Assembly (NCBI RefSeq): GCF_009687865.1
Contig: NZ_BLAE01000028.1
Coordinates: 62,001-126,000 of the forward strand
Direction of reading: 5' to 3'
From: Acrocarpospora macrocephala
GTDB taxonomy: Bacteria; Actinomycetota; Actinomycetes; Streptosporangiales; Streptosporangiaceae
Length of the DNA: 64,000 bases
This document shows positions 1 through 64,000 of this stretch, one piece after another. The notes beneath the pieces are model-generated. The model was not told the DNA's origin and did no database searches. It was given only the letters and a program-made list of their open reading frames with translations. The position numbers and the translations under genes are program-made. Numbering within the stretch: position 1 is the first letter of the stretch; every line of letters starts with the position of its first letter.

Positions 1-2
1 TC

Positions 3-446
3 GAGTGGTACCAGGCGTCGTCGTCGACCACCGCGAACACGCTGGCGCTGGGCACCTTCGCGCTGCTGCGCAATCCGGCGCAACTGGCCGCGCTGCGCGC
101 CGACCCCGCGCTCGCCGACCAGGCCGTGGAGGAGCTGCTGCGGTATCTGAGCGTCGCCAAGACCTTCATGAGGACGGCGCTGGAGGACGTCGAGCTGGGC
201 GGCGAGACCATCGAGGCCGGTACGACGGTCATCCTGTCGTACAACACCGCCAACCGCGACCCCGGGCGCTTCGCCGATCCCCACGTGCTCGACCTCCGGA
301 GGCAGGACGGCGGGCACCTGGCCTTCGGCCACGGCATCCATCAGTGCCTGGGTCAGCAGCTGGCCCGCGTCGAGATGCGAGTCGCGTTCCCCGCGCTGGT
401 CAACCGCTTTTCCACGCTGCGCCTGGCCGTACCGGCTGAAGAGGTT
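3..446 (+). pseudogene. Truncated cytochrome P450 (CYP105-like) C-terminal relic
   Basis: The frame is open from the window edge and encodes the C-terminal third of a bacterial P450: an I-helix remnant (TTANTLALG), the EELLR segment (ExxR motif) and the heme-binding stretch [14 protein letters not shown] with its cysteine ligand. After [10 protein letters not shown] (ending at 446) the similarity stops. The roughly 18 residues that normally close a CYP105-type P450 are missing, and the frame runs on through unrelated sequence to 584, overlapping the next gene. The usual AGxET oxygen-binding motif of the I-helix also looks lost (ASSSTTAN). I read this as a broken gene. The 5' part lies outside the window, so an intact gene assembled differently cannot be fully excluded. 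Confidence 0.7.
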
Positions 447-507
447 GGCCCTAGGCGTCCCCCTCCCCACGCCTGTATTAGCCGGCGGGTGCTGCGACAC
501 TCGACGG

Positions 508-1149
508 GTGGACGACGAGCTGACTGCGGCGTTGGTACGCCTACGGGAGGCGTTCGCCCGCTATCCCCGGAGGCCTCTGCTTGATGGTTGCCCCCATTGC
601 CGGGGTTCAGTGGCGGTGGATGAGGACGACTTGTTCTCGTTGACAATCAGTCTGGGTAACACCGTCGGGAACAGCGATGACGTGAAGAGTCTCTTGCCAT
701 TGCTGCTCGAGCGGCTCGTCAGGGGAAGTGACCTCGACGAGAGCATCGTCCTGGGCAAACTGGTCCGCGAAGGCTGGCGGTCCTGGCCGACCGTGGAGCA
801 AGAGGCTATCAGTGGCTACCTCACGGCGGTTTGGCGTTCTCTGTTGACGAAGTATCCGCCGCGAATCGGCTCGTTTCGAGACGCGGCCGATTTCCTCGGC
901 GTGATCGACGAACTCGCCGAGAGCGTGGCGCCGTTCCTCAGCCTGTGGGAAGGCACCTCTGGCCCGGAGGCAGACCGTCACCTCGCCGACCTGGTGGTCG
1001 GCTGGGTCAGCGGATCCCATCTGCCCGACGCGGTCCTCACCTGGCTGCATTGCGACTCGACTAGGAACCGCCTGTATGGCGCGTTCGAGCTCCATCACGA
1101 CACGCCTTGGGCCGACGACTTCGCCCGAGCCTACGACTATCTCGCCTGA
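508..1149 (+). CDS. Conserved protein of unknown function with a CPHC motif
   Basis: A 213-residue soluble protein with no signal peptide or membrane segment. The N-terminal part carries a CPHC pair (residues about 30-33), which could hold a metal but is only half of a zinc site. The rest is mostly helical and acidic, ending in [19 protein letters not shown] do not recognise a function. The GTG at 508 is preferred because the codons upstream fall in the dead P450 frame; GACACT lies 6 nt before it, so the message may be leaderless. The last 26 codons are duplicated at 16,471-16,550, so this gene marks the left boundary of the catabolic island. Confidence 0.75.
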
Positions 1150-1150
1150 G
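1071..1150 (+). repeat. Left copy of the 80-bp imperfect direct repeat flanking the island
   Basis: This segment covers the last 26 codons and stop of the gene at 508-1149. Aligned without gaps to 16,471-16,550 it has 8 mismatches in 80 positions (90% identity), and both copies keep the reading frame to the TGA. Similarity fades on both sides. The arrangement resembles the duplicated 3' gene end left by site-specific integration of an element, although no integrase is visible. Confidence 0.8.
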
Positions 1151-1173
1151 CCTCGCCTATCCCGTTTGTCGGC

Positions 1174-1290
1174 ATCCAGTTCGGCGTGGGCTATGGGCAT
1201 GGTGATGATGCCGGGACTGATCGAGTTGGTCCGGGCGCCCGGCTTCCCCATTCCGCCGACGCCAATGACGACGAGAACGTTCTGCGACAT
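1174..1290 (-). pseudogene. Remnant of a short-chain dehydrogenase with a large internal deletion
   Basis: Read on the minus strand, the first 15 residues are a classic SDR N-terminus (MSQNVLVVIGVGGMG, the glycine-rich NAD-binding loop). They are fused directly to GARTNSISPGIITMPIAHAEL, which is the segment just after the catalytic Tyr-Lys region in SDRs. The middle of the enzyme, including the active site, is absent; the junction is near nucleotide 1245. After AHAELD the frame continues into antisense sequence of the neighbouring gene. It is almost certainly non-functional and marks a past deletion at the left edge of the island. Confidence 0.65.
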
Positions 1291-1376
1291 GGTCGCGAGC
1301 TCCTTCCCGTGCCGGCACGCCGCCGTGTCTCCAGCCTGTCGCTCACCTCGCGGTGCGCATGGGTGGATACTCCATC

Positions 1377-1393
1377 AAGTATAACTTGTCATA
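1377..1393. promoter_or_regulatory. Putative TetR operator, site A, upstream of the first MFS gene
   Basis: AAGTATAACTTGTCATA lies 37 bp before the MFS start codon. It matches the motif AAGYATAACNNGTT found at two further places in the island, with one mismatch in the right half (GTCATA for GTTATA). Its position between the dead SDR and the transporter gene fits an operator or promoter overlap. Inference only. Confidence 0.45.
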
Positions 1394-1429
1394 TTTGTGA
1401 GGCTGCGCGAACTCAGGAAGGGGCATTCC

Positions 1430-2620
1430 ATGCCAGATCAACGCCCGCGGAGGAGCCGCATGCCGAAGGTCGTCTGGTTGCTCGCCATCATCGGATTCAC
1501 GACCATGGTCGGCTCGGGCGTGGTGGCGCCTTCGTTGCCCGCCCTGGCCATCGAGTTCGGCATCACCGCCGGCGTCGCGAGCCTGGCGGTGAGCGTCTTC
1601 GCGGCCATGCGGCTCGTCGGGGGGCTCGCCACCACCGGCCTGCTCCGGGTGTGGACACTCCGGACGCTGCTCTCGGGTGGACTGCTCCTGCAGGGGCTGT
1701 CGGCGCTTGGCGCCGGTCTGGCGCCCGAGGTCATCAGTTTTCTCGTGGCGCGGGCCGTGGGGGGCATCGGCTCGGCCGCCTTCACGGCCGCGGCGACGGG
1801 CCTGCTCATCGCCACGGTGCCGGCGGATGTACGCGGCCGGGCGATGAGCACGTTCATGACCGGCATCTCCCTCGGCACCGTCTCGGGACCCGCCATGGGT
1901 GGCACGCTCGCGACGCTGAGCGCCCGGCTGCCCCTCGTGGGGTACGGCGTCGCCACCACCCTCGCCTCGGTACTCGCGTTCGTCCTGCTGCGCCCGCACC
2001 GGACGCTCCGGGCAGCGGGGTCGGCCCCGATGCAAGACGCGGCGAACGGCTCCACGCGGGCCACGGCCCGCGCCCTCGCCACCGACAAGGTCTTCGTCGC
2101 GGTCCTGATGTGCCAGTTCATCGCGGGGTGGATCTTCTACGGCATGCGGTCGGGGTTCATCCCCCTGCACCTCGCCGCCGCGGCGTACTCGACCGCGTTC
2201 ATCGGCCTCATGGTGTCGCTGACCGCGCTGTCGCAGGTGGCGGGCTCCGCCATAGCGGGGCCGTGGTCCGACTCGCGCGGCCGCTACGGGCCGCTGCTGG
2301 CCGGTATCGCGTGCACCGCGATCTCGCTGGTGTTCATCGCACTGCCCGACCGGATGCCGCTGGTCGTCGCCGGGTTCGTGCTGCTGGGTCTCGCCGCGGG
2401 CGGGGTCAACTCCGTCAGCTCCGCCCTGCTGGGCGATTCCGGCCGTGGCACGAACTCGACGGCCCTGGCCGCGTACATGGTCGCCATGGACCTCGCGGCC
2501 GTGGTGGGTTCCCTGGTCAGCGGTGTCCTCGCCGACTCGGTGGGATTCCCCGCCGCCTTCGCGCTCGCCGGCGCGCTCACGTTGGCGGCGGGAGCGTTCG
2601 TGCTGCGCGCGAGGAGGTGA
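1430..2620 (+). CDS. MFS transporter (probable drug/metabolite efflux type)
   Basis: A 396-residue integral membrane protein with about 12 hydrophobic segments arranged as two sets of six, the length usual for DHA1-type major facilitator transporters. A short charged N-terminus (PDQRPRRSR) precedes the first helix, and the loop after helix 2 is atypical. The ATG at 1430 has AGGAAG 8 nt upstream and is chosen over the in-frame codon at 1397. A TetR-type operator lies just upstream, so it probably belongs to the regulon of the adjoining P450 cluster and may export or import the substrate or a toxic intermediate. Substrate unknown. Confidence 0.8.
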   Translation: MPDQRPRRSRMPKVVWLLAIIGFTTMVGSGVVAPSLPALAIEFGITAGVASLAVSVFAAMRLVGGLATTGLLRVWTLRTLLSGGLLLQGLSALGAGLAPEVISFLVARAVGGIGSAAFTAAATGLLIATVPADVRGRAMSTFMTGISLGTVSGPAMGGTLATLSARLPLVGYGVATTLASVLAFVLLRPHRTLRAAGSAPMQDAANGSTRATARALATDKVFVAVLMCQFIAGWIFYGMRSGFIPLHLAAAAYSTAFIGLMVSLTALSQVAGSAIAGPWSDSRGRYGPLLAGIACTAISLVFIALPDRMPLVVAGFVLLGLAAGGVNSVSSALLGDSGRGTNSTALAAYMVAMDLAAVVGSLVSGVLADSVGFPAAFALAGALTLAAGAFVLRARR

Positions 2621-2665
2621 TCGATCGCGGTCCGGAGAGCGGGCCACGCGAAATTTACTCTTGTG

Positions 2666-2692
2666 TAACACGTTATATAACTGGTTATACTT
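2666..2692. promoter_or_regulatory. Putative TetR operator (double site B) overlapping the P450 operon promoter
   Basis: TAACACGTTA is followed at once by the perfect palindrome TATAACTGGTTATA (2676-2689), giving two TAACnnGTTA cores 12 bp apart. The reverse strand reads AAGTATAACCAGTTATA, the same word as sites A and C. The palindrome overlaps a good -10 hexamer (TATACT, 2686-2691), the layout expected for repression of the P450-ferredoxin-dehydrogenase operon. Confidence 0.6.
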
Positions 2693-2820
2693 ATCCGGAC
2701 GGCGGAGATGCCGCATCCCTCGAAGCAGCGGACAGGGCGAAGCGGATGCCGACGACAGGAGCGGCGGCGCACCACCACACCCGCCGAAGCCGTCTCAAGG
2801 CCGAGACTCGGAGACCCCCT

Positions 2821-4092
2821 ATGCAGATCCATGCCAACGAGCACCCCCTCACCACCGACAAGGACATCTCCAGCCGCGCCTTCTGGGCCCAGCCGTTCGC
2901 GGAGCGGGAAAAGACCTTCGCGTGGCTTCGCCGGAACGCGCCGGTAAGTTGGCACGCTCCCATCGAAGTGCCCGGGCTGCCTCGGGATGTTCACCGCCAG
3001 GCCGGGTTCTGGGCCGTCGTCCGGGCCAAGGACATCACCTTCGTCAGCGAGAACCACGATCTGTTCAGCTCGGCGCTGGGGACCGCGACCGTCCGCCCCA
3101 TGGACGAGACGTTGCGGCAGCCTCCGACCTTCCTGCATATGGACCCGCCCGAGCACACCGCCTATCGGAAGGTGATGAGCGCCGCGTTCACGCCGAAGGC
3201 GGTGGCCAAGCTCAGCCGGAAGATCGAGGAGCGGGCGCGGGAGATCATCGATCGCGTCGCCGGGGCGGGCGAGTTCGACTTCGTCGCGGAAGTGTCCTGC
3301 AAGCTGCCGATGCTGACGGTCGCGGACCTTCTCGGCGTCCCCCCGGACCTCGCCGAGGACTTCGCGCGGGCCGGTGACGAGGTGATCACCATCGGAGCGG
3401 CCCCGGAGGAGCTTCCCCCGGGCGTCTCGTACCAGGAATACGCGGCCGAGCGGATGCGATTCCTCTTCGCGCTGGGCGCGGAGCTCGCCGCGCATCGTCG
3501 CAAGCACCCGGCCGACGACATCATGACCAGCCTCGTCCAGGCGGAGTTCGACGGACGCAAGCTCACCGATCAGGACATCAGCTCGATGATGATGCTGCTG
3601 AGCGTCGCCGGCAACGACACGACCAAGCAGACGACGTCGCAGACGGTGATCCAGCTCGATCGTCATCCGGACCAGCGTGCCTGGCTCATGGAGGATTTCA
3701 GCGGCCGGATCGCGGGAGCGATCGAGGAGTTCGTCCGGCACGCCTCGCCGGTCATCGCCTTCGCCCGGACCGCCGGCACCGACCTCGAGCTCGACGGTGT
3801 CCCCATCCAGGCCGGCGACAAGGTCGTGATCTTCTACGCCTCCGGAAACCGCGATGAGACCGTCTTCGAGAATCCGGAGCGCTTCGACCTCGCACGCGGG
3901 CGGTCCCCGCATGTCGGTTTCGGGGGCGGCGGCGTGCACTACTGCCTGGGCAACGGGGTGGCCAAGGCACAGCTGCGCGCCCTGTTCCAGGAGATTCTCA
4001 CGAAGCTGCCCAATCTCGAGGTCGGCGAGCCCGAGTACCTGCCCAGCGAGTTCATCAACGGGGTCCGCCGCCTGCCCGTTCGAGTGTCCTAG
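2821..4092 (+). CDS. Cytochrome P450 monooxygenase
   Basis: A 423-residue soluble P450 and the likely first enzyme of the island's pathway. Visible motifs: the C-helix region HMDPPEHTAYRKVM; I-helix AGNDTTKQ (oxygen activation); the ExxR pair in IEEFVRH; and the heme loop FGGGGVHYCLGNGVA with ligand Cys375. Its style resembles bacterial P450s that hydroxylate terpenoid, steroid or fatty side chains (CYP125/124/111-like clans), but the substrate cannot be read from sequence. GGAGACC lies 7 nt before the ATG. It is followed after 9 nt by its own ferredoxin; the matching reductase is at 11,753. Transcription probably starts at the operator-controlled promoter near 2690. Confidence 0.92.
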   Translation: MQIHANEHPLTTDKDISSRAFWAQPFAEREKTFAWLRRNAPVSWHAPIEVPGLPRDVHRQAGFWAVVRAKDITFVSENHDLFSSALGTATVRPMDETLRQPPTFLHMDPPEHTAYRKVMSAAFTPKAVAKLSRKIEERAREIIDRVAGAGEFDFVAEVSCKLPMLTVADLLGVPPDLAEDFARAGDEVITIGAAPEELPPGVSYQEYAAERMRFLFALGAELAAHRRKHPADDIMTSLVQAEFDGRKLTDQDISSMMMLLSVAGNDTTKQTTSQTVIQLDRHPDQRAWLMEDFSGRIAGAIEEFVRHASPVIAFARTAGTDLELDGVPIQAGDKVVIFYASGNRDETVFENPERFDLARGRSPHVGFGGGGVHYCLGNGVAKAQLRALFQEILTKLPNLEVGEPEYLPSEFINGVRRLPVRVS

Positions 4093-4101
4093 GAAGCCGC
4101 C

Positions 4102-4344
4102 ATGAAGATCGTTATTGATCGCGGCCGGTGCACGGGCATCGGCATCTGCGAGTCGGTGGCACCGGATCACTTCGAGGTCGACGAGGACGGAACGTTGCAG
4201 CTCATCAGCCTCGGCATCAGCGAGGACGAACGGCCGCTGCTGGAGGAAGCCGTCCGGTCCTGCCCCGCACGCGCGCTGCGCCTCGAAAACCGCCTCGAAA
4301 ACCGCATGGAAAACCGCGTCGAAACCCAGGGAGCGGGCCAGTGA
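4102..4344 (+). CDS. [3Fe-4S]-type ferredoxin, P450 redox partner
   Basis: An 80-residue ferredoxin with three cluster cysteines in the pattern CTGIGIC (Cys10, Cys16) and SCP (Cys54). The missing fourth cysteine indicates a [3Fe-4S] cluster, as in many actinobacterial P450-linked ferredoxins. It should pass electrons from the reductase at 11,753 to the P450 just upstream. The family normally ends soon after the CPxxAL motif. Here an extra charged tail of four RLEN-like repeats follows (residues about 60-75), encoded by a 12-nt tandem repeat. The stop overlaps the next start (GTGA). Confidence 0.9.
   Translation: MKIVIDRGRCTGIGICESVAPDHFEVDEDGTLQLISLGISEDERPLLEEAVRSCPARALRLENRLENRMENRVETQGAGQ
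4279..4326 (+). repeat. Four tandem 12-nt units in the ferredoxin 3' end
   Basis: The unit CGCCTCGAAAAC occurs twice exactly, then as CGCATGGAAAAC and CGCGTCGAAACC. In frame it encodes RLEN-RLEN-RMEN-RVET. The regular 12-nt step points to slippage or unequal exchange within the coding sequence. Confidence 0.85.
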
Positions 4345-5780
4345 CGACCACCGATGTCGGCGCACGGACCTTCGTCGCGACCGCCGCCGGTCGCGATCTC
4401 GTCACCAGCGACCGGTTCGACGTGATCAACCCCGCGACGGGTCAGGTCCTCGCCACCGCCCCGTGGGTGCTTCCGGGGCAGCTCGACGAGGTTTTCGCCG
4501 CGGCGGCCGCGGCCGGCCCGGGGTGGGCGCGCGACGAGGACCGCCGGCGGGTGGCGATGCGCGAAGCCGCCGCCGTGGTCGAGGCACGCGTGGACGAGCT
4601 CGCGGTGATCCTCACCTCGGAGCAGGGCAAGCCCCTCAACGATGCCAAGGGGGAACTCGGCCGGGCCGTGTCGTGGTTGCGCTACTACGCGGATCTGGAG
4701 ATCCCGCGCGAGATCGTCCGCGACGACGACCAGGCGTTCCAGGAGGTCGTTCGCCGGCCGATGGGCGTCGTCGCCGCGATCACGCCGTGGAATGTTCCGA
4801 TCGGCCTCGCCATGTGGAAGATCGCCCCGGCGCTGCGGGCGGGGAACACCATCGTGGTCAAGCCGTCGCCGTACACGCCCCTGACCACCCTGGCGGTGGG
4901 TCACCTCCTGCGGGAGGTGCTGCCCCCCGGCGTGCTCAACGTCGTGTCAGGACCGGAGCCGCTGGGCGCCGCGCTCGTCTCCCATCCGGTGCCACGCAAG
5001 GTCAGCTTCACCGGCTCCACCGCGGTGGGGCGCCTGGTCTCCCGCGCCGCGGCGGAAGATCTGAAAAGGATCACTCTGGAACTCGGCGGCAACGATCCGG
5101 CGATCATTCTGCCGGACGTCGATGTGAACGCGGTCGCTCCGGCGCTGTTCTGGGGTTCGTTCATGAACAACGGGCAGGTCTGCCTCGCCGCGAAGCGGAT
5201 ATACGCCCACCGCGACATCTATGCGGATCTCGCCGACGCGGTGGCCGAGATCGCCGTGTCGGTGCGCGTGGGGAACGGCCTCGACGAGGGCACGCGGCTC
5301 GGTCCGATCAACAACAAGCCGCAGTTCGAGCGCGTCGAGATGCTGGTCGAGGACGCTATGCGGAACGGAGCCGCCGCGCGCGCCGGCGGTCGCGCCCTCG
5401 ACCGGGCGGGCTACTTCTTCGCGCCGACGATCCTGACGGGCGTCCGCGACGGGGTGAAGGTCGTCGACGAGGAGCAGTTCGGCCCTGTCATGCCGATCAT
5501 CGCCTTCGACCACGAGGACGACGTCGTCGAACGCGCGAACGCGAGCGAGTACGGACTGACCGCCTCGGTGTGGTCAGCCGATATCGAGCGCGCGTACCTG
5601 ATAGCCGACCGGCTCGACACCGGTCAGGTCTCCATCAACGTCCATGGCGGCGGAGTGCTGCCGACCCTGCCGTTCGGCGGCCACAAGGCCAGCGGCGTCG
5701 GAGTCGAGAACGGGCCCTGGGGCCTGCACGGCTTCACCGAACTCCAAGTGATCAGCGGGCCACCCCGGCCACGAGCGTAG
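4341..5780 (+). CDS. NAD(P)-dependent aldehyde dehydrogenase
   Basis: A 479-residue aldehyde dehydrogenase of standard length. The catalytic residues are in place: general base Glu247 in LELGGN and nucleophile Cys281 in NNGQVCLAAKR; TPWNVP and FTGSTAVG mark the cofactor pocket. In this operon it most likely oxidises the aldehyde produced by P450 hydroxylation and the alcohol dehydrogenase at 12,982, giving the carboxylic acid loaded on CoA by the transferase at 14,103. The GTG start overlaps the ferredoxin stop by 4 nt, so the two are translationally coupled. Confidence 0.9.
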   Translation: MTTTDVGARTFVATAAGRDLVTSDRFDVINPATGQVLATAPWVLPGQLDEVFAAAAAAGPGWARDEDRRRVAMREAAAVVEARVDELAVILTSEQGKPLNDAKGELGRAVSWLRYYADLEIPREIVRDDDQAFQEVVRRPMGVVAAITPWNVPIGLAMWKIAPALRAGNTIVVKPSPYTPLTTLAVGHLLREVLPPGVLNVVSGPEPLGAALVSHPVPRKVSFTGSTAVGRLVSRAAAEDLKRITLELGGNDPAIILPDVDVNAVAPALFWGSFMNNGQVCLAAKRIYAHRDIYADLADAVAEIAVSVRVGNGLDEGTRLGPINNKPQFERVEMLVEDAMRNGAAARAGGRALDRAGYFFAPTILTGVRDGVKVVDEEQFGPVMPIIAFDHEDDVVERANASEYGLTASVWSADIERAYLIADRLDTGQVSINVHGGGVLPTLPFGGHKASGVGVENGPWGLHGFTELQVISGPPRPRA

Positions 5781-5852
5781 GTCCCAAGCCGGTCGCGGCC
5801 GGCTGTCAAACAGTTCACCTCGGGGGTTTCGCCACCAAGAGGGAGTACCCGA

Positions 5853-7229
5853 ATGACCACAGCCGAAATCCGTCCAGTCACAGCAGGTAAGAAGCAGAGA
5901 TCGCCATGGTGGGTCATCATCGGCGCGGGCATCGCCGGAATGTGCGCGCCGGGACCGGTTTCGCTCGGCACCCTCGGCCTCTTCGTGCTGCCGATGAACG
6001 CCGAACTCGGATGGAGCAGGACCCAGGTGTCCGCGGGCTTCACCTTCGCCGCGTTCGGCATGGCCATCGGGCTCGTCGTCGTCGGCCGCCTGCTCGATCG
6101 TCTCGCCGTCCGGTGGATCATCATCCCGAGTTTCCTCGGCTACGCGACCGTGTTCGCCCTCCTGGCGGCGGTCGGCAAAGACTCGCTCCCGCTCTACTAC
6201 ACGCTGCACTTCCTGGTCGGCCTACTGGGCTCCGGCACCAGCATCCCGTTCAGCAAGGCCCTGGTGAGCTGGTTCGACAACAGGCGCGGCATGGCGATCG
6301 GAGTGATGACCGGCTTCTGGGGGCTCGGCTCCTCGCTCATGCCACTCCTCGCCAGTCCGCTCATCACCCTCTTCGGGTGGCGGGGCGCCTACGTGGTGCT
6401 CGCCCTGCTGGTGATGATCGTCGCGACCTCGGCGGTGAGCGCCCTCGTCCGCGTACGTGCCGAGCGCAGCCTGCGCGGGCGGCTGGTCAAGGAAGTCGTC
6501 GACGCGCGGTCCGCGAGCGTGGTGACCCTGGACGTGCCCGGCCTCACCTTCAGGCAGGCGCTTCGAAGCCGCCAGTTCTGGATGATCACGCTTGGCCTGG
6601 GCATGGCCGGTCTGACCGTCACCGGCATTCAGGTGAGCCTGGTCCCCATGATGGTGGACCGCGGCATCGAGCCCGCGCAGGCCGCGTTCCTGCTCACCAT
6701 CTTGGGCCTGTCCGGCCTGGTCGGCCGGGTGGCGGGCGGCTTCGTCATCGACCGGGTTCCCGGCCGGATCATCGGCGCCGTCGTCGTCCTGATCCCCATC
6801 GCCGGCCTGCTGTTCCTGCGACCGCCGTTCGCCGTCGTCGCGGTCGCGGTGGCGGTGATCGGTCTGGCTCTGGGCATCGAGAACGACCTTGTCGTCTTCT
6901 TCATCACGCGCTACCTGGGGACCCGCGAGTACGGCCGCATCGTGGGCGTGATCCAGGCCGCCTTCCTGATGACCTCCGCGTTCGGCCCGGTGGTCTTCAG
7001 CGCGGCCCACGACCAGTTCGGCTCCTACAGCACGATCATCCCCGTCTTCATCGTGGGCCTGGTCGTGTCGGCGATCGTGATCCTGCTCCTCGGCAGGTAC
7101 CGCTACCCGGCGGTGCGCGGTTTCGACCAGCTCGCCGCCAAGGACGAGCTGGCCGCCGCGGAAATCCTCAGCGAGCAGGCCGGGAGAGAGGGCAACACCA
7201 CGCCCGCGGCCGAAGGAGCGCAACGGTGA
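5853..7229 (+). CDS. MFS transporter (monocarboxylate/oxalate-formate-type)
   Basis: A 458-residue protein with about 12 membrane segments, a central cytoplasmic loop near residues 205-240, and the loop motif SWFDNRRGMAIGVMTG after helix 4 typical of the oxalate:formate/monocarboxylate branch of the major facilitator superfamily. Lying inside the catabolic operon, it is a good candidate for uptake of the growth substrate, probably an acid or terpenoid-like molecule. It sits 72 nt after the aldehyde dehydrogenase, with GAGGGAG-like purines before the ATG. The next gene's GTG overlaps its stop. Confidence 0.85.
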   Translation: MTTAEIRPVTAGKKQRSPWWVIIGAGIAGMCAPGPVSLGTLGLFVLPMNAELGWSRTQVSAGFTFAAFGMAIGLVVVGRLLDRLAVRWIIIPSFLGYATVFALLAAVGKDSLPLYYTLHFLVGLLGSGTSIPFSKALVSWFDNRRGMAIGVMTGFWGLGSSLMPLLASPLITLFGWRGAYVVLALLVMIVATSAVSALVRVRAERSLRGRLVKEVVDARSASVVTLDVPGLTFRQALRSRQFWMITLGLGMAGLTVTGIQVSLVPMMVDRGIEPAQAAFLLTILGLSGLVGRVAGGFVIDRVPGRIIGAVVVLIPIAGLLFLRPPFAVVAVAVAVIGLALGIENDLVVFFITRYLGTREYGRIVGVIQAAFLMTSAFGPVVFSAAHDQFGSYSTIIPVFIVGLVVSAIVILLLGRYRYPAVRGFDQLAAKDELAAAEILSEQAGREGNTTPAAEGAQR

Positions 7230-7654
7230 CCGAGCACCTGGTGTGGGGAGTCCACGAATCCTTCCGGGCCTACGTCGAGGAGATCGGCGAGATCCGGGTC
7301 GAAGCGCCCGCGTCGGCCGTCGGCTCCGGGTTCCTTTTCCGCCGTACGAGCTACGCCGGCCGGTACACGGGGACGGTGCTCTTCACCGCGCACGGGGGGC
7401 TGCTGCGCCTCGAGGTGCGCGACCCCTCGATCCACCGCGAGGGAGAGCGGCTCGTGCTGAGCGTGGTGGACCCGACCGCCCGGCTCCGCATCCTCGCCGA
7501 TCTCGTGCCGGCCGGGGACGGGAGCGGCTTTCACGCCACGCTGGCCCCGGAAGGAGCCGTCGCGTTCGATTTCCGCTACCCGGCGGGATCTCCCCTCGCG
7601 CCGCTACGCCTCGACCCACCATCCGACCATCACGCGACCACGAGGAGAACATGA
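7226..7654 (+). CDS. HtaA-domain-like small protein
   Basis: A 142-residue protein that starts at once with VWGVHESFRAYVE and continues through FTAHGGLLRLEVRDPSIH to a C-terminal FDFRYPAGSPLAPL. This order resembles a single HtaA (heme-transport-associated) domain: an initial W-G-V-K-x-S-F-R-Y-like motif, then a GxxG-L-x-L-x-DP motif. Known HtaA proteins of Corynebacterium are secreted or wall-bound heme binders with several domains. This one has no signal peptide and sits inside a P450/beta-oxidation operon. It could handle heme or a hydrophobic ligand inside the cell. The GTG overlaps the previous stop (GTGA), and the stop overlaps the next ATG. The assignment rests on motif resemblance. 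Confidence 0.6.
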   Translation: MTEHLVWGVHESFRAYVEEIGEIRVEAPASAVGSGFLFRRTSYAGRYTGTVLFTAHGGLLRLEVRDPSIHREGERLVLSVVDPTARLRILADLVPAGDGSGFHATLAPEGAVAFDFRYPAGSPLAPLRLDPPSDHHATTRRT

Positions 7655-8055
7655 ACACCCCGCTGACACCGAAGGCATCGCAGGTCACGACACCGTTCTG
7701 GGAGGGAACCAAGCAGGGCGAGCTGCGGATTCAGCGGTGCAACGCCTGCGCGCGGTTCTACTTCCAGCCGCGGACGTCCTGCCGCCACTGCCAGTCGCTG
7801 GACGTCGAGTGGCGGCCGGTCTCGGGCCGGGCGACCCTGGCGTCCTATGTGATCAACCGCAGGCCCATGTGGGGCACGGAACCGCAGGTGATCGCCCTCG
7901 TCGAGCTGGACGAAGGCCCCCGGCTGATGACCAACATCGTCGAGGTCGCGGCGGACCCCGAAGCGCTCCCCCTCGGGATGCGGCTTGAGGTTCGCTTCTC
8001 GGAGCGCGGGGACATGTCCCTGCCGATGTTCGCCCCGGCCCGAGGGGAGGCCTGA
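7651..8055 (+). CDS. DUF35 OB-fold/zinc-ribbon acyl-CoA-associated protein
   Basis: A 134-residue protein with the rubredoxin-like zinc ribbon CNAC-x10-CRHC (Cys30, 33, 44, 47) followed by an OB-fold (residues about 55-130), the full DUF35 architecture. DUF35 proteins partner thiolase-superfamily enzymes, for example the DUF35 domain of ChsH2 with the aldolase Ltp2 in steroid side-chain breakdown. Its gene overlaps the following thiolase-like gene by 1 nt (TGATG), which strongly suggests that the two products form a complex. GAGGAG lies 3 nt before the ATG. Confidence 0.88.
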   Translation: MNTPLTPKASQVTTPFWEGTKQGELRIQRCNACARFYFQPRTSCRHCQSLDVEWRPVSGRATLASYVINRRPMWGTEPQVIALVELDEGPRLMTNIVEVAADPEALPLGMRLEVRFSERGDMSLPMFAPARGEA

Positions 8056-9212
8056 TGGGATCCATGCACCACGGCGGCGTCGTCATCGTCGGTGCCGCCG
8101 AGACCACCGAGCTGGGCACGCTACCGACCACCCCAGAACGTGAACTGCACCTCGACGCGGCGCGGAACGCGCTCGCCGACGCGGGCCTGACCACGGCCGG
8201 CATCGACGGGATCGCCACCGACCGCGCCCCGGTCTACGAGATATCCGACGCGCTGGGGATCCGGCCGCGGTGGTTCGACGGCACCGCCGTCGGCGGCTGC
8301 AGCTTCATGGTCCACGTCCGCCACGCGGCGGCGGCCATCGCGGCGGGCGCGGTGGACACGGTGCTCATCACGCACGGGCAGTCGGGTCGATCCCGGGTGG
8401 AGGCTCCGCCCTACGTGCTCGATCCCTCGAGCCCGGCGGGTCAGTTCGAGCAGCCGTACGGCGCGCTGGCGCCGTACTCCACCTTCACGGTGCCGGTGCT
8501 GGCTTTCCTGAAGTCCCGCGGGCTGACCCGCCGTGACCTCGCGGAGGTCGTGGCGGCGCAGCGCGAGTGGGCGGTGCCGAACCCGCGGGCGCTGCGCCGC
8601 AAGCCCGTCACGGTGGACGAGGTGCTGGACGGTCCGGAGGTCGCCTACCCGTTCACGAAGGACATGTGCTGCGTCGTGACCGATGGCGGCGGCGCGCTCG
8701 TCCTCACGAGCGCCGAACGGGCCAGGGACCTCGACGGCGCCGAGCGGCACGTCTACCTGCTCGGGTCCGGCGAGGGCGCCGAGGGGCCGCTCGTTTCGCA
8801 GATGGACGACCTCACCTCGTTCGGTCCGTTCCGGACAGCGAGCCAGGAGGCGTTCCGAACGGCGGGCATCACGCATGCCGACGTCGACCACGCCATGTTC
8901 TACGACGCGTTCGCCCACCTCCCGCTCTACATGCTCGAGGACACCGGTTTCGTCGGGCGCGGCGAGTCCGGGGAGTTCATCCGGGCGGGGCACACGCTGC
9001 CTGGCGGCCGGCTGCCGATGAACACCAACGGCGGCGGCCTGTCCTACACCCATACGGGGAGGTACGGGATGTTCGCCATCCAGGAGGCGGTCCGCCAGCT
9101 GCGCGGCGAGGCCGTCGTCCAGGTCCCCGGCGCGAGGATCAGCTTCGTCCAGGGCGTCGGCTACATGTTCGGCGCCGCCGGCAGCCTCGTGCTCGCCAAC
9201 GTCCCCGGTTGA
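8055..9212 (+). CDS. Thiolase-superfamily enzyme (Ltp/SCP2-thiolase-like, probable C-C lyase)
   Basis: A 385-residue protein with thiolase landmarks: Cys82 in VGGCSFMVH at the nucleophile position, YDAF near residue 280, and NTNGGGLSYTHTG with the histidine loop. The C-terminal CxGGG motif that carries the second catalytic cysteine in true thiolases is replaced by QGVGYMFG (a tyrosine at residue 370). Loss of that cysteine is also seen in Ltp2-type retro-aldolases, which likewise need a DUF35 partner. It may therefore cleave a beta-hydroxyacyl-CoA by retro-aldol chemistry rather than thiolysis. Coupled to the DUF35 gene upstream; 15 nt before the hydratase gene. Confidence 0.85.
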   Translation: MGSMHHGGVVIVGAAETTELGTLPTTPERELHLDAARNALADAGLTTAGIDGIATDRAPVYEISDALGIRPRWFDGTAVGGCSFMVHVRHAAAAIAAGAVDTVLITHGQSGRSRVEAPPYVLDPSSPAGQFEQPYGALAPYSTFTVPVLAFLKSRGLTRRDLAEVVAAQREWAVPNPRALRRKPVTVDEVLDGPEVAYPFTKDMCCVVTDGGGALVLTSAERARDLDGAERHVYLLGSGEGAEGPLVSQMDDLTSFGPFRTASQEAFRTAGITHADVDHAMFYDAFAHLPLYMLEDTGFVGRGESGEFIRAGHTLPGGRLPMNTNGGGLSYTHTGRYGMFAIQEAVRQLRGEAVVQVPGARISFVQGVGYMFGAAGSLVLANVPG

Positions 9213-9227
9213 AGAAAGGAACACGAG

Positions 9228-10079
9228 ATGACCGTTGACCCGACGAAGGTCGGCACCACGCTGGAGGGCTCTCCGGCGAGCTGGGATTCGAAGGACGCCC
9301 TGCTCTACGCGCTCGGTGTGGGCGCGGGCGCCGAAGATCCCCTCAAGGACCTGAAGTACACCACGGAGAACAGCGAAGGGGTGCCGCAGGAGGTGCTGCC
9401 GACGTTCGCGACGGTCATGACCGGCGGTGTCCGCAGACATCCGACCGAGCTCATCGGCTCCGTCCCCCGTTCCAGCATCCTGCACGGCGAGCAGAAGGTC
9501 GTCCTGCACCGGACCATCCCGACGGCGGGGACCGTCGTCTCCGACGGAGAGATCACCGGCATCTACGACAAAGGCAAGCACGCCAACCTCGTCACCTCGT
9601 CGGTGCTGACGGATGCCACGTCGGGAGAGCGCTACGCGGAGGTCCAGTCGACGCTCGTCCTGCGGGGGGAGGGAGGTTTCGGCGGCGATCCGGGACCGGC
9701 CACCCGCTGGGAGGTTCCCGCCCGGGAGCCGGACACGATCGTGAGTCACCCGACCAGGGTCGATCAGGCGCTGCTCTATCGCCTGAGCGGAGACCGCAAC
9801 CCGCTGCACTCCGACCCCGCCTTCGCGGCGAAGGCGGGGATGCCGCGGCCGATCCTGCACGGCCTGTGCACGTACGGCTTCGCCGGGAGGGCCCTGCTGG
9901 CGGCCATAGCCGACGATGACCCGGCTCGGTTCGGCGAGTTCTCCGTGCGATTCGCCTCGACCGTCAACCCCGGGGACGTGCTGGACACGTGGATCTGGCG
10001 CACCGACGACGGGGCGATCTTCCAGACCCGGGTGGGCGACGCCGTCGTGCTGGACCGGGGGGTGTTCCGTCTCCGCTAG
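9228..10079 (+). CDS. MaoC-type (R)-enoyl-CoA hydratase (hydratase 2)
   Basis: A 283-residue double hot-dog protein. The C-terminal half has the hydratase-2 signature YRLSGDRNPLHSDPAFAAKAGMPRPILHGL, with the catalytic Asp/His pair. The N-terminal half is the non-catalytic hot-dog that makes the substrate tunnel, as in the hydratase 2 part of peroxisomal MFE-2 and in actinobacterial steroid hydratases. It would add water to the enoyl-CoA derived from the oxidised substrate. AAAGGA lies upstream of the ATG. The gene converges on tetR and overlaps its 3' end by 4 nt. Confidence 0.9.
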   Translation: MTVDPTKVGTTLEGSPASWDSKDALLYALGVGAGAEDPLKDLKYTTENSEGVPQEVLPTFATVMTGGVRRHPTELIGSVPRSSILHGEQKVVLHRTIPTAGTVVSDGEITGIYDKGKHANLVTSSVLTDATSGERYAEVQSTLVLRGEGGFGGDPGPATRWEVPAREPDTIVSHPTRVDQALLYRLSGDRNPLHSDPAFAAKAGMPRPILHGLCTYGFAGRALLAAIADDDPARFGEFSVRFASTVNPGDVLDTWIWRTDDGAIFQTRVGDAVVLDRGVFRLR

Positions 10080-10687
10080 TCCCGCGCTCGCGTCGCGGCG
10101 TCCAGCTGGGCGCACGCGAGGTCGATCATGTCGTACACGATGTCGATGTCCATGATTCCGCTCAGCCACTGGCCGACGGCGGCGCCCCAGACCAGGCGGA
10201 CCATCCGAAGCAGCCGAAGCTCCTCTCCCGTCGCCGGGACGCCGTCCGACTCGAGCGCCTGCCGCGCGAGATCGATCAGGTACGTCTCGGACGAGCCCGG
10301 CAGTTGTTCGATGTGCTCGATCTGGTGAACGCCGGAGAAGACCGAGACGATCGCGCGGCCCAGGTTCGGTTCGCGGGTCACCTCCACGAACGCGCGTTTG
10401 AAGACGCGGCCCACCCTGTCCCCTCGAGTGCCTCCCTCGATCGGGTGAGCCTCGTTGTAGGCCGCGTACCGCCCGACCTGATCGACGGCGAGAAGGGTGA
10501 GCAGGGCGACCTTCGAGGGCACGAGCCGGTACAGCGTGACGGTCGTCATGCCCGCCCGCTCGGCGACGGCACGCATCTGGACGGCGTCAGGTCCGCCTTC
10601 GAGGGCCAGCTCGCGGGCCGCGTCAACGGCCCGGCGCCTCCGTTCGGCGGCGTCCTCCGCCGACCTGCCTCGTATGCGCGTTGTCAT
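10076..10687 (-). CDS. TetR-family transcriptional regulator of the island
   Basis: A 203-residue repressor. Residues about 15-65 form the TetR helix-turn-helix (AARELALEGG, then MRAVAERAGMTTVTLYRLVPSK); the remainder is the helical ligand and dimer domain. It is divergent from the SDR gene across a 160-bp region holding two copies of the operator word AAGYATAACNNGTT, one next to its own likely -10 (TATACT on the minus strand). The same word occurs upstream of the P450 operon and of the first MFS gene, so it probably represses itself and the entire catabolic set until a pathway metabolite, often an acyl-CoA, binds. Confidence 0.88.
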   Translation of the reverse strand: MTTRIRGRSAEDAAERRRRAVDAARELALEGGPDAVQMRAVAERAGMTTVTLYRLVPSKVALLTLLAVDQVGRYAAYNEAHPIEGGTRGDRVGRVFKRAFVEVTREPNLGRAIVSVFSGVHQIEHIEQLPGSSETYLIDLARQALESDGVPATGEELRLLRMVRLVWGAAVGQWLSGIMDIDIVYDMIDLACAQLDAATRARD

Positions 10688-10741
10688 GCTCTCGCTTCCA
10701 TCTGACCAGGCTCGGCCCTCTACTCTACCAGCGGATCAGCT

Positions 10742-10782
10742 AAGTATAACGTGTTGCACATAAGCATAACGTGTTCTACCAT
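10742..10782. promoter_or_regulatory. Divergent tetR/SDR promoter with twin operator sites (site C)
   Basis: AAGTATAACGTGTT (10,742-10,755) and AAGCATAACGTGTT (10,762-10,775) repeat with a 20-bp period, two helical turns. The second copy fills the 17-bp spacer of a plausible promoter for the SDR gene: -35 TTGCAC (10,754-10,759) and -10 TACCAT (10,777-10,782). On the opposite strand the first copy contains TATACT, a good -10 for tetR. Binding would block both promoters. Confidence 0.6.
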
Positions 10783-10847
10783 TGACGCACCCGTCCACGG
10801 ACCTGCGGAAACGCCGGATCCATGACGTTCGACAGAGAGAAATCACC

Positions 10848-11747
10848 ATGAACAGTGGAGCCATACTCGATGGGCGCGTGGCCATCGTCACCGGAGCAGG
10901 CCGAGGCATCGGCGCGGCGGTGGCCCGCCTCTTCGCCGAGCAGGGCGCCAAGCTCGTCCTCAACGACCTCGGGGCGGACCCGGACGGCACCGGGAGCGAC
11001 GAAGGCCCGGCCCACGCCGTCGCCGAGGAGATCGTCGCGGCGGGCGGCGAAGCCGTCGCCAACGGGGGCGACATCGCCGACACCGCGACCGGCGAGGAAC
11101 TCGTCAAGCTCGCGGTCGAGCGATTCGGCGGCCTGGACGTGGTCGTCAACGTCGCCGGCATCCTCCGCGACAAGATGATCTTCAATCTCGCGCCCGAGGA
11201 CTGGGACGCGGTGATCCGGGTCCATCTTCGCGGCACCTACAGCACCGTCAAGCCCGCGAGCGCCTACTGGCGCGGGCGGCGAAACCCCGAGGGGCAGTAC
11301 CGGATCATCAACTTCGCCTCCAACTCCGGCCTGAACGGAGCCCCAGGCCAGCCCAACTACGCGGCGGCGAAGATGGGCATCGTCGGGTTCACCTACTCGC
11401 TCGCCCAGGCGCTCGGCCGTTACGGAGTGACGGCGAACGCGGTCTCGCCCTCGGCGATGACCCGCCTGGTGGCAGCCGTCGTCGACCCGTCGAACGAGGC
11501 GGTGGCCGAACTGCTCCCCGAGAACATCGCCCCGGTCGTCGCCTATCTCGCCAGCGAGAAGTCGGGCTGGCTGAGCGGCCGCGTGATCGGCTCGGCCGGG
11601 CGGACCCTGAGCCTGTACAACAATCCCAGCGTGATCTCGACCGTCGAGAGCCCTGGCGACTGGGACCTGGACTGGCTGGCGGAGAACGTCGAGGCCGTGT
11701 TCCGCCCGCTCGCCGACGGCCTCGTCCGGATCCGCCACGCCGGATAG
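10848..11747 (+). CDS. SDR oxidoreductase, (3R)-hydroxyacyl-CoA dehydrogenase (MFE-2-like)
   Basis: A 299-residue short-chain dehydrogenase. The cofactor motif TGAGRGIG is near residue 15, NDLG follows the second strand, NVAG near residue 100, and the catalytic Tyr/Lys pair lies in PNYAAAKMG. The extended N-terminal pattern and the RDKMIFNLAPEDWDAVIRVHLRGTY segment resemble the dehydrogenase part of peroxisomal MFE-2/17-beta-HSD4 and bacterial steroid homologues. It would oxidise the (3R)-hydroxyacyl-CoA made by the MaoC hydratase. The ATG at 10,848 follows GAGAGA; an earlier TTG at 10,782 lies inside the promoter. First gene of the second operon. Confidence 0.88.
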   Translation: MNSGAILDGRVAIVTGAGRGIGAAVARLFAEQGAKLVLNDLGADPDGTGSDEGPAHAVAEEIVAAGGEAVANGGDIADTATGEELVKLAVERFGGLDVVVNVAGILRDKMIFNLAPEDWDAVIRVHLRGTYSTVKPASAYWRGRRNPEGQYRIINFASNSGLNGAPGQPNYAAAKMGIVGFTYSLAQALGRYGVTANAVSPSAMTRLVAAVVDPSNEAVAELLPENIAPVVAYLASEKSGWLSGRVIGSAGRTLSLYNNPSVISTVESPGDWDLDWLAENVEAVFRPLADGLVRIRHAG

Positions 11748-11752
11748 CCGGC

Positions 11753-12982
11753 ATGGCGACCAGCACATCCACCCTGCTCGTCGTGGGAGCGTCCCTGGCC
11801 GGACTGCGCGCGGTCGAGGCGGCCCGCCGGGAAGGGTTCGGCGGATCGATCACCCTCATCGGCGACGAGGCGCATCTCCCCTATGACCGGCCGCCCCTGT
11901 CCAAGGGGTATCTGAAAGACGACAGGGCGGCGGACTACTTCCGTTCCGAGCACGAGATCCGCGCCGGGCTCTCGGTCGGGCTACGCCTGTCGACCCGCGC
12001 GACCAGACTCGATCCCCTCGCCCACGAAGTCCACACGGCCGACGGCGACGTGCTCGGATACGAGCGGCTCGTGGTGGCCACCGGAGCGAGCCCCCGCTCG
12101 ATTCCCCAACTCGCCGCCAAGCCCGGCGCGTACACCCTGCGGACCGTGGACGACGCGGCGCGGCTTCGCGCGGCGATCAACCCGGGCGGCGAGGTCGTGA
12201 TCATCGGAGCGGGTTTCATCGGCTCGGAGATCGCCTCCTCGGCTCGCGAGAAGGGAGCGCACGTCACGATCGTCGAGGCCGCGCCCGTCCCGCTGGTACG
12301 CGCGGTGGGCGACCAGGTCGGCCACGCCCTGGCGGGCATCCACGGCCGCCACGGCACTCGGCTGCTGTGCGGGACCACCGTCGAGGAGGTCATCGGCGAG
12401 GAGCGCGTCACCGGTCTTCGGCTGAGCGACGGCGAGACGGTGCCCGCCGACGTCGTGGTCGTCGGGATCGGCGCCGCGCCCGCCACGGCGTGGCTGCGGG
12501 ACTCGGGTATCGCCCTGCATCCCGTCGACGGCGGCGTCATCTGCGACGAGTACCTGCGCTCGTCGCTGACCGATGTGTACGCGGCCGGCGACGTCACGTA
12601 CTGGCCGAACGGCGTCCTGGACCTCACGATGAGGCTCGAAAACTGGACGAACGCGGCGGACCAGGGAGACCGGGCCGCGCTGAACGCGCTCTACCCCCAC
12701 CGCGCCGCGCCCTTCCGCACCGTGCCCTACTTCTGGAGCGACTGGTACGGCAATCGTTTCCAGTTCGCGGGCACCCCGCTGGCGGACGAGGTCGTGTTCG
12801 CCCGCGAGGACGAGTCCAGGCTCGTCGCGCTCTACCGGCGGGCCGACCGGCTCACCGGCGCCGCCACCGTCAACGAACCGCGCATGATCATGAAGCTCCG
12901 GCGGCTCATCGCCGACCGTGGGTCATGGGAAAGCGCACACGAATTGGTCCGCGCCGTGGGCGCACCGACCAGGCAGAGGTGA
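11753..12982 (+). CDS. FAD-dependent ferredoxin reductase
   Basis: A 409-residue flavoprotein of the putidaredoxin-reductase/BphA4 family. It has the FAD-binding start VVGASLAGLRAVEAAR, the substrate loop YDRPPLSK, the NAD(P)-binding motif IIGAGFIGSEIA (residues about 145-160), the second FAD motif VYAAGDV, and the family's conserved RLENWTNAADQG. It should take electrons from NAD(P)H and feed the [3Fe-4S] ferredoxin at 4102 for the P450, completing a class I P450 system split over two operons. It starts 5 nt after the SDR stop. Confidence 0.9.
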   Translation: MATSTSTLLVVGASLAGLRAVEAARREGFGGSITLIGDEAHLPYDRPPLSKGYLKDDRAADYFRSEHEIRAGLSVGLRLSTRATRLDPLAHEVHTADGDVLGYERLVVATGASPRSIPQLAAKPGAYTLRTVDDAARLRAAINPGGEVVIIGAGFIGSEIASSAREKGAHVTIVEAAPVPLVRAVGDQVGHALAGIHGRHGTRLLCGTTVEEVIGEERVTGLRLSDGETVPADVVVVGIGAAPATAWLRDSGIALHPVDGGVICDEYLRSSLTDVYAAGDVTYWPNGVLDLTMRLENWTNAADQGDRAALNALYPHRAAPFRTVPYFWSDWYGNRFQFAGTPLADEVVFAREDESRLVALYRRADRLTGAATVNEPRMIMKLRRLIADRGSWESAHELVRAVGAPTRQR

Positions 12983-14085
12983 TGACCATGCCGATTTCCG
13001 CCACCGCGGCGGTGCTGCACGCGCCCGACGCCCCGTTCTCCCTGGAGACGATCCAGCTCGGCGAGTTGCGCCCCAACGAGTTGCTCGTCGACATACACGC
13101 CACCGGGCTGTGCCATACGGATCTGTTGCCGCGGCTGCCGGCCTTGGGGGAACGGCTGGTTCCGCTCGTGCTCGGCCACGAGGGCGCCGGCGTGGTGATC
13201 GAGGTCGGTTCGGCCGTGAGCTCGATCAAGCCGGGCGATCACGTGCTGCTGAGCTTCGACTCCTGCGGCGTTTGCGAGCGGTGCCGAGCCGACGACCCCG
13301 CGTACTGCCGCCACTTCAGAGCGATCAACCTGACGGGGCAGCGTCTGGACGGCTCCGTCGCCGCGCTGGACAGGCACGGCATCCCCGTGGCGAACCGCTG
13401 GTTCGGCCAGTCGAGTTTCGCCACGCTGGCGATCGCCACGGAGCGCAACACCGTGGCGATCGACCCCTCGCTTCCGCTTGAGGTGCTCGCGCCGCTCGGG
13501 TGCGGTCTGCAGACCGGGGCGGGTGCCGTACTCAACGAGATGAAGCCCAGGCCGGGGCAGTCGATCGCCGTCCTCGGCGTCGGCGCGGTCGGACTGGCCG
13601 CCGTCATGGCGGCCGGGATCGCCGAAGCCGCCACCATCGTCGCGGTCGACCGCCACGCGTCCAGGCTCGAACTCGCCGCGCGACTCGGGGCGACGGCGCA
13701 AGTCTTCGGAGACACCGGCGAGCTGCGCAAGGCGATCGCCGGTGACGGGCCAGGGCTCGACTTCGTGCTGGACACGACCGGAGCACCCGAGGTGATCAGA
13801 GCCGGAGTCGCCGCGCTCAGACCACATGGGCGCGCCATCCTCGTGGGCGCCGGAGCGAGCCCGGTCAGCTTTCACCCCAGCGAGCTCACCGGCGTCACCA
13901 TCGGCTACATCCTCGAGGGGAGCGCGAATCCCAAGCGCTTCCTGCCCGAACTCGTGGCTCACTGGCGTGCGGGCCGATTCCCCATCGAGCGTCTGATCGC
14001 GTCCTACCCGCTCGCCGACATCGGCGCGGCCGAAACCGACATGCTCGCGGGACACGTGGCGAAGCCCGTGCTCGTCACTCGGTGA
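12982..14085 (+). CDS. Zinc-dependent alcohol dehydrogenase (MDR family)
   Basis: A 367-residue medium-chain dehydrogenase. Catalytic zinc ligands are visible in GLCHTD (Cys, His) and GHEGAG. The structural zinc loop CGVCERCRADDPAYC supplies four cysteines, and GVGAVG is the NAD-binding turn. It resembles NAD-dependent aryl/benzyl-alcohol and mycothiol-related alcohol dehydrogenases. In the pathway it fits oxidation of the P450 hydroxylation product to the aldehyde. The ATG at 12,982 overlaps the reductase stop by 1 nt (TGATG), with GCAGAGG upstream; GTG at 12,979 is an alternative. Confidence 0.88.
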   Translation: MTMPISATAAVLHAPDAPFSLETIQLGELRPNELLVDIHATGLCHTDLLPRLPALGERLVPLVLGHEGAGVVIEVGSAVSSIKPGDHVLLSFDSCGVCERCRADDPAYCRHFRAINLTGQRLDGSVAALDRHGIPVANRWFGQSSFATLAIATERNTVAIDPSLPLEVLAPLGCGLQTGAGAVLNEMKPRPGQSIAVLGVGAVGLAAVMAAGIAEAATIVAVDRHASRLELAARLGATAQVFGDTGELRKAIAGDGPGLDFVLDTTGAPEVIRAGVAALRPHGRAILVGAGASPVSFHPSELTGVTIGYILEGSANPKRFLPELVAHWRAGRFPIERLIASYPLADIGAAETDMLAGHVAKPVLVTR

Positions 14086-14102
14086 CCTTTAAAGGAGCGA
14101 AC

Positions 14103-16409
14103 ATGACCACAGGTACGACCAGTGCGCTCCAGGGTGTGCGCGTCCTCGACTTCTCCGCAGGGGTCACCGGTCCCGTCGTCGGCATGCTGCTCGCCGACTT
14201 CGGCGCTGATGTGATCAAGGTGGAGGGCGTCGTCGACGACCCGGCCCGCCGGCTGCCCGGCTTCGCGGTCTGGAACAGGAACAAGCGCAGCGTCGAGGTG
14301 ACCCCCGCCGATCAGCGGCAGATCGACTGGCTGACCGAGAGCATCCGCGGCGCCGACGTGTGCATCCTCGGATCGGGCGGAGAACTGTCCGATTGGGGGG
14401 AGCAGGTTGCCCTGGCAGGCGCGAGTAACCGGGGACTGGTGACCCTCCGGCTTCCGGCCTACCTCGACGGGTCGGCGCCCTGGCCGGACGGGCGGGAGTC
14501 CCATGGGCTCCTGGCCGCCGCCGGAGCGCAGGCGATGCGGCAATCGTCCAACACCGGCGGGCCAATCGAGTCCGTTTCGCCATACCTTCTTTACGTCCAG
14601 GCGGTCTGGGCGGCGGCGTGTGTCGTGGCCGCACTCGTCGAGCGTACGATATCCACCCGCGGGCAGAGCGTGACGGTCAGTGGCATGAACGCGATCATGG
14701 TCGCGCTGGCCGGGCTGCTCGGCACCGACCCTGCCCAGCCGGATCCGCCGACGGACCTCGGCCCGACGGGACGTCACCCTACGTACCGGCACTTCCGATG
14801 CGGTGACGGAGAATGGGTCGCGTGTGGCGCCCTCGGCGCGAAGTTCGAAGTGGCCGCGCTGGAGGCTCTCGGCCTCCACGACGTCCTGGCGGACCCGCGC
14901 ATCGACGGCGTCACGGCCCGCCTCGTCCTCCTGGACAATCTGCCGTGGGTGCAGCCCCGGGTCAACGCGGCGTTCGCGGCCCGGAGCAGTGCCGAGGTCC
15001 TCGCGCTACTGTCCAGCCGGGGAATTCCCTGCGGACCCGTGCGGTCGCGCGAGGAGTGGTTCGATCATCCGCAGACCAGCGCGATCGGCATGCGCGTCAG
15101 CGTCGACGACCCCGAGCGCGGCACCGTGGAGATGCCGGGCGTGGTCCTCTCCCTCGCCAAGACGCCCGGCACCGTGCGCGGTCCGGCCCCCCGCCGTGGC
15201 GAGCACAATGGCGCCTCCCCATGGCCGCCGAAGGACACCCGTGAGCCGAGTCCGCCGCGGTACGCCGAGGGCCCGCTGGCCGGATTCAGGGTCCTGAACA
15301 CCGGAACGTTCGTCGCGACTCCGTACGCGGGTTTCCTGCTCCGCGAACTCGGCGCCGACGTCGTCAAGGTGGAGCCCCTCGGCGGCGACCCGTTCCGCGC
15401 CACCGGATACACCTTCAACCGTGGCATGCGAAGCATCGCGCTCGATCTTGGGCGCCCCGAGGGCCAGGCGGTGTTCCACCGTCTGGTGGCCTCGAGCGAC
15501 GTCGTGATGGACGGCATGCGGCCAGGTGTGATGGCCAAGCTCAACATCGACTACGACTCGCTGAGGAAGTCGAACGAGCAGATCATCACGGTGTCGCTGT
15601 CGGCGTTCGGTGAGGGCGGTCCGCTGAGCGGGCGGCCCGGCGTCGACATGGTCGTTCAGGCGATGAGCGGAATGATGTCGTCCTGGGGAGGAGACGACGT
15701 CCCGATCGCGAACACCATCGCGATCAACGATGTCACCGCCGCGGCGATCTCGGCACTCACGACCGTGCTCGCGCTCTACCACCGCCAGGTTACCGGCGAG
15801 GGACAGCGGGCCTGGGACTCGCTCGCGGGGGCATCCCTCTACCTGCAGATGAACGATCTCGTACGGTACGCGGGCCGCCCACGCCCGGCGGTCGGCAGCG
15901 CGGACCTGCGAAGGCTCGATCTGGCACAGGGCTACTACGCGACGGTGGACGGCTGGATCTATCTCCACGCCCGCGGCGGCGAGGAGGAGGCACGCACGGC
16001 GCTGCGAGCGGCAGGGCTGTACGAGGCCGGCGACGACTCCTCCCCGGAGCGACTGATCGCGTCCCGCACCTCGGCAGAGGTGATCCGGGCCGCGGAATCG
16101 GCCGGCCTCCAGGCCACTCGCGCCCGAACCGTCTCCGAGGTGCTCCGCGACCCCGACCTCCTGGCGGCGGAGGTGTTCCACATCCGGACCTCGGTGACCG
16201 GCTCCAGCTTCATGATGACGGGCAGGCACGCGGTGTTCAGCCGTACCCAGCGGAGCGGCCCGCTCGATCCACCGGGCATAGGACAGCACACGGCCGACGT
16301 CCTCACCGAGTGCGGCTTCGACCAGACAGAGATCGACGTTCTCCTCTCAGCCGACATCGCCCGCGGCGGCGGCGCCATGAAACGCGCCTTGATGACGCCG
16401 TATCGTTGA
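14103..16409 (+). CDS. Fused double CaiB/BaiF-type CoA-transferase
   Basis: A 768-residue family III CoA-transferase built of two tandem CaiB/BaiF domains (about 1-385 and 395-768), twice the usual length. The second half keeps the motif SGRPGVDMVVQAMSGM with the catalytic aspartate that forms the acyl anhydride, plus the CoA-binding segment GADVVKVEPLGGDPFR. In the first half the matching place reads DGRESHGLLAAAG with no evident aspartate, so this half may be structural. It would activate the carboxylic acid by CoA transfer from another thioester; no CoA ligase is present. AAAGGAGCG precedes the ATG. Last gene of the operon, followed by a terminator hairpin. Confidence 0.88.
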   Translation: MTTGTTSALQGVRVLDFSAGVTGPVVGMLLADFGADVIKVEGVVDDPARRLPGFAVWNRNKRSVEVTPADQRQIDWLTESIRGADVCILGSGGELSDWGEQVALAGASNRGLVTLRLPAYLDGSAPWPDGRESHGLLAAAGAQAMRQSSNTGGPIESVSPYLLYVQAVWAAACVVAALVERTISTRGQSVTVSGMNAIMVALAGLLGTDPAQPDPPTDLGPTGRHPTYRHFRCGDGEWVACGALGAKFEVAALEALGLHDVLADPRIDGVTARLVLLDNLPWVQPRVNAAFAARSSAEVLALLSSRGIPCGPVRSREEWFDHPQTSAIGMRVSVDDPERGTVEMPGVVLSLAKTPGTVRGPAPRRGEHNGASPWPPKDTREPSPPRYAEGPLAGFRVLNTGTFVATPYAGFLLRELGADVVKVEPLGGDPFRATGYTFNRGMRSIALDLGRPEGQAVFHRLVASSDVVMDGMRPGVMAKLNIDYDSLRKSNEQIITVSLSAFGEGGPLSGRPGVDMVVQAMSGMMSSWGGDDVPIANTIAINDVTAAAISALTTVLALYHRQVTGEGQRAWDSLAGASLYLQMNDLVRYAGRPRPAVGSADLRRLDLAQGYYATVDGWIYLHARGGEEEARTALRAAGLYEAGDDSSPERLIASRTSAEVIRAAESAGLQATRARTVSEVLRDPDLLAAEVFHIRTSVTGSSFMMTGRHAVFSRTQRSGPLDPPGIGQHTADVLTECGFDQTEIDVLLSADIARGGGAMKRALMTPYR

Positions 16410-16433
16410 CGGTCCGCCGGGACGATCGATCCC

Positions 16434-16460
16434 CTGGCGCTCCCCGCAGGGGGGCGCCAG
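16434..16460 (+). terminator. Rho-independent-like hairpin after the CoA-transferase
   Basis: CTGGCGCTCCCC and GGGGGGCGCCAG form a 12-bp stem with one G-U pair around a GCA loop, 25 bp after the stop. No T-tract follows, as is common in high-GC actinobacteria. Confidence 0.65.
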
Positions 16461-16470
16461 TTCGGCATCG

Positions 16471-16550
16471 CCTGTCCGGCGCGTTCGAGCGCCATCACGA
16501 CACGCCGTGGGCCGATGACTTCGCCCGAGCCTACGGCTGCCTCGCCTGAG
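16471..16550 (+). repeat. Right copy of the island-flanking repeat (orphan gene 3' end)
   Basis: An orphan copy of the last 26 codons and stop of the gene at 508-1149, with 8 mismatches in 80. It encodes [23 protein letters not shown] and then TGA, but no upstream part of the gene is attached; the terminator hairpin of the CoA-transferase lies directly before it. It ends 39 bp from the 3' end of dnaE. The differences from the left copy suggest that it was not made by a very recent duplication. Confidence 0.8.
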
Positions 16551-16588
16551 CCCGCGCGTATCGAACCCCAGGCCTGCTCGGTGAAAGA

Positions 16589-19500
16589 TCACCCAGGTCC
16601 GATCAGCGCGTTGGCGCCGAGGAGGACCTTGATGTCGCCCGCGAAGGCGCCGTTGGTGATGTTGACCGTGTAGTCGGGGAGTTCGAGGAGGTTGGTTTTG
16701 CGGTTGAGGCGTTCCACGCGGATGCGGACAGGGGTGTCGCCTGAGTGGATTGTCAGGATTCGTTTGAGTTCGCTGACTAAGTCCTGGGTGATGCGTTCCT
16801 CGCGGAGGGCGATGACGATGGGCTCGCGGCCGTCCGCCTGGATGCCGGAGATGTCGAGGAAGGTGATGTCCATCGCGTTGAAGGAGACTGTCGCCTCTTC
16901 GCCGTCGCCGCGGGAGCGGATTCGGCCGGTGACCGAGACGACCAGGTCGGGGGCGAGGTTGCTGCCGTAGAGCTGGTAGGTGTTGGGGAAGCAGGGGACC
17001 TCGATGGAGGCGTCGTGGTCCTCGATGGTGAGGATGGCCCAGACGTCGCCCTTCTTGGTGACCTTCTTGTCGACGCCGGAGATGATTCCGGCGATGCGGA
17101 CGTTGCCGAAGCCCGCCTGGCCGTCGAGGACCTGGGCGACGGTGAGGTCGCGGTTGCGTTCGAGGACGCGTTCCGCGCCGTTGAGCGGGTGGTCGGAGAC
17201 GTACAGCCCGAGCATTTCGCGCTCGAAGGAGAGTTTTGTCTTCTTGTCCCATTCGCCGTCGGGGACGACGACGTGGAAGACGTTGTTGTCGCCGCTGTCC
17301 TCGAAGGCGTCGAACAGGGAGTCCTGGCCGACGGCCTCCTTGCGTTTGACGTCGATGACCGAGTCGATGGCCTGGTCGTGGATCTGGACGAGGCCGCGGC
17401 GGCTGTGGCCGAGGCCGTCGAAGGAGCCCGCCTTGATCAGTGATTCGATGGTGCGCTTGTTGCAGACGACCTGGGGGACCTTGGTGAGGAAGTCATTGAA
17501 GTCGGTGAAGATGCCCTTGGCCTTGCGGGCGGAGATGATGCCGTTGATGGCGTTCTCGCCGACGTTCTGGATCGCGCCGAGCCCGAATCGCACGTCCTCG
17601 CCGACGGCGCTGAACTGGAGCCCGGATTCGTTGACGTCGGGCGGCAGGACCTTGAGTTTCATGCGGCGGCATTCGGCGAGGTAGATCGCCATCCGGTCCT
17701 TGTTGGTGCCGACCGAGGTGAGCAGGGCGGCCATGTATTCGGCCGGATAATTGGCCTTGAGATACGCCGTCCAGTACGACACGAGTCCATACCCGGCCGT
17801 GTGGGACTTGTTAAATCCGTAGGAGCTGAACGGTTCCAGAACGTCCCAGACGGCTTTGGCGGCTTCCTCGGTGTAGCCCTTGCCGACCATTCCGGAGGAG
17901 AAGGTGGCCCATTGTTTGTCCATCTCCTCCTTCTTCTTCTTGCCCATCGCCCGGCGCAGGATGTCGGCGCCGCCGAGGGTGTATCCGGCCAGCTGCTGCG
18001 CGATGGCCATGACCTGCTCCTGGTAGACGACCAGGTGGTATGTCGTGCCGAGGATGGGCTCAAGGGCGTCCTTGAGCGCGGGGTGGATCGGCTTGATCTC
18101 CTGCTGCCCGGCCTTGCGCAGCGCGTAGTTGGTGTGCGCGTTGGCACCCATCGGGCCGGGCCGGCCCAGGGCCAGAACCGACGAGATGTCTTCGAATCGG
18201 GCCGGGGCGATCAGCTTCGTCAGATCGCGCATCATCGAGCTGTCGAGCTGGAAGACGCCCAGCGTGTCGCCACGGGCCAGCAGCTCGTAGGTCTTCTCGT
18301 CGTCCAGCGACAGCTTGAGCATGTCCAGGTCGATGGCGCGGTTGCTCTTCACGTTCTGGATCGCGTCGCCGATGACGGTGAGGTTGCGCAGGCCGAGGAA
18401 GTCCATCTTCAGCGCGCCCATGTTCTCGCTGCTGGGCCCGTCGAAGCCGGTGATGCGGGCGCCGTCGTCGGGGCGCATGAAGATCGGCATGACGTCGATC
18501 AGCGGCTGGGAGGAGAGGATGACGCCCGCGGCGTGCACGCCGGTGCCGCGGGTCAGCCCCTCCAGGCCGAGCGCGGTGTCGATGACCTGCCGGACGTCCT
18601 GGTCGTCCTCGTAGAGCTTGCGAAGTTCGGTGGCCTCGGCATACCGGGCGTGCTTCTCGTCGAAGATGCCGGTGAGCGGGATCTCCTTGCCCATGACGGC
18701 GGGCGGGAACGCCTTGGTGATCTTCTCGCCGACCGGGAAGGGATAGCCGAGGACGCGTGCGGCGTCCTTCACGGCCGCCTTCGACTTGATCGTCATGTAG
18801 GTGATGATCAGCGAGACGTTGTCCTCGCCATAGCGTTCCGTGACATATCTGATCATGTCACCGCGCCGGCGCTCGTCGAAGTCCAGGTCGACGTCGGGCA
18901 TGGAGATTCGTTCGGGGTTCAGGAACCGCTCGAACAGCAGCGAGTGCTCGATGGGGTCGAGCTCGGTGATGCCGGTGACATACGCGACCATGGAACCGGT
19001 GGCGGAGCCTCGGCCGGGGCCCACCCAGATGCCGCTGTCCCGCGCGTACTGACAGATGTCGGCGACGACGAGGAAGTAGCCGGGGAAACCCATGTTCTCG
19101 ATGACGCCGAGCTCGTACTCGATCCGCTCCAGCACCTCCGCCGGCACGGGGTCGCCGTAGCGCCGGACCGCGCCGCCCTGGGTCTCCTTGCGCAGCCAGC
19201 TCATCTCGGTCTCCCCTTCGGGGACCGGGAACTTGGCGGCCAGGTCGCGGTGGGCGAAGACCTCGTCATAGGCCTCGACGCGCTCGGCGATCAGGAGCGT
19301 GTTCTTGCAGCCCTGGGCCCAGAGCTCCGAGTTGGGGTCGAGCGCCCACATCTCCTCGGCGGAGCGCACGTAGTAGCCGTTGCCAGAGAAACGGAACCGG
19401 TTCGGGTCGCTGATCTGGGAGTTGGTGCCGACGCAGAGCAGCGCGTCGTGCGCGGTGGACTGGTCTTCAGTGACGTAGTGGGAGTCGTTGGTGACCAGCG

Positions 19501-20173
19501 GGGGGATGCCGAGGGCCTCCCCGATCCGCAGCAGGTCGCTGCGGACGCCCGTCTCGATCGGGATCCCACCATGATCCATGATCTCCAGGAAGTAGTTGTC
19601 CCGCCCGAAGATCTCCTGGTATTTCGCGGCGTGTTCCAGGGCCTTGTCATACTGCCCCAGCCGCAGCCGGGTCTGGACCGCGCCGGACGGGCAGCCGGTG
19701 GTGGCGACGATGCCCTCGTGATACTCCGCGAACAGCTCATCGTCCATGCGCGGATACTTCTTCATGTGGCCTTCGAGCGAGGCCAGCGACGAGATCCGGA
19801 ACAGGTTCCGCAGCCCCTGGGCGTTGATCGCCCACATCGTCTTGTGCAGATATGTCCCGCTGGCCGACACGTCGCCGCCGAGGCCGGTGCGCTCATCGGA
19901 CTTGCGCTGGTGCGGCTCGCCCCAGAACACCGGCCGCTTGTGGAACCGGGACTCGGGACTGATGTAGCCCTCGATCCCGATGATCGGCTTCACCCCGGCC
20001 GCGGTCACCTTGTTCTGGAACTCATACGCCCCGAACATGTTCCCGTGATCGCTCATGGCGATCGCGGGCATCCCCAGCTCAGCCGCCCTCGCGGCTAGCT
20101 TCCCGATCTTCGCCGCCCCGTCCAGCATCGAATATTCGGTGTGAACATGCAGGTGAACGAACGAATCAGCCAC
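16589..20173 (-). CDS. dnaE: DNA polymerase III subunit alpha (DnaE1)
   Basis: A 1,194-residue replicative polymerase. It begins with the PHP domain (FVHLHVHTEYSMLDGAAKI), followed by the polymerase core with the catalytic PDVDLDFDERRR near residue 410 and the palm/fingers segments GPGRGSATGSMVAYV and YGFNKSHTAGYG. The helix-hairpin-helix region and a C-terminal OB-fold (IAGIISGVDKKV, then SIEVPCFPNTY) follow. This is the DnaE1 type used for chromosome replication in actinobacteria. The GTG at 20,173 matches the usual family start; a longer frame upstream has no conserved residues. Convergent with the island, 39 bp from the orphan repeat. Confidence 0.97.
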   Translation of the reverse strand: MADSFVHLHVHTEYSMLDGAAKIGKLAARAAELGMPAIAMSDHGNMFGAYEFQNKVTAAGVKPIIGIEGYISPESRFHKRPVFWGEPHQRKSDERTGLGGDVSASGTYLHKTMWAINAQGLRNLFRISSLASLEGHMKKYPRMDDELFAEYHEGIVATTGCPSGAVQTRLRLGQYDKALEHAAKYQEIFGRDNYFLEIMDHGGIPIETGVRSDLLRIGEALGIPPLVTNDSHYVTEDQSTAHDALLCVGTNSQISDPNRFRFSGNGYYVRSAEEMWALDPNSELWAQGCKNTLLIAERVEAYDEVFAHRDLAAKFPVPEGETEMSWLRKETQGGAVRRYGDPVPAEVLERIEYELGVIENMGFPGYFLVVADICQYARDSGIWVGPGRGSATGSMVAYVTGITELDPIEHSLLFERFLNPERISMPDVDLDFDERRRGDMIRYVTERYGEDNVSLIITYMTIKSKAAVKDAARVLGYPFPVGEKITKAFPPAVMGKEIPLTGIFDEKHARYAEATELRKLYEDDQDVRQVIDTALGLEGLTRGTGVHAAGVILSSQPLIDVMPIFMRPDDGARITGFDGPSSENMGALKMDFLGLRNLTVIGDAIQNVKSNRAIDLDMLKLSLDDEKTYELLARGDTLGVFQLDSSMMRDLTKLIAPARFEDISSVLALGRPGPMGANAHTNYALRKAGQQEIKPIHPALKDALEPILGTTYHLVVYQEQVMAIAQQLAGYTLGGADILRRAMGKKKKEEMDKQWATFSSGMVGKGYTEEAAKAVWDVLEPFSSYGFNKSHTAGYGLVSYWTAYLKANYPAEYMAALLTSVGTNKDRMAIYLAECRRMKLKVLPPDVNESGLQFSAVGEDVRFGLGAIQNVGENAINGIISARKAKGIFTDFNDFLTKVPQVVCNKRTIESLIKAGSFDGLGHSRRGLVQIHDQAIDSVIDVKRKEAVGQDSLFDAFEDSGDNNVFHVVVPDGEWDKKTKLSFEREMLGLYVSDHPLNGAERVLERNRDLTVAQVLDGQAGFGNVRIAGIISGVDKKVTKKGDVWAILTIEDHDASIEVPCFPNTYQLYGSNLAPDLVVSVTGRIRSRGDGEEATVSFNAMDITFLDISGIQADGREPIVIALREERITQDLVSELKRILTIHSGDTPVRIRVERLNRKTNLLELPDYTVNITNGAFAGDIKVLLGANALIGPG

Positions 20174-20294
20174 AGGGGATCTTGGCCTTTCGAGCAGGGA
20201 CCGACAGACCCTCAAACTCTATCGACCCCGACCGACAAGTCTGATGCGCAACCCAGAAACGGATCCAAGCCCCATGATCATCGGGCGTGGCGGA

Positions 20295-20322
20295 CCGGCT
20301 CCCGCCGGGGAGCGGGAGCCGG
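20295..20322 (-). terminator. Terminator hairpin after the mannanase gene
   Basis: A perfect 11-bp stem (CCGGCTCCCGC with GCGGGAGCCGG) around a 6-nt loop, starting 11 bp after the mannanase stop codon on the minus strand. Confidence 0.7.
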
Positions 20323-20332
20323 GCCGCGATGG

Positions 20333-21949
20333 TCAGGTCGCTGTGCAGGTCACGGGATTGGGGAGGCCGTTGGTGCTGGACCAGCTGGCGTTGAAGCCGA
20401 AGGTGGTGGTGGCGTTCGGGGTGAGTGCCCCATTCCAGGACATGTTGGTAACCGTGATGTTGGCACCGCTGGTGGTGTGGGTGCCGCTCCACAGCTGGGT
20501 GATGGTCTGGCCGTTAGGGAACGCCCATTTCACCGACCACGCGGTGGTGGGGGTGGTGCCGGTGTTCTTCACGGTTACCGTCGCGCCGAAGCCGCCGGGC
20601 CATTGGTTGGTGACCACGTAAGTCGCTGTGCAGGCTTTCCCAGGAACGGGCGACGGGGACGGACTGGGGGAAGGCGAGGGCGACGGAGAGGGGGAAGGTG
20701 AGCGGGACGGCGAAGGTGAAGGTGAAGGGCTGGGAGATGGTGACGGGGAGGAAGGGCCGTTCTTGGCGGCCATTCGGGTGGAGTGGTCGCGGAAGATGGC
20801 GAGGGCGGGGTCGCCGAATTTGACCGAGTGATTGTCGCCGCCCGCGGATCGGTGGGGATACCACCAGAAGGCGGAGCCGTCCCCGCCCTGAGCTTCGAAA
20901 TGGTTGTAGATCTCAGTCCACCACTGGTTGCGTGTGCCGTTGATGTCGGTGTTCCACTCGCCCATGAAGAAGGGTTTCCCGACCAGGTCATGGGAGTCGG
21001 AGATCCACCGGGTGATCAGCGTTTTCGTCTGTTCCAGGCTGAGCGCCGCCCACCCGGCCTGCGGATACGGATGAGCCGACGTGAAATCGATGTACGGCGA
21101 CTGGTGAATGTAGACGAACGGATTACCCTCGTCCCCACCGAACCCGTAACGCGATTCATGACCTTCCAGGCCGGTGCCGAGCATGTGATTGGGATCGATC
21201 CCCTTCACATGCGCACCCATCTCGTCCACCCACGCCCGCAACGTGGCTCCGCTGACATTCTCGGCCGCGCTGACATCCTGGTACCGAGGCTCGTTCATGA
21301 GCTCCCACGCGAAAATGGCGGGCTCGTCCTTGTACTTGACGCCGCTGTAGTGGTTCGTCCTGTTCAGCACGTACGACACGTAGTTCTTGTACTGCACGAA
21401 GCAACCAGGGCATTGCGTCTTGTTGAAGAACTTGGCGCGACCGGGATGCCCGCCGCTCAGCCCTTCCCATTGGAGGCGCGTATCGATCCCCCCGTACGCC
21501 TCCCAGTAGTTCTCGAAAACCGGGATCAGCTTGATCCCATGCGATTTGGCGGACTGGATCACATAGTCGAACAGCGCGAACTGCTGGTCGTTGTAGACGC
21601 CTTTGGGCCTTTCGAAGCCGTGCCAGTCCTCGTGGCTGAACATCCAGAGGCGGAGGACGCTCACCTTGTCGGCCTGCAGATCGGCGAAGTGGGAGTCGAT
21701 CTTGGCTTTGTCCATGTACTGGGTCTCGGTGTCGCCGAAACTGCCGCCGAAAGTGAACACGTCGTAGGTGTTGGCGCCGGCGAAGTAGAACGTACGCCCG
21801 TCAAGGCAGAAGTGAATGCCGCAACGGTAGGCGAACCCCGCCGGTACGGCGGCTCGCGCCGGAGTGCGTGTCACTAGAACGCCGGAGACGGCGAGGACGA
21901 GTGCGAGCAGCGCGGCGAGCAGAACGCGATGGGAGCGATGGGCGGGCAA
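20333..21949 (-). CDS. Secreted GH5 endo-beta-1,4-mannanase with CBM2
   Basis: A 538-residue exported glycoside hydrolase. Residues 1-34 are a signal peptide (hydrophobic core LLAALLALVLAVSGVLV, ending ARA-A). The GH5 barrel spans about 36-395, with the acid/base glutamate in WELMNEPR and the nucleophile glutamate in FFMGEWN; the FYFAGANTYDVF opening and RLWMF motif fit mannan-degrading (GH5_7-like) members better than cellulases. A Ser-Pro repeat linker (about 400-437) leads to a C-terminal CBM2 cellulose-binding module bounded by two cysteines. It would cut mannan in plant debris. TTG start with GAGGAG upstream. No operon partner; no regulator recognised nearby. Confidence 0.88.
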   Translation of the reverse strand: MPAHRSHRVLLAALLALVLAVSGVLVTRTPARAAVPAGFAYRCGIHFCLDGRTFYFAGANTYDVFTFGGSFGDTETQYMDKAKIDSHFADLQADKVSVLRLWMFSHEDWHGFERPKGVYNDQQFALFDYVIQSAKSHGIKLIPVFENYWEAYGGIDTRLQWEGLSGGHPGRAKFFNKTQCPGCFVQYKNYVSYVLNRTNHYSGVKYKDEPAIFAWELMNEPRYQDVSAAENVSGATLRAWVDEMGAHVKGIDPNHMLGTGLEGHESRYGFGGDEGNPFVYIHQSPYIDFTSAHPYPQAGWAALSLEQTKTLITRWISDSHDLVGKPFFMGEWNTDINGTRNQWWTEIYNHFEAQGGDGSAFWWYPHRSAGGDNHSVKFGDPALAIFRDHSTRMAAKNGPSSPSPSPSPSPSPSPSRSPSPSPSPSPSPSPSPSPVPGKACTATYVVTNQWPGGFGATVTVKNTGTTPTTAWSVKWAFPNGQTITQLWSGTHTTSGANITVTNMSWNGALTPNATTTFGFNASWSSTNGLPNPVTCTAT

Positions 21950-22189
21950 AGAATCTCCTCGGTACGGGATCTGATCGAAGACAGCGCCTGACCCGTTGTC
22001 AAAGCCCAGTGAAGTAATGGACCGGTTAAGTCACAAGAGGTGACAGCACACCCCTTCGATCAACTGGAGCGACGCGGTCCCAGGACCGAGTTCCGATGAA
22101 ACGTTCATTCGGAATGGTCGGACCAGCAGGGACAGCGCGCCAGCCTGTAACTGATCCGGTTCAGCCTCCTGCCCTGGCGAAAGCGCGCA

Positions 22190-24325
22190 CTATTCGAAGC
22201 GCGTAGCGGTCGGTTCTGTGAGTTTGCCGAGCAGGGGAAGCACGGAAGCGATCATGGCCAGGGCGGCGAGAACGCCCGAACCCAGGGCGAGGGCGTAACC
22301 GGGGTCGGGTGCGCTCCAGACCGCTCCGGCGATGCGGCTGAGCAGGTAGGACGCGCACAAACCCAGGATGGCGGCGCCCGCGGTCGCCGCGATGATCGGT
22401 CCCGCGGCCTCCAGCAGGACCACAGCGCGGAGCTCGGCCAGCCGTACGCCGCAGACGCGCAGCAGGCTGAACGGGCGGCGACGCTGGAGCAGCCCGTCGA
22501 CCACGGCGACGGTCAAGGCGCACCCGGCCACGAACAGGACGAAAAGCGTGGCGATCCGCAGGCCGCCTTCGAGTTCGCGGAGCTGCCGCAGGTCGAAGGC
22601 TTGAAGGTCGCCGCGCGTGGCCGACCGGCTGCCGGGCAGCAGCAGGGCGGCCTGGGTGCGCACCCGCTCCTGAGCCGCCTCATCGGTGGCGGTCTGGACG
22701 TATAGGGCGCTGATCGGCCACGTCGCCGTCTGCTCTGTGGGTTCGACCAGCTTGGTGACCGAGGCGAGCGCCTGCGGCGGCCGCCCGGCGAGCGACGTCA
22801 CCCCGGCCGGGCACGAGAGCGTGACGATACGGGCGAGATCGGCGCAGGCGATCGCGACCGTTCCGCCGGAGCGGTGCACGGCCAGCACACCCCGCGCATC
22901 GGGTGAATCCGCCAGCCGCGCGGCCGACTCCCGTATCCGCTCACGCGCCGCTCCCCCGGTACGGATCTCCACTACGCCGTCGCGCAGTTCGGCCCGCTGG
23001 GGAGGGCTCTGCGCGGCGCTCCCGCTCACCCCGGCGAACATGGTGGTGACGAACGTGGCCAAGACCACGCCGCTGATGGCGCGGAAGGCCGCGTACGGAT
23101 CGGCGGCGAGCCGTCGCGCCGCCAGCAGGGCGGTCACATGGCCGGTGGCCGCGCTGATCAGCTGGGCGATCACCCGGCACAGCCACGGGCCCGCGATCAC
23201 CAGGCCGACCAGGATGAGCAGGTAGGAGACACCGACCAGCACCTGGATCACGACGCCCTCCTGGGAAATCCAGCCACTCTGGCGGAGCAGCCCGGCGGCC
23301 GCCAGGGCCACCGCGCCGACGGCGACAGGAAGGGCTCGCCACGGAGTCGGCGCGCGGCGCGGCGCGCGCCGGGTGACGCCGAGCGGCGAGACGGCGGCAC
23401 GGCGCAGGGAGGCGGCCGTGCTGGCGGCGGCGAGCAGCGGAACGCCCACCAGGACCAGCACGAGAGACGCGGCGGGAACGGCCACATCCGCGGCGAAGAA
23501 CCGCGCCCCGTCAAAGGTGACCAGCCGCGCGGCGACCGGCCGCCCGAGCAGATAGCCGAGATAGCCCAGCACGATTCCGGCCAGCACGGCCGGAGCGGTC
23601 TCGGCGACGGCGAGCAGCGTGATCTGCCCTCGGGTCGCGCCCACCAGCCGGATCGCGGCCAGGCGCTGCTCGCGGCGGGCGGCCGACAGCCGCGTCACCG
23701 TGCCCACGAACACCAGCACCGGCACCAGCAGGCCGATGGCGACCACGATGACCAGGATCTTCAGGAACCCGGTCACGACGAAGGAACCCGGTGCCGCGTG
23801 CACGCCCCGGACCGTCACGGCACCGCCGAATCCCCGCAACTCTTCCGGCGTACGGCCCGTGACGGCGACCAGTTCGTCCGGATGAGCCAGCCCCCGCTCG
23901 CCGATGATCATGCTGATGCGGCCGCCCAGCCGGTCCCCCAGCTCCTCGGACGGCATTGTGGCGAGCAGGTCGCGCAGCGCGGGCGAGACGGCGACCTCGC
24001 CGGGGCCGGGCAAACGATCGAGGCCGGGGATCGCGGGCGGACGCGGGCCGAGCGGGGCGAGGTTCACCCGCAGCAGGTCCTGGCCGCGGACATGATCGTC
24101 GGCGGCCAGCCACAACATCAAGTCGGGAGCGGTCGGCGCGCTGTCCTGACCGGTCTGGTGCCAAGCCAGCCGCTGCTCACGCGCCTCCAGAGCGGGCACG
24201 GCGGTAAGCGTCATCAAGATCAGGGTGACTCCGATGGCGACCCCGAACGAGGCGAGCGCCAGCCGGGCCACGCCTTCACGGCCGCCGGCGAAAGCCAGTC
24301 GCAGGCCCAGACGTAAGGCGCTCAT
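22190..24325 (-). CDS. FtsX-type ABC transporter permease
   Basis: A 711-residue membrane protein with two FtsX-like blocks: one signal-anchor helix near residue 20, a large outer domain, then helices around 240-330; a middle pair; and a final block of three helices at about 590-700. This is the layout of LolC/MacB-type or BceB-like exporters that work with a separate ATPase. The ATG at 24,325 overlaps the ATPase stop by 1 nt. The role is probably export of, or resistance to, a lipid or antibiotic. Regulated together with the ATPase, formerly perhaps by the PadR protein whose remnant lies upstream. Confidence 0.85.
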   Translation of the reverse strand: MSALRLGLRLAFAGGREGVARLALASFGVAIGVTLILMTLTAVPALEAREQRLAWHQTGQDSAPTAPDLMLWLAADDHVRGQDLLRVNLAPLGPRPPAIPGLDRLPGPGEVAVSPALRDLLATMPSEELGDRLGGRISMIIGERGLAHPDELVAVTGRTPEELRGFGGAVTVRGVHAAPGSFVVTGFLKILVIVVAIGLLVPVLVFVGTVTRLSAARREQRLAAIRLVGATRGQITLLAVAETAPAVLAGIVLGYLGYLLGRPVAARLVTFDGARFFAADVAVPAASLVLVLVGVPLLAAASTAASLRRAAVSPLGVTRRAPRRAPTPWRALPVAVGAVALAAAGLLRQSGWISQEGVVIQVLVGVSYLLILVGLVIAGPWLCRVIAQLISAATGHVTALLAARRLAADPYAAFRAISGVVLATFVTTMFAGVSGSAAQSPPQRAELRDGVVEIRTGGAARERIRESAARLADSPDARGVLAVHRSGGTVAIACADLARIVTLSCPAGVTSLAGRPPQALASVTKLVEPTEQTATWPISALYVQTATDEAAQERVRTQAALLLPGSRSATRGDLQAFDLRQLRELEGGLRIATLFVLFVAGCALTVAVVDGLLQRRRPFSLLRVCGVRLAELRAVVLLEAAGPIIAATAGAAILGLCASYLLSRIAGAVWSAPDPGYALALGSGVLAALAMIASVLPLLGKLTEPTATRFE

Positions 24326-25002
24326 CAGGCTTCCACCGGAGCGGTGACCCGGCCGTCGCGGACGATCACCGTTCGATCGGCGTGGGCGGCCACGCGCGCC
24401 TCGTGGGTGACCAGCACGACGGTCGCGCCCTGCGTTCTGGCCGCGTCGATCAGCAGGTCCATCACCTGCTCGCCCGCCAGCGAGTCCAGGGCGCCGGTCG
24501 GCTCGTCGGCGAAGACCACCCGCGGCCCGGCGGCCAGCGCCCGGGCGACCGCCACCCGCTGGCTCTGCCCGCCGGACATCTGCCCGGGAAGCCGGTGTTC
24601 CAGCCCGTCCAGGCCCAGCCGGGGAAACCACGCGCGGGCCACGGACATGGCCTCCCGCCGTTTGCTCCCCGCCAGGAGCAGGGGGAGCGCGATGTTCTCG
24701 ATCGCCGGGAGCTCGGGCACCAGCTGGCCGAACTGGAAGACGAACCCGAAACTGGAGCGGCGTAACCGGCTGCGGGCCCGGTCGTTCAGCCCGGCCAGCG
24801 GCACGCCGTCCAACCGGACCTCGCCCTGGTCGGGGGTGATGACCCCGGCCAGGCAGTGGAGCAGGGTCGACTTGCCCGAGCCGCTCGGCCCCATGATCGC
24901 CACCACCTCCCCGGTCCGCACGGTCAGGTCGGCGCCTCGCAGTGCGAGGGTGGAGCCGTATTCCTTGCGCAAGCCCGTAGCCCGCAAGATGGCCTCACTC
25001 AT
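24325..25002 (-). CDS. ABC transporter ATP-binding protein (LolD/MacB type)
   Basis: A 225-residue ATPase with Walker A GPSGSGKST, Q-loop FQFGQLVPELPA, signature SGGQSQRVAVARAL, Walker B VVFADEPTGALD and the H-loop VTHE. The signature and D-loop variant are typical of the ATPases that pair with FtsX-fold permeases. The ATG at 25,002 has AGGAGG 6 nt upstream; an in-frame codon at 25,023 is less likely. The start overlaps the stop of a PadR remnant, and the stop overlaps the permease start. Confidence 0.92.
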   Translation of the reverse strand: MSEAILRATGLRKEYGSTLALRGADLTVRTGEVVAIMGPSGSGKSTLLHCLAGVITPDQGEVRLDGVPLAGLNDRARSRLRRSSFGFVFQFGQLVPELPAIENIALPLLLAGSKRREAMSVARAWFPRLGLDGLEHRLPGQMSGGQSQRVAVARALAAGPRVVFADEPTGALDSLAGEQVMDLLIDAARTQGATVVLVTHEARVAAHADRTVIVRDGRVTAPVEA

Positions 25003-25076
25003 CGGACCTCCTGGTCGATCCACCGCAGATCGGCCTCAAGGTCGATGAGCCCGAGAAGGACGCGGTTGATGGCAAC
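24999..25076 (-). pseudogene. C-terminal remnant of a PadR-family regulator
   Basis: The 25 codons just before the ATPase gene read VAINRVLLGLIDLEADLRWIDQEVR and stop at a TGA overlapping the ATPase ATG. The segment LEADLRWID is the highly conserved C-terminal helix of PadR regulators that precede such ABC operons. No start codon, winged helix or other part of the gene is present; the sequence jumps at once to an operator-like palindrome. A deletion seems to have removed nearly all of the repressor while keeping translation coupling and promoter. Confidence 0.6.
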
Positions 25077-25084
25077 GCTCGGAC

Positions 25085-25101
25085 TATACACGTTAAGTAT
25101 A
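25085..25101. promoter_or_regulatory. PadR-type operator palindrome (orphan)
   Basis: TATAC-N7-GTATA, extended by a near-matching ACT/ACT flank, lies 83 bp before the ATPase start. PadR boxes in front of actinobacterial ABC operons are AT-rich inverted repeats of this general form. On the minus strand TATACT can also serve as a -10. Confidence 0.5.
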
Positions 25102-25167
25102 CTCTCCGAGAATACCGGCCATGAAAGCGCCACTGATGAGATGATCCGGCGGACGCGCCCTGAACGC

Positions 25168-25203
25168 GTAAGCCCCGCTGGAGCGCGCTCCAGCGGGGCT
25201 TAC
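25168..25203. terminator. Strong bidirectional terminator hairpin
   Basis: A perfect 17-bp stem (GTAAGCCCCGCTGGAGC and its complement) with a 2-nt gap at the centre, 12 bp after the helicase stop codon. It separates the DEAD-box helicase transcript from the ABC operon. Confidence 0.85.
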
Positions 25204-25214
25204 GAACGAATCAG

Positions 25215-27197
25215 TTAGCGGCCGTGACGGCTGCCCGTGTGGCCGCCGGGGCGGCCGCCCTGGCGGAAGCCGCCGCCCGTGCGCGGGCGGAAGCCGCCGC
25301 GCTGTTCGGCCGGGCGCGCCTCACCGTTCCAGCCGCCGCGCGAGTCGGGCCGGCCTTCGCCGTTGTAGCCGCCCCGCGTCTCGGTACGGGGACGCTCCCC
25401 GCCCTGGTAGGACCCACGGTTGTCGCCGTTGCCCCGGTATCCGCCACGCTCGGCGCCCCGGTCCTCGAACCGGCGCCCGCCGTCCCGGTCACCCGTGAAC
25501 GAACGCCCGCGCCCGGCGGGCCGGTCGCCGTTGAACGGCCGGTTGTTGCCGTACGGCCGGTCGCCGGCCGGACGATCCTGACGGTCGTAAGCGGGCCGGT
25601 CATACGCCGGGCGATCGTTGCCGAATCCACGGCGATCGTCGCGGTCGTACGAACGCCCGTTGGGACGGTCGTTAGGCCGGTCACTGGAACGGTCGGCCGG
25701 GCGGCCGTTCTCGCGCGGACGGTCGCCGCCGAACGTGCGCGGCCCGCGGTCGTCGCGGAACTGCCCGCGCGGGGCTCCGCCGCCATTGTCACGACTGTCC
25801 CGGCGCCGTGCCTCGCCGTCCTCCGCCGGGCGGCGGTTGAAGTCCTCGGACCGGTTGCGGTCGGCGTACCGGCGCGGGCGCCGCTCGCCGTCGCCGAAGC
25901 CGCCGCGCGGGCCGCGCTCCTTGGTGGCCCGCAGCGGCTTGCGCACGTCGGGCTCCCAGACCGGGATGGACTCGCCGGAGGGCTGCTGCGCGCCCGCGAT
26001 CTCGGCCAGCACCGGGTCCCCGGGCACGACCTTGTGCCGGGACGGGTTGATCCCGGCCCGCCGCGCCATCGCCTCGGTGGTCCTGCGCTCGTTCGGCATA
26101 ACCAGCGTCACCACCGAGCCCCGCTCCCCGGCGCGAGCCGTACGGCCGCCGCGGTGCAGGTAGCTCTTGTGGTCCGCCGGCGGGTCGATGTGCAGCACCA
26201 GGGTCACGTCGTCGACGTGGATGCCCCGGGCCGCGACGTCCGTACAGACCAGGACCTGGACGTTGCCCTCACGGAACTCGCCGAGGATCCGGGTGCGCTG
26301 GTTCTGGCGCTTGCCGCCGTGCAGGCCGCCGGCCTTGACGCCGACCCGGGCGAGCTGCTTGACCACGCGGTCCACGCCGTGCTGGGTGCGGACGAACATG
26401 ATCGTGCGGCCCTCGCGGGCGGCGATCTCGGCGGTGACGTCGGGCTTGTCGTGGAAGGTGACCTGGAACATGTGGTGTTCCATCAGCTCGACCGAGGAGG
26501 TGGCCGGGGAGAGCGAGTGGGTCACCGGGTTGGTGAGGAAACGCCGGACGAGCTTGTCGACGTCGCCGTCGAGGGTGGCCGAGAACAGCAGGCGCTGGCC
26601 GTCGGCGGGGGTCTCGTTCAGGATGGCGCTGACGACGGGGAAGAAGCCGAGGTCGCACATGTGGTCGGCCTCGTCCAGGATGCTCACCTGGACGTCCTCA
26701 AGGGAGCACTCGCCCTGTTCCATCAGGTCGGTCAACCGGCCGGGGGTGGCCACGATGACCTCGACGCCGCGGCGCAGCGCCTCGACCTGCTTGCCCATGG
26801 ACATGCCGCCGACCACGGTCTTCATCCGCAGGCTGAGGCCGCGGCCGAGGGGCTCCAAAGCGTCGGCGACCTGGAGGGCCAGCTCGCGGGTGGGCACCAG
26901 GATGATCGCCCGGGGACGGCGCGGCTGCGCCTTCTCACCAGCGATCCTGGCCATCATGGGCAGGCCGAAAGCGAGGGTTTTGCCAGAGCCGGTCTGGCCG
27001 CGTCCGAGCACGTCGTGCCCGGCGAGGATGTCGGGGATGGCCGCTCGCTGGATCGGGAACGGCGCGTTGATGCCGGCGCGGGCCAGGCCCGTGACGAGCG
27101 GGCGGGGCAATCCGAGCAGGGTGAACTCCGACACCGCCGGGGTCTCGGGGGCGAGAACGTCGGCGGTGACGGGCATAGCGGGGTCAAGCGTGGTCAC
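25215..27197 (-). CDS. DEAD-box ATP-dependent RNA helicase
   Basis: A 660-residue RNA helicase. The core (about 25-405) shows the Q-motif (FPIQRAAIP), motif I GQTGSGKT, PTRELALQ, GG, TPGR, DEAD in ILDEADHMCDLGF, SAT, and in domain 2 TDVAARGIHVDDV and HRGGRTARAG. Beyond residue 430 comes a 230-residue disordered tail rich in Arg, Gly, Asp and Asn with many DRP, RGG and GGY units, expected to bind RNA and perhaps drive condensation. The GTG at 27,197 is chosen because GGAAAGG lies 9 nt upstream; ATG at 27,215 is possible. It is preceded by a long structured leader and followed by a strong terminator. Probably cold- or stress-induced, judging from family behaviour. Confidence 0.93.
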   Translation of the reverse strand: MTTLDPAMPVTADVLAPETPAVSEFTLLGLPRPLVTGLARAGINAPFPIQRAAIPDILAGHDVLGRGQTGSGKTLAFGLPMMARIAGEKAQPRRPRAIILVPTRELALQVADALEPLGRGLSLRMKTVVGGMSMGKQVEALRRGVEVIVATPGRLTDLMEQGECSLEDVQVSILDEADHMCDLGFFPVVSAILNETPADGQRLLFSATLDGDVDKLVRRFLTNPVTHSLSPATSSVELMEHHMFQVTFHDKPDVTAEIAAREGRTIMFVRTQHGVDRVVKQLARVGVKAGGLHGGKRQNQRTRILGEFREGNVQVLVCTDVAARGIHVDDVTLVLHIDPPADHKSYLHRGGRTARAGERGSVVTLVMPNERRTTEAMARRAGINPSRHKVVPGDPVLAEIAGAQQPSGESIPVWEPDVRKPLRATKERGPRGGFGDGERRPRRYADRNRSEDFNRRPAEDGEARRRDSRDNGGGAPRGQFRDDRGPRTFGGDRPRENGRPADRSSDRPNDRPNGRSYDRDDRRGFGNDRPAYDRPAYDRQDRPAGDRPYGNNRPFNGDRPAGRGRSFTGDRDGGRRFEDRGAERGGYRGNGDNRGSYQGGERPRTETRGGYNGEGRPDSRGGWNGEARPAEQRGGFRPRTGGGFRQGGRPGGHTGSRHGR

Positions 27198-27271
27198 GAA
27201 GTCGTGCCTTTCCATAGAAGATGACGTGCCGCAGCACGGGCGTGGGCGCGTCACTTCTGCGTAAGGACGAG

Positions 27272-27500
27272 CCAGGTGGTCCGGACGGCCTCAGGCCGTT
27301 CCGGACGAGGCACCCCTTTCAGGTGCCGGACGGTGCCGGTTCTGCGCACCGCCCCTGAGGCCGGGGATCCGTCCCCGGCCACGTCGCAGCCACGTCAGCG
27401 TGGCGCGAAATCTGCTCAGCAGTGTGCAGGTGCCGCGGTTCACAGTCGCGGCGAATAGTCACTGGTCGTGACCGACCCAGCGGCTTGGAAAAGCCGGAGT
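27272..27500 (-). promoter_or_regulatory. Highly structured leader of the DEAD-box helicase gene
   Basis: The gap of 324 bp between sufT and the helicase holds a dense series of hairpins on the helicase strand. From 5' to 3': CCGCG/CGCGG; CCACG-type; GGCCGGGG with CCCCGGCC; CGGTGC with GCACCG; GGCACC with GGTGCC; and a 12-bp stem GTCCGGACGGCC with GGCCGTTCCGGAC (one bulge). A possible -10 (TAAGAT) lies near 27,512. Such a leader suggests control by RNA folding, as in other cold-shock helicase genes. Not assigned to a known RNA family. Confidence 0.5.
27319..27462 (-). CDS. Possible 47-codon upstream ORF in the helicase leader
   Basis: A GTG-started frame of 47 codons (beginning MTIRRDCEPRHLH, ending EPAPSGT) runs through the hairpin region and stops just before the GGCACC/GGTGCC and GTCCGG hairpins. 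Codon third positions are only moderately GC-rich, so coding is uncertain, but the position suits a leader peptide acting on the downstream hairpins. No clear Shine-Dalgarno site. Confidence 0.25.
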   Translation of the reverse strand: MTIRRDCEPRHLHTAEQISRHADVAATWPGTDPRPQGRCAEPAPSGT

Positions 27501-27539
27501 CCGATCTATCTTACCCCGGATTTCCGGGCGTCATGACCA

Positions 27540-27908
27540 TCACACGTTGAAGCCCAGCATGCGCAGCTGATCGCGACCCTCATCGGTGATCTTGTCGGGT
27601 CCCCACGGCGGCAGCCACACCCAGTTGATGACCACGCTGGAGACCATGTCGGCCAGCGCCGAGTTGGCCTGGTCCTCGATGACGTCGGTGAGCGGGCAGG
27701 CCGCGCTGGTGAGCGTCATGTCGATGGTGGCGACCGGCCGCTCGCCCTCGCCGGCGGCGTCCAGGTTGAGGCCGTAGATGAGGCCCAGGTCGACGACGTT
27801 GATGCCCAGCTCGGGGTCGACGACGTCCTTCAGCGCCTCCATGACGTCGTCCAGAGCCAGATCGCCGTCATATGCCGCCACAGTCGGCGTCTCAGTGGGC
27901 TTGCTCAT
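27540..27908 (-). CDS. sufT: SufT-like (DUF59/MIP18) Fe-S assembly factor
   Basis: A 122-residue protein dominated by the DUF59 fold: DVMEALKDVVDPELGINVVDLGLIY, the segment TLTSAACPL with the conserved Thr-x-x-x-Cys-Pro motif, and a WxxPWGPD close. Members mature Fe-S proteins as carrier or accessory factors. Last gene of the suf operon. Its ATG overlaps the sufU stop (ATGA), with GAGGAG 6 nt upstream. Confidence 0.93.
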   Translation of the reverse strand: MSKPTETPTVAAYDGDLALDDVMEALKDVVDPELGINVVDLGLIYGLNLDAAGEGERPVATIDMTLTSAACPLTDVIEDQANSALADMVSSVVINWVWLPPWGPDKITDEGRDQLRMLGFNV

Positions 27909-28339
27909 CAGGAACTCCTCACCACAGCGTCCTTGTATGCCATCCAGGCCAGCAGCGCGCATTTCACCCGCGCGGGGAACTTGGCCACCCCGGCGAACGC
28001 GACGGCGTCACCGAGCACCTCTTCGTCGGCCTGGACCGTGCCCCGGCCCTGCATCAGCCGGGTGAACTCGTCGACCACCGCGAGCGAGTCCACGACCGTG
28101 GACCCGGCCGCCAGCTCGTGCAGCACCGACGCGGCGGCCTGGCTGATCGAGCAGCCCTGCCCTTCGTACGACACGTCGGCGACCTTGCCCGACTCCACCT
28201 TGACCCGCAGCGTGATCTCGTCGCCACAGGTCGGGTTCACGTGGTGAACCTCGGCGTCGTACGGCTCCCGCAGGCCACGCCCCTGCGGGTGCTTGTAATG
28301 CTCCAGGATCAACTCCTGGTACATCGATTCCGCGATCAT
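27908..28339 (-). CDS. sufU: SufU iron-sulfur cluster assembly protein
   Basis: A 143-residue SufU/IscU-like protein with its three zinc/cluster cysteines in NPTCGDE, GQGCSISQAAAS and ARVKCALLAW. It starts with the family motif MYQELILEHYKHP. In actinobacteria and firmicutes SufU accepts sulfur from SufS. The ATG at 28,339 overlaps the sufS stop; the longer upstream frame lies inside sufS and is discounted. Confidence 0.95.
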   Translation of the reverse strand: MIAESMYQELILEHYKHPQGRGLREPYDAEVHHVNPTCGDEITLRVKVESGKVADVSYEGQGCSISQAAASVLHELAAGSTVVDSLAVVDEFTRLMQGRGTVQADEEVLGDAVAFAGVAKFPARVKCALLAWMAYKDAVVRSS

Positions 28340-29607
28340 CCGAACACTTTCTGCACATGATGGAGCCCGCGAACCAGGGCGTCGATCTCGTCGGTGGTGT
28401 TGTAAAGGTACAGCGAGGCCCGCGTCGTGGCCGGAATGCCGAACCGCAGGTGCAGCGGCCGCGCGCAATGGTGCCCGACCCGGACGGCGATGCCGAACAC
28501 GTCGTCCAAGATCTGCCCCACATCATGCGGATGTATGTCGAAGCCACCCGGCGTCTTCAACGTGAACGACACCGTGCCTCCCCGCGACACCACCGACCGC
28601 GGACCGATCACCCGCAATCCCGAAATTTCCGACAAGGCTTGCAACGCGTACCCGGTCAGCTGGTGTTCCCACTCCTTGATGGCGGGCATGCCGACGTCGG
28701 TGAGGTAGTCCACCGCGACGCCCAGGCCGATGGCCTCGACGATCGGCGGGGTCCCGGCCTCGAACTTGTGCGGCGCCGGCGCGAACGTCGACCGGTCCAT
28801 CCAGACCGCCTCGATCATCTCGCCCCCGCCCAGGAACGGCGGCATCGCGTCCAGCAGCTCCGCCTTGCCCCAGAGCACCCCGATCCCCGAGGGACCGACC
28901 ATCTTGTGCCCGGTGAAGGCGATGAAGTCCACGCCGAGCTCGGCCACGTCCACCGGCTTGTGCGGCACCGCCTGGGAGGAGTCCAGCAGCACCAGCGCGC
29001 CCACCTGGCGGGCTCGCGCCAGGATGGGCGAGATGGAGTTGACCGTGCCGAGCACGTTGGACTGGTGCGCGAACGCGACGACCTTCGTGCGCTCGTTGAC
29101 GAGCTCGTCCAGGTTCGACAGGTCCAGGCGGCCCTCGTCGGTGACGCCGAACCAGCGCAGCGTGGCGCCGCTTCGCTGGGCCGCGAACTGCCACGGCACG
29201 ATGTTGGAGTGATGCTCCATCTCGGTGATGACGATCTCGTCACCGGGGCCGAGCCGGAACCGCTCGTCGGTGTTGAGGGGGTTCCCGAAGGCGTACGCGA
29301 CGAGGTTGATCGCCTCGGAGGCGTTCTTGGTGAAGATCACCTCGTCCCGGGAGGGCGCGCCGATGAAGGCGGCGATCTTGTCGCGGGCGTTCTCGTACGC
29401 CTCGGTGGATTCGGCGCCCAGCGCGTGGTGGGCCCGCCCGACGTTGCTGTAGTGCATCGACAGGTGGTCCCGCATGGCCTCGATCACCTGGACCGGCTTC
29501 TGCGAGGAGTTACCCGAGTCCAGGTAGATCAGCGGCCGCCCGCCGGGCAGCTCGCGGGAAAGGACCGGGAAGTCCTTCCTGATCCGCTCCACATCAAGGC
29601 CGTCCAT
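28336..29607 (-). CDS. sufS: SufS cysteine desulfurase
   Basis: A 423-residue PLP enzyme (group II, SufS/CsdA). The PLP-binding lysine lies in FTGHKMVGPSG, the cofactor aspartate/glutamine region in LLDSSQAVPHKPVD, and the catalytic cysteine in VGHHCARPLH, within the short loop typical of SufS. It removes sulfur from cysteine as persulfide for SufU and then SufBCD. The start overlaps the sufC stop (position 29,607 is shared), so the operon is tightly coupled. Confidence 0.96.
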   Translation of the reverse strand: MDGLDVERIRKDFPVLSRELPGGRPLIYLDSGNSSQKPVQVIEAMRDHLSMHYSNVGRAHHALGAESTEAYENARDKIAAFIGAPSRDEVIFTKNASEAINLVAYAFGNPLNTDERFRLGPGDEIVITEMEHHSNIVPWQFAAQRSGATLRWFGVTDEGRLDLSNLDELVNERTKVVAFAHQSNVLGTVNSISPILARARQVGALVLLDSSQAVPHKPVDVAELGVDFIAFTGHKMVGPSGIGVLWGKAELLDAMPPFLGGGEMIEAVWMDRSTFAPAPHKFEAGTPPIVEAIGLGVAVDYLTDVGMPAIKEWEHQLTGYALQALSEISGLRVIGPRSVVSRGGTVSFTLKTPGGFDIHPHDVGQILDDVFGIAVRVGHHCARPLHLRFGIPATTRASLYLYNTTDEIDALVRGLHHVQKVFG

Positions 29608-30359
29608 CAGAGCGCGGCCTTCGTGTACGCCTCGTAGCCCTCGTCCTCCAGCTTCTCGGCCAGCTCGGGCCCGCCCTCCTCGACGATCCGGCCGGCCGCG
29701 AAGACGTGCACGAAGTCGGGCGTCACGTAGCGCAGGATGCGGGTGTAGTGCGTGATCAGCAGCACCCCGGTGTCGCCGGACTCGCGAAACCGGTTGATGC
29801 CCTCGGAGACCACCCGCAGCGCGTCCACGTCCAGGCCGGAGTCGGTCTCGTCGAGGACGGCGATCTTCGGCTTGAGCAGCTCCAGCTGGAGGATCTCGTG
29901 CCGCTTCTTCTCGCCGCCGGAGAAGCCCTCGTTGGTGTTGCGGGTGGCGAAGGAGCCGTCGATGGCCAGCGCGTCCATGCCCTTCTTCAGGTCCTTGGCG
30001 AACTCGCGCAGCTTGGGGGCCTCGCCGCGGACGGCGGTGACGGCGCTGCGCAGGAAGTTGGAGACCGAGACGCCGGGCACCTCGACGGGATACTGCATGG
30101 CCAGGAACAGACCGGCGCGGGCGCGCTCGTCCACGGTCATGTCCAGCAGGTCCTCGCCGTCCAGCAGGACCCGGCCCGAGGTGATCGTGTATTTGGGGTG
30201 GCCGGCGATCGCGTACGCGAGGGTGGACTTGCCGGAGCCGTTGGGGCCCATGATGGCGTGCGTCTCCCCCGAGCTGACCACCAGGTCGACCCCCTTGAGG
30301 ATCTCCTTGTCGCCGACGGAGACGTGCAGGTCGTGAATCTCAAGCGTGGACACGGTCAT
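29607..30359 (-). CDS. sufC: SufC ATPase of the Fe-S scaffold complex
   Basis: A 250-residue ABC-type ATPase: Walker A GPNGSGKST, signature FSGGEKKRHEILQ, Walker B IAVLDETDSGLD and the H-loop LLITHYTRIL. The ETDSGLD variant and lack of a membrane partner are diagnostic of SufC, which drives cluster assembly on SufB-SufD. The ATG at 30,359 overlaps the stop of the Rieske gene, but GTG at 30,353 lies at better spacing (8 nt) from AAGGAG and could be the true start. Confidence 0.96.
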   Translation of the reverse strand: MTVSTLEIHDLHVSVGDKEILKGVDLVVSSGETHAIMGPNGSGKSTLAYAIAGHPKYTITSGRVLLDGEDLLDMTVDERARAGLFLAMQYPVEVPGVSVSNFLRSAVTAVRGEAPKLREFAKDLKKGMDALAIDGSFATRNTNEGFSGGEKKRHEILQLELLKPKIAVLDETDSGLDVDALRVVSEGINRFRESGDTGVLLITHYTRILRYVTPDFVHVFAAGRIVEEGGPELAEKLEDEGYEAYTKAAL

Positions 30360-30673
30360 GACTCCTTCGAGAGCGAGACATAGACGTCGTCGCCGTCGAT
30401 CTTGACTGGATAGGTGGGAACAGGCCTGGTGGCCGGAGGCCCGGTCGGCTTGCCGGTGGCCACGTCGAAGCAGGAGCCGTGCAGCCAGCATTCGAGGGTG
30501 CCGTCGTAGACGTCGCCCTCGCTCAGCCTGACCTCGGCGTGCGAGCACACGTCGTGGAGCGCGAACACCCCTTCGCTGGTGCGCACGACCGCGACCGGGG
30601 TGCCGTCGACCTCGACGGGGATGACCCCCTCGTCCGGGATGTCCGCCAGCTTGCAGACCTTTTCGAACGTCAT
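30356..30673 (-). CDS. Rieske [2Fe-2S] ferredoxin (non-heme oxygenase ferredoxin type)
   Basis: A 105-residue Rieske protein with ligands in CSH (Cys43, His45) and CWLH (Cys62, His65). A gene of this kind sits between sufD and sufC in many actinobacteria; its role is probably electron delivery to cluster assembly or to an oxygenase elsewhere. It overlaps both neighbours by 4 nt, which makes function within the Suf system likely. Confidence 0.9.
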   Translation of the reverse strand: MTFEKVCKLADIPDEGVIPVEVDGTPVAVVRTSEGVFALHDVCSHAEVRLSEGDVYDGTLECWLHGSCFDVATGKPTGPPATRPVPTYPVKIDGDDVYVSLSKES

Positions 30674-31788
30674 CGGGTGAGCTCCGCTTCCACCGCCGCC
30701 AGCACGCGTTCCTGGATCTCCGGCACGTCGATGCGCTGGATCAGCTCGTTGAAGAACCCGTGCACGACCAGCCGCCTGGCCTCCGACTCGGGGATGCCGC
30801 GCGCCTGCAGGTAGAACAGGTGCTCGTCGTCCAGCCGCCCGGACGCGGAGGCGTGCCCCGCGCCGGTGATCTCACCGGTGAGGATCTCCAGGTTCGGCAC
30901 GGAGTCCGCCCGGGCCCCGTCGGTGAGCAGCAGGTTGCGATTGAGCTCGTAGGTGTCGGTGCCGGTGGCCTCGGCGCGGATGATGACGTCGCCGATCCAG
31001 ACGGTGTGCGCGCCCTCGCCCTGCAGGCCGCCCTTGTAGATCACGTTGCTGCGGCAGTCGGGGACGCTGTGGTCCACCAGCAGCCGGTGTTCCAGGTGCT
31101 GCCCGGTGTCGGCGAAGTAGAGGCCGACCAGCTCGGCGTCCCCGCCGCGACCGGCGTAGCCGATCCTCGGGGAGAGCCGGACGACGTCGCCGCCGAGGGT
31201 GACCACGATCGACTTGAAGGTGGCGTCCCGGCCGATCAGCGCGGTGTGCTGGGCCAGGTACACCGCGTCCCGGTCGCTGTCCTGCAGGGCCACGAAAGTG
31301 ACCTTCGCGCCGTCGCCGACCAGGAACTCGACGTTCCCGGCCCGGACGCCGGTGCCGGTGTGGGTGACCACGACGACGACCTCGGCCATCGGCTTGACGT
31401 CCACGACCAGGTGGGTGAAGAGCGTGCCGCCCTCGCCGTGCACGTCGATCCGGATCGGCTCGGCGACCACGGCCTCGCGCGGCACGGTGAGCACGGTCGC
31501 CTTCTCGAACGAGGCGAACGCCTGGGCCGCGACCCGGTCGGCGGGCTTGCCGGCCTTGCCGACCCGGGGGTCGTCGCGGCCGACCAGCTCGGAACCGATC
31601 CCCTCGGGGAGGAACAGTTCCACCTTGTCGGTGCCGTCGGAGACGGCGGAGCCGTCGTGCAGGCCCTTCAGCCGGGACAGCGGCGTGAACCGCCACTCCT
31701 CCTCGCGCCCGGTGGGGACCGGGAAATCGGCGAGGTCGTATGAGGCCTTCTCGTGCAGGGTGACGAGAGGCTTGGTCTCCAGGCCCAT
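30670..31788 (-). CDS. sufD: SufD scaffold protein
   Basis: A 372-residue beta-helix protein of the SufBD family: N-terminal helical part with GREEEWRFTPLSRLKGL, central parallel beta-helix, and the C-terminal motif GHASASGRLDDEHLFYLQARGIPESEARRL, in which the histidine is conserved for cluster assembly with SufB. It lacks the multiple cysteines of SufB. The start is 3 nt from the end of sufB, and the stop overlaps the Rieske gene. Confidence 0.95.
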   Translation of the reverse strand: MGLETKPLVTLHEKASYDLADFPVPTGREEEWRFTPLSRLKGLHDGSAVSDGTDKVELFLPEGIGSELVGRDDPRVGKAGKPADRVAAQAFASFEKATVLTVPREAVVAEPIRIDVHGEGGTLFTHLVVDVKPMAEVVVVVTHTGTGVRAGNVEFLVGDGAKVTFVALQDSDRDAVYLAQHTALIGRDATFKSIVVTLGGDVVRLSPRIGYAGRGGDAELVGLYFADTGQHLEHRLLVDHSVPDCRSNVIYKGGLQGEGAHTVWIGDVIIRAEATGTDTYELNRNLLLTDGARADSVPNLEILTGEITGAGHASASGRLDDEHLFYLQARGIPESEARRLVVHGFFNELIQRIDVPEIQERVLAAVEAELTR

Positions 31789-31790
31789 GG

Positions 31791-33203
31791 TCAGCCCACC
31801 GCTCCTTCCATCTGCAGCTCGATGAGCCGGTTGAGCTCCAGCGCGTACTCCATCGGGAGCTCGCGCGCGATGGGCTCGACGAAGCCGCGGACGATCATCG
31901 CCATCGCCTCGTCCTCGCCCAGGCCGCGGCTCATCAGGTAGAAGAGCTGGTCCTCGGAGACCTTGGAGACGGTGGCCTCGTGACCCATGGAGACGTCGTC
32001 CTCCCGCACGTCCACATACGGGTAGGTGTCGGAGCGGCTGATCTGGTCGACCAGCAGCGCGTCGCACTTCACCGTCGAGGCGGAGCCGTACGCACCCTCC
32101 TCGATCTGCACCAGACCGCGGTACGACGTGCGCCCGCCGCCCCGCGCCACCGACTTGGAGATGATGGTGGAGGAGGTGTTCGGCGCGAGGTGCACCATCT
32201 TCGAACCGGCGTCCTGGTGCTGGCCCTCGCCCGCGAACGCGACCGACAGGGTCTCGCCCTTGGCGTGCTCGCCCATCAGGTAGACGGCCGGGTACTTCAT
32301 GGTGACCTTGGAGCCGATGTTGCCGTCGATCCACTCCATGGTCGCGCCCTCGTACGCCACGGCGCGCTTGGTGACCAGGTTGTAGACGTTGTTCGACCAG
32401 TTCTGGATGGTCGTGTAGCGGCAGCGGGCGCCCTTCTTCACGATGATCTCCACGACCGCGGAGTGCAGCGAGTCGGAGGAGTAGATCGGCGCGGTGCAGC
32501 CCTCGACGTAGTGCACGTACGAGTTCTCGTCGACGATGATCAGGGTGCGCTCGAACTGGCCCATGTTCTCGGTGTTGATCCGGAAGTAGGCCTGCAGCGG
32601 GATCTCCACGTTGACGTTCGGCGGCACGTAGATGAAGGAGCCGCCGGACCAGGTCGCGGTGTTGAGCGCGGCGAACTTGTTGTCGCCGACCGGGATGACC
32701 GTGCCGAAGTACTCCTTGAAGAGCTCCTCGTGCTCGCGCAGGCCGGTGTCGGTGTCGACGAAGATGACGCCCTTCTCCTCAAGGTCCTCGCGGATCTTGT
32801 GGTAGACGACCTCCGACTCGTACTGCGCGGCGACGCCGGCGATGAGGCGCTGCTTCTCCGCCTCGGGGATGCCGAGCTTGTCGTAGGTGTTCTTGATGTC
32901 GGCGGGCAGCTCGTCCCAGGACGCGGCCTGCTTCTCGGTGGAGCGGACGAAGTATTTGATGTTGTCGAAGTCGATGCCGGTCAGGTCGGCGCCCCAGGTG
33001 GGCATGGGCTTCCTGCCGAACAGCCGCAGGCCCTTCAGCCGCAGGTCGAGCATCCATTCCGGCTCGTTCTTGAGTCCGGAGATGTTGCGGACCACGTCCT
33101 CGGAAAGGCCACGGCGCGCCACGGCTCCCGCGGCGTCCGAGTCGGACCAGCCGAACTTATAGTTCCCGAGGCCTTCCAGCTCCGGGCGGTCGGTGATAGT
33201 CAC
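31791..33203 (-). CDS. sufB: SufB scaffold protein
   Basis: A 470-residue SufB with the family core [30 protein letters not shown] and [22 protein letters not shown], including the conserved cysteine (STVKCDALL) that receives sulfur. No intein is present, unlike in some mycobacteria. The GTG at 33,203 has AAGGAG 8 nt upstream and overlaps the sufR stop (GTGA), so regulator and scaffold are co-translated. Confidence 0.97.
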
Positions 33204-33952
33204 CTTCCGGACTCCTTGCTCTCTCTTTGCTGCGGGCTGAGGATTACATGCGATCGGGGGCTTACATGGGTGGTGCAGATGCCGTCGCCGTGCGCGATGG
33301 TGGCCAGGCGCTGCACGGGCGTCCCGAGCAGCTGCCCGAAGGCCTCGGTCTCGGCCTCGCACAACTGGGGGAACTCCGCGGCCACGTGCGCGACCGGGCA
33401 GTGGTGCTGGCAGAGCTGCTCACCGCCGGTGCCGGTCTTGCTCGCCGAGGCCGCGTAGCCGTCGGCGGACAGGGCTTCGGCCAGCACCCGCAGCCGCTGG
33501 TCCTCCGGCACCTCTCGCATGATCGGCGTGAGGCGGGCGACCAGGGCGGACACCTGCGAGCGGGCGAAGTCGGTCACGGCCTCGCCGCCGAGGCGGTCGG
33601 CCAGGAAGCGCAGGGCGCTCCCGGCCAGGTCATCGTATGCGTGTTCGAAGGCGCTGCGGCCGGCGTCGGTGATGCCGAACAGCTTCGCCGGGCGGCCCCG
33701 GCCGCGCTGCCCGCGCTGGCGGGCGGTGCGCGGCTCGATCATGCCTTCGGCCAGGAGGTTGTCAAGGTGGCGGCGGACGGCGGCCGGGGTGAGCCCGAGC
33801 CGTTCGCCGAGCGCGGCCGCGGTCACGGGGCCGTGCTCCATGATGAGCCGGGCGACGTGGGCACGGGTCCCACGCTCGGCCGACGGCACTACACCAGGCG
33901 CCTGCGGCACAGCAGAGCGCCGCGAGGCCGCGGTCTCCCTAGTGTTCGCCAT
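33200..33952 (-). CDS. sufR: SufR-type Fe-S sensing regulator of the suf operon
   Basis: A 250-residue regulator. A winged helix near residues 25-75 ([26 protein letters not shown]) is followed by a dimer region and a C-terminal sensor with cysteines in [21 protein letters not shown], the pattern that binds the [4Fe-4S] cluster in SufR. First gene of the operon and probably autorepressed when clusters are plentiful. The ATG at 33,952 is chosen; a GTG at 33,970 would put the start inside the operator at 33,967-33,981. Confidence 0.92.
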
Positions 33953-33966
33953 CCCGGTCACGTATT

Positions 33967-33981
33967 TCACAACATCAGTGT
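33967..33981 (-). promoter_or_regulatory. SufR operator
   Basis: On the minus strand the sequence reads ACACT-GATGT-TGTGA, an exact match to the ACACT-N5-TGTGA element described for mycobacterial SufR. It lies 15 bp before the sufR ATG, at the expected transcription start region. Confidence 0.65.
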
Positions 33982-34042
33982 GGCGTAATTCCTTCCCTCA
34001 CCACAAACGGAAGCGGGATACGCGAAGAATGTAATTTGTCAC

Positions 34043-34061
34043 GCAGGCAAGCCTTACCTAA
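34043..34061. promoter_or_regulatory. Iron-box-like site (DtxR/IdeR/DmdR family)
   Basis: The minus strand reads TTAGGTAAGGCTTGCCTGC, which agrees at 14 of 19 positions with the IdeR/DtxR consensus TTAGGTTAGGCTAACCTAA. It lies about 90 bp upstream of sufR and behind the VOC gene, so an iron-dependent regulator could tie suf expression to iron. Half-site quality on the right is poor. Confidence 0.35.
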
Positions 34062-34080
34062 CCTGGGCAAACGCGATGAT

Positions 34081-34108
34081 GGGCCGGAACCGATCAAGGT
34101 CCCGGCCC
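34081..34108 (-). terminator. Terminator hairpin after the VOC gene
   Basis: GGGCCGGAACC and GGTCCCGGCCC form an 11-bp stem with one mismatch and a 6-nt loop, 11 bp past the stop of the minus-strand VOC gene. Confidence 0.6.
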
Positions 34109-34119
34109 GTAATTCGCGA

Positions 34120-34890
34120 TCAGGCCTGCTGCCAGGCGGCGAAAGGCGCGCGCTGCGGGTCGGCGAACACCGCGAACCGCCCCATGTCGGGCACGGTCAT
34201 CGGCCCGTAGAGCTGCCGGGCGCCGAGGCCGCGCGCCTGTGCGATGGTGGCGTCCAGGTCCGCGGTGCCGAGGTAGACCAGCCAGTGCGCCGGCACGTCG
34301 GCCGGGAACTGGCTGCCCATCTCCATCATCCCGCAGACCGTCTCCCCGGCCATCATGAACATGGTGTACGGCATGGAGCCCATCATGCGATTCTCCGTGG
34401 TCCAGCCGAAGACCCGGGTGTAGAAGTGTTTGGCCGCCTCGACGTCGCGGGTGAGCAGCTCCACCCAGTTGAGGGTGCCCGGCTCGCCGGCCACCTGGGC
34501 GCCGGGGTGGCGGTTGGACTGCCAGACGCTGACGTACGCGCCGGTCGGGTCCTGGAAGACGGCCATGGTGCCCTCGTCCACGATCTCCATGGGCTCCATG
34601 ATCACCGTGCCGCCGGCCTCCCGGACCGCCTGCGCGGTCTTCCCGGCGTCTTCGGTGGCGAAGTAGGTGTTCCAGCTGGTGGGCTGGTTCTCGCTCATCG
34701 TCCGGCCGATCCCGGCCACCGCCTTGCCGCCGCGGCGGAACATGCCGTATCCGCCGGTTTCCGGGCGGTCGTCGAACTCGGCCGTCCAGCCGAAGAGCTG
34801 CCCGTAGAAGTCCGCCGACTCCTCGACGTTGGTGCTGGACAGGTCCACCCAGCAGGCCGTGCCCGGTCGATACCTCGTGAACTCCGGCAT
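34120..34890 (-). CDS. VOC-family protein with two glyoxalase-like domains
   Basis: A 256-residue protein made of two vicinal-oxygen-chelate domains (about 8-125 and 135-255). Both open with a C/N-W-V-D/E-L motif and F-Y-x-x-x-F-G-W; the first ends MAVFQDPTGAYVSVWQ, the second GRFAVFADPQRAPFAAWQ. Few of the usual metal-binding His/Glu residues are obvious, so a binding or resistance role is as likely as catalysis. A close relative of equal layout lies at 56,419. AAGGGGG precedes the ATG. Confidence 0.85.
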   Translation of the reverse strand: MPEFTRYRPGTACWVDLSSTNVEESADFYGQLFGWTAEFDDRPETGGYGMFRRGGKAVAGIGRTMSENQPTSWNTYFATEDAGKTAQAVREAGGTVIMEPMEIVDEGTMAVFQDPTGAYVSVWQSNRHPGAQVAGEPGTLNWVELLTRDVEAAKHFYTRVFGWTTENRMMGSMPYTMFMMAGETVCGMMEMGSQFPADVPAHWLVYLGTADLDATIAQARGLGARQLYGPMTVPDMGRFAVFADPQRAPFAAWQQA

Positions 34891-35024
34891 GCCGATCCCC
34901 CTTCTCGGTGACACAGGACGATTTAAGAGTTACACGTGCTTTGTCCCGAAATCTGCTGACTTTGCGGGATTCCATGCAAGGGTTTACCTGGGACGCCGGA
35001 GGCGGGAGCGGGCTCGGCACTCCC

Positions 35025-35030
35025 TAAACT
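35025..35030 (+). promoter_or_regulatory. -10 element of a leaderless ABC ATPase transcript
   Basis: TAAACT lies exactly 7 nt before the ATG at 35,038 and no Shine-Dalgarno sequence is present, the spacing expected if transcription begins on the start codon. Confidence 0.5.
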
Positions 35031-35037
35031 CGTAGGC

Positions 35038-35946
<909 letters not shown>

Positions 35947-36133
35947 ACCGCCGCCAGGTTCTGGAGCCCGCACAGACACGCCAGGACGAACCCATCCGGA
36001 TCCGGCAAGTCCGAGATGCCCAACCGGTTCGGCTGATCGTGAGATTTCGGCATTGCCAACCGGTCCGAATAGCGAGAGTCCGACAGGTCCCGGCGCTCCA
36101 AGTCCGATTTTTCCGACAGATCTTGGCGGATTC
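35947..36133 (+). repeat. Low-complexity spacer with short degenerate repeats between ATPase and permease
   Basis: The spacer contains near-identical words: GCCCAACCGGTTCGG (36,018) and GCCAACCGGTCCGA (36,055); CAAGTCCGA twice; TCCGACAG twice. In the permease frame the last 80 bases are open and would encode a Pro/Ser/Gly/Thr-rich N-terminal extension (from TTG near 36,053). It resembles the low-complexity insertions seen in coding regions at 41.8 and 42.4 kb. Confidence 0.4.
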
Positions 36134-36904
36134 ATGGCGATGACGACTCTCGACTTCCGTCCCGCGCCCGGGGCCGCGCCGCTCGGGCGGATGGTGCTCG
36201 CGCAGGCGGGGGCCGAGGTCCGGGCGATGCTGCGCAATGGCGAACAGCTGCTGCTGACCATGATCATTCCGGTGCTGCTGCTGGTCGGCTTCTCCAAGGC
36301 GCCGCTGCTGGACGTGGCGGGCGAGCGGGTGGATTTCGTGGCGCCCGGCGTGCTGGCGCTGGCCATCATGTCCACCGCCTTCACCGGCCAGGCGATCGCG
36401 ACCGGGTTCGAGCGGCGTTACGGCGTGCTCAAGCGCCTGGGCGCCACTCCCCTGTCGCGTACCGGGCTGATGCTGGCCAAGACGGCGGCGGTGCTCGCCG
36501 TCGAGGTGCTCCAGGTCGTGGTGCTGGTCGCGGTCGCGCTGGGGCTCGGCTGGTCGCCGCGGGGTAATCCGCTGTGGGCAGCGGCGCTGATCCTGCTGGG
36601 CACGGCGGCGTTCAGCGGTCTCGGCCTGCTGATGGCCGGGACCCTGCGCGCGGAGGCGACGCTGGCGGGGGCGAATCTGGTCTACCTGGTGATGCTGGGT
36701 CTCGGTGGAGTGGTGCTTCCGCTGTCGACGTATCCCCAGGGGATCCAGCCCGTGCTGGAGTTCCTTCCCCTGGGCGCCTTCACGGACGGGATGCGTTCGG
36801 TGCTCGCCGAGGGCGGCGGGTTGCCGTGGCTGGCGGTGTGCGTGCTCGCGGGGTGGGCGGCGGTGTCGCTGACGCTGGCCGCGAGAACGTTCCGGTGGGA
36901 ATGA
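36134..36904 (+). CDS. ABC-2 type transporter permease
   Basis: A 256-residue membrane protein with six predicted helices and the ABC-2 pattern: cytoplasmic start, GFERRYGVLKRLGATPLSR between helices 2 and 3 (coupling region), and a final helix. It partners the ATPase at 35,038 in a drug- or lipid-export system. Start taken at ATG 36,134 with GGCGG upstream; ATG at 36,140 or an extension to 36,053 are alternatives. Confidence 0.85.
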   Translation: MAMTTLDFRPAPGAAPLGRMVLAQAGAEVRAMLRNGEQLLLTMIIPVLLLVGFSKAPLLDVAGERVDFVAPGVLALAIMSTAFTGQAIATGFERRYGVLKRLGATPLSRTGLMLAKTAAVLAVEVLQVVVLVAVALGLGWSPRGNPLWAAALILLGTAAFSGLGLLMAGTLRAEATLAGANLVYLVMLGLGGVVLPLSTYPQGIQPVLEFLPLGAFTDGMRSVLAEGGGLPWLAVCVLAGWAAVSLTLAARTFRWE

Positions 36905-37017
36905 CCGCAAAGTCCACCCGCCCTTCCCATGAGGGATATTTAACTGTTCGCCCGAATTGGGGGCATACCTCTACGATTTGAGGGCTGCCTGGCTCATATG
37001 TGTGAGGAGTTGCGCTC

Positions 37018-37917
37018 GTGACCGCCGAGACCGTTTCCGGGTCCGCACGGCCGTACAGGATTCGGATCGGGGCGGGGGTCAGGGCCGCGTCCGACGCCGT
37101 GCCGCCGTCGGGGCTGGTGTTGCTGGGGATCGTGTCGGTGCAGGTGGGGGCGGGGCTGGCGAAGAATCTGTTCGCGATGTTGCCGCCGAGCGCGGTGGTG
37201 TTCCTGCGGATCAGCACGGGGGCGCTGGTGCTGGTGGCGCTCGCGCTGCCCCGGGTGCGCGGGCTCAGCCGCAAGGATCTGCTGGCGGGGGCGGCGTTCG
37301 GGGTCAGTCTCGGGCTGATGAACCTCTCGTTCTACGAGGCGCTGGCGCGGCTGCCGATGGGGATCGCGGTGGCGATCGAGTTCATCGGGCCGCTGACGGT
37401 CGCCGTGGTGGCGTCCCGGCGCAGGCTGGACCTGCTGTGGGTGGTGCTGGCGGCGGCCGGGATCATGCTGCTCGCGCCGTGGGGGAAGGCGGCGGGCACG
37501 AGCTGGGCGGGGATCGGGTTCGCGCTGGGGGCGGGGGCGCTCTGGGCGGCCTACATCCTGCTGTCGGCCTCGGTCGGGCGGCGCTTCCCCGGGACCACGG
37601 GATTATCCTTCGCGATGCTGGTGTCCACGCTGGTGGTCGCGCCGGTGGGGATCACCGCCGGGGGCATGGACCTGCTCCGGCCCGAGATCCTGCTGCTCGG
37701 GCTCGGCGTCGGGCTGCTGTCGTCGGTCATTCCCTACACGCTGGAGCTGGAGGCGCTGCGCCGGATGCCCAAGCGGGTGTTCGGCATCCTGATGAGCCTG
37801 GAACCGGCCGCCGCCGCGCTGGCCGGGCTGTTCATCCTGGGCGAGTTGCTGCACCTGCGCGAGTGGGCGGCCATCGGCTGCGTGATCATCGCCTCGATCG
37901 GCGCGACGAGATCCTGA
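37018..37917 (+). CDS. EamA/RhtA-type DMT exporter
   Basis: A 299-residue protein with ten membrane helices in two five-helix EamA repeats. LMNLSFYEALARLPMGIAVAIEFIGPL and SSVIPYTLELEALRRMPKRVFGILMSLEPA are typical of RhtA (threonine/homoserine exporter)-like members. The substrate is probably an amino acid or similar metabolite. GTG start with GAGGAG 8 nt upstream. Convergent with the GntR gene with no gap, so read-through is possible. Confidence 0.88.
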   Translation: MTAETVSGSARPYRIRIGAGVRAASDAVPPSGLVLLGIVSVQVGAGLAKNLFAMLPPSAVVFLRISTGALVLVALALPRVRGLSRKDLLAGAAFGVSLGLMNLSFYEALARLPMGIAVAIEFIGPLTVAVVASRRRLDLLWVVLAAAGIMLLAPWGKAAGTSWAGIGFALGAGALWAAYILLSASVGRRFPGTTGLSFAMLVSTLVVAPVGITAGGMDLLRPEILLLGLGVGLLSSVIPYTLELEALRRMPKRVFGILMSLEPAAAALAGLFILGELLHLREWAAIGCVIIASIGATRS

Positions 37918-38595
37918 TCATTCAGGCTTGTTGGCCCAGATCCCCCGGACGTGCTGGATGTGGTGGTTCATGATGTGCTCGGCGGCGGTCCCGTCGCCGC
38001 GGCTGAGGGCGTCGAGCAGGTCGAGGTGCTCGTGCGCCGAGTTGGCCAGCACGCCCCGGTCGGCCAGGCCCTTCAGCCCGTAGAGCCGGGCCCGGCCGCG
38101 CAGGTCGCGGACGACCTCCACCAGGTGCGCGTTGCCGGACATGCCCAGCAGTTCCAGGTGGAAGCGCAGGTCGGCGTTGACGTAGGTGAGCAGGTCGCCG
38201 CGGACGGCGGCGGTGACGATCTCGCGGGCCAGCGGGCGCAGGCGCTCGAACTCGGCCGCCCTGGCCGGGTCGGCCAGCCGGGCGACGGTGGGGACCTCGA
38301 TCAGCTGGCGGAGCTCGGTGATCTCGTCCAGGTCCCGTTCCGACATCTCGGTGACCCGGAAGCCCTTGTTGCGCACGGCCTCGACCAGGCCCTCCTTGGC
38401 CAGGTCGAGCATGGCCTCCCGGACCGGGGTGGCCGAGACGCCGAACTGGGCGGCCAGCACGGGAGCCGAGTAGACCACCCCCGGCCGCATCTCCCCCGCG
38501 ACCAGGGCCCCCCGCAACGCCTGGGCGACCTGCTCGCGCAGGCTCAGCCGCTCCCCCACCGCCGGCAGGCCGAGCCCTTCAGCTCCCCGAGCCAT
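37918..38595 (-). CDS. GntR-family (FCD) regulator of the hydroxyproline operon
   Basis: A 225-residue regulator: a winged helix at about 15-80 (SLREQVAQALRGALVAGEMRPG, then AAQFGVSATPVREAMLDLAKEGLV) and an FCD ligand domain with metal-binding aspartate/histidine positions (DLRFHLELLGMSGN, SAHEHLDLLDAL). It lies 131 bp downstream of the catabolic genes on the same strand and most likely responds to hydroxyproline or a breakdown product. ATG 38,595 with GGGAG upstream; ATG 38,628 is an alternative. Confidence 0.88.
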   Translation of the reverse strand: MARGAEGLGLPAVGERLSLREQVAQALRGALVAGEMRPGVVYSAPVLAAQFGVSATPVREAMLDLAKEGLVEAVRNKGFRVTEMSERDLDEITELRQLIEVPTVARLADPARAAEFERLRPLAREIVTAAVRGDLLTYVNADLRFHLELLGMSGNAHLVEVVRDLRGRARLYGLKGLADRGVLANSAHEHLDLLDALSRGDGTAAEHIMNHHIQHVRGIWANKPE

Positions 38596-38726
38596 CCCAC
38601 TCCCCACTCGCGTACTCCCTGCCAGCATGACATCCGTTCCGGGGCTTTCCGGGGCCGGAATGGTTCCGGCGGGATGGCCAAAGGGGGATCGTACCGTTTC
38701 GCATCCGGACAAACGGCATCAGGTGA

Positions 38727-39719
38727 TCAGAGTAAGAATCCATTGGGGAACGGGTCAGAGGGGTCGAGGAAATATTGGGCGGTGCCGGTGATCCAGGCGC
38801 GGCCGGTGATCGTGGGGATCACGGCGGGGAGTCCGGCGACGGTGGTCTCCTCGATCAGGCGGCCGGTGAAGCGGGTGCCGATGAAGGATTCGTTGACGAA
38901 GTCCGTACTAAGCGGGAGTTCGCCGCGGGCGTGGAGCTGGGCCATTCTGGCGCTGGTGCCGGTGCCGCACGGGGAGCGGTCGAACCAGCCGGGGTGGATC
39001 GCCATGGCGTGGCGGGACAGCCGGGCGTCGGATCCCGGGGCGAGGAACTGCACGTGGTGGCAGCCTTTGATGCCGGGATCGAGCGGGTGCGCGGGTTCGG
39101 GAATGGCATCCATGATCGCCAGCCCGGCGTCAAGGATCTGCTGCTTGTACGCCCGATCGAACGGAAGCCCGACGGCTTCGATGGGGACAATCGCGTAGAA
39201 ATTCCCGCCATAGGCGAGGTCGTACGTTATTTCGCCATATCCGGTGACTTTTATGGTCTGGTCCAGGGCGACGCTGAACGAGGGCACGTTCTGGATGGTG
39301 ACCGAGGTCGCGGCTCCGTTTTCGACGGCGACCGACGCGGTGACCAGACCGGCGGGCGTGTCGAGCCTGATCGTCGTCACCGGCTCGGTCACCTCGACCA
39401 TTCCGGTCTCCACCAGGACGGTGGCGACGCCGATCGTGCCGTGCCCGCACATGGGCAGGCAGCCGGACACCTCGATGTAAAGCACTCCCCAGTCGGCGTC
39501 CGGGCGGGTGGGCGGCTGCAGGATCGCGCCGCTCATCGCCGCGTGGCCGCGCGGCTCGTACATGAGCAGGGTGCGGACATGGTCCAGGTTGGCCATGAAA
39601 TATTCGCGGCGCTCCGCCATGGTGGCGCCCGGGATCACCCCGACCCCGCCGGTGATGACGCGGGTCGGCATGCCCTCCGTGTGCGAGTCGACGGCGTGGA
39701 ACACCCGTTTGGTCCGCAT
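38727..39719 (-). CDS. 4-hydroxyproline 2-epimerase (proline racemase family)
   Basis: A 330-residue cofactor-free epimerase. The two catalytic cysteines are present in PMCGHGTIG and in DRSPCGTGTSAR, which separates it from the dehydratases of the family that have Ser or Thr in the first position. It converts trans-4-hydroxy-L-proline to cis-4-hydroxy-D-proline, the substrate of the flavin dehydrogenase genes upstream. It follows the deaminase gene with 1 nt between. Confidence 0.9.
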   Translation of the reverse strand: MRTKRVFHAVDSHTEGMPTRVITGGVGVIPGATMAERREYFMANLDHVRTLLMYEPRGHAAMSGAILQPPTRPDADWGVLYIEVSGCLPMCGHGTIGVATVLVETGMVEVTEPVTTIRLDTPAGLVTASVAVENGAATSVTIQNVPSFSVALDQTIKVTGYGEITYDLAYGGNFYAIVPIEAVGLPFDRAYKQQILDAGLAIMDAIPEPAHPLDPGIKGCHHVQFLAPGSDARLSRHAMAIHPGWFDRSPCGTGTSARMAQLHARGELPLSTDFVNESFIGTRFTGRLIEETTVAGLPAVIPTITGRAWITGTAQYFLDPSDPFPNGFLL

Positions 39720-39720
39720 G

Positions 39721-40611
39721 TCAGCGCAGTCCTTCCGCGAGTGCCTTCTCGGTCGCCGCCCGGACCGCCGCCGCCTGCGCGGGCAGCAGCGGCTGCCTGG
39801 GCGGACGGCAGCCGCCGCCCGGCCGTCCGGCGAGGTCCATGGAAAACTTGATGGCCTGGACGAACTCGATCTTGGCGTCCCAGCGCAGCAGCGGATGCAA
39901 CGCACGATACAGCGGCTGCGCGACGCCCAGATCCCCGGCCATGGCCGCCCGGTAGAGGCGCACCGTGGCCTCGGGCAGCGCGTTCGGGTAGCCCGCGACC
40001 CAGCCGACCGCGCCGGCCAGCGCCAGTTCGAGCAGCACGTCGTCGGAGCCGACCAGCAGGTCCAGGCCCGGCGCCTGCTCCGCGATCTCGTACGCCCTGC
40101 GGACGTCGCCGGTGAACTCCTTGACGGCCACGATCAGGCCTTCGGCGTACAGCTGGGCCAGCAACGCCGGGGTCAGGTCGATCTTGGTGTCGATCGGGTT
40201 GTTGTAGGCGACGATCGGCACGCCCGCCTCGGCCACGATCCGGTAGTGCTCGATCGTGGCGCGCTCGTCGCCGCGGTAGCTGTTGGGCGGCAGCAGCATG
40301 ACCGCACCGCAGCCGGCCTCCCCGGCCTGCTCGGCCCAGCGCCTGGCCTCCTGGGCGCCATAGGCGGCGATGCCCGGCATGACGCGGTCCGCGCCGATGG
40401 CCGCGACGGCGGTGCGCACGACCTGGGCCCGCTCGTCGGCGGTCAGCGTCTGGTACTCCCCCAGCGACCCGTTCGGCACGACACCGTCACAGCCGGACGC
40501 CACCAGCCACCGGCAATGCTCGCCAAAGGCATCGAAATCTACGGACAAATCAGCTTTTAGTGGGAGCGCCGTGGCCACCATCACGCCGCGCCACGGCTTC
40601 TCACGTGTCAT
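39721..40611 (-). CDS. DapA-family lyase, probable 1-pyrroline-4-hydroxy-2-carboxylate deaminase
   Basis: A 296-residue TIM-barrel enzyme of the dihydrodipicolinate synthase family, with the Schiff-base lysine in IVAVKEFTGD, the catalytic tyrosine in IVAYNNP and the GSLGEYQTL loop in place of GTTGE. In a cluster with hydroxyproline epimerase and D-hydroxyproline dehydrogenase this family member deaminates pyrroline-4-hydroxy-2-carboxylate to alpha-ketoglutarate semialdehyde. It overlaps the next gene upstream by 11 nt. Confidence 0.88.
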   Translation of the reverse strand: MTREKPWRGVMVATALPLKADLSVDFDAFGEHCRWLVASGCDGVVPNGSLGEYQTLTADERAQVVRTAVAAIGADRVMPGIAAYGAQEARRWAEQAGEAGCGAVMLLPPNSYRGDERATIEHYRIVAEAGVPIVAYNNPIDTKIDLTPALLAQLYAEGLIVAVKEFTGDVRRAYEIAEQAPGLDLLVGSDDVLLELALAGAVGWVAGYPNALPEATVRLYRAAMAGDLGVAQPLYRALHPLLRWDAKIEFVQAIKFSMDLAGRPGGGCRPPRQPLLPAQAAAVRAATEKALAEGLR

Positions 40612-42103
40612 CGTTGGATCTCCTCAATGGGTAGGCGGCCAGGTCCTGCAAGCTGATGGGCTGCGCGATCGGGCGGCGCGGCGGTGGCGGGTCCTCCCCG
40701 GCCAGCCGGGCGACGGCGTACCCGCACATCCGGCCCTGGCACCAGCCCATGCCCGGCCGGGCCAGCGACTTGATCGACCGCGCGTCGGTGGCGCCCAGCT
40801 CCTGCGCTTCGCCGATCGCCCGGTACGGAACCTCCTCGCACCGGCAGACGATCGTGTCCTCCCGCAGCCAGCTCCGCCAGCCGTCCCGGACGGGAAACAC
40901 CTCGTGCAGCAGCCGCGCGAACGCCCACGCCCGCTCCCTCCGCCGCGCGATTCCGGGCGGGACGGGCGTGCCGGTGATCGAGTGCGCGGCGATGACCCCT
41001 TCGAGCTCGGCCAGCTCCGCGCCGCCGACGCCGGTGGTCTCCCCGGCCGCGTACACGCCGGGAACCGAGGTCCGCATCTCCGCGTCGACGGCCACGATGG
41101 GACTGCCATCGGAGTCCCGCGTGGTCGCGCATCCGAGCTGCACGGGCAGATCGAGCTGCGGCACGAACCCGTAGCCCACCGCGAGCACGTCACACTCGAT
41201 GTCCCGCGTCTTGACCGCCCGCCACTCCGCGTCGATCTTCGCAACGGTGACTTTCGTGAGCTCATCGGTCCCATGCGCCGCGACGACGGCCTGTCCCCGG
41301 TGGTACGGCACCCGATGCCGCGCCAGTTGTACCCCATAACCGGCACCTTCGAGGACTTTGGCCGGATACCGCGCCAATGCACCCACCCGGCGAGCCGCCT
41401 CGAACACCCCGACAACGTGCGCACCAGCGGCGGCGAGCCCAGCCGCGACAGGCAGCAGGAACGGCCCGGTCCCCGCCACCACGATCCGCCGCCCAGCCAC
41501 CACAAGATTCCCCTTGAGCAGCGCCTGCGCGCCCCCACCGGTCATCACCCCGGGCAGATCCCAGCCGGGAAACGGCACCACCCGATCGTGCGCCCCCGTC
41601 GCGATCAGCAACCGCTCGGCCGCCAGCGTCCCACCGTCGTGGTGCACCGAGAACGAAGGTTCCACCGCCCACACCCGGCGCCCCAGATGAAGATCCACCC
41701 CAGCCAGACGATCACGAAGCCGCAGAAAGTCCCGCCTGGGTGAAGGCACGGAAACGGGCAGTCCAGACCCACCGCCTGGCTTAGGTCCACCGCCTTGCTT
41801 AGGCCCGCCGCCTGGCTTAGGCCCGCCGCCCGCGCGGCCACCCCGCCCGACCTCGATACCCGCGTGCCCGCCTAGCTGGAACTCGCCGCCTGCACCGCCA
41901 CCCCGATGAGGCCGGTCGCCGGTCGCCCCATCCCACGAGGTTTCCTTCCATACACCGAAGTCTGGCGGCGGCTGGCGATGGAACTGACCGCCGAGCTGTG
42001 GAGCGGCGTCGATTAGTGCGACGTCCAGTCCCGCTCGGGCCGCGGTGCCCGCTGCCGCCATCCCGGCCGGGCCGCCCCCGATGATTATGAGGTCATATTT
42101 CAT
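40601..42103 (-). CDS. FAD/NAD(P) oxidoreductase, D-hydroxyproline dehydrogenase alpha subunit (HcnB/OoxA-like)
   Basis: A 500-residue flavoprotein: FAD motif IIGGGPAGMAAAGTAA at the N-terminus, a second nucleotide site IVVAGTGPFLLPVA, and a C-terminal BFD-like cluster domain with CRCEEV and CQGRMC. This is the alpha subunit type of three-part hydroxyproline/opine/glycine dehydrogenases. Residues about 55-118 are an insertion: Gly-rich sequence with three GGGPKP-like repeats where relatives have a short link. It works with the small [2Fe-2S] subunit and the FAD oxidase upstream, overlapping by 4 nt. Confidence 0.88.
   Translation of the reverse strand: MKYDLIIIGGGPAGMAAAGTAARAGLDVALIDAAPQLGGQFHRQPPPDFGVWKETSWDGATGDRPHRGGGAGGEFQLGGHAGIEVGRGGRAGGGPKPGGGPKQGGGPKPGGGSGLPVSVPSPRRDFLRLRDRLAGVDLHLGRRVWAVEPSFSVHHDGGTLAAERLLIATGAHDRVVPFPGWDLPGVMTGGGAQALLKGNLVVAGRRIVVAGTGPFLLPVAAGLAAAGAHVVGVFEAARRVGALARYPAKVLEGAGYGVQLARHRVPYHRGQAVVAAHGTDELTKVTVAKIDAEWRAVKTRDIECDVLAVGYGFVPQLDLPVQLGCATTRDSDGSPIVAVDAEMRTSVPGVYAAGETTGVGGAELAELEGVIAAHSITGTPVPPGIARRRERAWAFARLLHEVFPVRDGWRSWLREDTIVCRCEEVPYRAIGEAQELGATDARSIKSLARPGMGWCQGRMCGYAVARLAGEDPPPPRRPIAQPISLQDLAAYPLRRSNDDT
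41769..41830. repeat. 18-nt tandem repeat inside the HcnB-like gene
   Basis: Three copies of an 18-nt unit (CCACCGCCTGGCTTAGGT and variants) plus a partial fourth. On the coding strand each copy encodes GGGPKP or GGGPKQ, so the repeat is in frame. Confidence 0.85.
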
Positions 42104-42348
42104 GACGGGGTCACCTCGTCCCCGGGGTGGGCCACCGTCAGGCAGGCGCGGACGTTGGGTTCGCCGTTGACGGTAAGCAGGCAGTCGAAGCAGACGCCGA
42201 TGCCACAGAACAGGCCGCGCGGGCGGCCGTTGATCCTGGTGGTGCGCCAGGATCGGATTCCGGCGGCGTGGAGAGCCGCGCCGATCGTCTGGCCGGGTCG
42301 AACCGGGATGGGCCGCCCGGAGAAGACGATCTCGAAGGGGGCGGTCAT
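42100..42348 (-). CDS. [2Fe-2S] small subunit of the hydroxyproline dehydrogenase (HcnA-like)
   Basis: An 82-residue ferredoxin-like protein with the cluster motif CGIGVCFDC followed by the fourth cysteine in VRACLTV. It is the gamma subunit type that links the two flavin subunits of hydroxyproline or opine dehydrogenases. Start and stop each overlap the neighbouring genes by 4 nt. Confidence 0.9.
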   Translation of the reverse strand: MTAPFEIVFSGRPIPVRPGQTIGAALHAAGIRSWRTTRINGRPRGLFCGIGVCFDCLLTVNGEPNVRACLTVAHPGDEVTPS

Positions 42349-43583
42349 GCGAACCTCTCGGGACGGAACGGGAAAACGTCTATATCCAGTCGGTCGCCGG
42401 ACCCTCCCAATCCACCGGATTCGCTCAATTCGGCGAAGGGGTCGGAGGGATCGGATCCGCTGGAAGAGCCGAATCGGCTGGAAGGGACAGGGCGGTCGGA
42501 AGAGCCCAGTTGGCCGGAAGAGCTGGTGAGGAGCTGGGAGATCAGTAGGCCGGTGGCGGGGGCGAGGCCGATGCCCGCGCCTTCGTGGCCGGTGGCGTGG
42601 TAGAGGCCGGGGGCGCGCGGGTCGGGGCCGATGACGGGGAGGTGGTCGGGGCAGTAGGGGCGGAAGCCGCAGTAGGCGCGGATCGCTTGTTTGCCGGCGA
42701 GGGCGGGGAACAGCGCGATCGCCTGCTCGGCCAGCCGGGCGAGAACCGGATAGGCGATATTTCGGTCATATCCGACTCGTTCGCGGCTGGCGCCGATGAG
42801 GATCGTTCCCGCCGGGGTGCCCTCCACGACCGCCGAGGTCTCCAGGCCCTCGTCTTCGCTGGCCACGTTGGTGACGTACGCGGCCGTGTAGACCTTGTGC
42901 CGGATCAGCGGCTCGGGGAGCGGTTCGGTGACCAGGATGAAGCCGCGTCGCGGCAGCACCGGCAGGTTGATCCCCGCCAGGGCGGCGACGTCGCCCGCCC
43001 AGGTCCCGGCGGCGTTGACGACGGCTCCGGCGCGCAGCTCGCCCTCATCGGTCCGGACTCCGGTGACCCGGTCTCCCGATCGGGCGAAACCGGTCACCCG
43101 TACCCCCGTACGAACCTCGGCGCCGGACGCGCGCAGCAGGCGGGCGGCGGCGAGCATGGGCTGGACCTGGGCGTCCTGCGGGTAGAAGACGGCACCCGCC
43201 AGCCCGCGCGCGATATGCGGCTCGTACTCCTCCGGATCCACCACGGCGGCCCGCACCCCGCTGGACTCCTGCTTGGCGGCGAGCCCGGTCAGCGCGGTCA
43301 GCACCTCGGGCGTCTCGGCGACGACCAGCCCGCCCTTCGGCTCGTACTCGAACCCCCCGACCGCCGCGGCCAGCTCCGCCCAGAGCCCGGACGACAACAA
43401 CGCCAGATCCAGCTCAGGCCCCGGCTCCTTATCCGAAACCAGGACATTGCCCTCGCCGGCCCCCGTGGTTCCGCCCGCGACCGTCCCCTGATCCACCACG
43501 ACGACGCTCAACCCGGCCCGCGCCGCATAGTAGGCACACGCGGCCCCCACGACCCCCGCTCCGATCACCACCACGTCCGGCAT
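42345..43583 (-). CDS. FAD-dependent amino acid oxidase, hydroxyproline dehydrogenase beta subunit (HcnC/DadA-like)
   Basis: A 412-residue DAO-type flavoprotein: FAD motif VVIGAGVVGAACAYYAARAG, TTGAGEGNV and the late FAD segment YHATGHEGAGIGLAPATG. It should oxidise cis-4-hydroxy-D-proline. The family ends TGRLIADLxTG-x-P-x-x-D-PFRPERF. Here a roughly 45-residue Ser/Gly/Asp-rich stretch (about 354-398) interrupts between LLISQLLT and DVFPFRPERF. First gene of the operon; the ATG at 43,583 lacks a clear ribosome site, so it may be leaderless. Confidence 0.87.
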   Translation of the reverse strand: MPDVVVIGAGVVGAACAYYAARAGLSVVVVDQGTVAGGTTGAGEGNVLVSDKEPGPELDLALLSSGLWAELAAAVGGFEYEPKGGLVVAETPEVLTALTGLAAKQESSGVRAAVVDPEEYEPHIARGLAGAVFYPQDAQVQPMLAAARLLRASGAEVRTGVRVTGFARSGDRVTGVRTDEGELRAGAVVNAAGTWAGDVAALAGINLPVLPRRGFILVTEPLPEPLIRHKVYTAAYVTNVASEDEGLETSAVVEGTPAGTILIGASRERVGYDRNIAYPVLARLAEQAIALFPALAGKQAIRAYCGFRPYCPDHLPVIGPDPRAPGLYHATGHEGAGIGLAPATGLLISQLLTSSSGQLGSSDRPVPSSRFGSSSGSDPSDPFAELSESGGLGGSGDRLDIDVFPFRPERFA

Positions 43584-43592
43584 GGAAGTAAA

Positions 43593-43601
43593 ATGTCACA
43601 T
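43593..43601. promoter_or_regulatory. Short palindrome upstream of the hydroxyproline operon
   Basis: ATGTCACAT, a perfect 9-bp inverted repeat, lies 10 bp before the first gene of the operon. It could be the core of a GntR operator, but it is short and seen only once. Confidence 0.25.
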
Positions 43602-43652
43602 TCCACTATGCCTTCGCAAGAGGGCGAAACGGGGACCGCACCCCTGGCCACC

Positions 43653-43658
43653 TACGAT
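43653..43658 (+). promoter_or_regulatory. -10 element of leaderless ctaA
   Basis: TACGAT, 7 nt before the GTG start, with no Shine-Dalgarno sequence between. Confidence 0.45.
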
Positions 43659-43665
43659 GTCAGGC

Positions 43666-44622
43666 GTGAACCTGCGCTCCCTCCATCAGTCGTTCTGGAC
43701 CCCCACCCAGCGAAGCATGCGCTCATGGGCCCTCGCGGCGGTCGTGGTCAACGCGGGCATCACCGTCACCGGCGCCGCCGTCCGGCTGACCGGTTCCGGC
43801 CTCGGCTGCCCGACCTGGCCGAGATGCACCCCCGACAGCTTCATCCCGGTCGCGCACCCCGAGATCTCCCCGATCAACACCGCGATCGAGTTCGGCAACC
43901 GCATGCTCACCTTCCTCGTCCTCGCGGTCGCGGTGGCCTGCTTCCTGGCGGCCCTGCGCCTGACCCCCCGCCGCCCCGCCCTGGTCAGGCTGGCCGTGCT
44001 CCAGCCGCTCGGCGTGCTCACCCAGGGCCTCTGGGGCGGCCTGGTCGTCCGCAGCGCCCTCAACCCGGTCACCGTGAGCGTGCACTTCCTCATCTCGATC
44101 GGCATGATCGCCGCCGCCTTCGCCCTCTACGCCCGCTCCGGCGAAGCCGACAACCCCCCGCAACGCCTGGTCCACCGCGACATCCGCACCCTGGGCTTCG
44201 TCCTGGTGGGCGCCGTCCTCACCCTCCTGGTCGCCGGCGTCGTCGTCACCGGCACCGGCCCTCACTCCGGCGACGAGGCCGCCTCCCGTTTCGCCTTCGA
44301 CATCGAGACCGTCGCCCGCATCCACGCCGACCTCGTCTGGGTCGCCGTCGGCCTCACCATCGCCCTGGCCTTCGCCCTCCACGTCACCAACGCCCCCGGC
44401 CTCGCCCGCCGCGCCGCGCTGACCCTCTTCCTGGTCGAACTCGCCCAGGGAGTCATCGGCTACGTCCAGTACTTCCTGGCCGTCCCCGCTTTCCTGGTCG
44501 GCCTCCACGTCCTCGGCTCCACCCTGGTCTGGATCGCCACCCTGCGGGTGGTGTTCCTCATGCGCGACCGCGGCGCCCTGGTGGGCGCCGGACCCGTGTT
44601 CGCCCACGCGGAATCACGTTAG
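43666..44622 (+). CDS. ctaA: Heme A synthase (CtaA/COX15)
   Basis: A 318-residue membrane protein with eight helices in two four-helix repeats. It shows the cysteine pair LGCPTWPRC in the first outer loop and heme-ligand histidines in VSVHFLIS, IHADLVW and GLHVLGS. It oxidises heme O to heme A for cytochrome aa3; ctaB lies nearby. The GTG at 43,666 is chosen because TACGAT sits 7 nt upstream, as in leaderless genes; ATG 43,657 would overlap that promoter. Ends 4 nt inside the convergent PrsW-like gene. Confidence 0.92.
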   Translation: MNLRSLHQSFWTPTQRSMRSWALAAVVVNAGITVTGAAVRLTGSGLGCPTWPRCTPDSFIPVAHPEISPINTAIEFGNRMLTFLVLAVAVACFLAALRLTPRRPALVRLAVLQPLGVLTQGLWGGLVVRSALNPVTVSVHFLISIGMIAAAFALYARSGEADNPPQRLVHRDIRTLGFVLVGAVLTLLVAGVVVTGTGPHSGDEAASRFAFDIETVARIHADLVWVAVGLTIALAFALHVTNAPGLARRAALTLFLVELAQGVIGYVQYFLAVPAFLVGLHVLGSTLVWIATLRVVFLMRDRGALVGAGPVFAHAESR

Positions 44623-45836
44623 ACCGGCGGCGGGTACTGGGTGCCCGGGGGAACGTTCGGGGGTGCGCCGGGGGCGTAGCCGGGCGGGGGGACGCCGCGG
44701 GCGGCGGAGGCCTGGTGGCGTTCCGGAATGGGGAAGTTGGTGCGGGCGTAGGCCATGAGGTCGGCGAAGGCGCGTTGCCTGGCGCGGAAGTCGGGCTCGT
44801 TGACGCCGCCGCGGACGGCGCGTTCGTGGAGGAGGCCGAGCTCGGTGGCGGCGAGCTGGTAGTCGCTCATGGCCCGCACCCCGGCCTTGCCGCCGTGCGC
44901 CTTGGCCCATTGCCGGGCCTGGCGGCGTTTCTGCAGCGAGGAGAGCATGAAGATGTCGGAGGCGTTGATGAGCCCGTTCGCCTCGTACGGCGGCAGGTAG
45001 TGCTGGATGAGCCCGACGATCCGCTTCCGGTCGCGGACGATCACCCACAGCTCCACGACGAGCAGCGCCATCAGGAGCAGGTAGGCCACCGCCAGGCCCT
45101 GGAACCCGCCGAAGGAGGCGAGGCCGTTCCAGAGCCCGTGCAACACCATGGCCCCAAGCCACCCGAGCAGGACCACCCAGCCCGCGCCCTTGTGCAGCGC
45201 CGCGTACGCCACCGCGATGCCGATCATCGACGTGAACAGCGGATGCGCGAACGGCGACAGCACCCCGCGCAGCACCACGGTGGCGGCCAGGCCCTCGGGG
45301 CCGTTGTCGGCGAGCGCCGCCAGGTAGTAGCTGACGTTCTCCGACATCGCGAAGCCGAGGCCGACCATGCTGGCGTAGATGATGCCGTCGGTGGGGCCGT
45401 CCAGCTCCTGCCGCCGGAAGCGCAGCAGCCCGAGCAGGACCAGGCCCTTCATCGTCTCCTCGACCACCGGCGCGCCGATGGTGGCGACGTAGTTGCGGGC
45501 GGTGACCGCGTCCCCGAGCCGGTTCTCGACGTAGATCAGGTTGAGCGAGTTGAGGATGCCCGCGATGAGCACGGCCACGCCCGCGCCCCAGGCGAACGCG
45601 AAGATCAGGTTGCTGCGCGGCTCCGGCTCCATCCGGTCCAGCGCCAGCACGCCCGCGAGCAGCAGCGGCACCGGCGCGATGGCCAGCGCCAGGGCGATGA
45701 AGAACTGCACCGGATCCCCGTTGAGGATGTCGAAGGAGAACGACACCAGGGCACAGATCCCCGCCACGACGAGACCGAGAATCAGGCCGACCGACGGGCG
45801 TTCCCTCAGCACCGCGCGCGGATCAAGGCTCGCCAT
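44619..45836 (-). CDS. PrsW-family intramembrane metalloprotease
   Basis: A 405-residue protein with about eight helices in residues 15-270, holding the PrsW motifs: EETMKG (EExxK), the histidine in FAHPLFTSMIG and the late HGLWN. The C-terminal 130 residues are soluble and end in a Pro-rich tail. PrsW of Bacillus cleaves an anti-sigma factor; the target here is unknown. TACGCT lies 6 nt before the ATG with no ribosome site, suggesting a leaderless message. Convergent overlap with ctaA. Confidence 0.88.
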   Translation of the reverse strand: MASLDPRAVLRERPSVGLILGLVVAGICALVSFSFDILNGDPVQFFIALALAIAPVPLLLAGVLALDRMEPEPRSNLIFAFAWGAGVAVLIAGILNSLNLIYVENRLGDAVTARNYVATIGAPVVEETMKGLVLLGLLRFRRQELDGPTDGIIYASMVGLGFAMSENVSYYLAALADNGPEGLAATVVLRGVLSPFAHPLFTSMIGIAVAYAALHKGAGWVVLLGWLGAMVLHGLWNGLASFGGFQGLAVAYLLLMALLVVELWVIVRDRKRIVGLIQHYLPPYEANGLINASDIFMLSSLQKRRQARQWAKAHGGKAGVRAMSDYQLAATELGLLHERAVRGGVNEPDFRARQRAFADLMAYARTNFPIPERHQASAARGVPPPGYAPGAPPNVPPGTQYPPPV

Positions 45837-45907
45837 TCCGCGAGCGTAACCGACCCCCAACGTCCTGTCCGCTCCCGGTGACCAAGATTATCCTCTGACG
45901 ATTCTCG

Positions 45908-46849
45908 TCAGACCAGGAGCGAGTCTACGGCCACGGCCAGGAACAGCAGCGCCAGGTAGATGTTGGACCAGTGGAAGAACCGCATCGGCCGCAGGTCGAC
46001 CCCGGTCTTGCCGGCGTTGAGGCGGTGGCGCAGCGCGTACACCTCGAACAGGCAGGCGGCGCCGAGGACGGCGGCGACGGCGGGATAGAGCGGGGTGGTC
46101 TGGGCGATCGGCCACAGCAGCAGCGAGCAGAGCACGGTCGCCCAGGTGTAGGCGATGATCTGGCGGACGACGACCCGGTCGGAGGCGACCACGGGGAGCA
46201 TCGGGACGGCGGCGGCGGCGTAGTCCTCGCGGTAGCGCATGGCCAGCGTCCAGGTGTGCGGCGGCGTCCAGAAGAACACCACGCCGAACAGCACCACGGG
46301 CGCCCAGGCCAGCTCGCCGGTGATCCCGCCCCAGCCGATCAGCACCGGCATGCAGCCGGCGATGCCGCCCCACACGATGTTCTGCGACGTGCGCCGCTTC
46401 AGGATCATCGAGTAGACGAGCACGTAGAACAGGATGGCGCCCAGCGACAGCCACGCCGCGAGCCAGTTGACCGTCAAGGCCAGGCCAAGAGTGGACAGCG
46501 CGCCCAAAATCACACCAAAGATCAGCGCGCCGCGCGGCGAGACCTGGTGGCGGGCCAGCGGGCGGCGGCGGGTGCGCCGCATCACCTCGTCGATGTCCCG
46601 GTCGATGTAGCAGTTGAGCGCGTTCGCGCTGCCGGCCGAGAGGGTGCCGAACAGCATCGTCCAGGTGGCGGGCCACAGGCCGGGCAGCCCGCGGGCGGCC
46701 AGGAACATGACGGGCAGCGTGGTGATCAGCAGCAGCTCGATGATCCGCGGCTTGGTCAGCGCCACATAGGCCCGCAGGACCTCGCCGACGGTGCGGCGGG
46801 CCGTTCTCGCGGCCCCTGCCGGGGCCATCGTCGGGTTGTTCGTCAGCAC
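45908..46849 (-). CDS. ctaB: Protoheme IX farnesyltransferase (heme O synthase)
   Basis: A 313-residue UbiA-type prenyltransferase with nine helices and the two aspartate-rich sites [19 protein letters not shown] and the later DRVVVRQI region. It converts heme B to heme O, the substrate of CtaA nearby. Divergent from tkt, an arrangement common in actinobacteria. The start is uncertain: GTG 46,849 is used, ATG 46,828 is possible; neither has a clear ribosome site. Confidence 0.93.
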
Positions 46850-47111
46850 CGTCAAGGCGCTTCCAGCACGTGCGGGGTCAACGCGTAACCTCTGATTAGA
46901 GCGGATCTCCGGACAGCCGCCGGCAACTTGAGGACTCACTGTAGTCCGGGGAACCGGCGGTCCCTGAATCGGGGCTGCTCAGGTCGGATCGAGCGCGGAT
47001 CCAGGGCGGATACACGGTGGTCTACCGAACGGTACGACACCCGACCCGTTAAGGTCCCGTGTGGGCGGGAATTGCCAAACCGGCGCGAAAAAATCAGAGG
47101 GGATCGAGCAG

Positions 47112-49214
47112 TTGAGCAGCGCAAGCCTTGAGTGGAGCGACCTCGATCGGCGGACCGTCGACGTGGTGCGGGCCCTGGCGATGGACGCGGTGGAGAAGGC
47201 GGGTTCCGGCCATCCCGGCACCGCGATGAGCCTCGCCCCCGCCGCTTACCTTCTTTTCCAGAAGACCATGCGACATGACCCGTCCGACCCGACATGGGTG
47301 GGCAGGGATAGATTCGTCCTTTCGTGCGGGCATTCCAGCCTGACGCTCTATATACAGCTCTACTTGTCCGGGTACGGCTTGACGCTGGACGACCTGCGCG
47401 GCCTGCGCCAGTGGGACAGCCTCACCCCCGGCCACCCCGAGCACGGCCACACGGCCGGCGTCGAGACCACCACGGGCCCGCTCGGCCAGGGCATCGGCAA
47501 CGCGGTCGGCATGGCCATGGCGGCCCGCCGCGAGCGCGGCCTGTTCGACCCGGCCGCCGAACCCGGCGCCTCCCCCTTCGACCACCACATCTGGTGCGTG
47601 GCCTCCGAGGGCGACATCGAGGAGGGCATCAGCCACGAGGTCAGCGCCCTGGCCGCGCACCAGCAGCTGGGCAACCTGACCGTGCTGTTCGACTCCAACC
47701 ACATCTCGATCGAGGACGACACCACGATCGCCCTGTCCGAGGACGTGGTCGCCCGCTACGAGGCGTACGGCTGGCACACCCAGACGGTCGACTGGACCGA
47801 GACCGGGGAGTACGTGGAGAACGTCCACGCGCTCAACGAGGCCCTGGAGGCGGCCCGCGCCGAGACCGAGCGGCCCTCGTTCATCCGGCTGCGCACGATC
47901 ATCGGCTGGCCCGCGCCGCACAAGCAGAACACCGGCAAGATCCACGGTTCCGCGCTGGGCGCCGACGAGGTGGCCGCCACCAAGCTGGTGCTGGGCATGG
48001 ACCCGGAGCAGCACTTCGCGGTCCCGGACAACCTCCTGGAGCACGCCCGCCACGTGGTGGACCGGGGCAGGGCCGCGCACGCCGAATGGGAGAAGTCCTA
48101 CCTGGAGTGGCGGGACGCCAACCCGGACCGGGCCGCCCTGTTCGACCGGATGGCCACCAGGACCCTGCCCGACGGCTGGTCCCTGGCGCTGCCGGGCTTC
48201 GAGGTGGGCTCCTCGATCTCGACCCGCAAGGCGTCCGGCGAGGTGCTGTCCGCGCTCGGCCCGGTCCTGCCCGAGCTCTGGGGCGGCTCCGCCGACCTGG
48301 CCGAATCCAACAACACGACGATGAAGGGCCAGCCGTCCTTCATCCCGGAGGAGTTCCAGACCAAGGAGTTCCCCGGCAACCCGTACGGCCGGACGCTGCA
48401 CTTCGGCATCCGCGAGCACGGCATGGGCGCGATCCTCAACGGCATCGCCCTGCACGGCGGCACCCGGCCGTACGGCGGCACGTTCCTGGTGTTCAGCGAC
48501 TACATGCGGCCAGCGGTCCGGCTGGCCGCGCTGATGAAGCTGCCGGTCACCTACGTGTGGACGCACGACTCGATCGGCCTCGGCGAGGACGGCCCGACCC
48601 ACCAGCCGGTCGAGCAGCTGTGGGCGCTGCGCGCCATCCCCGGCCTGGACGTGGTCCGGCCGGCCGACGCCAACGAGACGGCCGCCGCCTGGCATGTCGT
48701 GCTGGAGCACAAGGACCGCCCGGCCGCGCTGGCGCTGACCCGGCAGAACCTGCCCGTCTACGAGGGCACCGGCGACGCCGCCAAGGTCGCCAAGGGCGGC
48801 TACATCCTGGCGGAGGCCTCCACCGGGCAGCCCGAGGTGCTGCTCATCGGCACCGGCAGCGAGGTGGAGCTGGCCGTGGAGGCGCGCGAGCTGCTGGAGG
48901 CGGAGGGCATTCCCACCCGGGTGGTGTCGATGCCGTGCGTGGAGTGGTTCCACGCGCAGGATCTGGCCTACCGGACGACCGTGCTGCCGCCGGCGGTGAA
49001 GGCGCGGGTCGCGGTCGAGGCGGGGATCGCGCTGGGCTGGCGGGAGTTCGTGGGAGACCATGGGAACGTGGTGAGCCTGGAGCACTTCGGCGCGTCCGCG
49101 CCGTACAAGACCCTGTATCAGCAGTTCGGCCTGACGGCCGAGCGTGTGGTGGCCGCGGCCAAGGGCAGTATCGCGAAGCTGGGCGGCGACCCCGGCGAGA
49201 CGACGGGAAACTAG
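47112..49214 (+). CDS. tkt: Transketolase
   Basis: A 700-residue thiamine-diphosphate enzyme of standard length. It shows [13 protein letters not shown] at the start, the cofactor segment [14 protein letters not shown], substrate residues [12 protein letters not shown], and the pyrimidine-domain glutamate in GIREHGMGA. It moves two-carbon units in the non-oxidative pentose phosphate pathway. TTG start at 47,112, with AGAGGGG about 10 nt upstream. First gene of a six-gene operon with gaps of a few bases; divergent from ctaB. Confidence 0.96.
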
Positions 49215-49216
49215 AC

Positions 49217-50320
49217 ATGAGCGAGAACCTCAACAAGCTGACCGGTTTCGGGGTGTCGATCTGGCTGGACGACATCAGCCGGGAGCGGCTCAAGAGCGGG
49301 AACCTGGCCGCGCTGATGCGCGACAAGCGCGTCACCGGCGTCACCTCCAACCCGACGATCTTCGCGGGCGCGCTGAGCAAGGGCGACGCCTACCAGACGC
49401 AGCTGCACGACCTGGCCATCCGCAAGGTCTCGGTGGACGAGGCGGTGCGGGCGATCACGACGTTCGACATCCGGTGGGCGGCCGACGTGCTGCGCCCGGT
49501 CTACGACGCGACCGGCGGCGTGGACGGGCGGGTCTCGATCGAGGTGGACCCCCGGCTGGCCAGGGACACCGCGGCGACGATCGCCGAGGCGCGGGCGCTG
49601 TGGTGGCTGGTGGACCGGCCCAACCTGTTCATCAAGATCCCGGCCACCGTGGAGGGGCTGCCCGCGATCACGGAAGCGCTCGCGGAGGGCATCAGCGTCA
49701 ACGTCACGCTGATCTTCTCGCTGGAGCGGTACCGCGCGGTCATGGACGCCTGGCTGACCGGCCTGGAGCAGGCGCAGGCCAAGGGCATCCCGCTGGCCGG
49801 GATCGAGTCGGTGGCCTCGTTCTTCGTGAGCCGGGTGGACACCGAGGTGGACGCGCGGCTGGACAAGATCGGGACGCCGGAGGCGCTGGAGCTGAAGGGC
49901 AAGGCCGCGGTGGCCAACGCCCGCCTGGCGTACGCGGCCTTCGAGGAGGTCACCAACACGCCGCGCTGGCAGGCGCTGCGCGCGGCCGGAGCGCGGCCGC
50001 AGCGGCCGCTGTGGGCCTCCACCGGCACGAAGAACCCGGAATATCCGGACACGCTGTACGTGGACGAGCTGGTCACCGCCGGGACCGTGAACACGATGCC
50101 GGAGAAGACCCTCAACGCCGCCGCCGACCACGGCAAGATCTCCGGCGACACCATCCGGCCCTTCTACGAGCAGGCCTGGAACGCCATGGCCGCGCTCAAG
50201 GAGACCGGCATCGACTACGACGACGTGGTTCGCGTCCTGGAGGACGAGGGTGTCGAGAAGTTCGCGGCGTCCTGGCAGGAGCTGCTCAACACCGTCCAGG
50301 CCGAGCTGGGGAAGGCCTGA
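49217..50320 (+). CDS. tal: Transaldolase
   Basis: A 367-residue transaldolase of the long actinobacterial type: [21 protein letters not shown], the Schiff-base lysine in NLFIKIPAT, and the late [11 protein letters not shown]. It moves dihydroxyacetone units between sugar phosphates. It starts 2 nt after tkt stops and ends 2 nt before pgi starts. Confidence 0.96.
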
Positions 50321-50322
50321 TC

Positions 50323-51936
50323 ATGACCGTTGAGGTGTTTCTGGGCGACGCCGCCGGCGCCGTCCAGAACGTGAAGGCCCAGCTGGTCGCGGACGGTGTC
50401 CCCGCGGCGCTCGCGGCCGGGGACGCCACGCTGTGGGGTCCGGACGCGCGGGCCGAGGCGGAGATCCGGCTCGGCTGGCTGACGCTGCCGCGGACCAGCA
50501 GGGAGCTGCTGCCGGAGATCGCCAAGCTGGTGGAGCGGGTGCGGGCCGAAGGGCTCGACCACGTGGTGCTGGCCGGGATGGGCGGCTCCTCGCTCGCCCC
50601 CGAGGTCATCTGCGCCACCGAGGACGTGCCGCTGACCGTGCTGGACACCACCGACCCCGGGCAGGTGCGGCGCGCCCTGAGCGACCGGCTCGATCACACG
50701 ATCGTGGTCGTCTCCAGCAAGAGCGGCGGCACGGTCGAGACCGACAGCCACCGCCGGATCTACGAGCAGGCGTTCCGGGACGCCGGGATCGACCCGGCCG
50801 AGCGGATCGTGGTCGTCACCGACCCGGGCTCGCCGCTGGAGAAGGCCGCCGCCGAGGCCGGATACCAGGTGTTCCTGGCCGACCCCAACGTGGGCGGCCG
50901 CTACAGCGCGCTGAGCGCGTTCGGCCTGGTGCCGAGCGCGCTGGCGGGCGCGGACGTGGAGCGGCTGCTCGACGACGCGGCCGCCATCCAGGGCTCGCTG
51001 GCCCAGGACGAGGGCAACCCCGGCCTGGAGCTCGGCGCGCTGCTCGGCGCGATGGCGCTGGCCGGGAAGGACAAGCTGATCCTGCGCGACAGCCTGTCCG
51101 ACATCAACGGCCTGCCCGACTGGATCGAGCAGCTGATCGCCGAATCCACCGGCAAGTCCGGCACGGGCATCCTGCCGGTGGTCGGCGCGGAGGCGGCCGA
51201 GGCGCAGGACCAGTTCGTGGTCAACATCGGCGCCGAGGGCGACATCCGGGTCGACGGCCCGCTGGGCGGGCAGTTCCTGGTCTGGGAGTACGCGACGGCG
51301 ATCGCCGGGCGAGTCCTCGGCATCGACCCGTTCAACCAGCCGAACGTGGCCGAATCCAAGGAGAACACCGCCAAGATCCTGCAGTCGGCTCCGGAGATCG
51401 GCGCGCCCCTGCTGGTCGACGGCCCGGTCGAGGTGTACGGCGAGCTGCACGGCCACCCCAGGAACCTGGCCGACGCGCTGACCGCGCTGCTGCACGCGAT
51501 CCCGTCCGAGGGGTACCTCGCGATCATGGCGTATCTGGACCGGGAGGCGGCCTTCGACGCGGCGGCGCTCGGCTCCGGCGACTTCGAGCAGACGGCCGAG
51601 GCCTGGGCCGCCGCCGACGTGGCCACGCTGCGGTCGCTGCTGGACTACCGGACCACGCACGCGGTCACCTTCGGGTGGGGGCCCCGGTTCCTGCACTCGA
51701 CCGGGCAGTATCACAAGGGCGGGCCGCAGGTCGGGGTGTTCCTGCAGATCACCGGCGCGGTTTCCGACGATGTGGCGGTGCCGGGCAAGCCGTACACGCT
51801 GGGGCAGTTGCAACTGGCGCAGGCCCTGGGGGACATCGGGGCGCTACGGTCCCGTAACCGGCCTGCTCTACGGTTGCATCTGACCGATCGGGAGGCTGGG
51901 GTCGCCCATCTGCTCGCCGTCGCCGAGGAGCTCTGA
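50323..51936 (+). CDS. pgi: Glucose-6-phosphate isomerase
   Basis: A 537-residue protein with two SIS domains: GMGGSSLAPEV and SSKSGGTVETDS in the first, and ENTAKILQSAP and a C-terminal GPRFLHSTGQYHKGGPQ in the second. This divergent isomerase type is characteristic of tal-pgi neighbourhoods in actinobacteria and cyanobacteria. It feeds fructose-6-phosphate back to glucose-6-phosphate for the oxidative branch encoded next. Confidence 0.93.
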   Translation: MTVEVFLGDAAGAVQNVKAQLVADGVPAALAAGDATLWGPDARAEAEIRLGWLTLPRTSRELLPEIAKLVERVRAEGLDHVVLAGMGGSSLAPEVICATEDVPLTVLDTTDPGQVRRALSDRLDHTIVVVSSKSGGTVETDSHRRIYEQAFRDAGIDPAERIVVVTDPGSPLEKAAAEAGYQVFLADPNVGGRYSALSAFGLVPSALAGADVERLLDDAAAIQGSLAQDEGNPGLELGALLGAMALAGKDKLILRDSLSDINGLPDWIEQLIAESTGKSGTGILPVVGAEAAEAQDQFVVNIGAEGDIRVDGPLGGQFLVWEYATAIAGRVLGIDPFNQPNVAESKENTAKILQSAPEIGAPLLVDGPVEVYGELHGHPRNLADALTALLHAIPSEGYLAIMAYLDREAAFDAAALGSGDFEQTAEAWAAADVATLRSLLDYRTTHAVTFGWGPRFLHSTGQYHKGGPQVGVFLQITGAVSDDVAVPGKPYTLGQLQLAQALGDIGALRSRNRPALRLHLTDREAGVAHLLAVAEEL

Positions 51937-51939
51937 GCA

Positions 51940-53559
51940 ATGGCACGAAACACTGGGGGCAAAGCGGAGGCCGCGATCGCGGAAGAGGCGCACACGGCCG
52001 CGGCCGCAGTGGCGGCCACCGCCACCACCGCGGAGGCGTTCGAGAACAATCCGCTGCGTGACCCCCGGGACAAGCGGCTGCCGCGCGTCGCCGGGCCGTG
52101 CGTGCTGGTGCTGTTCGGGGTGACGGGGGACCTGGCCAAGCGCAAGCTGCTGCCCGCCATCTACGACCTGGGCAACCGGGGGCTGCTGCCGCCCGGGTTC
52201 TCGCTGGTCGGGTTCGCCCGGCGGGACTGGGCGCATGAGGACTTCGCGCAGGTCACGTACGAGGCGGTCAAGCAGTACGCGCGCACCCCCTTCCGGGACG
52301 AGGTCTGGAAGCAGATCTGCGAGGGCATCCACTTCTGCCCGGGCGAGTTCCACGACGAGGGCGCGTTCGACGTGCTCGCGATGATGCTCAAGGAGATCGA
52401 CGAGACCCGCGGCACCGGCGGCAACTACGCCTTCTACCTGTCGGTCCCGCCGAAGTTCTTCCCGACCGTGGTCGAGCAGCTCAAGCGCACCGGCCTGGCC
52501 CAGGCCCCCGAGGGCTCCTGGCGCCGGGTCGTGATCGAGAAGCCGTTCGGGCACGACCTGAAGAGCGCGCAGGAGCTGAACGCGATCACCAGCGCGGTCT
52601 TCCCGGAGAGCTCGGTCTTCCGGATCGACCACTACCTGGGCAAGGAGACCGTCCAGAACATCCTGGCGCTCCGCTTCGCCAACACGCTGTACGAGCCGAT
52701 CTGGAACCGGGGTTACGTCGACCACGTACAGATCACCATGGCCGAGGACATCGGGATCGGCAGCCGGGCCGGCTACTACGACGGCATCGGCGCGGCCAGG
52801 GACGTCATCCAGAACCACCTGCTCCAGCTGCTGGCGCTGGTCGCGATGGAGGATCCGACCTCCTTCGACGCCCACTCGCTGCGGCGGGAGAAGGAGAAGG
52901 TGCTCAAGGCGGTCCGGCTGCCCGACGATCTGGGCCTGGGCACCACCCGCGGCCAGTACACGGCGGGCTGGCAGGGCGGCGAGTCGGTCATCGGCTACCT
53001 GGAGGAACAGGGCATCCCCGCCGACTCCATGACCGACACCTACGCGGCGATCCGGCTGGAGGTGGCCAACCGGCGCTGGGCGGGCGTGCCGTTCTACCTG
53101 CGCGCGGGCAAGCGCCTCGGCCGCCGGGTGACCGAGGTGGCCGTGGTGTTCGAGCGGGCGCCGCACCTGCCGTTCAGCAAGGACGACACCGAGATCCTCG
53201 GGCAGAACGCGCTCGTCATCCGGGTTCAGCCGGATGAGGGCATCACCGTGCGGTTCGGGTCGAAGGTGCCGGGCACGGCCATGGAGGTCCGGGACGTGTC
53301 GATGGACTTCGCCTACGGCGAGTCGTTCATGGAAAGCTCGCCTGAGGCGTACGAGCGGCTGCTGCTGGACGTGCTGATCGGCGACCCACCGCTGTTCCCG
53401 CACCAGCGGGAGGTGGAGCTGTCCTGGGAGATCCTCGACCCGATCGAGGACTACTGGGCGACGCACGGCCGTCCCGAGGGTTACCCGGCCGGAACCTGGG
53501 GCCCCCCGTCGGCCGACGCCATGCTGGCCCGCGACGGACGTGTCTGGAGGCGGCTGTGA
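51940..53559 (+). CDS. zwf: Glucose-6-phosphate dehydrogenase
   Basis: A 539-residue enzyme with the NADP motif FGVTGDLAKRKLLPA, substrate lysine in EKPFGHD and the signature RIDHYLGKETVQNIL. An Ala/Thr-rich N-terminal extension of about 45 residues precedes the catalytic core. It makes 6-phosphogluconolactone and NADPH. It overlaps opcA by 4 nt; OpcA is needed for full activity in actinobacteria. Confidence 0.96.
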   Translation: MARNTGGKAEAAIAEEAHTAAAAVAATATTAEAFENNPLRDPRDKRLPRVAGPCVLVLFGVTGDLAKRKLLPAIYDLGNRGLLPPGFSLVGFARRDWAHEDFAQVTYEAVKQYARTPFRDEVWKQICEGIHFCPGEFHDEGAFDVLAMMLKEIDETRGTGGNYAFYLSVPPKFFPTVVEQLKRTGLAQAPEGSWRRVVIEKPFGHDLKSAQELNAITSAVFPESSVFRIDHYLGKETVQNILALRFANTLYEPIWNRGYVDHVQITMAEDIGIGSRAGYYDGIGAARDVIQNHLLQLLALVAMEDPTSFDAHSLRREKEKVLKAVRLPDDLGLGTTRGQYTAGWQGGESVIGYLEEQGIPADSMTDTYAAIRLEVANRRWAGVPFYLRAGKRLGRRVTEVAVVFERAPHLPFSKDDTEILGQNALVIRVQPDEGITVRFGSKVPGTAMEVRDVSMDFAYGESFMESSPEAYERLLLDVLIGDPPLFPHQREVELSWEILDPIEDYWATHGRPEGYPAGTWGPPSADAMLARDGRVWRRL

Positions 53560-54467
53560 CCAGCTTCAACCTGACCGACACCCAGGCGTCGAAGATCTCC
53601 TCGACGCTCACCAAGCTGCGTCACCAGATGGGCGCGCCCGCCGTGGGCATGGTGCTCACGCTGGTCGTGGTCTGCGACGAGGCCGGGCAGTACGACTCGG
53701 TCCGCGCCGCCACCGACGCGGCCCGCGAGCACCCGTCCAGGATCCTGGTGGTGATCGGGCGCGACCCGAACGAGCCCAACCGGCTCGACGCGGAACTGCG
53801 GGTCGGCGAGTCCTCCCCCGGCGAGGTCGTGCTCCTGCGCCTGTACGGCCAGCTGACCAAGCACGCCGAGTCGGTGATCAGCCCGCTGCTGCTGACCGAC
53901 ACGCCCGTGGTGGTCTGGTGGCCGGGCGCCAGCCCCGACGTCCCCGCCGAGGACAAGGTCGGCAAGCTGGCCAGCCGCCGCATCACCGACGCGCACGCGG
54001 CCAGGGACTCGGTGAAGGCGATCACCGGGCGGTCCGGCGGTTACGTGCCCGGCGACACCGACCTGGCGTGGACCCGGCTGACGACCTGGCGCTCGCTGCT
54101 GGCGGCGGCGTTCGACCAGAACGTCGGCAAGGTCAAGAAGGGCATCGTGGAGGCGTCCCGCGGCCACGCCAGCGCCGTCCTGCTGGCGTCGTGGTTGTCG
54201 GAACGCCTCGGGGCGCCCATCCAGGTGGGCGAATCCTCCGGTCCCGGCCTTACGGCGGTACGGCTGACGCTGGCCTCCGGCGGCGACCTGACCCTGACCC
54301 GGTCGGACGCCCGCCTGGCCACGCTGTCCCGCCCGGGCCAGCCGGACCGCCGGGTGGCGCTGGCCCGCCGCCCGACCTCGGAGCTCATCGCCGAGGAGCT
54401 CCGGCGCCTGGACCCCGATGAGATCTACGCCTCGGCGCTCCGCCATCTGGCCAACGGCACGAAGTGA
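53556..54467 (+). CDS. opcA: Glucose-6-phosphate dehydrogenase assembly protein OpcA
   Basis: A 303-residue OpcA-type protein with the family motifs VVWWPGASPDVPAEDKVG and DLAWTRLTTWRSLLAAAFDQ. OpcA activates Zwf allosterically in actinobacteria. The GTG start overlaps the zwf stop (GTGA). Confidence 0.93.
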   Translation: MTSFNLTDTQASKISSTLTKLRHQMGAPAVGMVLTLVVVCDEAGQYDSVRAATDAAREHPSRILVVIGRDPNEPNRLDAELRVGESSPGEVVLLRLYGQLTKHAESVISPLLLTDTPVVVWWPGASPDVPAEDKVGKLASRRITDAHAARDSVKAITGRSGGYVPGDTDLAWTRLTTWRSLLAAAFDQNVGKVKKGIVEASRGHASAVLLASWLSERLGAPIQVGESSGPGLTAVRLTLASGGDLTLTRSDARLATLSRPGQPDRRVALARRPTSELIAEELRRLDPDEIYASALRHLANGTK

Positions 54468-54529
54468 ACGTGCGGCCGGGTCTCACGGGACCCGGCCCTC
54501 GCCGTATTCGGGTAGCTAAGGAAGAACTC

Positions 54530-55303
54530 GTGAGTGGTCCGAACGTCCTCGTGCACCAGAACGCCGACGTGCTGGCGGAGGCGGTGGCCGCCAGGCTCAT
54601 CACCCGCCTGGTGGACGTGCAGGCCGCCCGCGGCTCCGCCCACCTCGTCCTCACCGGCGGCACGCTCGGCATCGCCACCCTCGCCGCCGTGGCGGCCACC
54701 CCCGCCCGGGACGCGATCGACTGGCGAAACCTCGACCTGTGGTGGGGGGACGAACGTTTCCTGCCCGCCGGCGATCCGGAACGCAACGAAACCCAAGCCC
54801 GGGAGGCGTTGCTCGACCAGGTCGACCTGACCCCGTCCCGGATCCACCCGATGGCCCCCGCCGACTCCGGCCAGACCGCCGAGGAGGCCGCCGACTCCTA
54901 CGCCGCCGAGCTCGCCAAAGCGGCCTACCCGGAGGACCACGGCCCCGTGCCGTCCTTCGACATCCTCTTGCTCGGCCTCGGCCCCGACACCCACGTCGCC
55001 TCCCTCTTCCCCGGCCACCCGGCCCTCTACGAGGAGGAACGCTCCGTGGTGGCCGTCCACCACTCCCCCAAACCCCCGCCCACCAGAATCTCCCTCACCT
55101 TCCCCGCCATCCAGGCCGCCCGCGAAGTCTGGGTCGTCGCCGCGGGCGCGGAAAAGGCCCGCGCCGTCCACCTGGCCCTCACCGCGGGCCGCCTCCAAGC
55201 CCCCGGCGCCGGAGCCCGCGGCCGCCAGCGCACCCTCTTCCTCCTCGACCGCACCGCCGCGGCCGAAATCCCCCCAGGCCTCGGCCGCATCGCGTCACCC
55301 TGA
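54530..55303 (+). CDS. pgl: 6-phosphogluconolactonase
   Basis: A 257-residue lactonase of the NagB/DevB type: LTGGTLGI near the phosphate site, WWGDERFLP, and GLGPDTHVASLFPGHPAL with the catalytic His-Glu pair. It hydrolyses the Zwf product. The GTG at 54,530 has AAGGAAG 5 nt upstream. Last gene of the operon; 6-phosphogluconate dehydrogenase is not in the window. Confidence 0.94.
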   Translation: MSGPNVLVHQNADVLAEAVAARLITRLVDVQAARGSAHLVLTGGTLGIATLAAVAATPARDAIDWRNLDLWWGDERFLPAGDPERNETQAREALLDQVDLTPSRIHPMAPADSGQTAEEAADSYAAELAKAAYPEDHGPVPSFDILLLGLGPDTHVASLFPGHPALYEEERSVVAVHHSPKPPPTRISLTFPAIQAAREVWVVAAGAEKARAVHLALTAGRLQAPGAGARGRQRTLFLLDRTAAAEIPPGLGRIASP

Positions 55304-55402
55304 CGCCCTCCGACTCAAGTGCGGCTCGTCCTCGGCGCTCTACGCTTTCGAGCAGCCAAGCCTCCACTGCGGCCGACACCGGCGCTGTGCGATGCTGGTC
55401 GC

Positions 55403-55828
55403 GTGACGCTGGAGGACCTCGTCCGGCTGCGCCGGGCCCGAGACACGATGGACCGCGACTACGCGAAACCGCTCGACGTTCCGGCGCTGGCGCGCGTCGC
55501 CGTCATGTCGCCGGGCCATTTCTCCCGCAGCTTCCGCGCCGCCTTCGGGGAGACGCCGTACAGCTACCTGATGACACGCCGGATCGAGCGGGCCAAGGCG
55601 CTGCTGCGGCGGGGTGACCTGTCGGTGACGGAGGTCTGCTTCGCGGTCGGATGTACCTCGCTGGGGTCATTCAGCTCGCGCTTCACCGAGCTGGTCGGCG
55701 AGAGCCCGAGCTCCTATCGGGCCCGCCGCCATGACGAGGGCGCCGCCATCCCCGCCTGCGTCGCCAAGATCTTCACGCGACCGGTCAGGAACGGAGAAGC
55801 GAAGCCCGCTGACCGGCCCGTATCGTGA
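55403..55828 (+). CDS. Small AraC-family regulator
   Basis: A 141-residue protein that is almost only the AraC DNA-binding domain (two helix-turn-helices, LDVPALARVAVMSPGHFSRSFR and LSVTEVCFAVGCTSLGSFSSRF, with the family's PxSYR close). There is no sensor domain. Such short AraC proteins often sit before a VOC-protein gene, as here. The GTG at 55,403 follows GATGCT by 6 nt and is probably leaderless. Confidence 0.87.
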   Translation: MTLEDLVRLRRARDTMDRDYAKPLDVPALARVAVMSPGHFSRSFRAAFGETPYSYLMTRRIERAKALLRRGDLSVTEVCFAVGCTSLGSFSSRFTELVGESPSSYRARRHDEGAAIPACVAKIFTRPVRNGEAKPADRPVS

Positions 55829-55833
55829 AACGC

Positions 55834-56250
55834 ATGGACATCAAGCTTTCAACGTGCTTCATCGCAGTCGACGACCACGACAAGGCGATCGCCTTCTACC
55901 GGGACGTTCTCGGCTTCGAGGTGCGCAACGACGTCGCGTTCGAGGGGATGCGCTGGGTGACCGTCGGAGCGCCGTCGCAGCCCGACGTGGACATCGTCCT
56001 CGAACCGCCCCTCGCGAACCCGAACGCCTCGCCCGCCGACAAGGAGGCCATGGCGGAACTGCTGGCGAAGGGCCAGCTGCGCGGCGTCATCTTCAAGACC
56101 GACGACTGCGACGCCACCTTCGAGCGCATCAGCGCCGCGGGCGCCGAGGTGCTGCAGGAGCCGATCGACCAGCCGTACGGCGTCCGCGACTGCGCCTTCC
56201 GCGATCCCGCCGGCAACATGCTGCGCTTCAACCAGCCCCGCAAGCGGTGA
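55834..56250 (+). CDS. VOC-family protein (glyoxalase/bleomycin-resistance type)
   Basis: A 138-residue single-domain VOC protein starting at ATG 55,834: FIAVDDHDKAIAFYRDVLGFEV, then GVIFKTDDCDATFERISAAGAEV and FRDPAGNMLRFNQP. Adjacent to the short AraC gene, which probably controls it. TATCGT lies 7 nt before the ATG (possible leaderless start); a GTG at 55,825 overlapping the AraC stop is the alternative. Confidence 0.87.
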   Translation: MDIKLSTCFIAVDDHDKAIAFYRDVLGFEVRNDVAFEGMRWVTVGAPSQPDVDIVLEPPLANPNASPADKEAMAELLAKGQLRGVIFKTDDCDATFERISAAGAEVLQEPIDQPYGVRDCAFRDPAGNMLRFNQPRKR

Positions 56251-56418
56251 GCTCCGCTCCCACGAACCGGGCGCTTCATGGGGCGATTGCCTGTCGTTGA
56301 TCCCTCCCGGACATCCGGGCCTCCGGAGTAAACCCTTCGACGAGATCGCGCAAAAGCAGGATTTTTCGGGGGTTCTGGGGCGTCGGAGCCATATAGGGCC
56401 ACGCGAAGGAGGGGTGGT

Positions 56419-57171
56419 ATGGCAGTGATCACGAAGTATCGGCCGGGGATGCCGTGCTGGGTGGATCTGTCGACGGTGAATGTCGATGAGTCGGTCGGGT
56501 TCTATGGGCAGATCTTCGGCTGGACCATCGAGTTCGACGAGATCGGCGGCTACGGGCAGTTCTACCGCCGGGACAAGTCCGTCGCGGGGATCGGCTCGAC
56601 CATGGGCCCCGAATCGCCCACCCTGTGGAACATCTACATCGCCACCGATGACGCGGCGAAGAGCGTGGAGCTGGCCAGGGAAGCCGGGGCGAACATCGTG
56701 GCCGAGCCCATGGAGATCACGGGTGAGGGGACCGTGGCCGTCTTCCAGGATCCGACCGGCGCGTACGTGGGGGTCTGGCAGGCCGACCAGCACGAGGGCG
56801 CCGAGCTGATCAACGAGCCGGGTTCGGTCAACCTGTTCGAGCTGGTGACCAACGACGTGGAAGAGGCGAAGAGCTTCTACGGGAAGGTTTTCGGGTGGAC
56901 TCCCGGAATCCCGGCGAAGCAGTACACGCCCATGTTGTCCGAGGGCAGCCCGGTCGCCGGGATGCTCGGCATCGACGACCGGTTCCCGGCCGAGATCCCG
57001 CCGCGCTGGCTCGTCTATTTCGGCACCGCCAACCTCGACGCCACCATCGACCAGGCGCTCGGCCTCGGCGGCAGAGTGCTGCTCGGCCCGGTCGACGTCC
57101 CCGGCACCGGCCGTTTCGCGGTCTTCGGCGACCCGATGAACGCGCCCTTCGCCGCCTGGCAGGCCGCCTGA
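56419..57171 (+). CDS. Two-domain VOC-family protein
   Basis: A 250-residue tandem VOC protein with MPCWVDLSTVNVDESVGFYGQIFGW and a second copy of the fold from about residue 130. It is a clear paralogue of 34,120-34,890: the two share the PCWVDLSS opening, IVxEPMEIxxEGTxAVFQDPTGAYV, and the GRFAVFxDPxxAPFAAWQ ending. AGGAGG lies 7 nt before the ATG. Function unknown; relatives are often annotated as glyoxalase or antibiotic-binding proteins. Confidence 0.87.
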   Translation: MAVITKYRPGMPCWVDLSTVNVDESVGFYGQIFGWTIEFDEIGGYGQFYRRDKSVAGIGSTMGPESPTLWNIYIATDDAAKSVELAREAGANIVAEPMEITGEGTVAVFQDPTGAYVGVWQADQHEGAELINEPGSVNLFELVTNDVEEAKSFYGKVFGWTPGIPAKQYTPMLSEGSPVAGMLGIDDRFPAEIPPRWLVYFGTANLDATIDQALGLGGRVLLGPVDVPGTGRFAVFGDPMNAPFAAWQAA

Positions 57172-57190
57172 CCCCGCCGTGGGCATAGGG

Positions 57191-57400
57191 TCAGGCGCGG
57201 CGGCGGCGAGAGATCGCCAACGCCGCTACCAGCGCGGCCGCGCCGAGGGCGAGCCACGCCGCCTTGGGTACGTCCTCGAGTCCGACCTCGATCTCCGAGG
57301 GCCAGGCGCCCATATGTCCGTGGACGGTGATTCGGGACCCGTGTAGTCGGATCTTGTCGAAGGTGAAGGGGAATGTGCCTACCGGCGAAGAGACCTTCAT
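57191..57400 (-). CDS. Small membrane-anchored protein of unknown function
   Basis: A 69-residue protein: about 45 soluble residues (SSPVGTFPFTFDKIRLHG, then HGHMGAWPSEIEVGLEDV), one C-terminal helix (AAWLALGAAALVAALAI) and a positive tail SRRRR, suggesting a tail-anchored or single-pass protein facing outward. The ATG overlaps the stop of the flavoprotein gene upstream by 4 nt, so it is coupled to the FGGY operon. I do not recognise the family. Confidence 0.6.
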   Translation of the reverse strand: MKVSSPVGTFPFTFDKIRLHGSRITVHGHMGAWPSEIEVGLEDVPKAAWLALGAAALVAALAISRRRRA

Positions 57401-58221
57401 GGGTGTCCGATCCGTAGGGTCGTCGGGACGTGGTCACGGGGAGCGCGTTGCTGGAGGGCCAGGGTGGCCGCCTGGATTCCCGCCTCGATCGGGGACCAGC
57501 CGGGTTCGTCGTCGGCCAGGTCCTGGGCGAAGATCACTCCCGGGCGGTCGAGCACGGCTCCGTCGACGTTGCGGTACGGGACATGGCCGTCGGCGAGCAC
57601 GAGCGAGTCGCACGCCCGCGTCCAGGTGCGTTCGCCGTCGGAGACCTCGATCGACTGGATCCTGGGCATCCCCAGCGTGCGTACGACCCGGACACCGGGC
57701 AGGACCTCGGCGGCGGCCGGGAAGTCGAGCCAGGGCGAGCCGAGAACCGTGCACGCTCCGGCTCTGAGGGCTCCGACGGCGACCTCCCTGGCCCATCGCC
57801 CGGCACCGAGTATCACCACGTTCCGCCCAAGGATGACCCGTTGCGCCAACAGGTGGGCCGCGACGGTGGCCGGGATCACTCCCCCGGTGCGCGCGCCGTC
57901 CACCCGGGATTCCGCCCGGGTACGGGGACGATGACCGGTGGCGACGACCAGCGCGCGGGCCGGGTGGAGCCCGCCGGACTGGCCGACGGCCAGCAGCCGG
58001 TCCCCCTCCCACCGCACCGCCTGCGTCCCGGCGGCGAACTCGACGCCTCGCGCCTCCGCCTTGGCCCGCAGGTCGCTGTGCGCGCGATCCTCCCAATGTT
58101 CACCCCCGATGACGGGCAGCCGCTCGAACACGGTGACGCGCGCTTCCCGTCCGAGCGCCGCGGCGCAGGCCAGCCCGGCCAGGCCGGACCCGGCGACGAC
58201 GATGTGCGCCGGTTCAGGCAC
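57397..58221 (-). CDS. NAD(P)/FAD-dependent oxidoreductase
   Basis: A 274-residue flavoprotein: FAD motif VVAGSGLAGLACAAALG at the N-terminus, ATGHRP at the FAD return, NAD(P)-type VVILGAGRWAREVAVGAL near residue 145, and SLVLADGHVPYRN later. It lacks the Cys pair of thioredoxin reductases. It partners the GlpA-like enzyme upstream (8-nt overlap), much as small flavoproteins accompany GlpA-type dehydrogenases elsewhere, perhaps as the electron acceptor subunit. Confidence 0.78.
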   Translation of the reverse strand: MPEPAHIVVAGSGLAGLACAAALGREARVTVFERLPVIGGEHWEDRAHSDLRAKAEARGVEFAAGTQAVRWEGDRLLAVGQSGGLHPARALVVATGHRPRTRAESRVDGARTGGVIPATVAAHLLAQRVILGRNVVILGAGRWAREVAVGALRAGACTVLGSPWLDFPAAAEVLPGVRVVRTLGMPRIQSIEVSDGERTWTRACDSLVLADGHVPYRNVDGAVLDRPGVIFAQDLADDEPGWSPIEAGIQAATLALQQRAPRDHVPTTLRIGHP

Positions 58222-59629
58222 CGCCGACCCCCCATTCCGAACCCGGCTCGCCCTGCGGGACGTTCCACGGTTCATATCCGTGCTGGACGGACAGGATGAA
58301 TCCCACCCCGACCGAGCAGTAGGCGCCCTGGCAGCGTCCGGCCATGGCGCGGGTGCGTTTGCGTACGCCGTCGAGTGACCGGGCCGGCACGACGCCCGTG
58401 CAGGCCGCCTGGATCTCGGCGGCGGTCACGTGCTCGCACGCGCACACCACCGTCGAATTCGCGAGCGAGGCCGCGTCCGCGCTGGACAGCTCGGCCAGGC
58501 GGGGGACGCGCGGGAGCCGTACCCGCGAATCCAGGCGCGGGGTCAGCGGGACGCCGATGGATTCGAGCAGCGAGCAGACCAGATCGGCGACCGCCGGGGA
58601 GGACTGCACGCCGGTCGAGCGGATCCCGGTCGCGTGCACGAGGTTCGGGACCTGGGCGGACACCTCAATGCGGTAGGTACGGTCGGCCGCGGGGCGCAGG
58701 CCCGCGAAAACCTTGATGACGTGGTCGCGGGACAGGGCGGGGATCAGGTTGCCGGCCCGCCGCCAGATCCAGTCGAGCGTCTCCTCGTCGGTGGTCTTGT
58801 CGGTCTTGTCGGTTTCGTCGGTGGCGGTGGGCCCGACCAGGACCGTCCGGTTCGTGGTCGGCACCGCGAGCACGCCGCGGGTGTGCTCGGTCGGGATGGT
58901 CGTGAGGATCTTGGTGACCCGCTCCCCGACCGCCCGGTCGAGCAGGAGGAACATGCCCTTGCGCGGCCACATCTCAAACGATTCCGCCTTGGCGGCGCGG
59001 GCGATCACGTCGCCGTTGACTCCGGCCGCGTTGACGACCGCGCCGACCGCGAAGGTCTCCTTAGGGGTCACGACATGGGTGACGCGCCCGTCCCGATCGT
59101 GCAGGAAGCCGGTGGCCGGGGTCGAGCAGCGCAGGTCGACCCCGTTGGTGACGGCGAGCCGGGCCCGGCCGATGGTCAGCCGGATCGGGTCGACGACGGC
59201 CTCGCCGGGCACGTGCAGGGCGGCCAGCGCGTCCGGGGCCATCCCGGCGGCGGTTTCGCGGAGCCGCGCGCCGTCGAGCACCTCGAACCGGGCGCCCGCG
59301 TTGGCGGCCTGTTCGGCGAGTTTCTCCACTTTCGCGAGGTCGTCCTCGTCGAAGGCGAACGAGAGGGAGCCGACCCGCTCGAACGGGACGTCGAGGGCTT
59401 CGCAGGTCGATTCCCAGGTGTCACGGGAGGCCAGGACCAGGTCGGATTCGAGCGTTCCCGTGGGCATGTCGTAGCCGGTGCCCGCGATGCCGGAGTTGGC
59501 CTTGGACGCGCCTTCGGCCACGTCGTGGGCGGCTTCGAGCCACAGGACGCGCAACCGGCAGCGCGACAGCCGCGCCGCGATGGCGGAGCCGATCACTCCG
59601 GCCCCGATGATGGCGACGTCATGAGTCAA
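58214..59629 (-). CDS. GlpA-like FAD-dependent dehydrogenase with BFD-type cluster domain
   Basis: A 471-residue protein: FAD motif IIGAGVIGSAIAARLS, the DAO catalytic core (ANSGIAGTGYD, VVNAAGVNGD, TGIRSTGVQSSPAVA) and a C-terminal [2Fe-2S] domain with CACEHVTAAEI and GRCQGAYC. The fold matches glycerol-3-phosphate dehydrogenase GlpA or related polyol-phosphate dehydrogenases. An acidic TDETDKTDKTTDEE insert (about residue 275) is encoded by a 9-nt tandem repeat. It probably oxidises the product of the FGGY kinase. Coupled on both sides. Confidence 0.82.
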   Translation of the reverse strand: MTHDVAIIGAGVIGSAIAARLSRCRLRVLWLEAAHDVAEGASKANSGIAGTGYDMPTGTLESDLVLASRDTWESTCEALDVPFERVGSLSFAFDEDDLAKVEKLAEQAANAGARFEVLDGARLRETAAGMAPDALAALHVPGEAVVDPIRLTIGRARLAVTNGVDLRCSTPATGFLHDRDGRVTHVVTPKETFAVGAVVNAAGVNGDVIARAAKAESFEMWPRKGMFLLLDRAVGERVTKILTTIPTEHTRGVLAVPTTNRTVLVGPTATDETDKTDKTTDEETLDWIWRRAGNLIPALSRDHVIKVFAGLRPAADRTYRIEVSAQVPNLVHATGIRSTGVQSSPAVADLVCSLLESIGVPLTPRLDSRVRLPRVPRLAELSSADAASLANSTVVCACEHVTAAEIQAACTGVVPARSLDGVRKRTRAMAGRCQGAYCSVGVGFILSVQHGYEPWNVPQGEPGSEWGVGGA

Positions 59630-61101
59630 CGGGAGACCTCGAGTTCACTGGGATCGATGCCGCGCGTCGCGGCGACGAAACGGCGCCAGCGGGCCCGGTG
59701 CTCCTCCCGCCAGGCGGCGTCGCGGCGCGGCGCGACCGGCGGGTGGAACGCGGCCCGGGCGGCGAGTCCGGGCAGGTCGAGTTCACCGGCCCCCATGGCG
59801 GCGAACCCGGCGACTCCGGCGGCGGTGCTGTCCCGGTTGACGGCCGGGAGGACCGCGCGCCCGCACAGGTCGGCCTGGAGCTGCAGCAGGGTGGCGCTGG
59901 CGCTCAGACCGCCGTCGACGCGCAGCGCCTCGGGCGGGTCCTGCTCCCGTTCGACGGCGTCGATCACATCGGCGACCCGGTTGGCCACCCCCTCGAGCAC
60001 GGCGCGGGCGATGTCGGCGGGGGTGGTCGAGGCGCGCAGACCGGACAGCACGCCCGCCGCGCCGGGACGCCACCAGGGCGCGCCGATGCCGCTGAAACTC
60101 GGCAGGAACATGGTCCCCGGGTCCCCGCCGGCGGCCAGCGCGCTCACGGCGGCGGCGTCCGGGGCGAGGCCGAGCGAGACCAGCCAGTCGACCGCCGTCG
60201 CGGCCGTGAACACGCCGCCTTCGATGGCCCACGCCCTGGTCTGGCCCATCGACCAGGCGAATGTCGGCATCAGGCCGTTTCCGGGCCGCCGGGGTTTGGG
60301 TCCGGCGTTGGCTTCGATGAAGCAGCCGGTGCCGTACGTGACCTTGACGTCGCCAGCGCTGATGCCGCCGACGGCGGCCAGCGCGGCCTGCTGGTCGCAG
60401 GAACTCGCGTAGAGCGGCGCGCCGAGGCGCGTCGATATTGGCTCGCTGACGATCGTGTCCACGATGCGAGGGAGCGTGCGGATGTCTATCCCGTACGCCC
60501 CTGCGCAACCTTCGTCGAATTCGAGCGTGTCGAGATCCATCAGCTGGGTTCTGCTGCCGGTGGATGGATCTGTGATGAACTCGCCCCCGGTGAGGTGGTA
60601 GATGAAGAAACTGTCGAGCGTGCCCACCGCGAGATGCCCGGCCGCCTCTTGAACGCCGGGAAGGTTCCGCAGCATCCACGCGATCTTCCCCGCCGAGAAG
60701 TACGGATCCAGCGGCAGCCCGGTGCGTTCCTCCAGCTCGTCCTGCTGCGGCGTGCCCGCCATCGGCTCGACCACCTCGGTCGCCCGGCGATCTGACCAGA
60801 GGATCGCCGGAGACAGCGGCTCCCCCGTCCTGCGGTCGAACGCGATCACGCTCTCGCCCTGGTTCGCCAGCCCGATCCCGGCCAGCTCGGCGCCGCCCTC
60901 GACCCGCGCGAGGGCTTCGGCGACGGTGTCCTCGATGGCCGCGAGCAGCGCCAGGCCGTCCTGCTCGTCCCAGCCGGGACGCGGATGCGAGGTGGCCGAT
61001 CGCCGCCGGGCCGAGGCCACGCAGCGGCCTTCCTCGTCGTAGAGCCCGGTGAAGGTGCTCGTGGTCCCCTGGTCGACGCCCGCGTAGACACGGATGCTCA
61101 T
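59626..61101 (-). CDS. FGGY-family carbohydrate kinase (glycerol/erythritol kinase-like)
   Basis: A 491-residue kinase: ATPase start VYAGVDQGTTSTFTGLYD, GIGLANQGESVIAFDR, FAD-free actin-like core, and the C-terminal VDGGLSASATLLQLQADLCG. Overall it is near glycerol kinase, but the typical Trp/Tyr/Arg substrate residues cannot all be matched, and pairing with an APC-type amino-acid permease is unusual. The substrate may be glycerol, erythritol or an amino polyol. The ATG overlaps the permease stop (ATGA), and its own stop overlaps the GlpA-like gene. Confidence 0.85.
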   Translation of the reverse strand: MSIRVYAGVDQGTTSTFTGLYDEEGRCVASARRRSATSHPRPGWDEQDGLALLAAIEDTVAEALARVEGGAELAGIGLANQGESVIAFDRRTGEPLSPAILWSDRRATEVVEPMAGTPQQDELEERTGLPLDPYFSAGKIAWMLRNLPGVQEAAGHLAVGTLDSFFIYHLTGGEFITDPSTGSRTQLMDLDTLEFDEGCAGAYGIDIRTLPRIVDTIVSEPISTRLGAPLYASSCDQQAALAAVGGISAGDVKVTYGTGCFIEANAGPKPRRPGNGLMPTFAWSMGQTRAWAIEGGVFTAATAVDWLVSLGLAPDAAAVSALAAGGDPGTMFLPSFSGIGAPWWRPGAAGVLSGLRASTTPADIARAVLEGVANRVADVIDAVEREQDPPEALRVDGGLSASATLLQLQADLCGRAVLPAVNRDSTAAGVAGFAAMGAGELDLPGLAARAAFHPPVAPRRDAAWREEHRARWRRFVAATRGIDPSELEVSR

Positions 61102-62537
61102 TTCGCGCGTTCTCCTTCGTGAAGCAATCGCCGCGGAGCCGTGAACCGGAGAACGGCCCACCAGATCAGGCCACTCGCGAACACCCCGGCCGCGACCAGC
61201 GCCGGTTTGTGATTCTCCTCGCGGCCGATCACCAGGACCAGTATCAGCACGGTCCACGCGCACGCGCCCAGCGCCGCGGCCAGATCGAAGCGCCCCAGCG
61301 AGAAGGCTCCCGGCAGGACGGGGAAGCGTGATCTGCGGAACAGGTAGGCCACGCTGATCACGCCGTACACGCCGACGGGGATGAGCACGGAGGCGACGAT
61401 GAGGTCGCTGAACGTGGTGAACCCGACGATGACCACGATCTCGATGAGCGTGGCGAGCATGATCGCGTTCGCGGGCGTGCCGGACGACTTCTGGACCCGG
61501 TGGAAGATCGAGCTGCCGGGGAAACGGTTGTCGCGGCTGATCGCCCAGATCAGTCGGCTGGCCACCATGGTCTGCAGCATGCTGTTGGCGAAGATCGCGA
61601 TCGCGACGAAGACGATGAAGGTGTTGCCCAGCACCGAACCGAGCCGATCCTGGGCGATGTGCCCGACCGGGGAGGCGGCCGCGCCGATGGCGGCCCAGTC
61701 GCCCTGCCCGGCCACGGTGATGCCGATGAGGAACAGCAGGCCCATGAGGGCCGCCGCGACCGACGCCCGGATGATGCCGAGCGGCACCGCGCGCTGCGGG
61801 TTCTGGGTCTCGTCCGCCAGCGCCGCGGCGGAGTCGAAGCCGGTGAAGGTGAAGGCGCCGAGCACGACCGTGCCGGCGAAGGGTCCGAACAGCGCCCAGT
61901 AGCCGGTCGCGTCCACCGGGGAGGTCGAGGTCAGGTTGTGCACGCCCTCGCCGCCTCCGGAGGCCAGCCCGACGGCGACGAGAACGATCCCGAAAGCGGC
62001 GACCGACACCAGTTCGGTCCACACCGCCAGGTTGTTCACGCGGACGGTCATCCTGGTCGAGGCGATCATGAGCGCGGCCTGCACGACCGTGATGCCGATG
62101 ACGACCAGGGTCAGCGCCGCCGTGTCCAGGGTCACCAGGAACATCTGGGCGACCGCGTTGGCGAGCACGACGTTCACGGCCACGGCGGTGATGAGGCCGT
62201 ACCCGAGGAAGGCCCAGCCGAGGATCCAGCCGAGCGAGGGGTTGGTGAGGCGGCTCATCCACTGGTAGGACAGGCCCGAGATGGGGATGCGCCCGGCGAG
62301 CGCCGCGATGACCAGCGCGATCAGCAGCTGGCCCGCGCAGACGATCGGCCAGGACCAGATGCCGCGCGGACCCGCGCCGTTGATGACGAGTCCGTAGGTT
62401 GCGAAAATGCCCGTTGACACGGAGATGAAGGAGAAGACGATCGCGAAACTGGAAAACGACTTCAGGACCCGCTTGAGCTCCGGCTGGTAGCCGAAGCCTG
62501 CGAGCACGCTGTCGTCCTGCTGCAGTGGCTGGCCCAT
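61098..62537 (-). CDS. APC-superfamily amino acid/amine permease
   Basis: A 479-residue transporter with 12 predicted helices. The APC motif is visible at the N-terminus: KRVLKSFSSFAIVFSFISVSTGIFATYG, with GPRGIWSWPIV next and the FTGFDSAAALADETQNPQRAVPLGI consensus (helix 6-7 region). It would import the substrate of the operon's kinase and dehydrogenase. The ATG at 62,537 has GGAGG upstream. Divergent from deoR across a region with an ATTGAA/TTCAAT palindrome. Confidence 0.87.
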   Translation of the reverse strand: MGQPLQQDDSVLAGFGYQPELKRVLKSFSSFAIVFSFISVSTGIFATYGLVINGAGPRGIWSWPIVCAGQLLIALVIAALAGRIPISGLSYQWMSRLTNPSLGWILGWAFLGYGLITAVAVNVVLANAVAQMFLVTLDTAALTLVVIGITVVQAALMIASTRMTVRVNNLAVWTELVSVAAFGIVLVAVGLASGGGEGVHNLTSTSPVDATGYWALFGPFAGTVVLGAFTFTGFDSAAALADETQNPQRAVPLGIIRASVAAALMGLLFLIGITVAGQGDWAAIGAAASPVGHIAQDRLGSVLGNTFIVFVAIAIFANSMLQTMVASRLIWAISRDNRFPGSSIFHRVQKSSGTPANAIMLATLIEIVVIVGFTTFSDLIVASVLIPVGVYGVISVAYLFRRSRFPVLPGAFSLGRFDLAAALGACAWTVLILVLVIGREENHKPALVAAGVFASGLIWWAVLRFTAPRRLLHEGERAK

Positions 62538-62572
62538 CGCGTGACCTCCGCGAAGTAGGATCAATGCGACAG

Positions 62573-62589
62573 ATTGAATCAGCTTCAAT
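62573..62589. promoter_or_regulatory. Probable DeoR operator
   Basis: ATTGAA-TCAGC-TTCAAT, a perfect 6+6 bp inverted repeat with a 5-bp centre, lies in the divergent promoter between the APC permease gene and the deoR gene, a typical position for autoregulation. Confidence 0.55.
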
Positions 62590-62605
62590 CACGAGAGACA
62601 ACGCT

Positions 62606-63421
62606 TTGAGCGAAGATGAGCGATCGACTGGGGTTCGATCGACGGCGGAGCGCCGCGCCGAAGAGCGCTACGCGCACGTATTGGACCTGCTCGCGCGGCA
62701 GGAGACCGCGTCGCTGGACGAGATCCAGGCGGTCACCGCCGCCAGCCCGGCCACCGTGCGCCGCGACCTCGCGGCCCTGGAAGGCCAGGGCCTGATCCGG
62801 CGCACCCGGGGCGGCGCGTCCCTGGTCCCCGTCGCCAGCACCCTGGACGAGACGTTCACCCTCCGCCGCCGCCGCAACGCCCGCAACAAGGGCATGATCG
62901 CCGTCGCGACGGCCGGGCTGATCCCCACCGGCTCGGCCCTGTTCATCAACGACGGCAGCACGACATTCGCGCTCTGCGAGGAACTCGCCAGCCAGGGCGA
63001 CCCCCTCTGGGTGGCCACCACCGCCCTGAACGTCGCCGAACGCCTGGCCGGCGTCGGCGTCTTCGAGGTGATCGTCATCGGCGGCACCCTGCGCGGCTCG
63101 TCCTTCGCCACCAGCGGCCCGATGGCCACCGCCGCCCTCGACCAGTTCACCGCCGACTTCGCCGTGATCGGCTGCGACGGCCTCGACCTCGAATCCGGAG
63201 TCCGCTGGAACAGCCTCGTCGACGCGGAGGTCGCCCAGGTCATGGTCCGCCGCGCCACCCGCACCATCGTCGTCGCCGACTCCAGCAAATTCGACCACCG
63301 CGCCCGAGTAGGCACCCTCAACTGGGACGCCGTAGACGATTTGGTGACCGACTCCATCACCGCCGAATGGTCCAAACACCTCGAATCAGCGAGCGTCCGC
63401 GTCACCCTCGCGTCCGAGTAG
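62606..63421 (+). CDS. DeoR-family transcriptional regulator
   Basis: A 271-residue DeoR/GlpR-type repressor: helix-turn-helix at about 20-70 (RYAHVLDLLARQETASLDEIQ, then SPATVRRDLAALEGQGLIRRTRGGA) and a sugar-phosphate sensor domain with the NDGSTT phosphate loop and DxxGxD region. It should sense the phosphorylated product of the FGGY kinase and control the divergent operon. TTG 62,606 is used because GAGAG precedes it; the ATG at 62,564 would place the operator inside the gene. Confidence 0.87.
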   Translation: MSEDERSTGVRSTAERRAEERYAHVLDLLARQETASLDEIQAVTAASPATVRRDLAALEGQGLIRRTRGGASLVPVASTLDETFTLRRRRNARNKGMIAVATAGLIPTGSALFINDGSTTFALCEELASQGDPLWVATTALNVAERLAGVGVFEVIVIGGTLRGSSFATSGPMATAALDQFTADFAVIGCDGLDLESGVRWNSLVDAEVAQVMVRRATRTIVVADSSKFDHRARVGTLNWDAVDDLVTDSITAEWSKHLESASVRVTLASE

Positions 63422-63598
63422 ATCTCAGGCGGCTTCGTCGTCTGCGGTCTTCCTGGAATCAGCCGAGGGCGGCGTCACCGCGATATGCCCCGCCGGTCTC
63501 GCCCTCGCCTCCCTGCTCGGGCGGTGGAGTGCCAGCGTTCCAGGCCAATCTGGTGCTGAACCCTCACGTCGTCCGCGGATGTCGCTGATGATGGGGGC

Positions 63599-64000
63599 AT
63601 GACAGAGAGTCCCTCTGTACCACCGGGGACCGGGCCGCTCTCGCCCGAGTTCGCCGGGATCGATCCGGTGTTGATGGACGGATTCATCACCGAGTTGGAG
63701 CGGGCCGGTCAGGTCATCGCCGAGCAGGTGGAGAGCATTCGCCGGGAGCTGGCCTCCGTTGACCTGCCGGCCGCGGGGCTGGCGCCGATCCGGGAGATCG
63801 GCGGCTGGGTCGAGCAGCAGGTCCCCCGGTTGCGGCAGCGGTTGGCGGCCATCACCGCTCCGGTGCCCGACATCCCCGCCCCCGCGCCCGCCGTCGCCAC
63901 ACCCGCGACGGCGCTTGCCGCTGCGGTGTCGGCGGTCACTGCGGCGGTCGGCCCAGGTCTGCGGCCCTACCGAGAGGACGCGCTGCTGCCCCCGGCCGAG
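63599..64000 (+). CDS. Partial gene for an unrecognised helical protein
   Basis: The frame is open from ATG 63,599 to the window edge (134 codons, no stop). Residues 1-85 form long amphipathic helices (FITELERAGQVIAEQVESIRREL, then GGWVEQQVPRLRQRLAAI); an Ala/Pro-rich stretch follows, then LRPYREDALLPPAE. There is no signal peptide. The helical start with a lone Trp is loosely like N-terminal modules of WXG-type or polymorphic toxin proteins, but I cannot assign a family from this fragment. Confidence 0.6.
   Translation, partial: MTESPSVPPGTGPLSPEFAGIDPVLMDGFITELERAGQVIAEQVESIRRELASVDLPAAGLAPIREIGGWVEQQVPRLRQRLAAITAPVPDIPAPAPAVATPATALAAAVSAVTAAVGPGLRPYREDALLPPAE

Follow-up and report, generated by a model that had tools for sequence, protein, structure and literature searches.

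What sets the amount of an RNA helicase in a bacterial cell is, to our knowledge, poorly known beyond a few species. A DEAD-box helicase gene of Acrocarpospora macrocephala raises this question in a specific form: what is the role of the GC-rich, strongly folding sequence directly upstream of its start codon? The gene lies within 64,000 nucleotides of contig NZ_BLAE01000028.1 (forward-strand positions 62,001 to 126,000), a stretch referred to as the window, whose first letter is position 1 of all coordinates given here. From the letters of this DNA, an earlier note had proposed a leader of at least five hairpins with an upstream open reading frame (uORF), in the form of an attenuator or a cold-responsive element. 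After comparison with related actinobacteria we consider it likely that the 3' part of a leader of ~300 nt, a length that derives from a predicted promoter, forms an H-type pseudoknot that covers the helicase ribosome-binding site (RBS) and acts as a translational switch, perhaps a feedback-controlled one. By opening and closing this knot, several actinobacterial families probably control how much helicase is made.

The helicase gene and its leader

Profile comparison places the helicase protein closest to the CshA/RhlE models, below the curated cut-off. The beginning of the open reading frame at 27254 and an ATG at 27215 were rejected as starts in favour of the GTG at 27197-27195, which is the one kept in relatives and lies nine bases past the Shine-Dalgarno (SD) sequence GGAAAGG (27213-27207). 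The leader occupies the minus strand between the helicase and a FeS-assembly gene (27540-27962) on its far side (Table 1). Soon after the latter gene, and immediately 5' of a candidate -10 box, the minus strand carries a palindrome, CCCGGAAATCCGGG (27515-27528), which could be the end of the upstream transcript. Of the 26 loci listed, 16 have a box similar to the -10-like TAAGAT outside coding sequence, 98-284 nt 5' of box 1; Nonomuraea hits fall in the upstream gene, two of the 26 listed loci have none, and no consensus sigma-70 promoter was found in the window leader. As a prediction only, the TAAGAT box would speak against a start site near the helicase gene.

The fold of the minus strand of 27179-27539 reaches -190.1 kcal/mol, whereas 100 dinucleotide shuffles average -150.2 (sd 5.5), which gives z -7.3; none of the shuffles is as good, and 27217-27430 by itself reaches z -5.8. 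As expected of near-palindromes, the plus strand of 27217-27539 likewise folds well (z -5.4). At least five GC-rich stems appear in the minus-strand minimum free energy (MFE) structure, which confirms the proposed hairpin array. As a signal the array stands in part: the stems beside the start codon matter, but conservation is confined to the last ~80 nt (27195-27273) and the stem 27279-27306. The order within the conserved 3' segment is box GGCUCGUC, anti-Shine-Dalgarno (anti-SD) arm, loop motif GACGYGCC, SD and GTG start.

Table 1. Features of the helicase gene and its leader (window coordinates; S1 and S2 are the two stems of the predicted pseudoknot)
Feature	Position	Strand	Remarks
DEAD-box RNA helicase CDS	25215..27197	-	GTG start; DEAD and Helicase_C domains; R/G/D-rich tail
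Small hairpin CACGA-CU-UCGUG	27195..27206	-	holds the GTG start codon 27197-27195
SD GGAAAGG	27207..27213	-	3' strand of S2; predicted to be sequestered
Extra helix, 3' arm CGUCAUCUUC	27217..27226	-	partner of 27249-27257
Loop motif GACGCGCC (consensus RCGYGCC)	27245..27252	-	3' strand of S1; near-invariant across groups; covariation
Extra helix, 5' arm GAAGUGACG	27249..27257	-	pairs with 27217-27226; overlaps S1; from the fold
Anti-SD arm CCUUACG	27260..27266	-	5' strand of S2; C27266 common to box 1
Box 1 GGCUCGUC	27266..27273	-	5' strand of S1; partner 27245-27252 with one Y.Y mismatch; 80/80 loci; covaries
P0 hairpin GUCCGGAACGGCCUGAGGCCGUCCGGAC	27279..27306	-	5 nt 5' of box 1; stem kept in relatives
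Hairpin GGCACC-U-GAAAGG-GGUGCC	27309..27327	-	clade-specific; loop repeats the SD sequence; 10/80 loci (Acrocarpospora, Herbidospora)
47-codon GTG frame (proposed uORF)	27319..27462	-	47 aa; judged not functional
-10-like TAAGAT, candidate leader promoter	27508..27513	-	240 nt 5' of the box; leader then ~300 nt

In the window, S1 is strong (-9.6 kcal/mol as a duplex) and S2 weak (-2.7 kcal/mol as a bare duplex), the latter because its arm reads CCUUACG, which is weaker than the CCUUUCG found in most other genera. Much of the local MFE comes from the extra helix GAAGUGACG/CGUCAUCUUC, in which a U-to-A change in Herbidospora is answered on the opposite arm (by eye). Since this helix overlaps S1, it would represent an alternative or remodelled state, and together with the weak S2 it suggests that the balance between leader states may differ in Acrocarpospora. 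The start codon hairpin has a different sequence, CGUCA-CU-UGACG, in the diverged group 2 described below (by eye).

Further upstream the leader holds elements of narrower distribution. The SD copy in the loop of the 27309-27327 hairpin sits 53-60 nt 5' of the box; possible roles are a ribosome decoy or standby site, or a rival for the anti-SD arm. A pair of hairpins, CCGCGACUGUGAACCGCGG and CUGCACACUGCU.AGCAG (27433-27451, minus strand) with the adjoining CUGCACACUGCUGAGCAG, is common to Acrocarpospora and Herbidospora, GACTGTGAACCGCGG of this pair being present in 10 of 80 loci; UGUG in one of the loops could pair with CACA of the next hairpin.

Distribution among actinobacteria

A search with the whole leader found matches in 15 of 60 genomes, its own included, and beyond the genus mostly the 3' end alone was matched. 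We then compared 80 named Streptosporangiaceae loci, the best 80 of 526 candidate helicase loci (two of them from one genome). In all 80, GCUCGUCCUUUCGCAGAAGUGACGYGCC or a close variant of it stands 5' of the helicase GTG, with GAAAGGCACGA and the start coming next; the cores comprise 56 distinct sequences. The query protein had been taken from the ATG at 27215, so one of the six search peptides overlapped the SD region and biased this collection. Two approaches are without that bias: a covariance model of the core (R1) and a protein search of 61 family genomes.

R1 matched 11 of 296 class genomes, all of one GTDB family, which is that of the window, and 106 of 250 genomes of this family, spanning 21 of 68 genera. 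In the window's own genome it found one place, the leader, and one 17-bit chance hit. Among 33 helicase leaders from family genomes with no R1 match, box and loop motif were present in 25: 19 of a batch of 20 (all but L167) and six of a batch of 13 (L212-L215, L223 and L224). In every leader of the first batch a hairpin directly ahead of the start covers the SD (by eye), and in 18 of the 20 at least five of six SD bases are paired (local fold, best site). The element is absent from six leaders of the second batch (L216, L218-L222), and L217 is too short to read.

These leaders reveal diverged versions of the element, such as CCUUCCUC-GAAACGCNGCC...GAGGAAGG in group 2, CCUCCCGAGACGUGCC...UCUCGGAAGG in group 3 and AACCUUCCGAGUCGCGCC...CUCGGAAGGUU in L174. 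Where the SD arm alters, the anti-SD arm alters with it, and the loop stays ACGYGCC. In group 2 (L172, L175-L184, L212, L223) strong conservation extends from a CTAGTACGCTG-like promoter box through the SD (GCGGTCAATTCGTGCTGCGCGCATCCGGCGCGCCGGGCCGC...), a longer stretch than the pseudoknot requires.

Outside the family, 26 class genomes gave a helicase match and 24 leaders were fetched, one of them masked and some short; four contain the element (G057, G059, G050 and G061). In the Streptomyces-like genome G057 it precedes three of the four helicase paralogues fetched, of five listed; the fourth, L187, has no pseudoknot. With G135 and G235 added, six GTDB families are covered (f1, f13, f20, f22, f23 and f39). 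Diverged versions thus precede DEAD-box helicase genes in five GTDB families besides that of the window, one of them probably Streptomycetaceae, and every strong match examined sits before such a gene. Genome G219 holds two helicase paralogues with two leader versions (L247 and L179), of group 2 type and Streptomyces type.

Helicase leaders with no pseudoknot show features of their own. Within the family, L218 and L220 share another conserved leader (GGCGCGCCGGUCGUA..., CCACGGACGUGG), similar pieces of which occur in L219, L221 and L222 (by eye). In other actinobacterial families, L193, L200, L202 and L203 have a common GAGGUCG word (by eye), which comes after a GC hairpin in L193 and L200 and possibly marks another conserved leader type.

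Two predicted crossing stems

The RNA order box, anti-SD, motif, SD is the same in 34 compared segments and in the Streptosporangiaceae cores. The helices box:motif and anti-SD:SD therefore cross, so that the predicted fold is an H-type pseudoknot, with two crossing stems and the SD included in one of them. In Streptosporangiaceae the box is directly continuous with the anti-SD arm; most other groups have intervening sequence, often a hairpin.

S1 consists of GGC-U-CGUC paired with GACG-Y-GCC. In a first set of 139 loci, grouped and reduced to 21 distinct rows, pairing across all eight positions holds in 143 of 168 cells, which three of 2000 shuffles equal. A six-position count that excludes B4 and B8 gives 125 of 126 paired cells for the discovery rows (20 of 5000 shuffles as good). 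The pairing survives a C-G to G-C exchange at B3-m6 (GGGUCGUC/GACGCCCC) in L138-L140, which are three genomes of one genus, as well as U-G at position 3.

Because S1 had been noticed after looking, a held-out test was needed. For this we built a model (R2) from the hairpins of 12 Streptomyces-type leaders only, with the box excluded, and obtained 31 matches in 21 of 197 class genomes. All 26 matches with E < 1e-7 have a DEAD-box helicase downstream; four of the five with weaker scores were retrieved, and none of these is followed by a helicase. The 17 strong matches outside the model form the held-out set (16 distinct rows). Six of them carry the loop variant AUGYGCC, and in five of these six the box has changed to GGNCCA, reading GGUCCAU, GGCCCAU or GGCCCAG. 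This is a G-C to A-U double change at B6-m3 (L261, L263, L271, L273 and L274). Over six positions, 92 of 96 held-out cells are paired (one of 5000 shuffles equal) and 205 of 210 in the pooled rows (none of 5000 as good); the shuffles ignore relatedness, so the independent events are fewer than the loci.

The stem has its irregularities. In L174, L258 (which needs a shift), L271 and L277 (U.C) at least one of the six positions is disrupted, and B8-m1 pairs in just 17 of 35 rows and three of the 16 held-out rows. More regular is the interruption at B4-m5, where 30 of 35 distinct rows keep a pyrimidine-pyrimidine mismatch; three others have G-C beside one or more bulged bases and two A.C or C.A. 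Several measures were less discriminating. RNAalifold reported no covarying pair in the first alignment, and double changes were lacking in a count restricted to Streptosporangiaceae, as the core hardly varies in this family; it was the more distant groups that supplied the support. Shuffled upstream sequence yields a full complement to the motif in 15-56 of 200 trials per locus, and the pattern GGCUCGU..ACGYGCC alone is not specific: nine of its 18 hits lack an adjoining helicase and a reversed control pattern is commoner. All nine of the 18 that have an SD hairpin have a helicase downstream. For the 12 Streptomyces-type hairpins, 88.9% of helix cells are paired (none of 500 shuffles as high) and one pair has double changes (three cells; 21 of 500 shuffles), and their covariation score is matched by 10 of 500 shuffles and exceeded by two of six slid controls.

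S2 links the anti-SD arm to the SD. Of 32 aligned leaders, 31 (all but L137) show base pairs between the SD and the 5' arm in the MFE structure, and both U-A and C-G are seen at SD columns 72 and 73 of this alignment. A leader's own 5' and SD arms pair better than swapped ones in 780 of 972 comparisons; for the window's own arms this holds in only 2 of 31, and the anti-SD arms of group 1 pair about equally well with SDs from different groups (mean -8.4, -8.0 and -8.5). In the local fold at least five of six SD bases are paired in 67 of the 80 helicase leaders, compared with 6 of 53 other SD-like sites that precede frames of at least 100 codons in the same loci; at most two of six are paired in 10 of the 80. 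S2 can also be seen in leaders without a clear box, L167 for example.

Hairpin P0 forms a perfect stem of at least 6 bp in 64 of 80 loci, compared with 28 of 400 mono-shuffled sequences. Its exchanges are compensated (GUACGGC/GCCGUAC, GCGCGGCC/GGCCGCGC and GCGUGACC/GGUCACGC), and this fold kept with different sequences suggests that P0 acts as RNA, in which case the transcription start would be upstream of it. Taken together, the comparisons support selection for an RNA structure that contains the SD and is associated with DEAD-box helicase genes. Alignment in related genera has thus upheld the broader idea of the earlier note, a conserved, covarying, structured leader placed to control the helicase.

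A possible link to cold

In the Streptomyces-type loci, each of the 26 strong R2 matches is preceded, at a distance of a few hundred bases, by a cold-shock-protein gene of the same orientation (25 called by regular expression; L253 read as its twin L186), and two of the encoded proteins match Pfam CSD. The conserved gene pair of cold-shock protein and RNA helicase is seen in L249-L265 and L270-L278, and also in L187, the paralogue with no pseudoknot. This gene order is circumstantial support for the cold-responsive leader proposed earlier, but the neighbour is absent from the window and from all 80 named Streptosporangiaceae loci; in that group a FeS-assembly gene, not a cold-shock gene, precedes the helicase. 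The leader folds persist at 10 C in silico, and SD sequestration alone should tighten, not loosen, in the cold.

Comparison with Rfam models led to a related observation. Rfam 15 gave no hit at gathering score in the window and no credible match, and the leader together with 20 related loci gave sub-threshold hits only. Among these, the cspA thermoregulator RF01766, the leader of an RNA-remodelling cold-shock gene, scored 20-28 bits (gathering 78) on the transcribed strand of three of the 20 loci; by their coordinates the hits overlap the upstream cold-shock-protein gene and not the pseudoknot, which explains them. Mimicry of an rRNA site was likewise considered and rejected: in a comparison of sequence only, none of seven leader pieces matched the rRNA operons of two genomes better than shuffles, and short words such as ACGUGCC and GGCUCGUC are common at chance level.

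How the switch might work

In the proposed mechanism, S1 would link the upstream box GGCUCGUC to the loop motif GACGYGCC and S2 the bases adjoining the box to the SD. The closed knot would place the SD out of reach of the 30S subunit and keep translation low; once open, helicase would be made. That closure represses translation we infer by analogy with the S4 and S15 pseudoknots, as described in PMC10931766. The helicase itself might be the sensor, a weak conjecture prompted by the strong matches preceding no other gene type and by paralogues sharing the element. Surplus helicase would then bind or stabilise the knot in a negative feedback, and its diversion to misfolded RNA, as might occur in the cold, would release the mRNA; this could also give cold induction. 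The feedback would be positive if the helicase were to unwind the knot itself. Taken further, the leaders may form a new cis-regulatory RNA family that senses helicase capacity, an extension we offer tentatively and with more doubt than belief. Here the DEAD-box helicases would bind the SD pseudoknot or act on it as a substrate, the pyrimidine mismatch would be the recognition point and the cold-shock protein a second remodeller in the circuit, and the free helicase pool would set the genes concerned, which lie at one place in this genome and at three in the Streptomyces-like G057.

A different sensor, on the whole unlikely, would be a small molecule, a ribosomal protein or a cold-shock protein that stabilises or opens the pseudoknot. 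The kept B4-m5 interruption resembles a recognition site, RBS pseudoknots read by S4 and S15 are known (PMC10931766), and the cold-shock protein becomes a candidate partner because its gene lies upstream in Streptomyces-type loci. Against this, the position of every strong match examined before a DEAD-box helicase gene points to helicase activity, and the cold-shock gene is no neighbour in Streptosporangiaceae. It is improbable that the SD hairpin is all there is, with S2 as a passive brake or RNase target giving constant low translation and the box:loop pairing incidental. Such a view gains from leaders like L167, where S2 persists beside an unclear box, from the frequency of chance complements to the motif and from the fact that no ligand or protein partner was identified; however, few parts of the leader are as conserved as box and loop motif, which co-change in held-out loci, and a near-invariant loop would be superfluous for a passive brake.

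A DNA operator, with box and motif as a palindrome bound by a transcription factor, appears very improbable: at the DNA level the 28-nt core forms an imperfect palindrome, yet the halves lie much further apart in other groups and still co-change, and P0 pairing is preserved with many different sequences. Least credible of all is an attenuator in which a ribosome stalls on the uORF. The GTG frame does exist and has 47 codons in three of five Acrocarpospora, but it is not conserved even within the genus, since one of the five has lost the stop (92 codons) and another has 25. In Herbidospora, six of which have the shared hairpin, none of five tested has a start codon of the frame before it, and this hairpin occurs in only 10 of 80 loci. 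The attenuator part of the earlier proposal also fails for lack of an intrinsic terminator, with no terminator-like site in 27150-27700, and translational control fits better because the conserved device includes the SD. The switch over the RBS, with its two crossing stems, therefore stays the preferred reading.

Relation to known systems and significance

Small H-type pseudoknots that hide the SD are known from the preQ1 and SAM-II riboswitches; compared with these, no ligand, aptamer core or metabolic gene was found here. The mRNAs of rpsO (S15) and of the alpha operon (S4) have pseudoknots at or near the RBS that serve autogenous translational control, also in mycobacterial rpsO, according to PMC10931766. 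The position is alike in our leader, whereas the gene encodes an RNA helicase and S2 has the SD itself as its 3' strand. Among helicases, CrhR of the cyanobacterium Synechocystis is likewise of the DEAD-box type and controls its own expression, partly post-transcriptionally (PMC3485376). Its abstract describes regulation via transcript and protein turnover and names no SD pseudoknot; CrhR shows that autoregulation by a helicase occurs in bacteria. A search of open-access papers listed no description of the leader. As a kind, SD-hiding pseudoknot leaders are known; the structure, gene and spread described here appear new.

The finding provides a compact pseudoknot, with no Rfam entry and backed by paired mutations, as a testable cis-element that defines the bases to mutate. 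Through it several helicase paralogues, beside cold-shock genes, can be approached together in apparently antibiotic-producing actinobacteria. If the helicase does read the pseudoknot, the leader would be a direct sensor of RNA-unwinding capacity.
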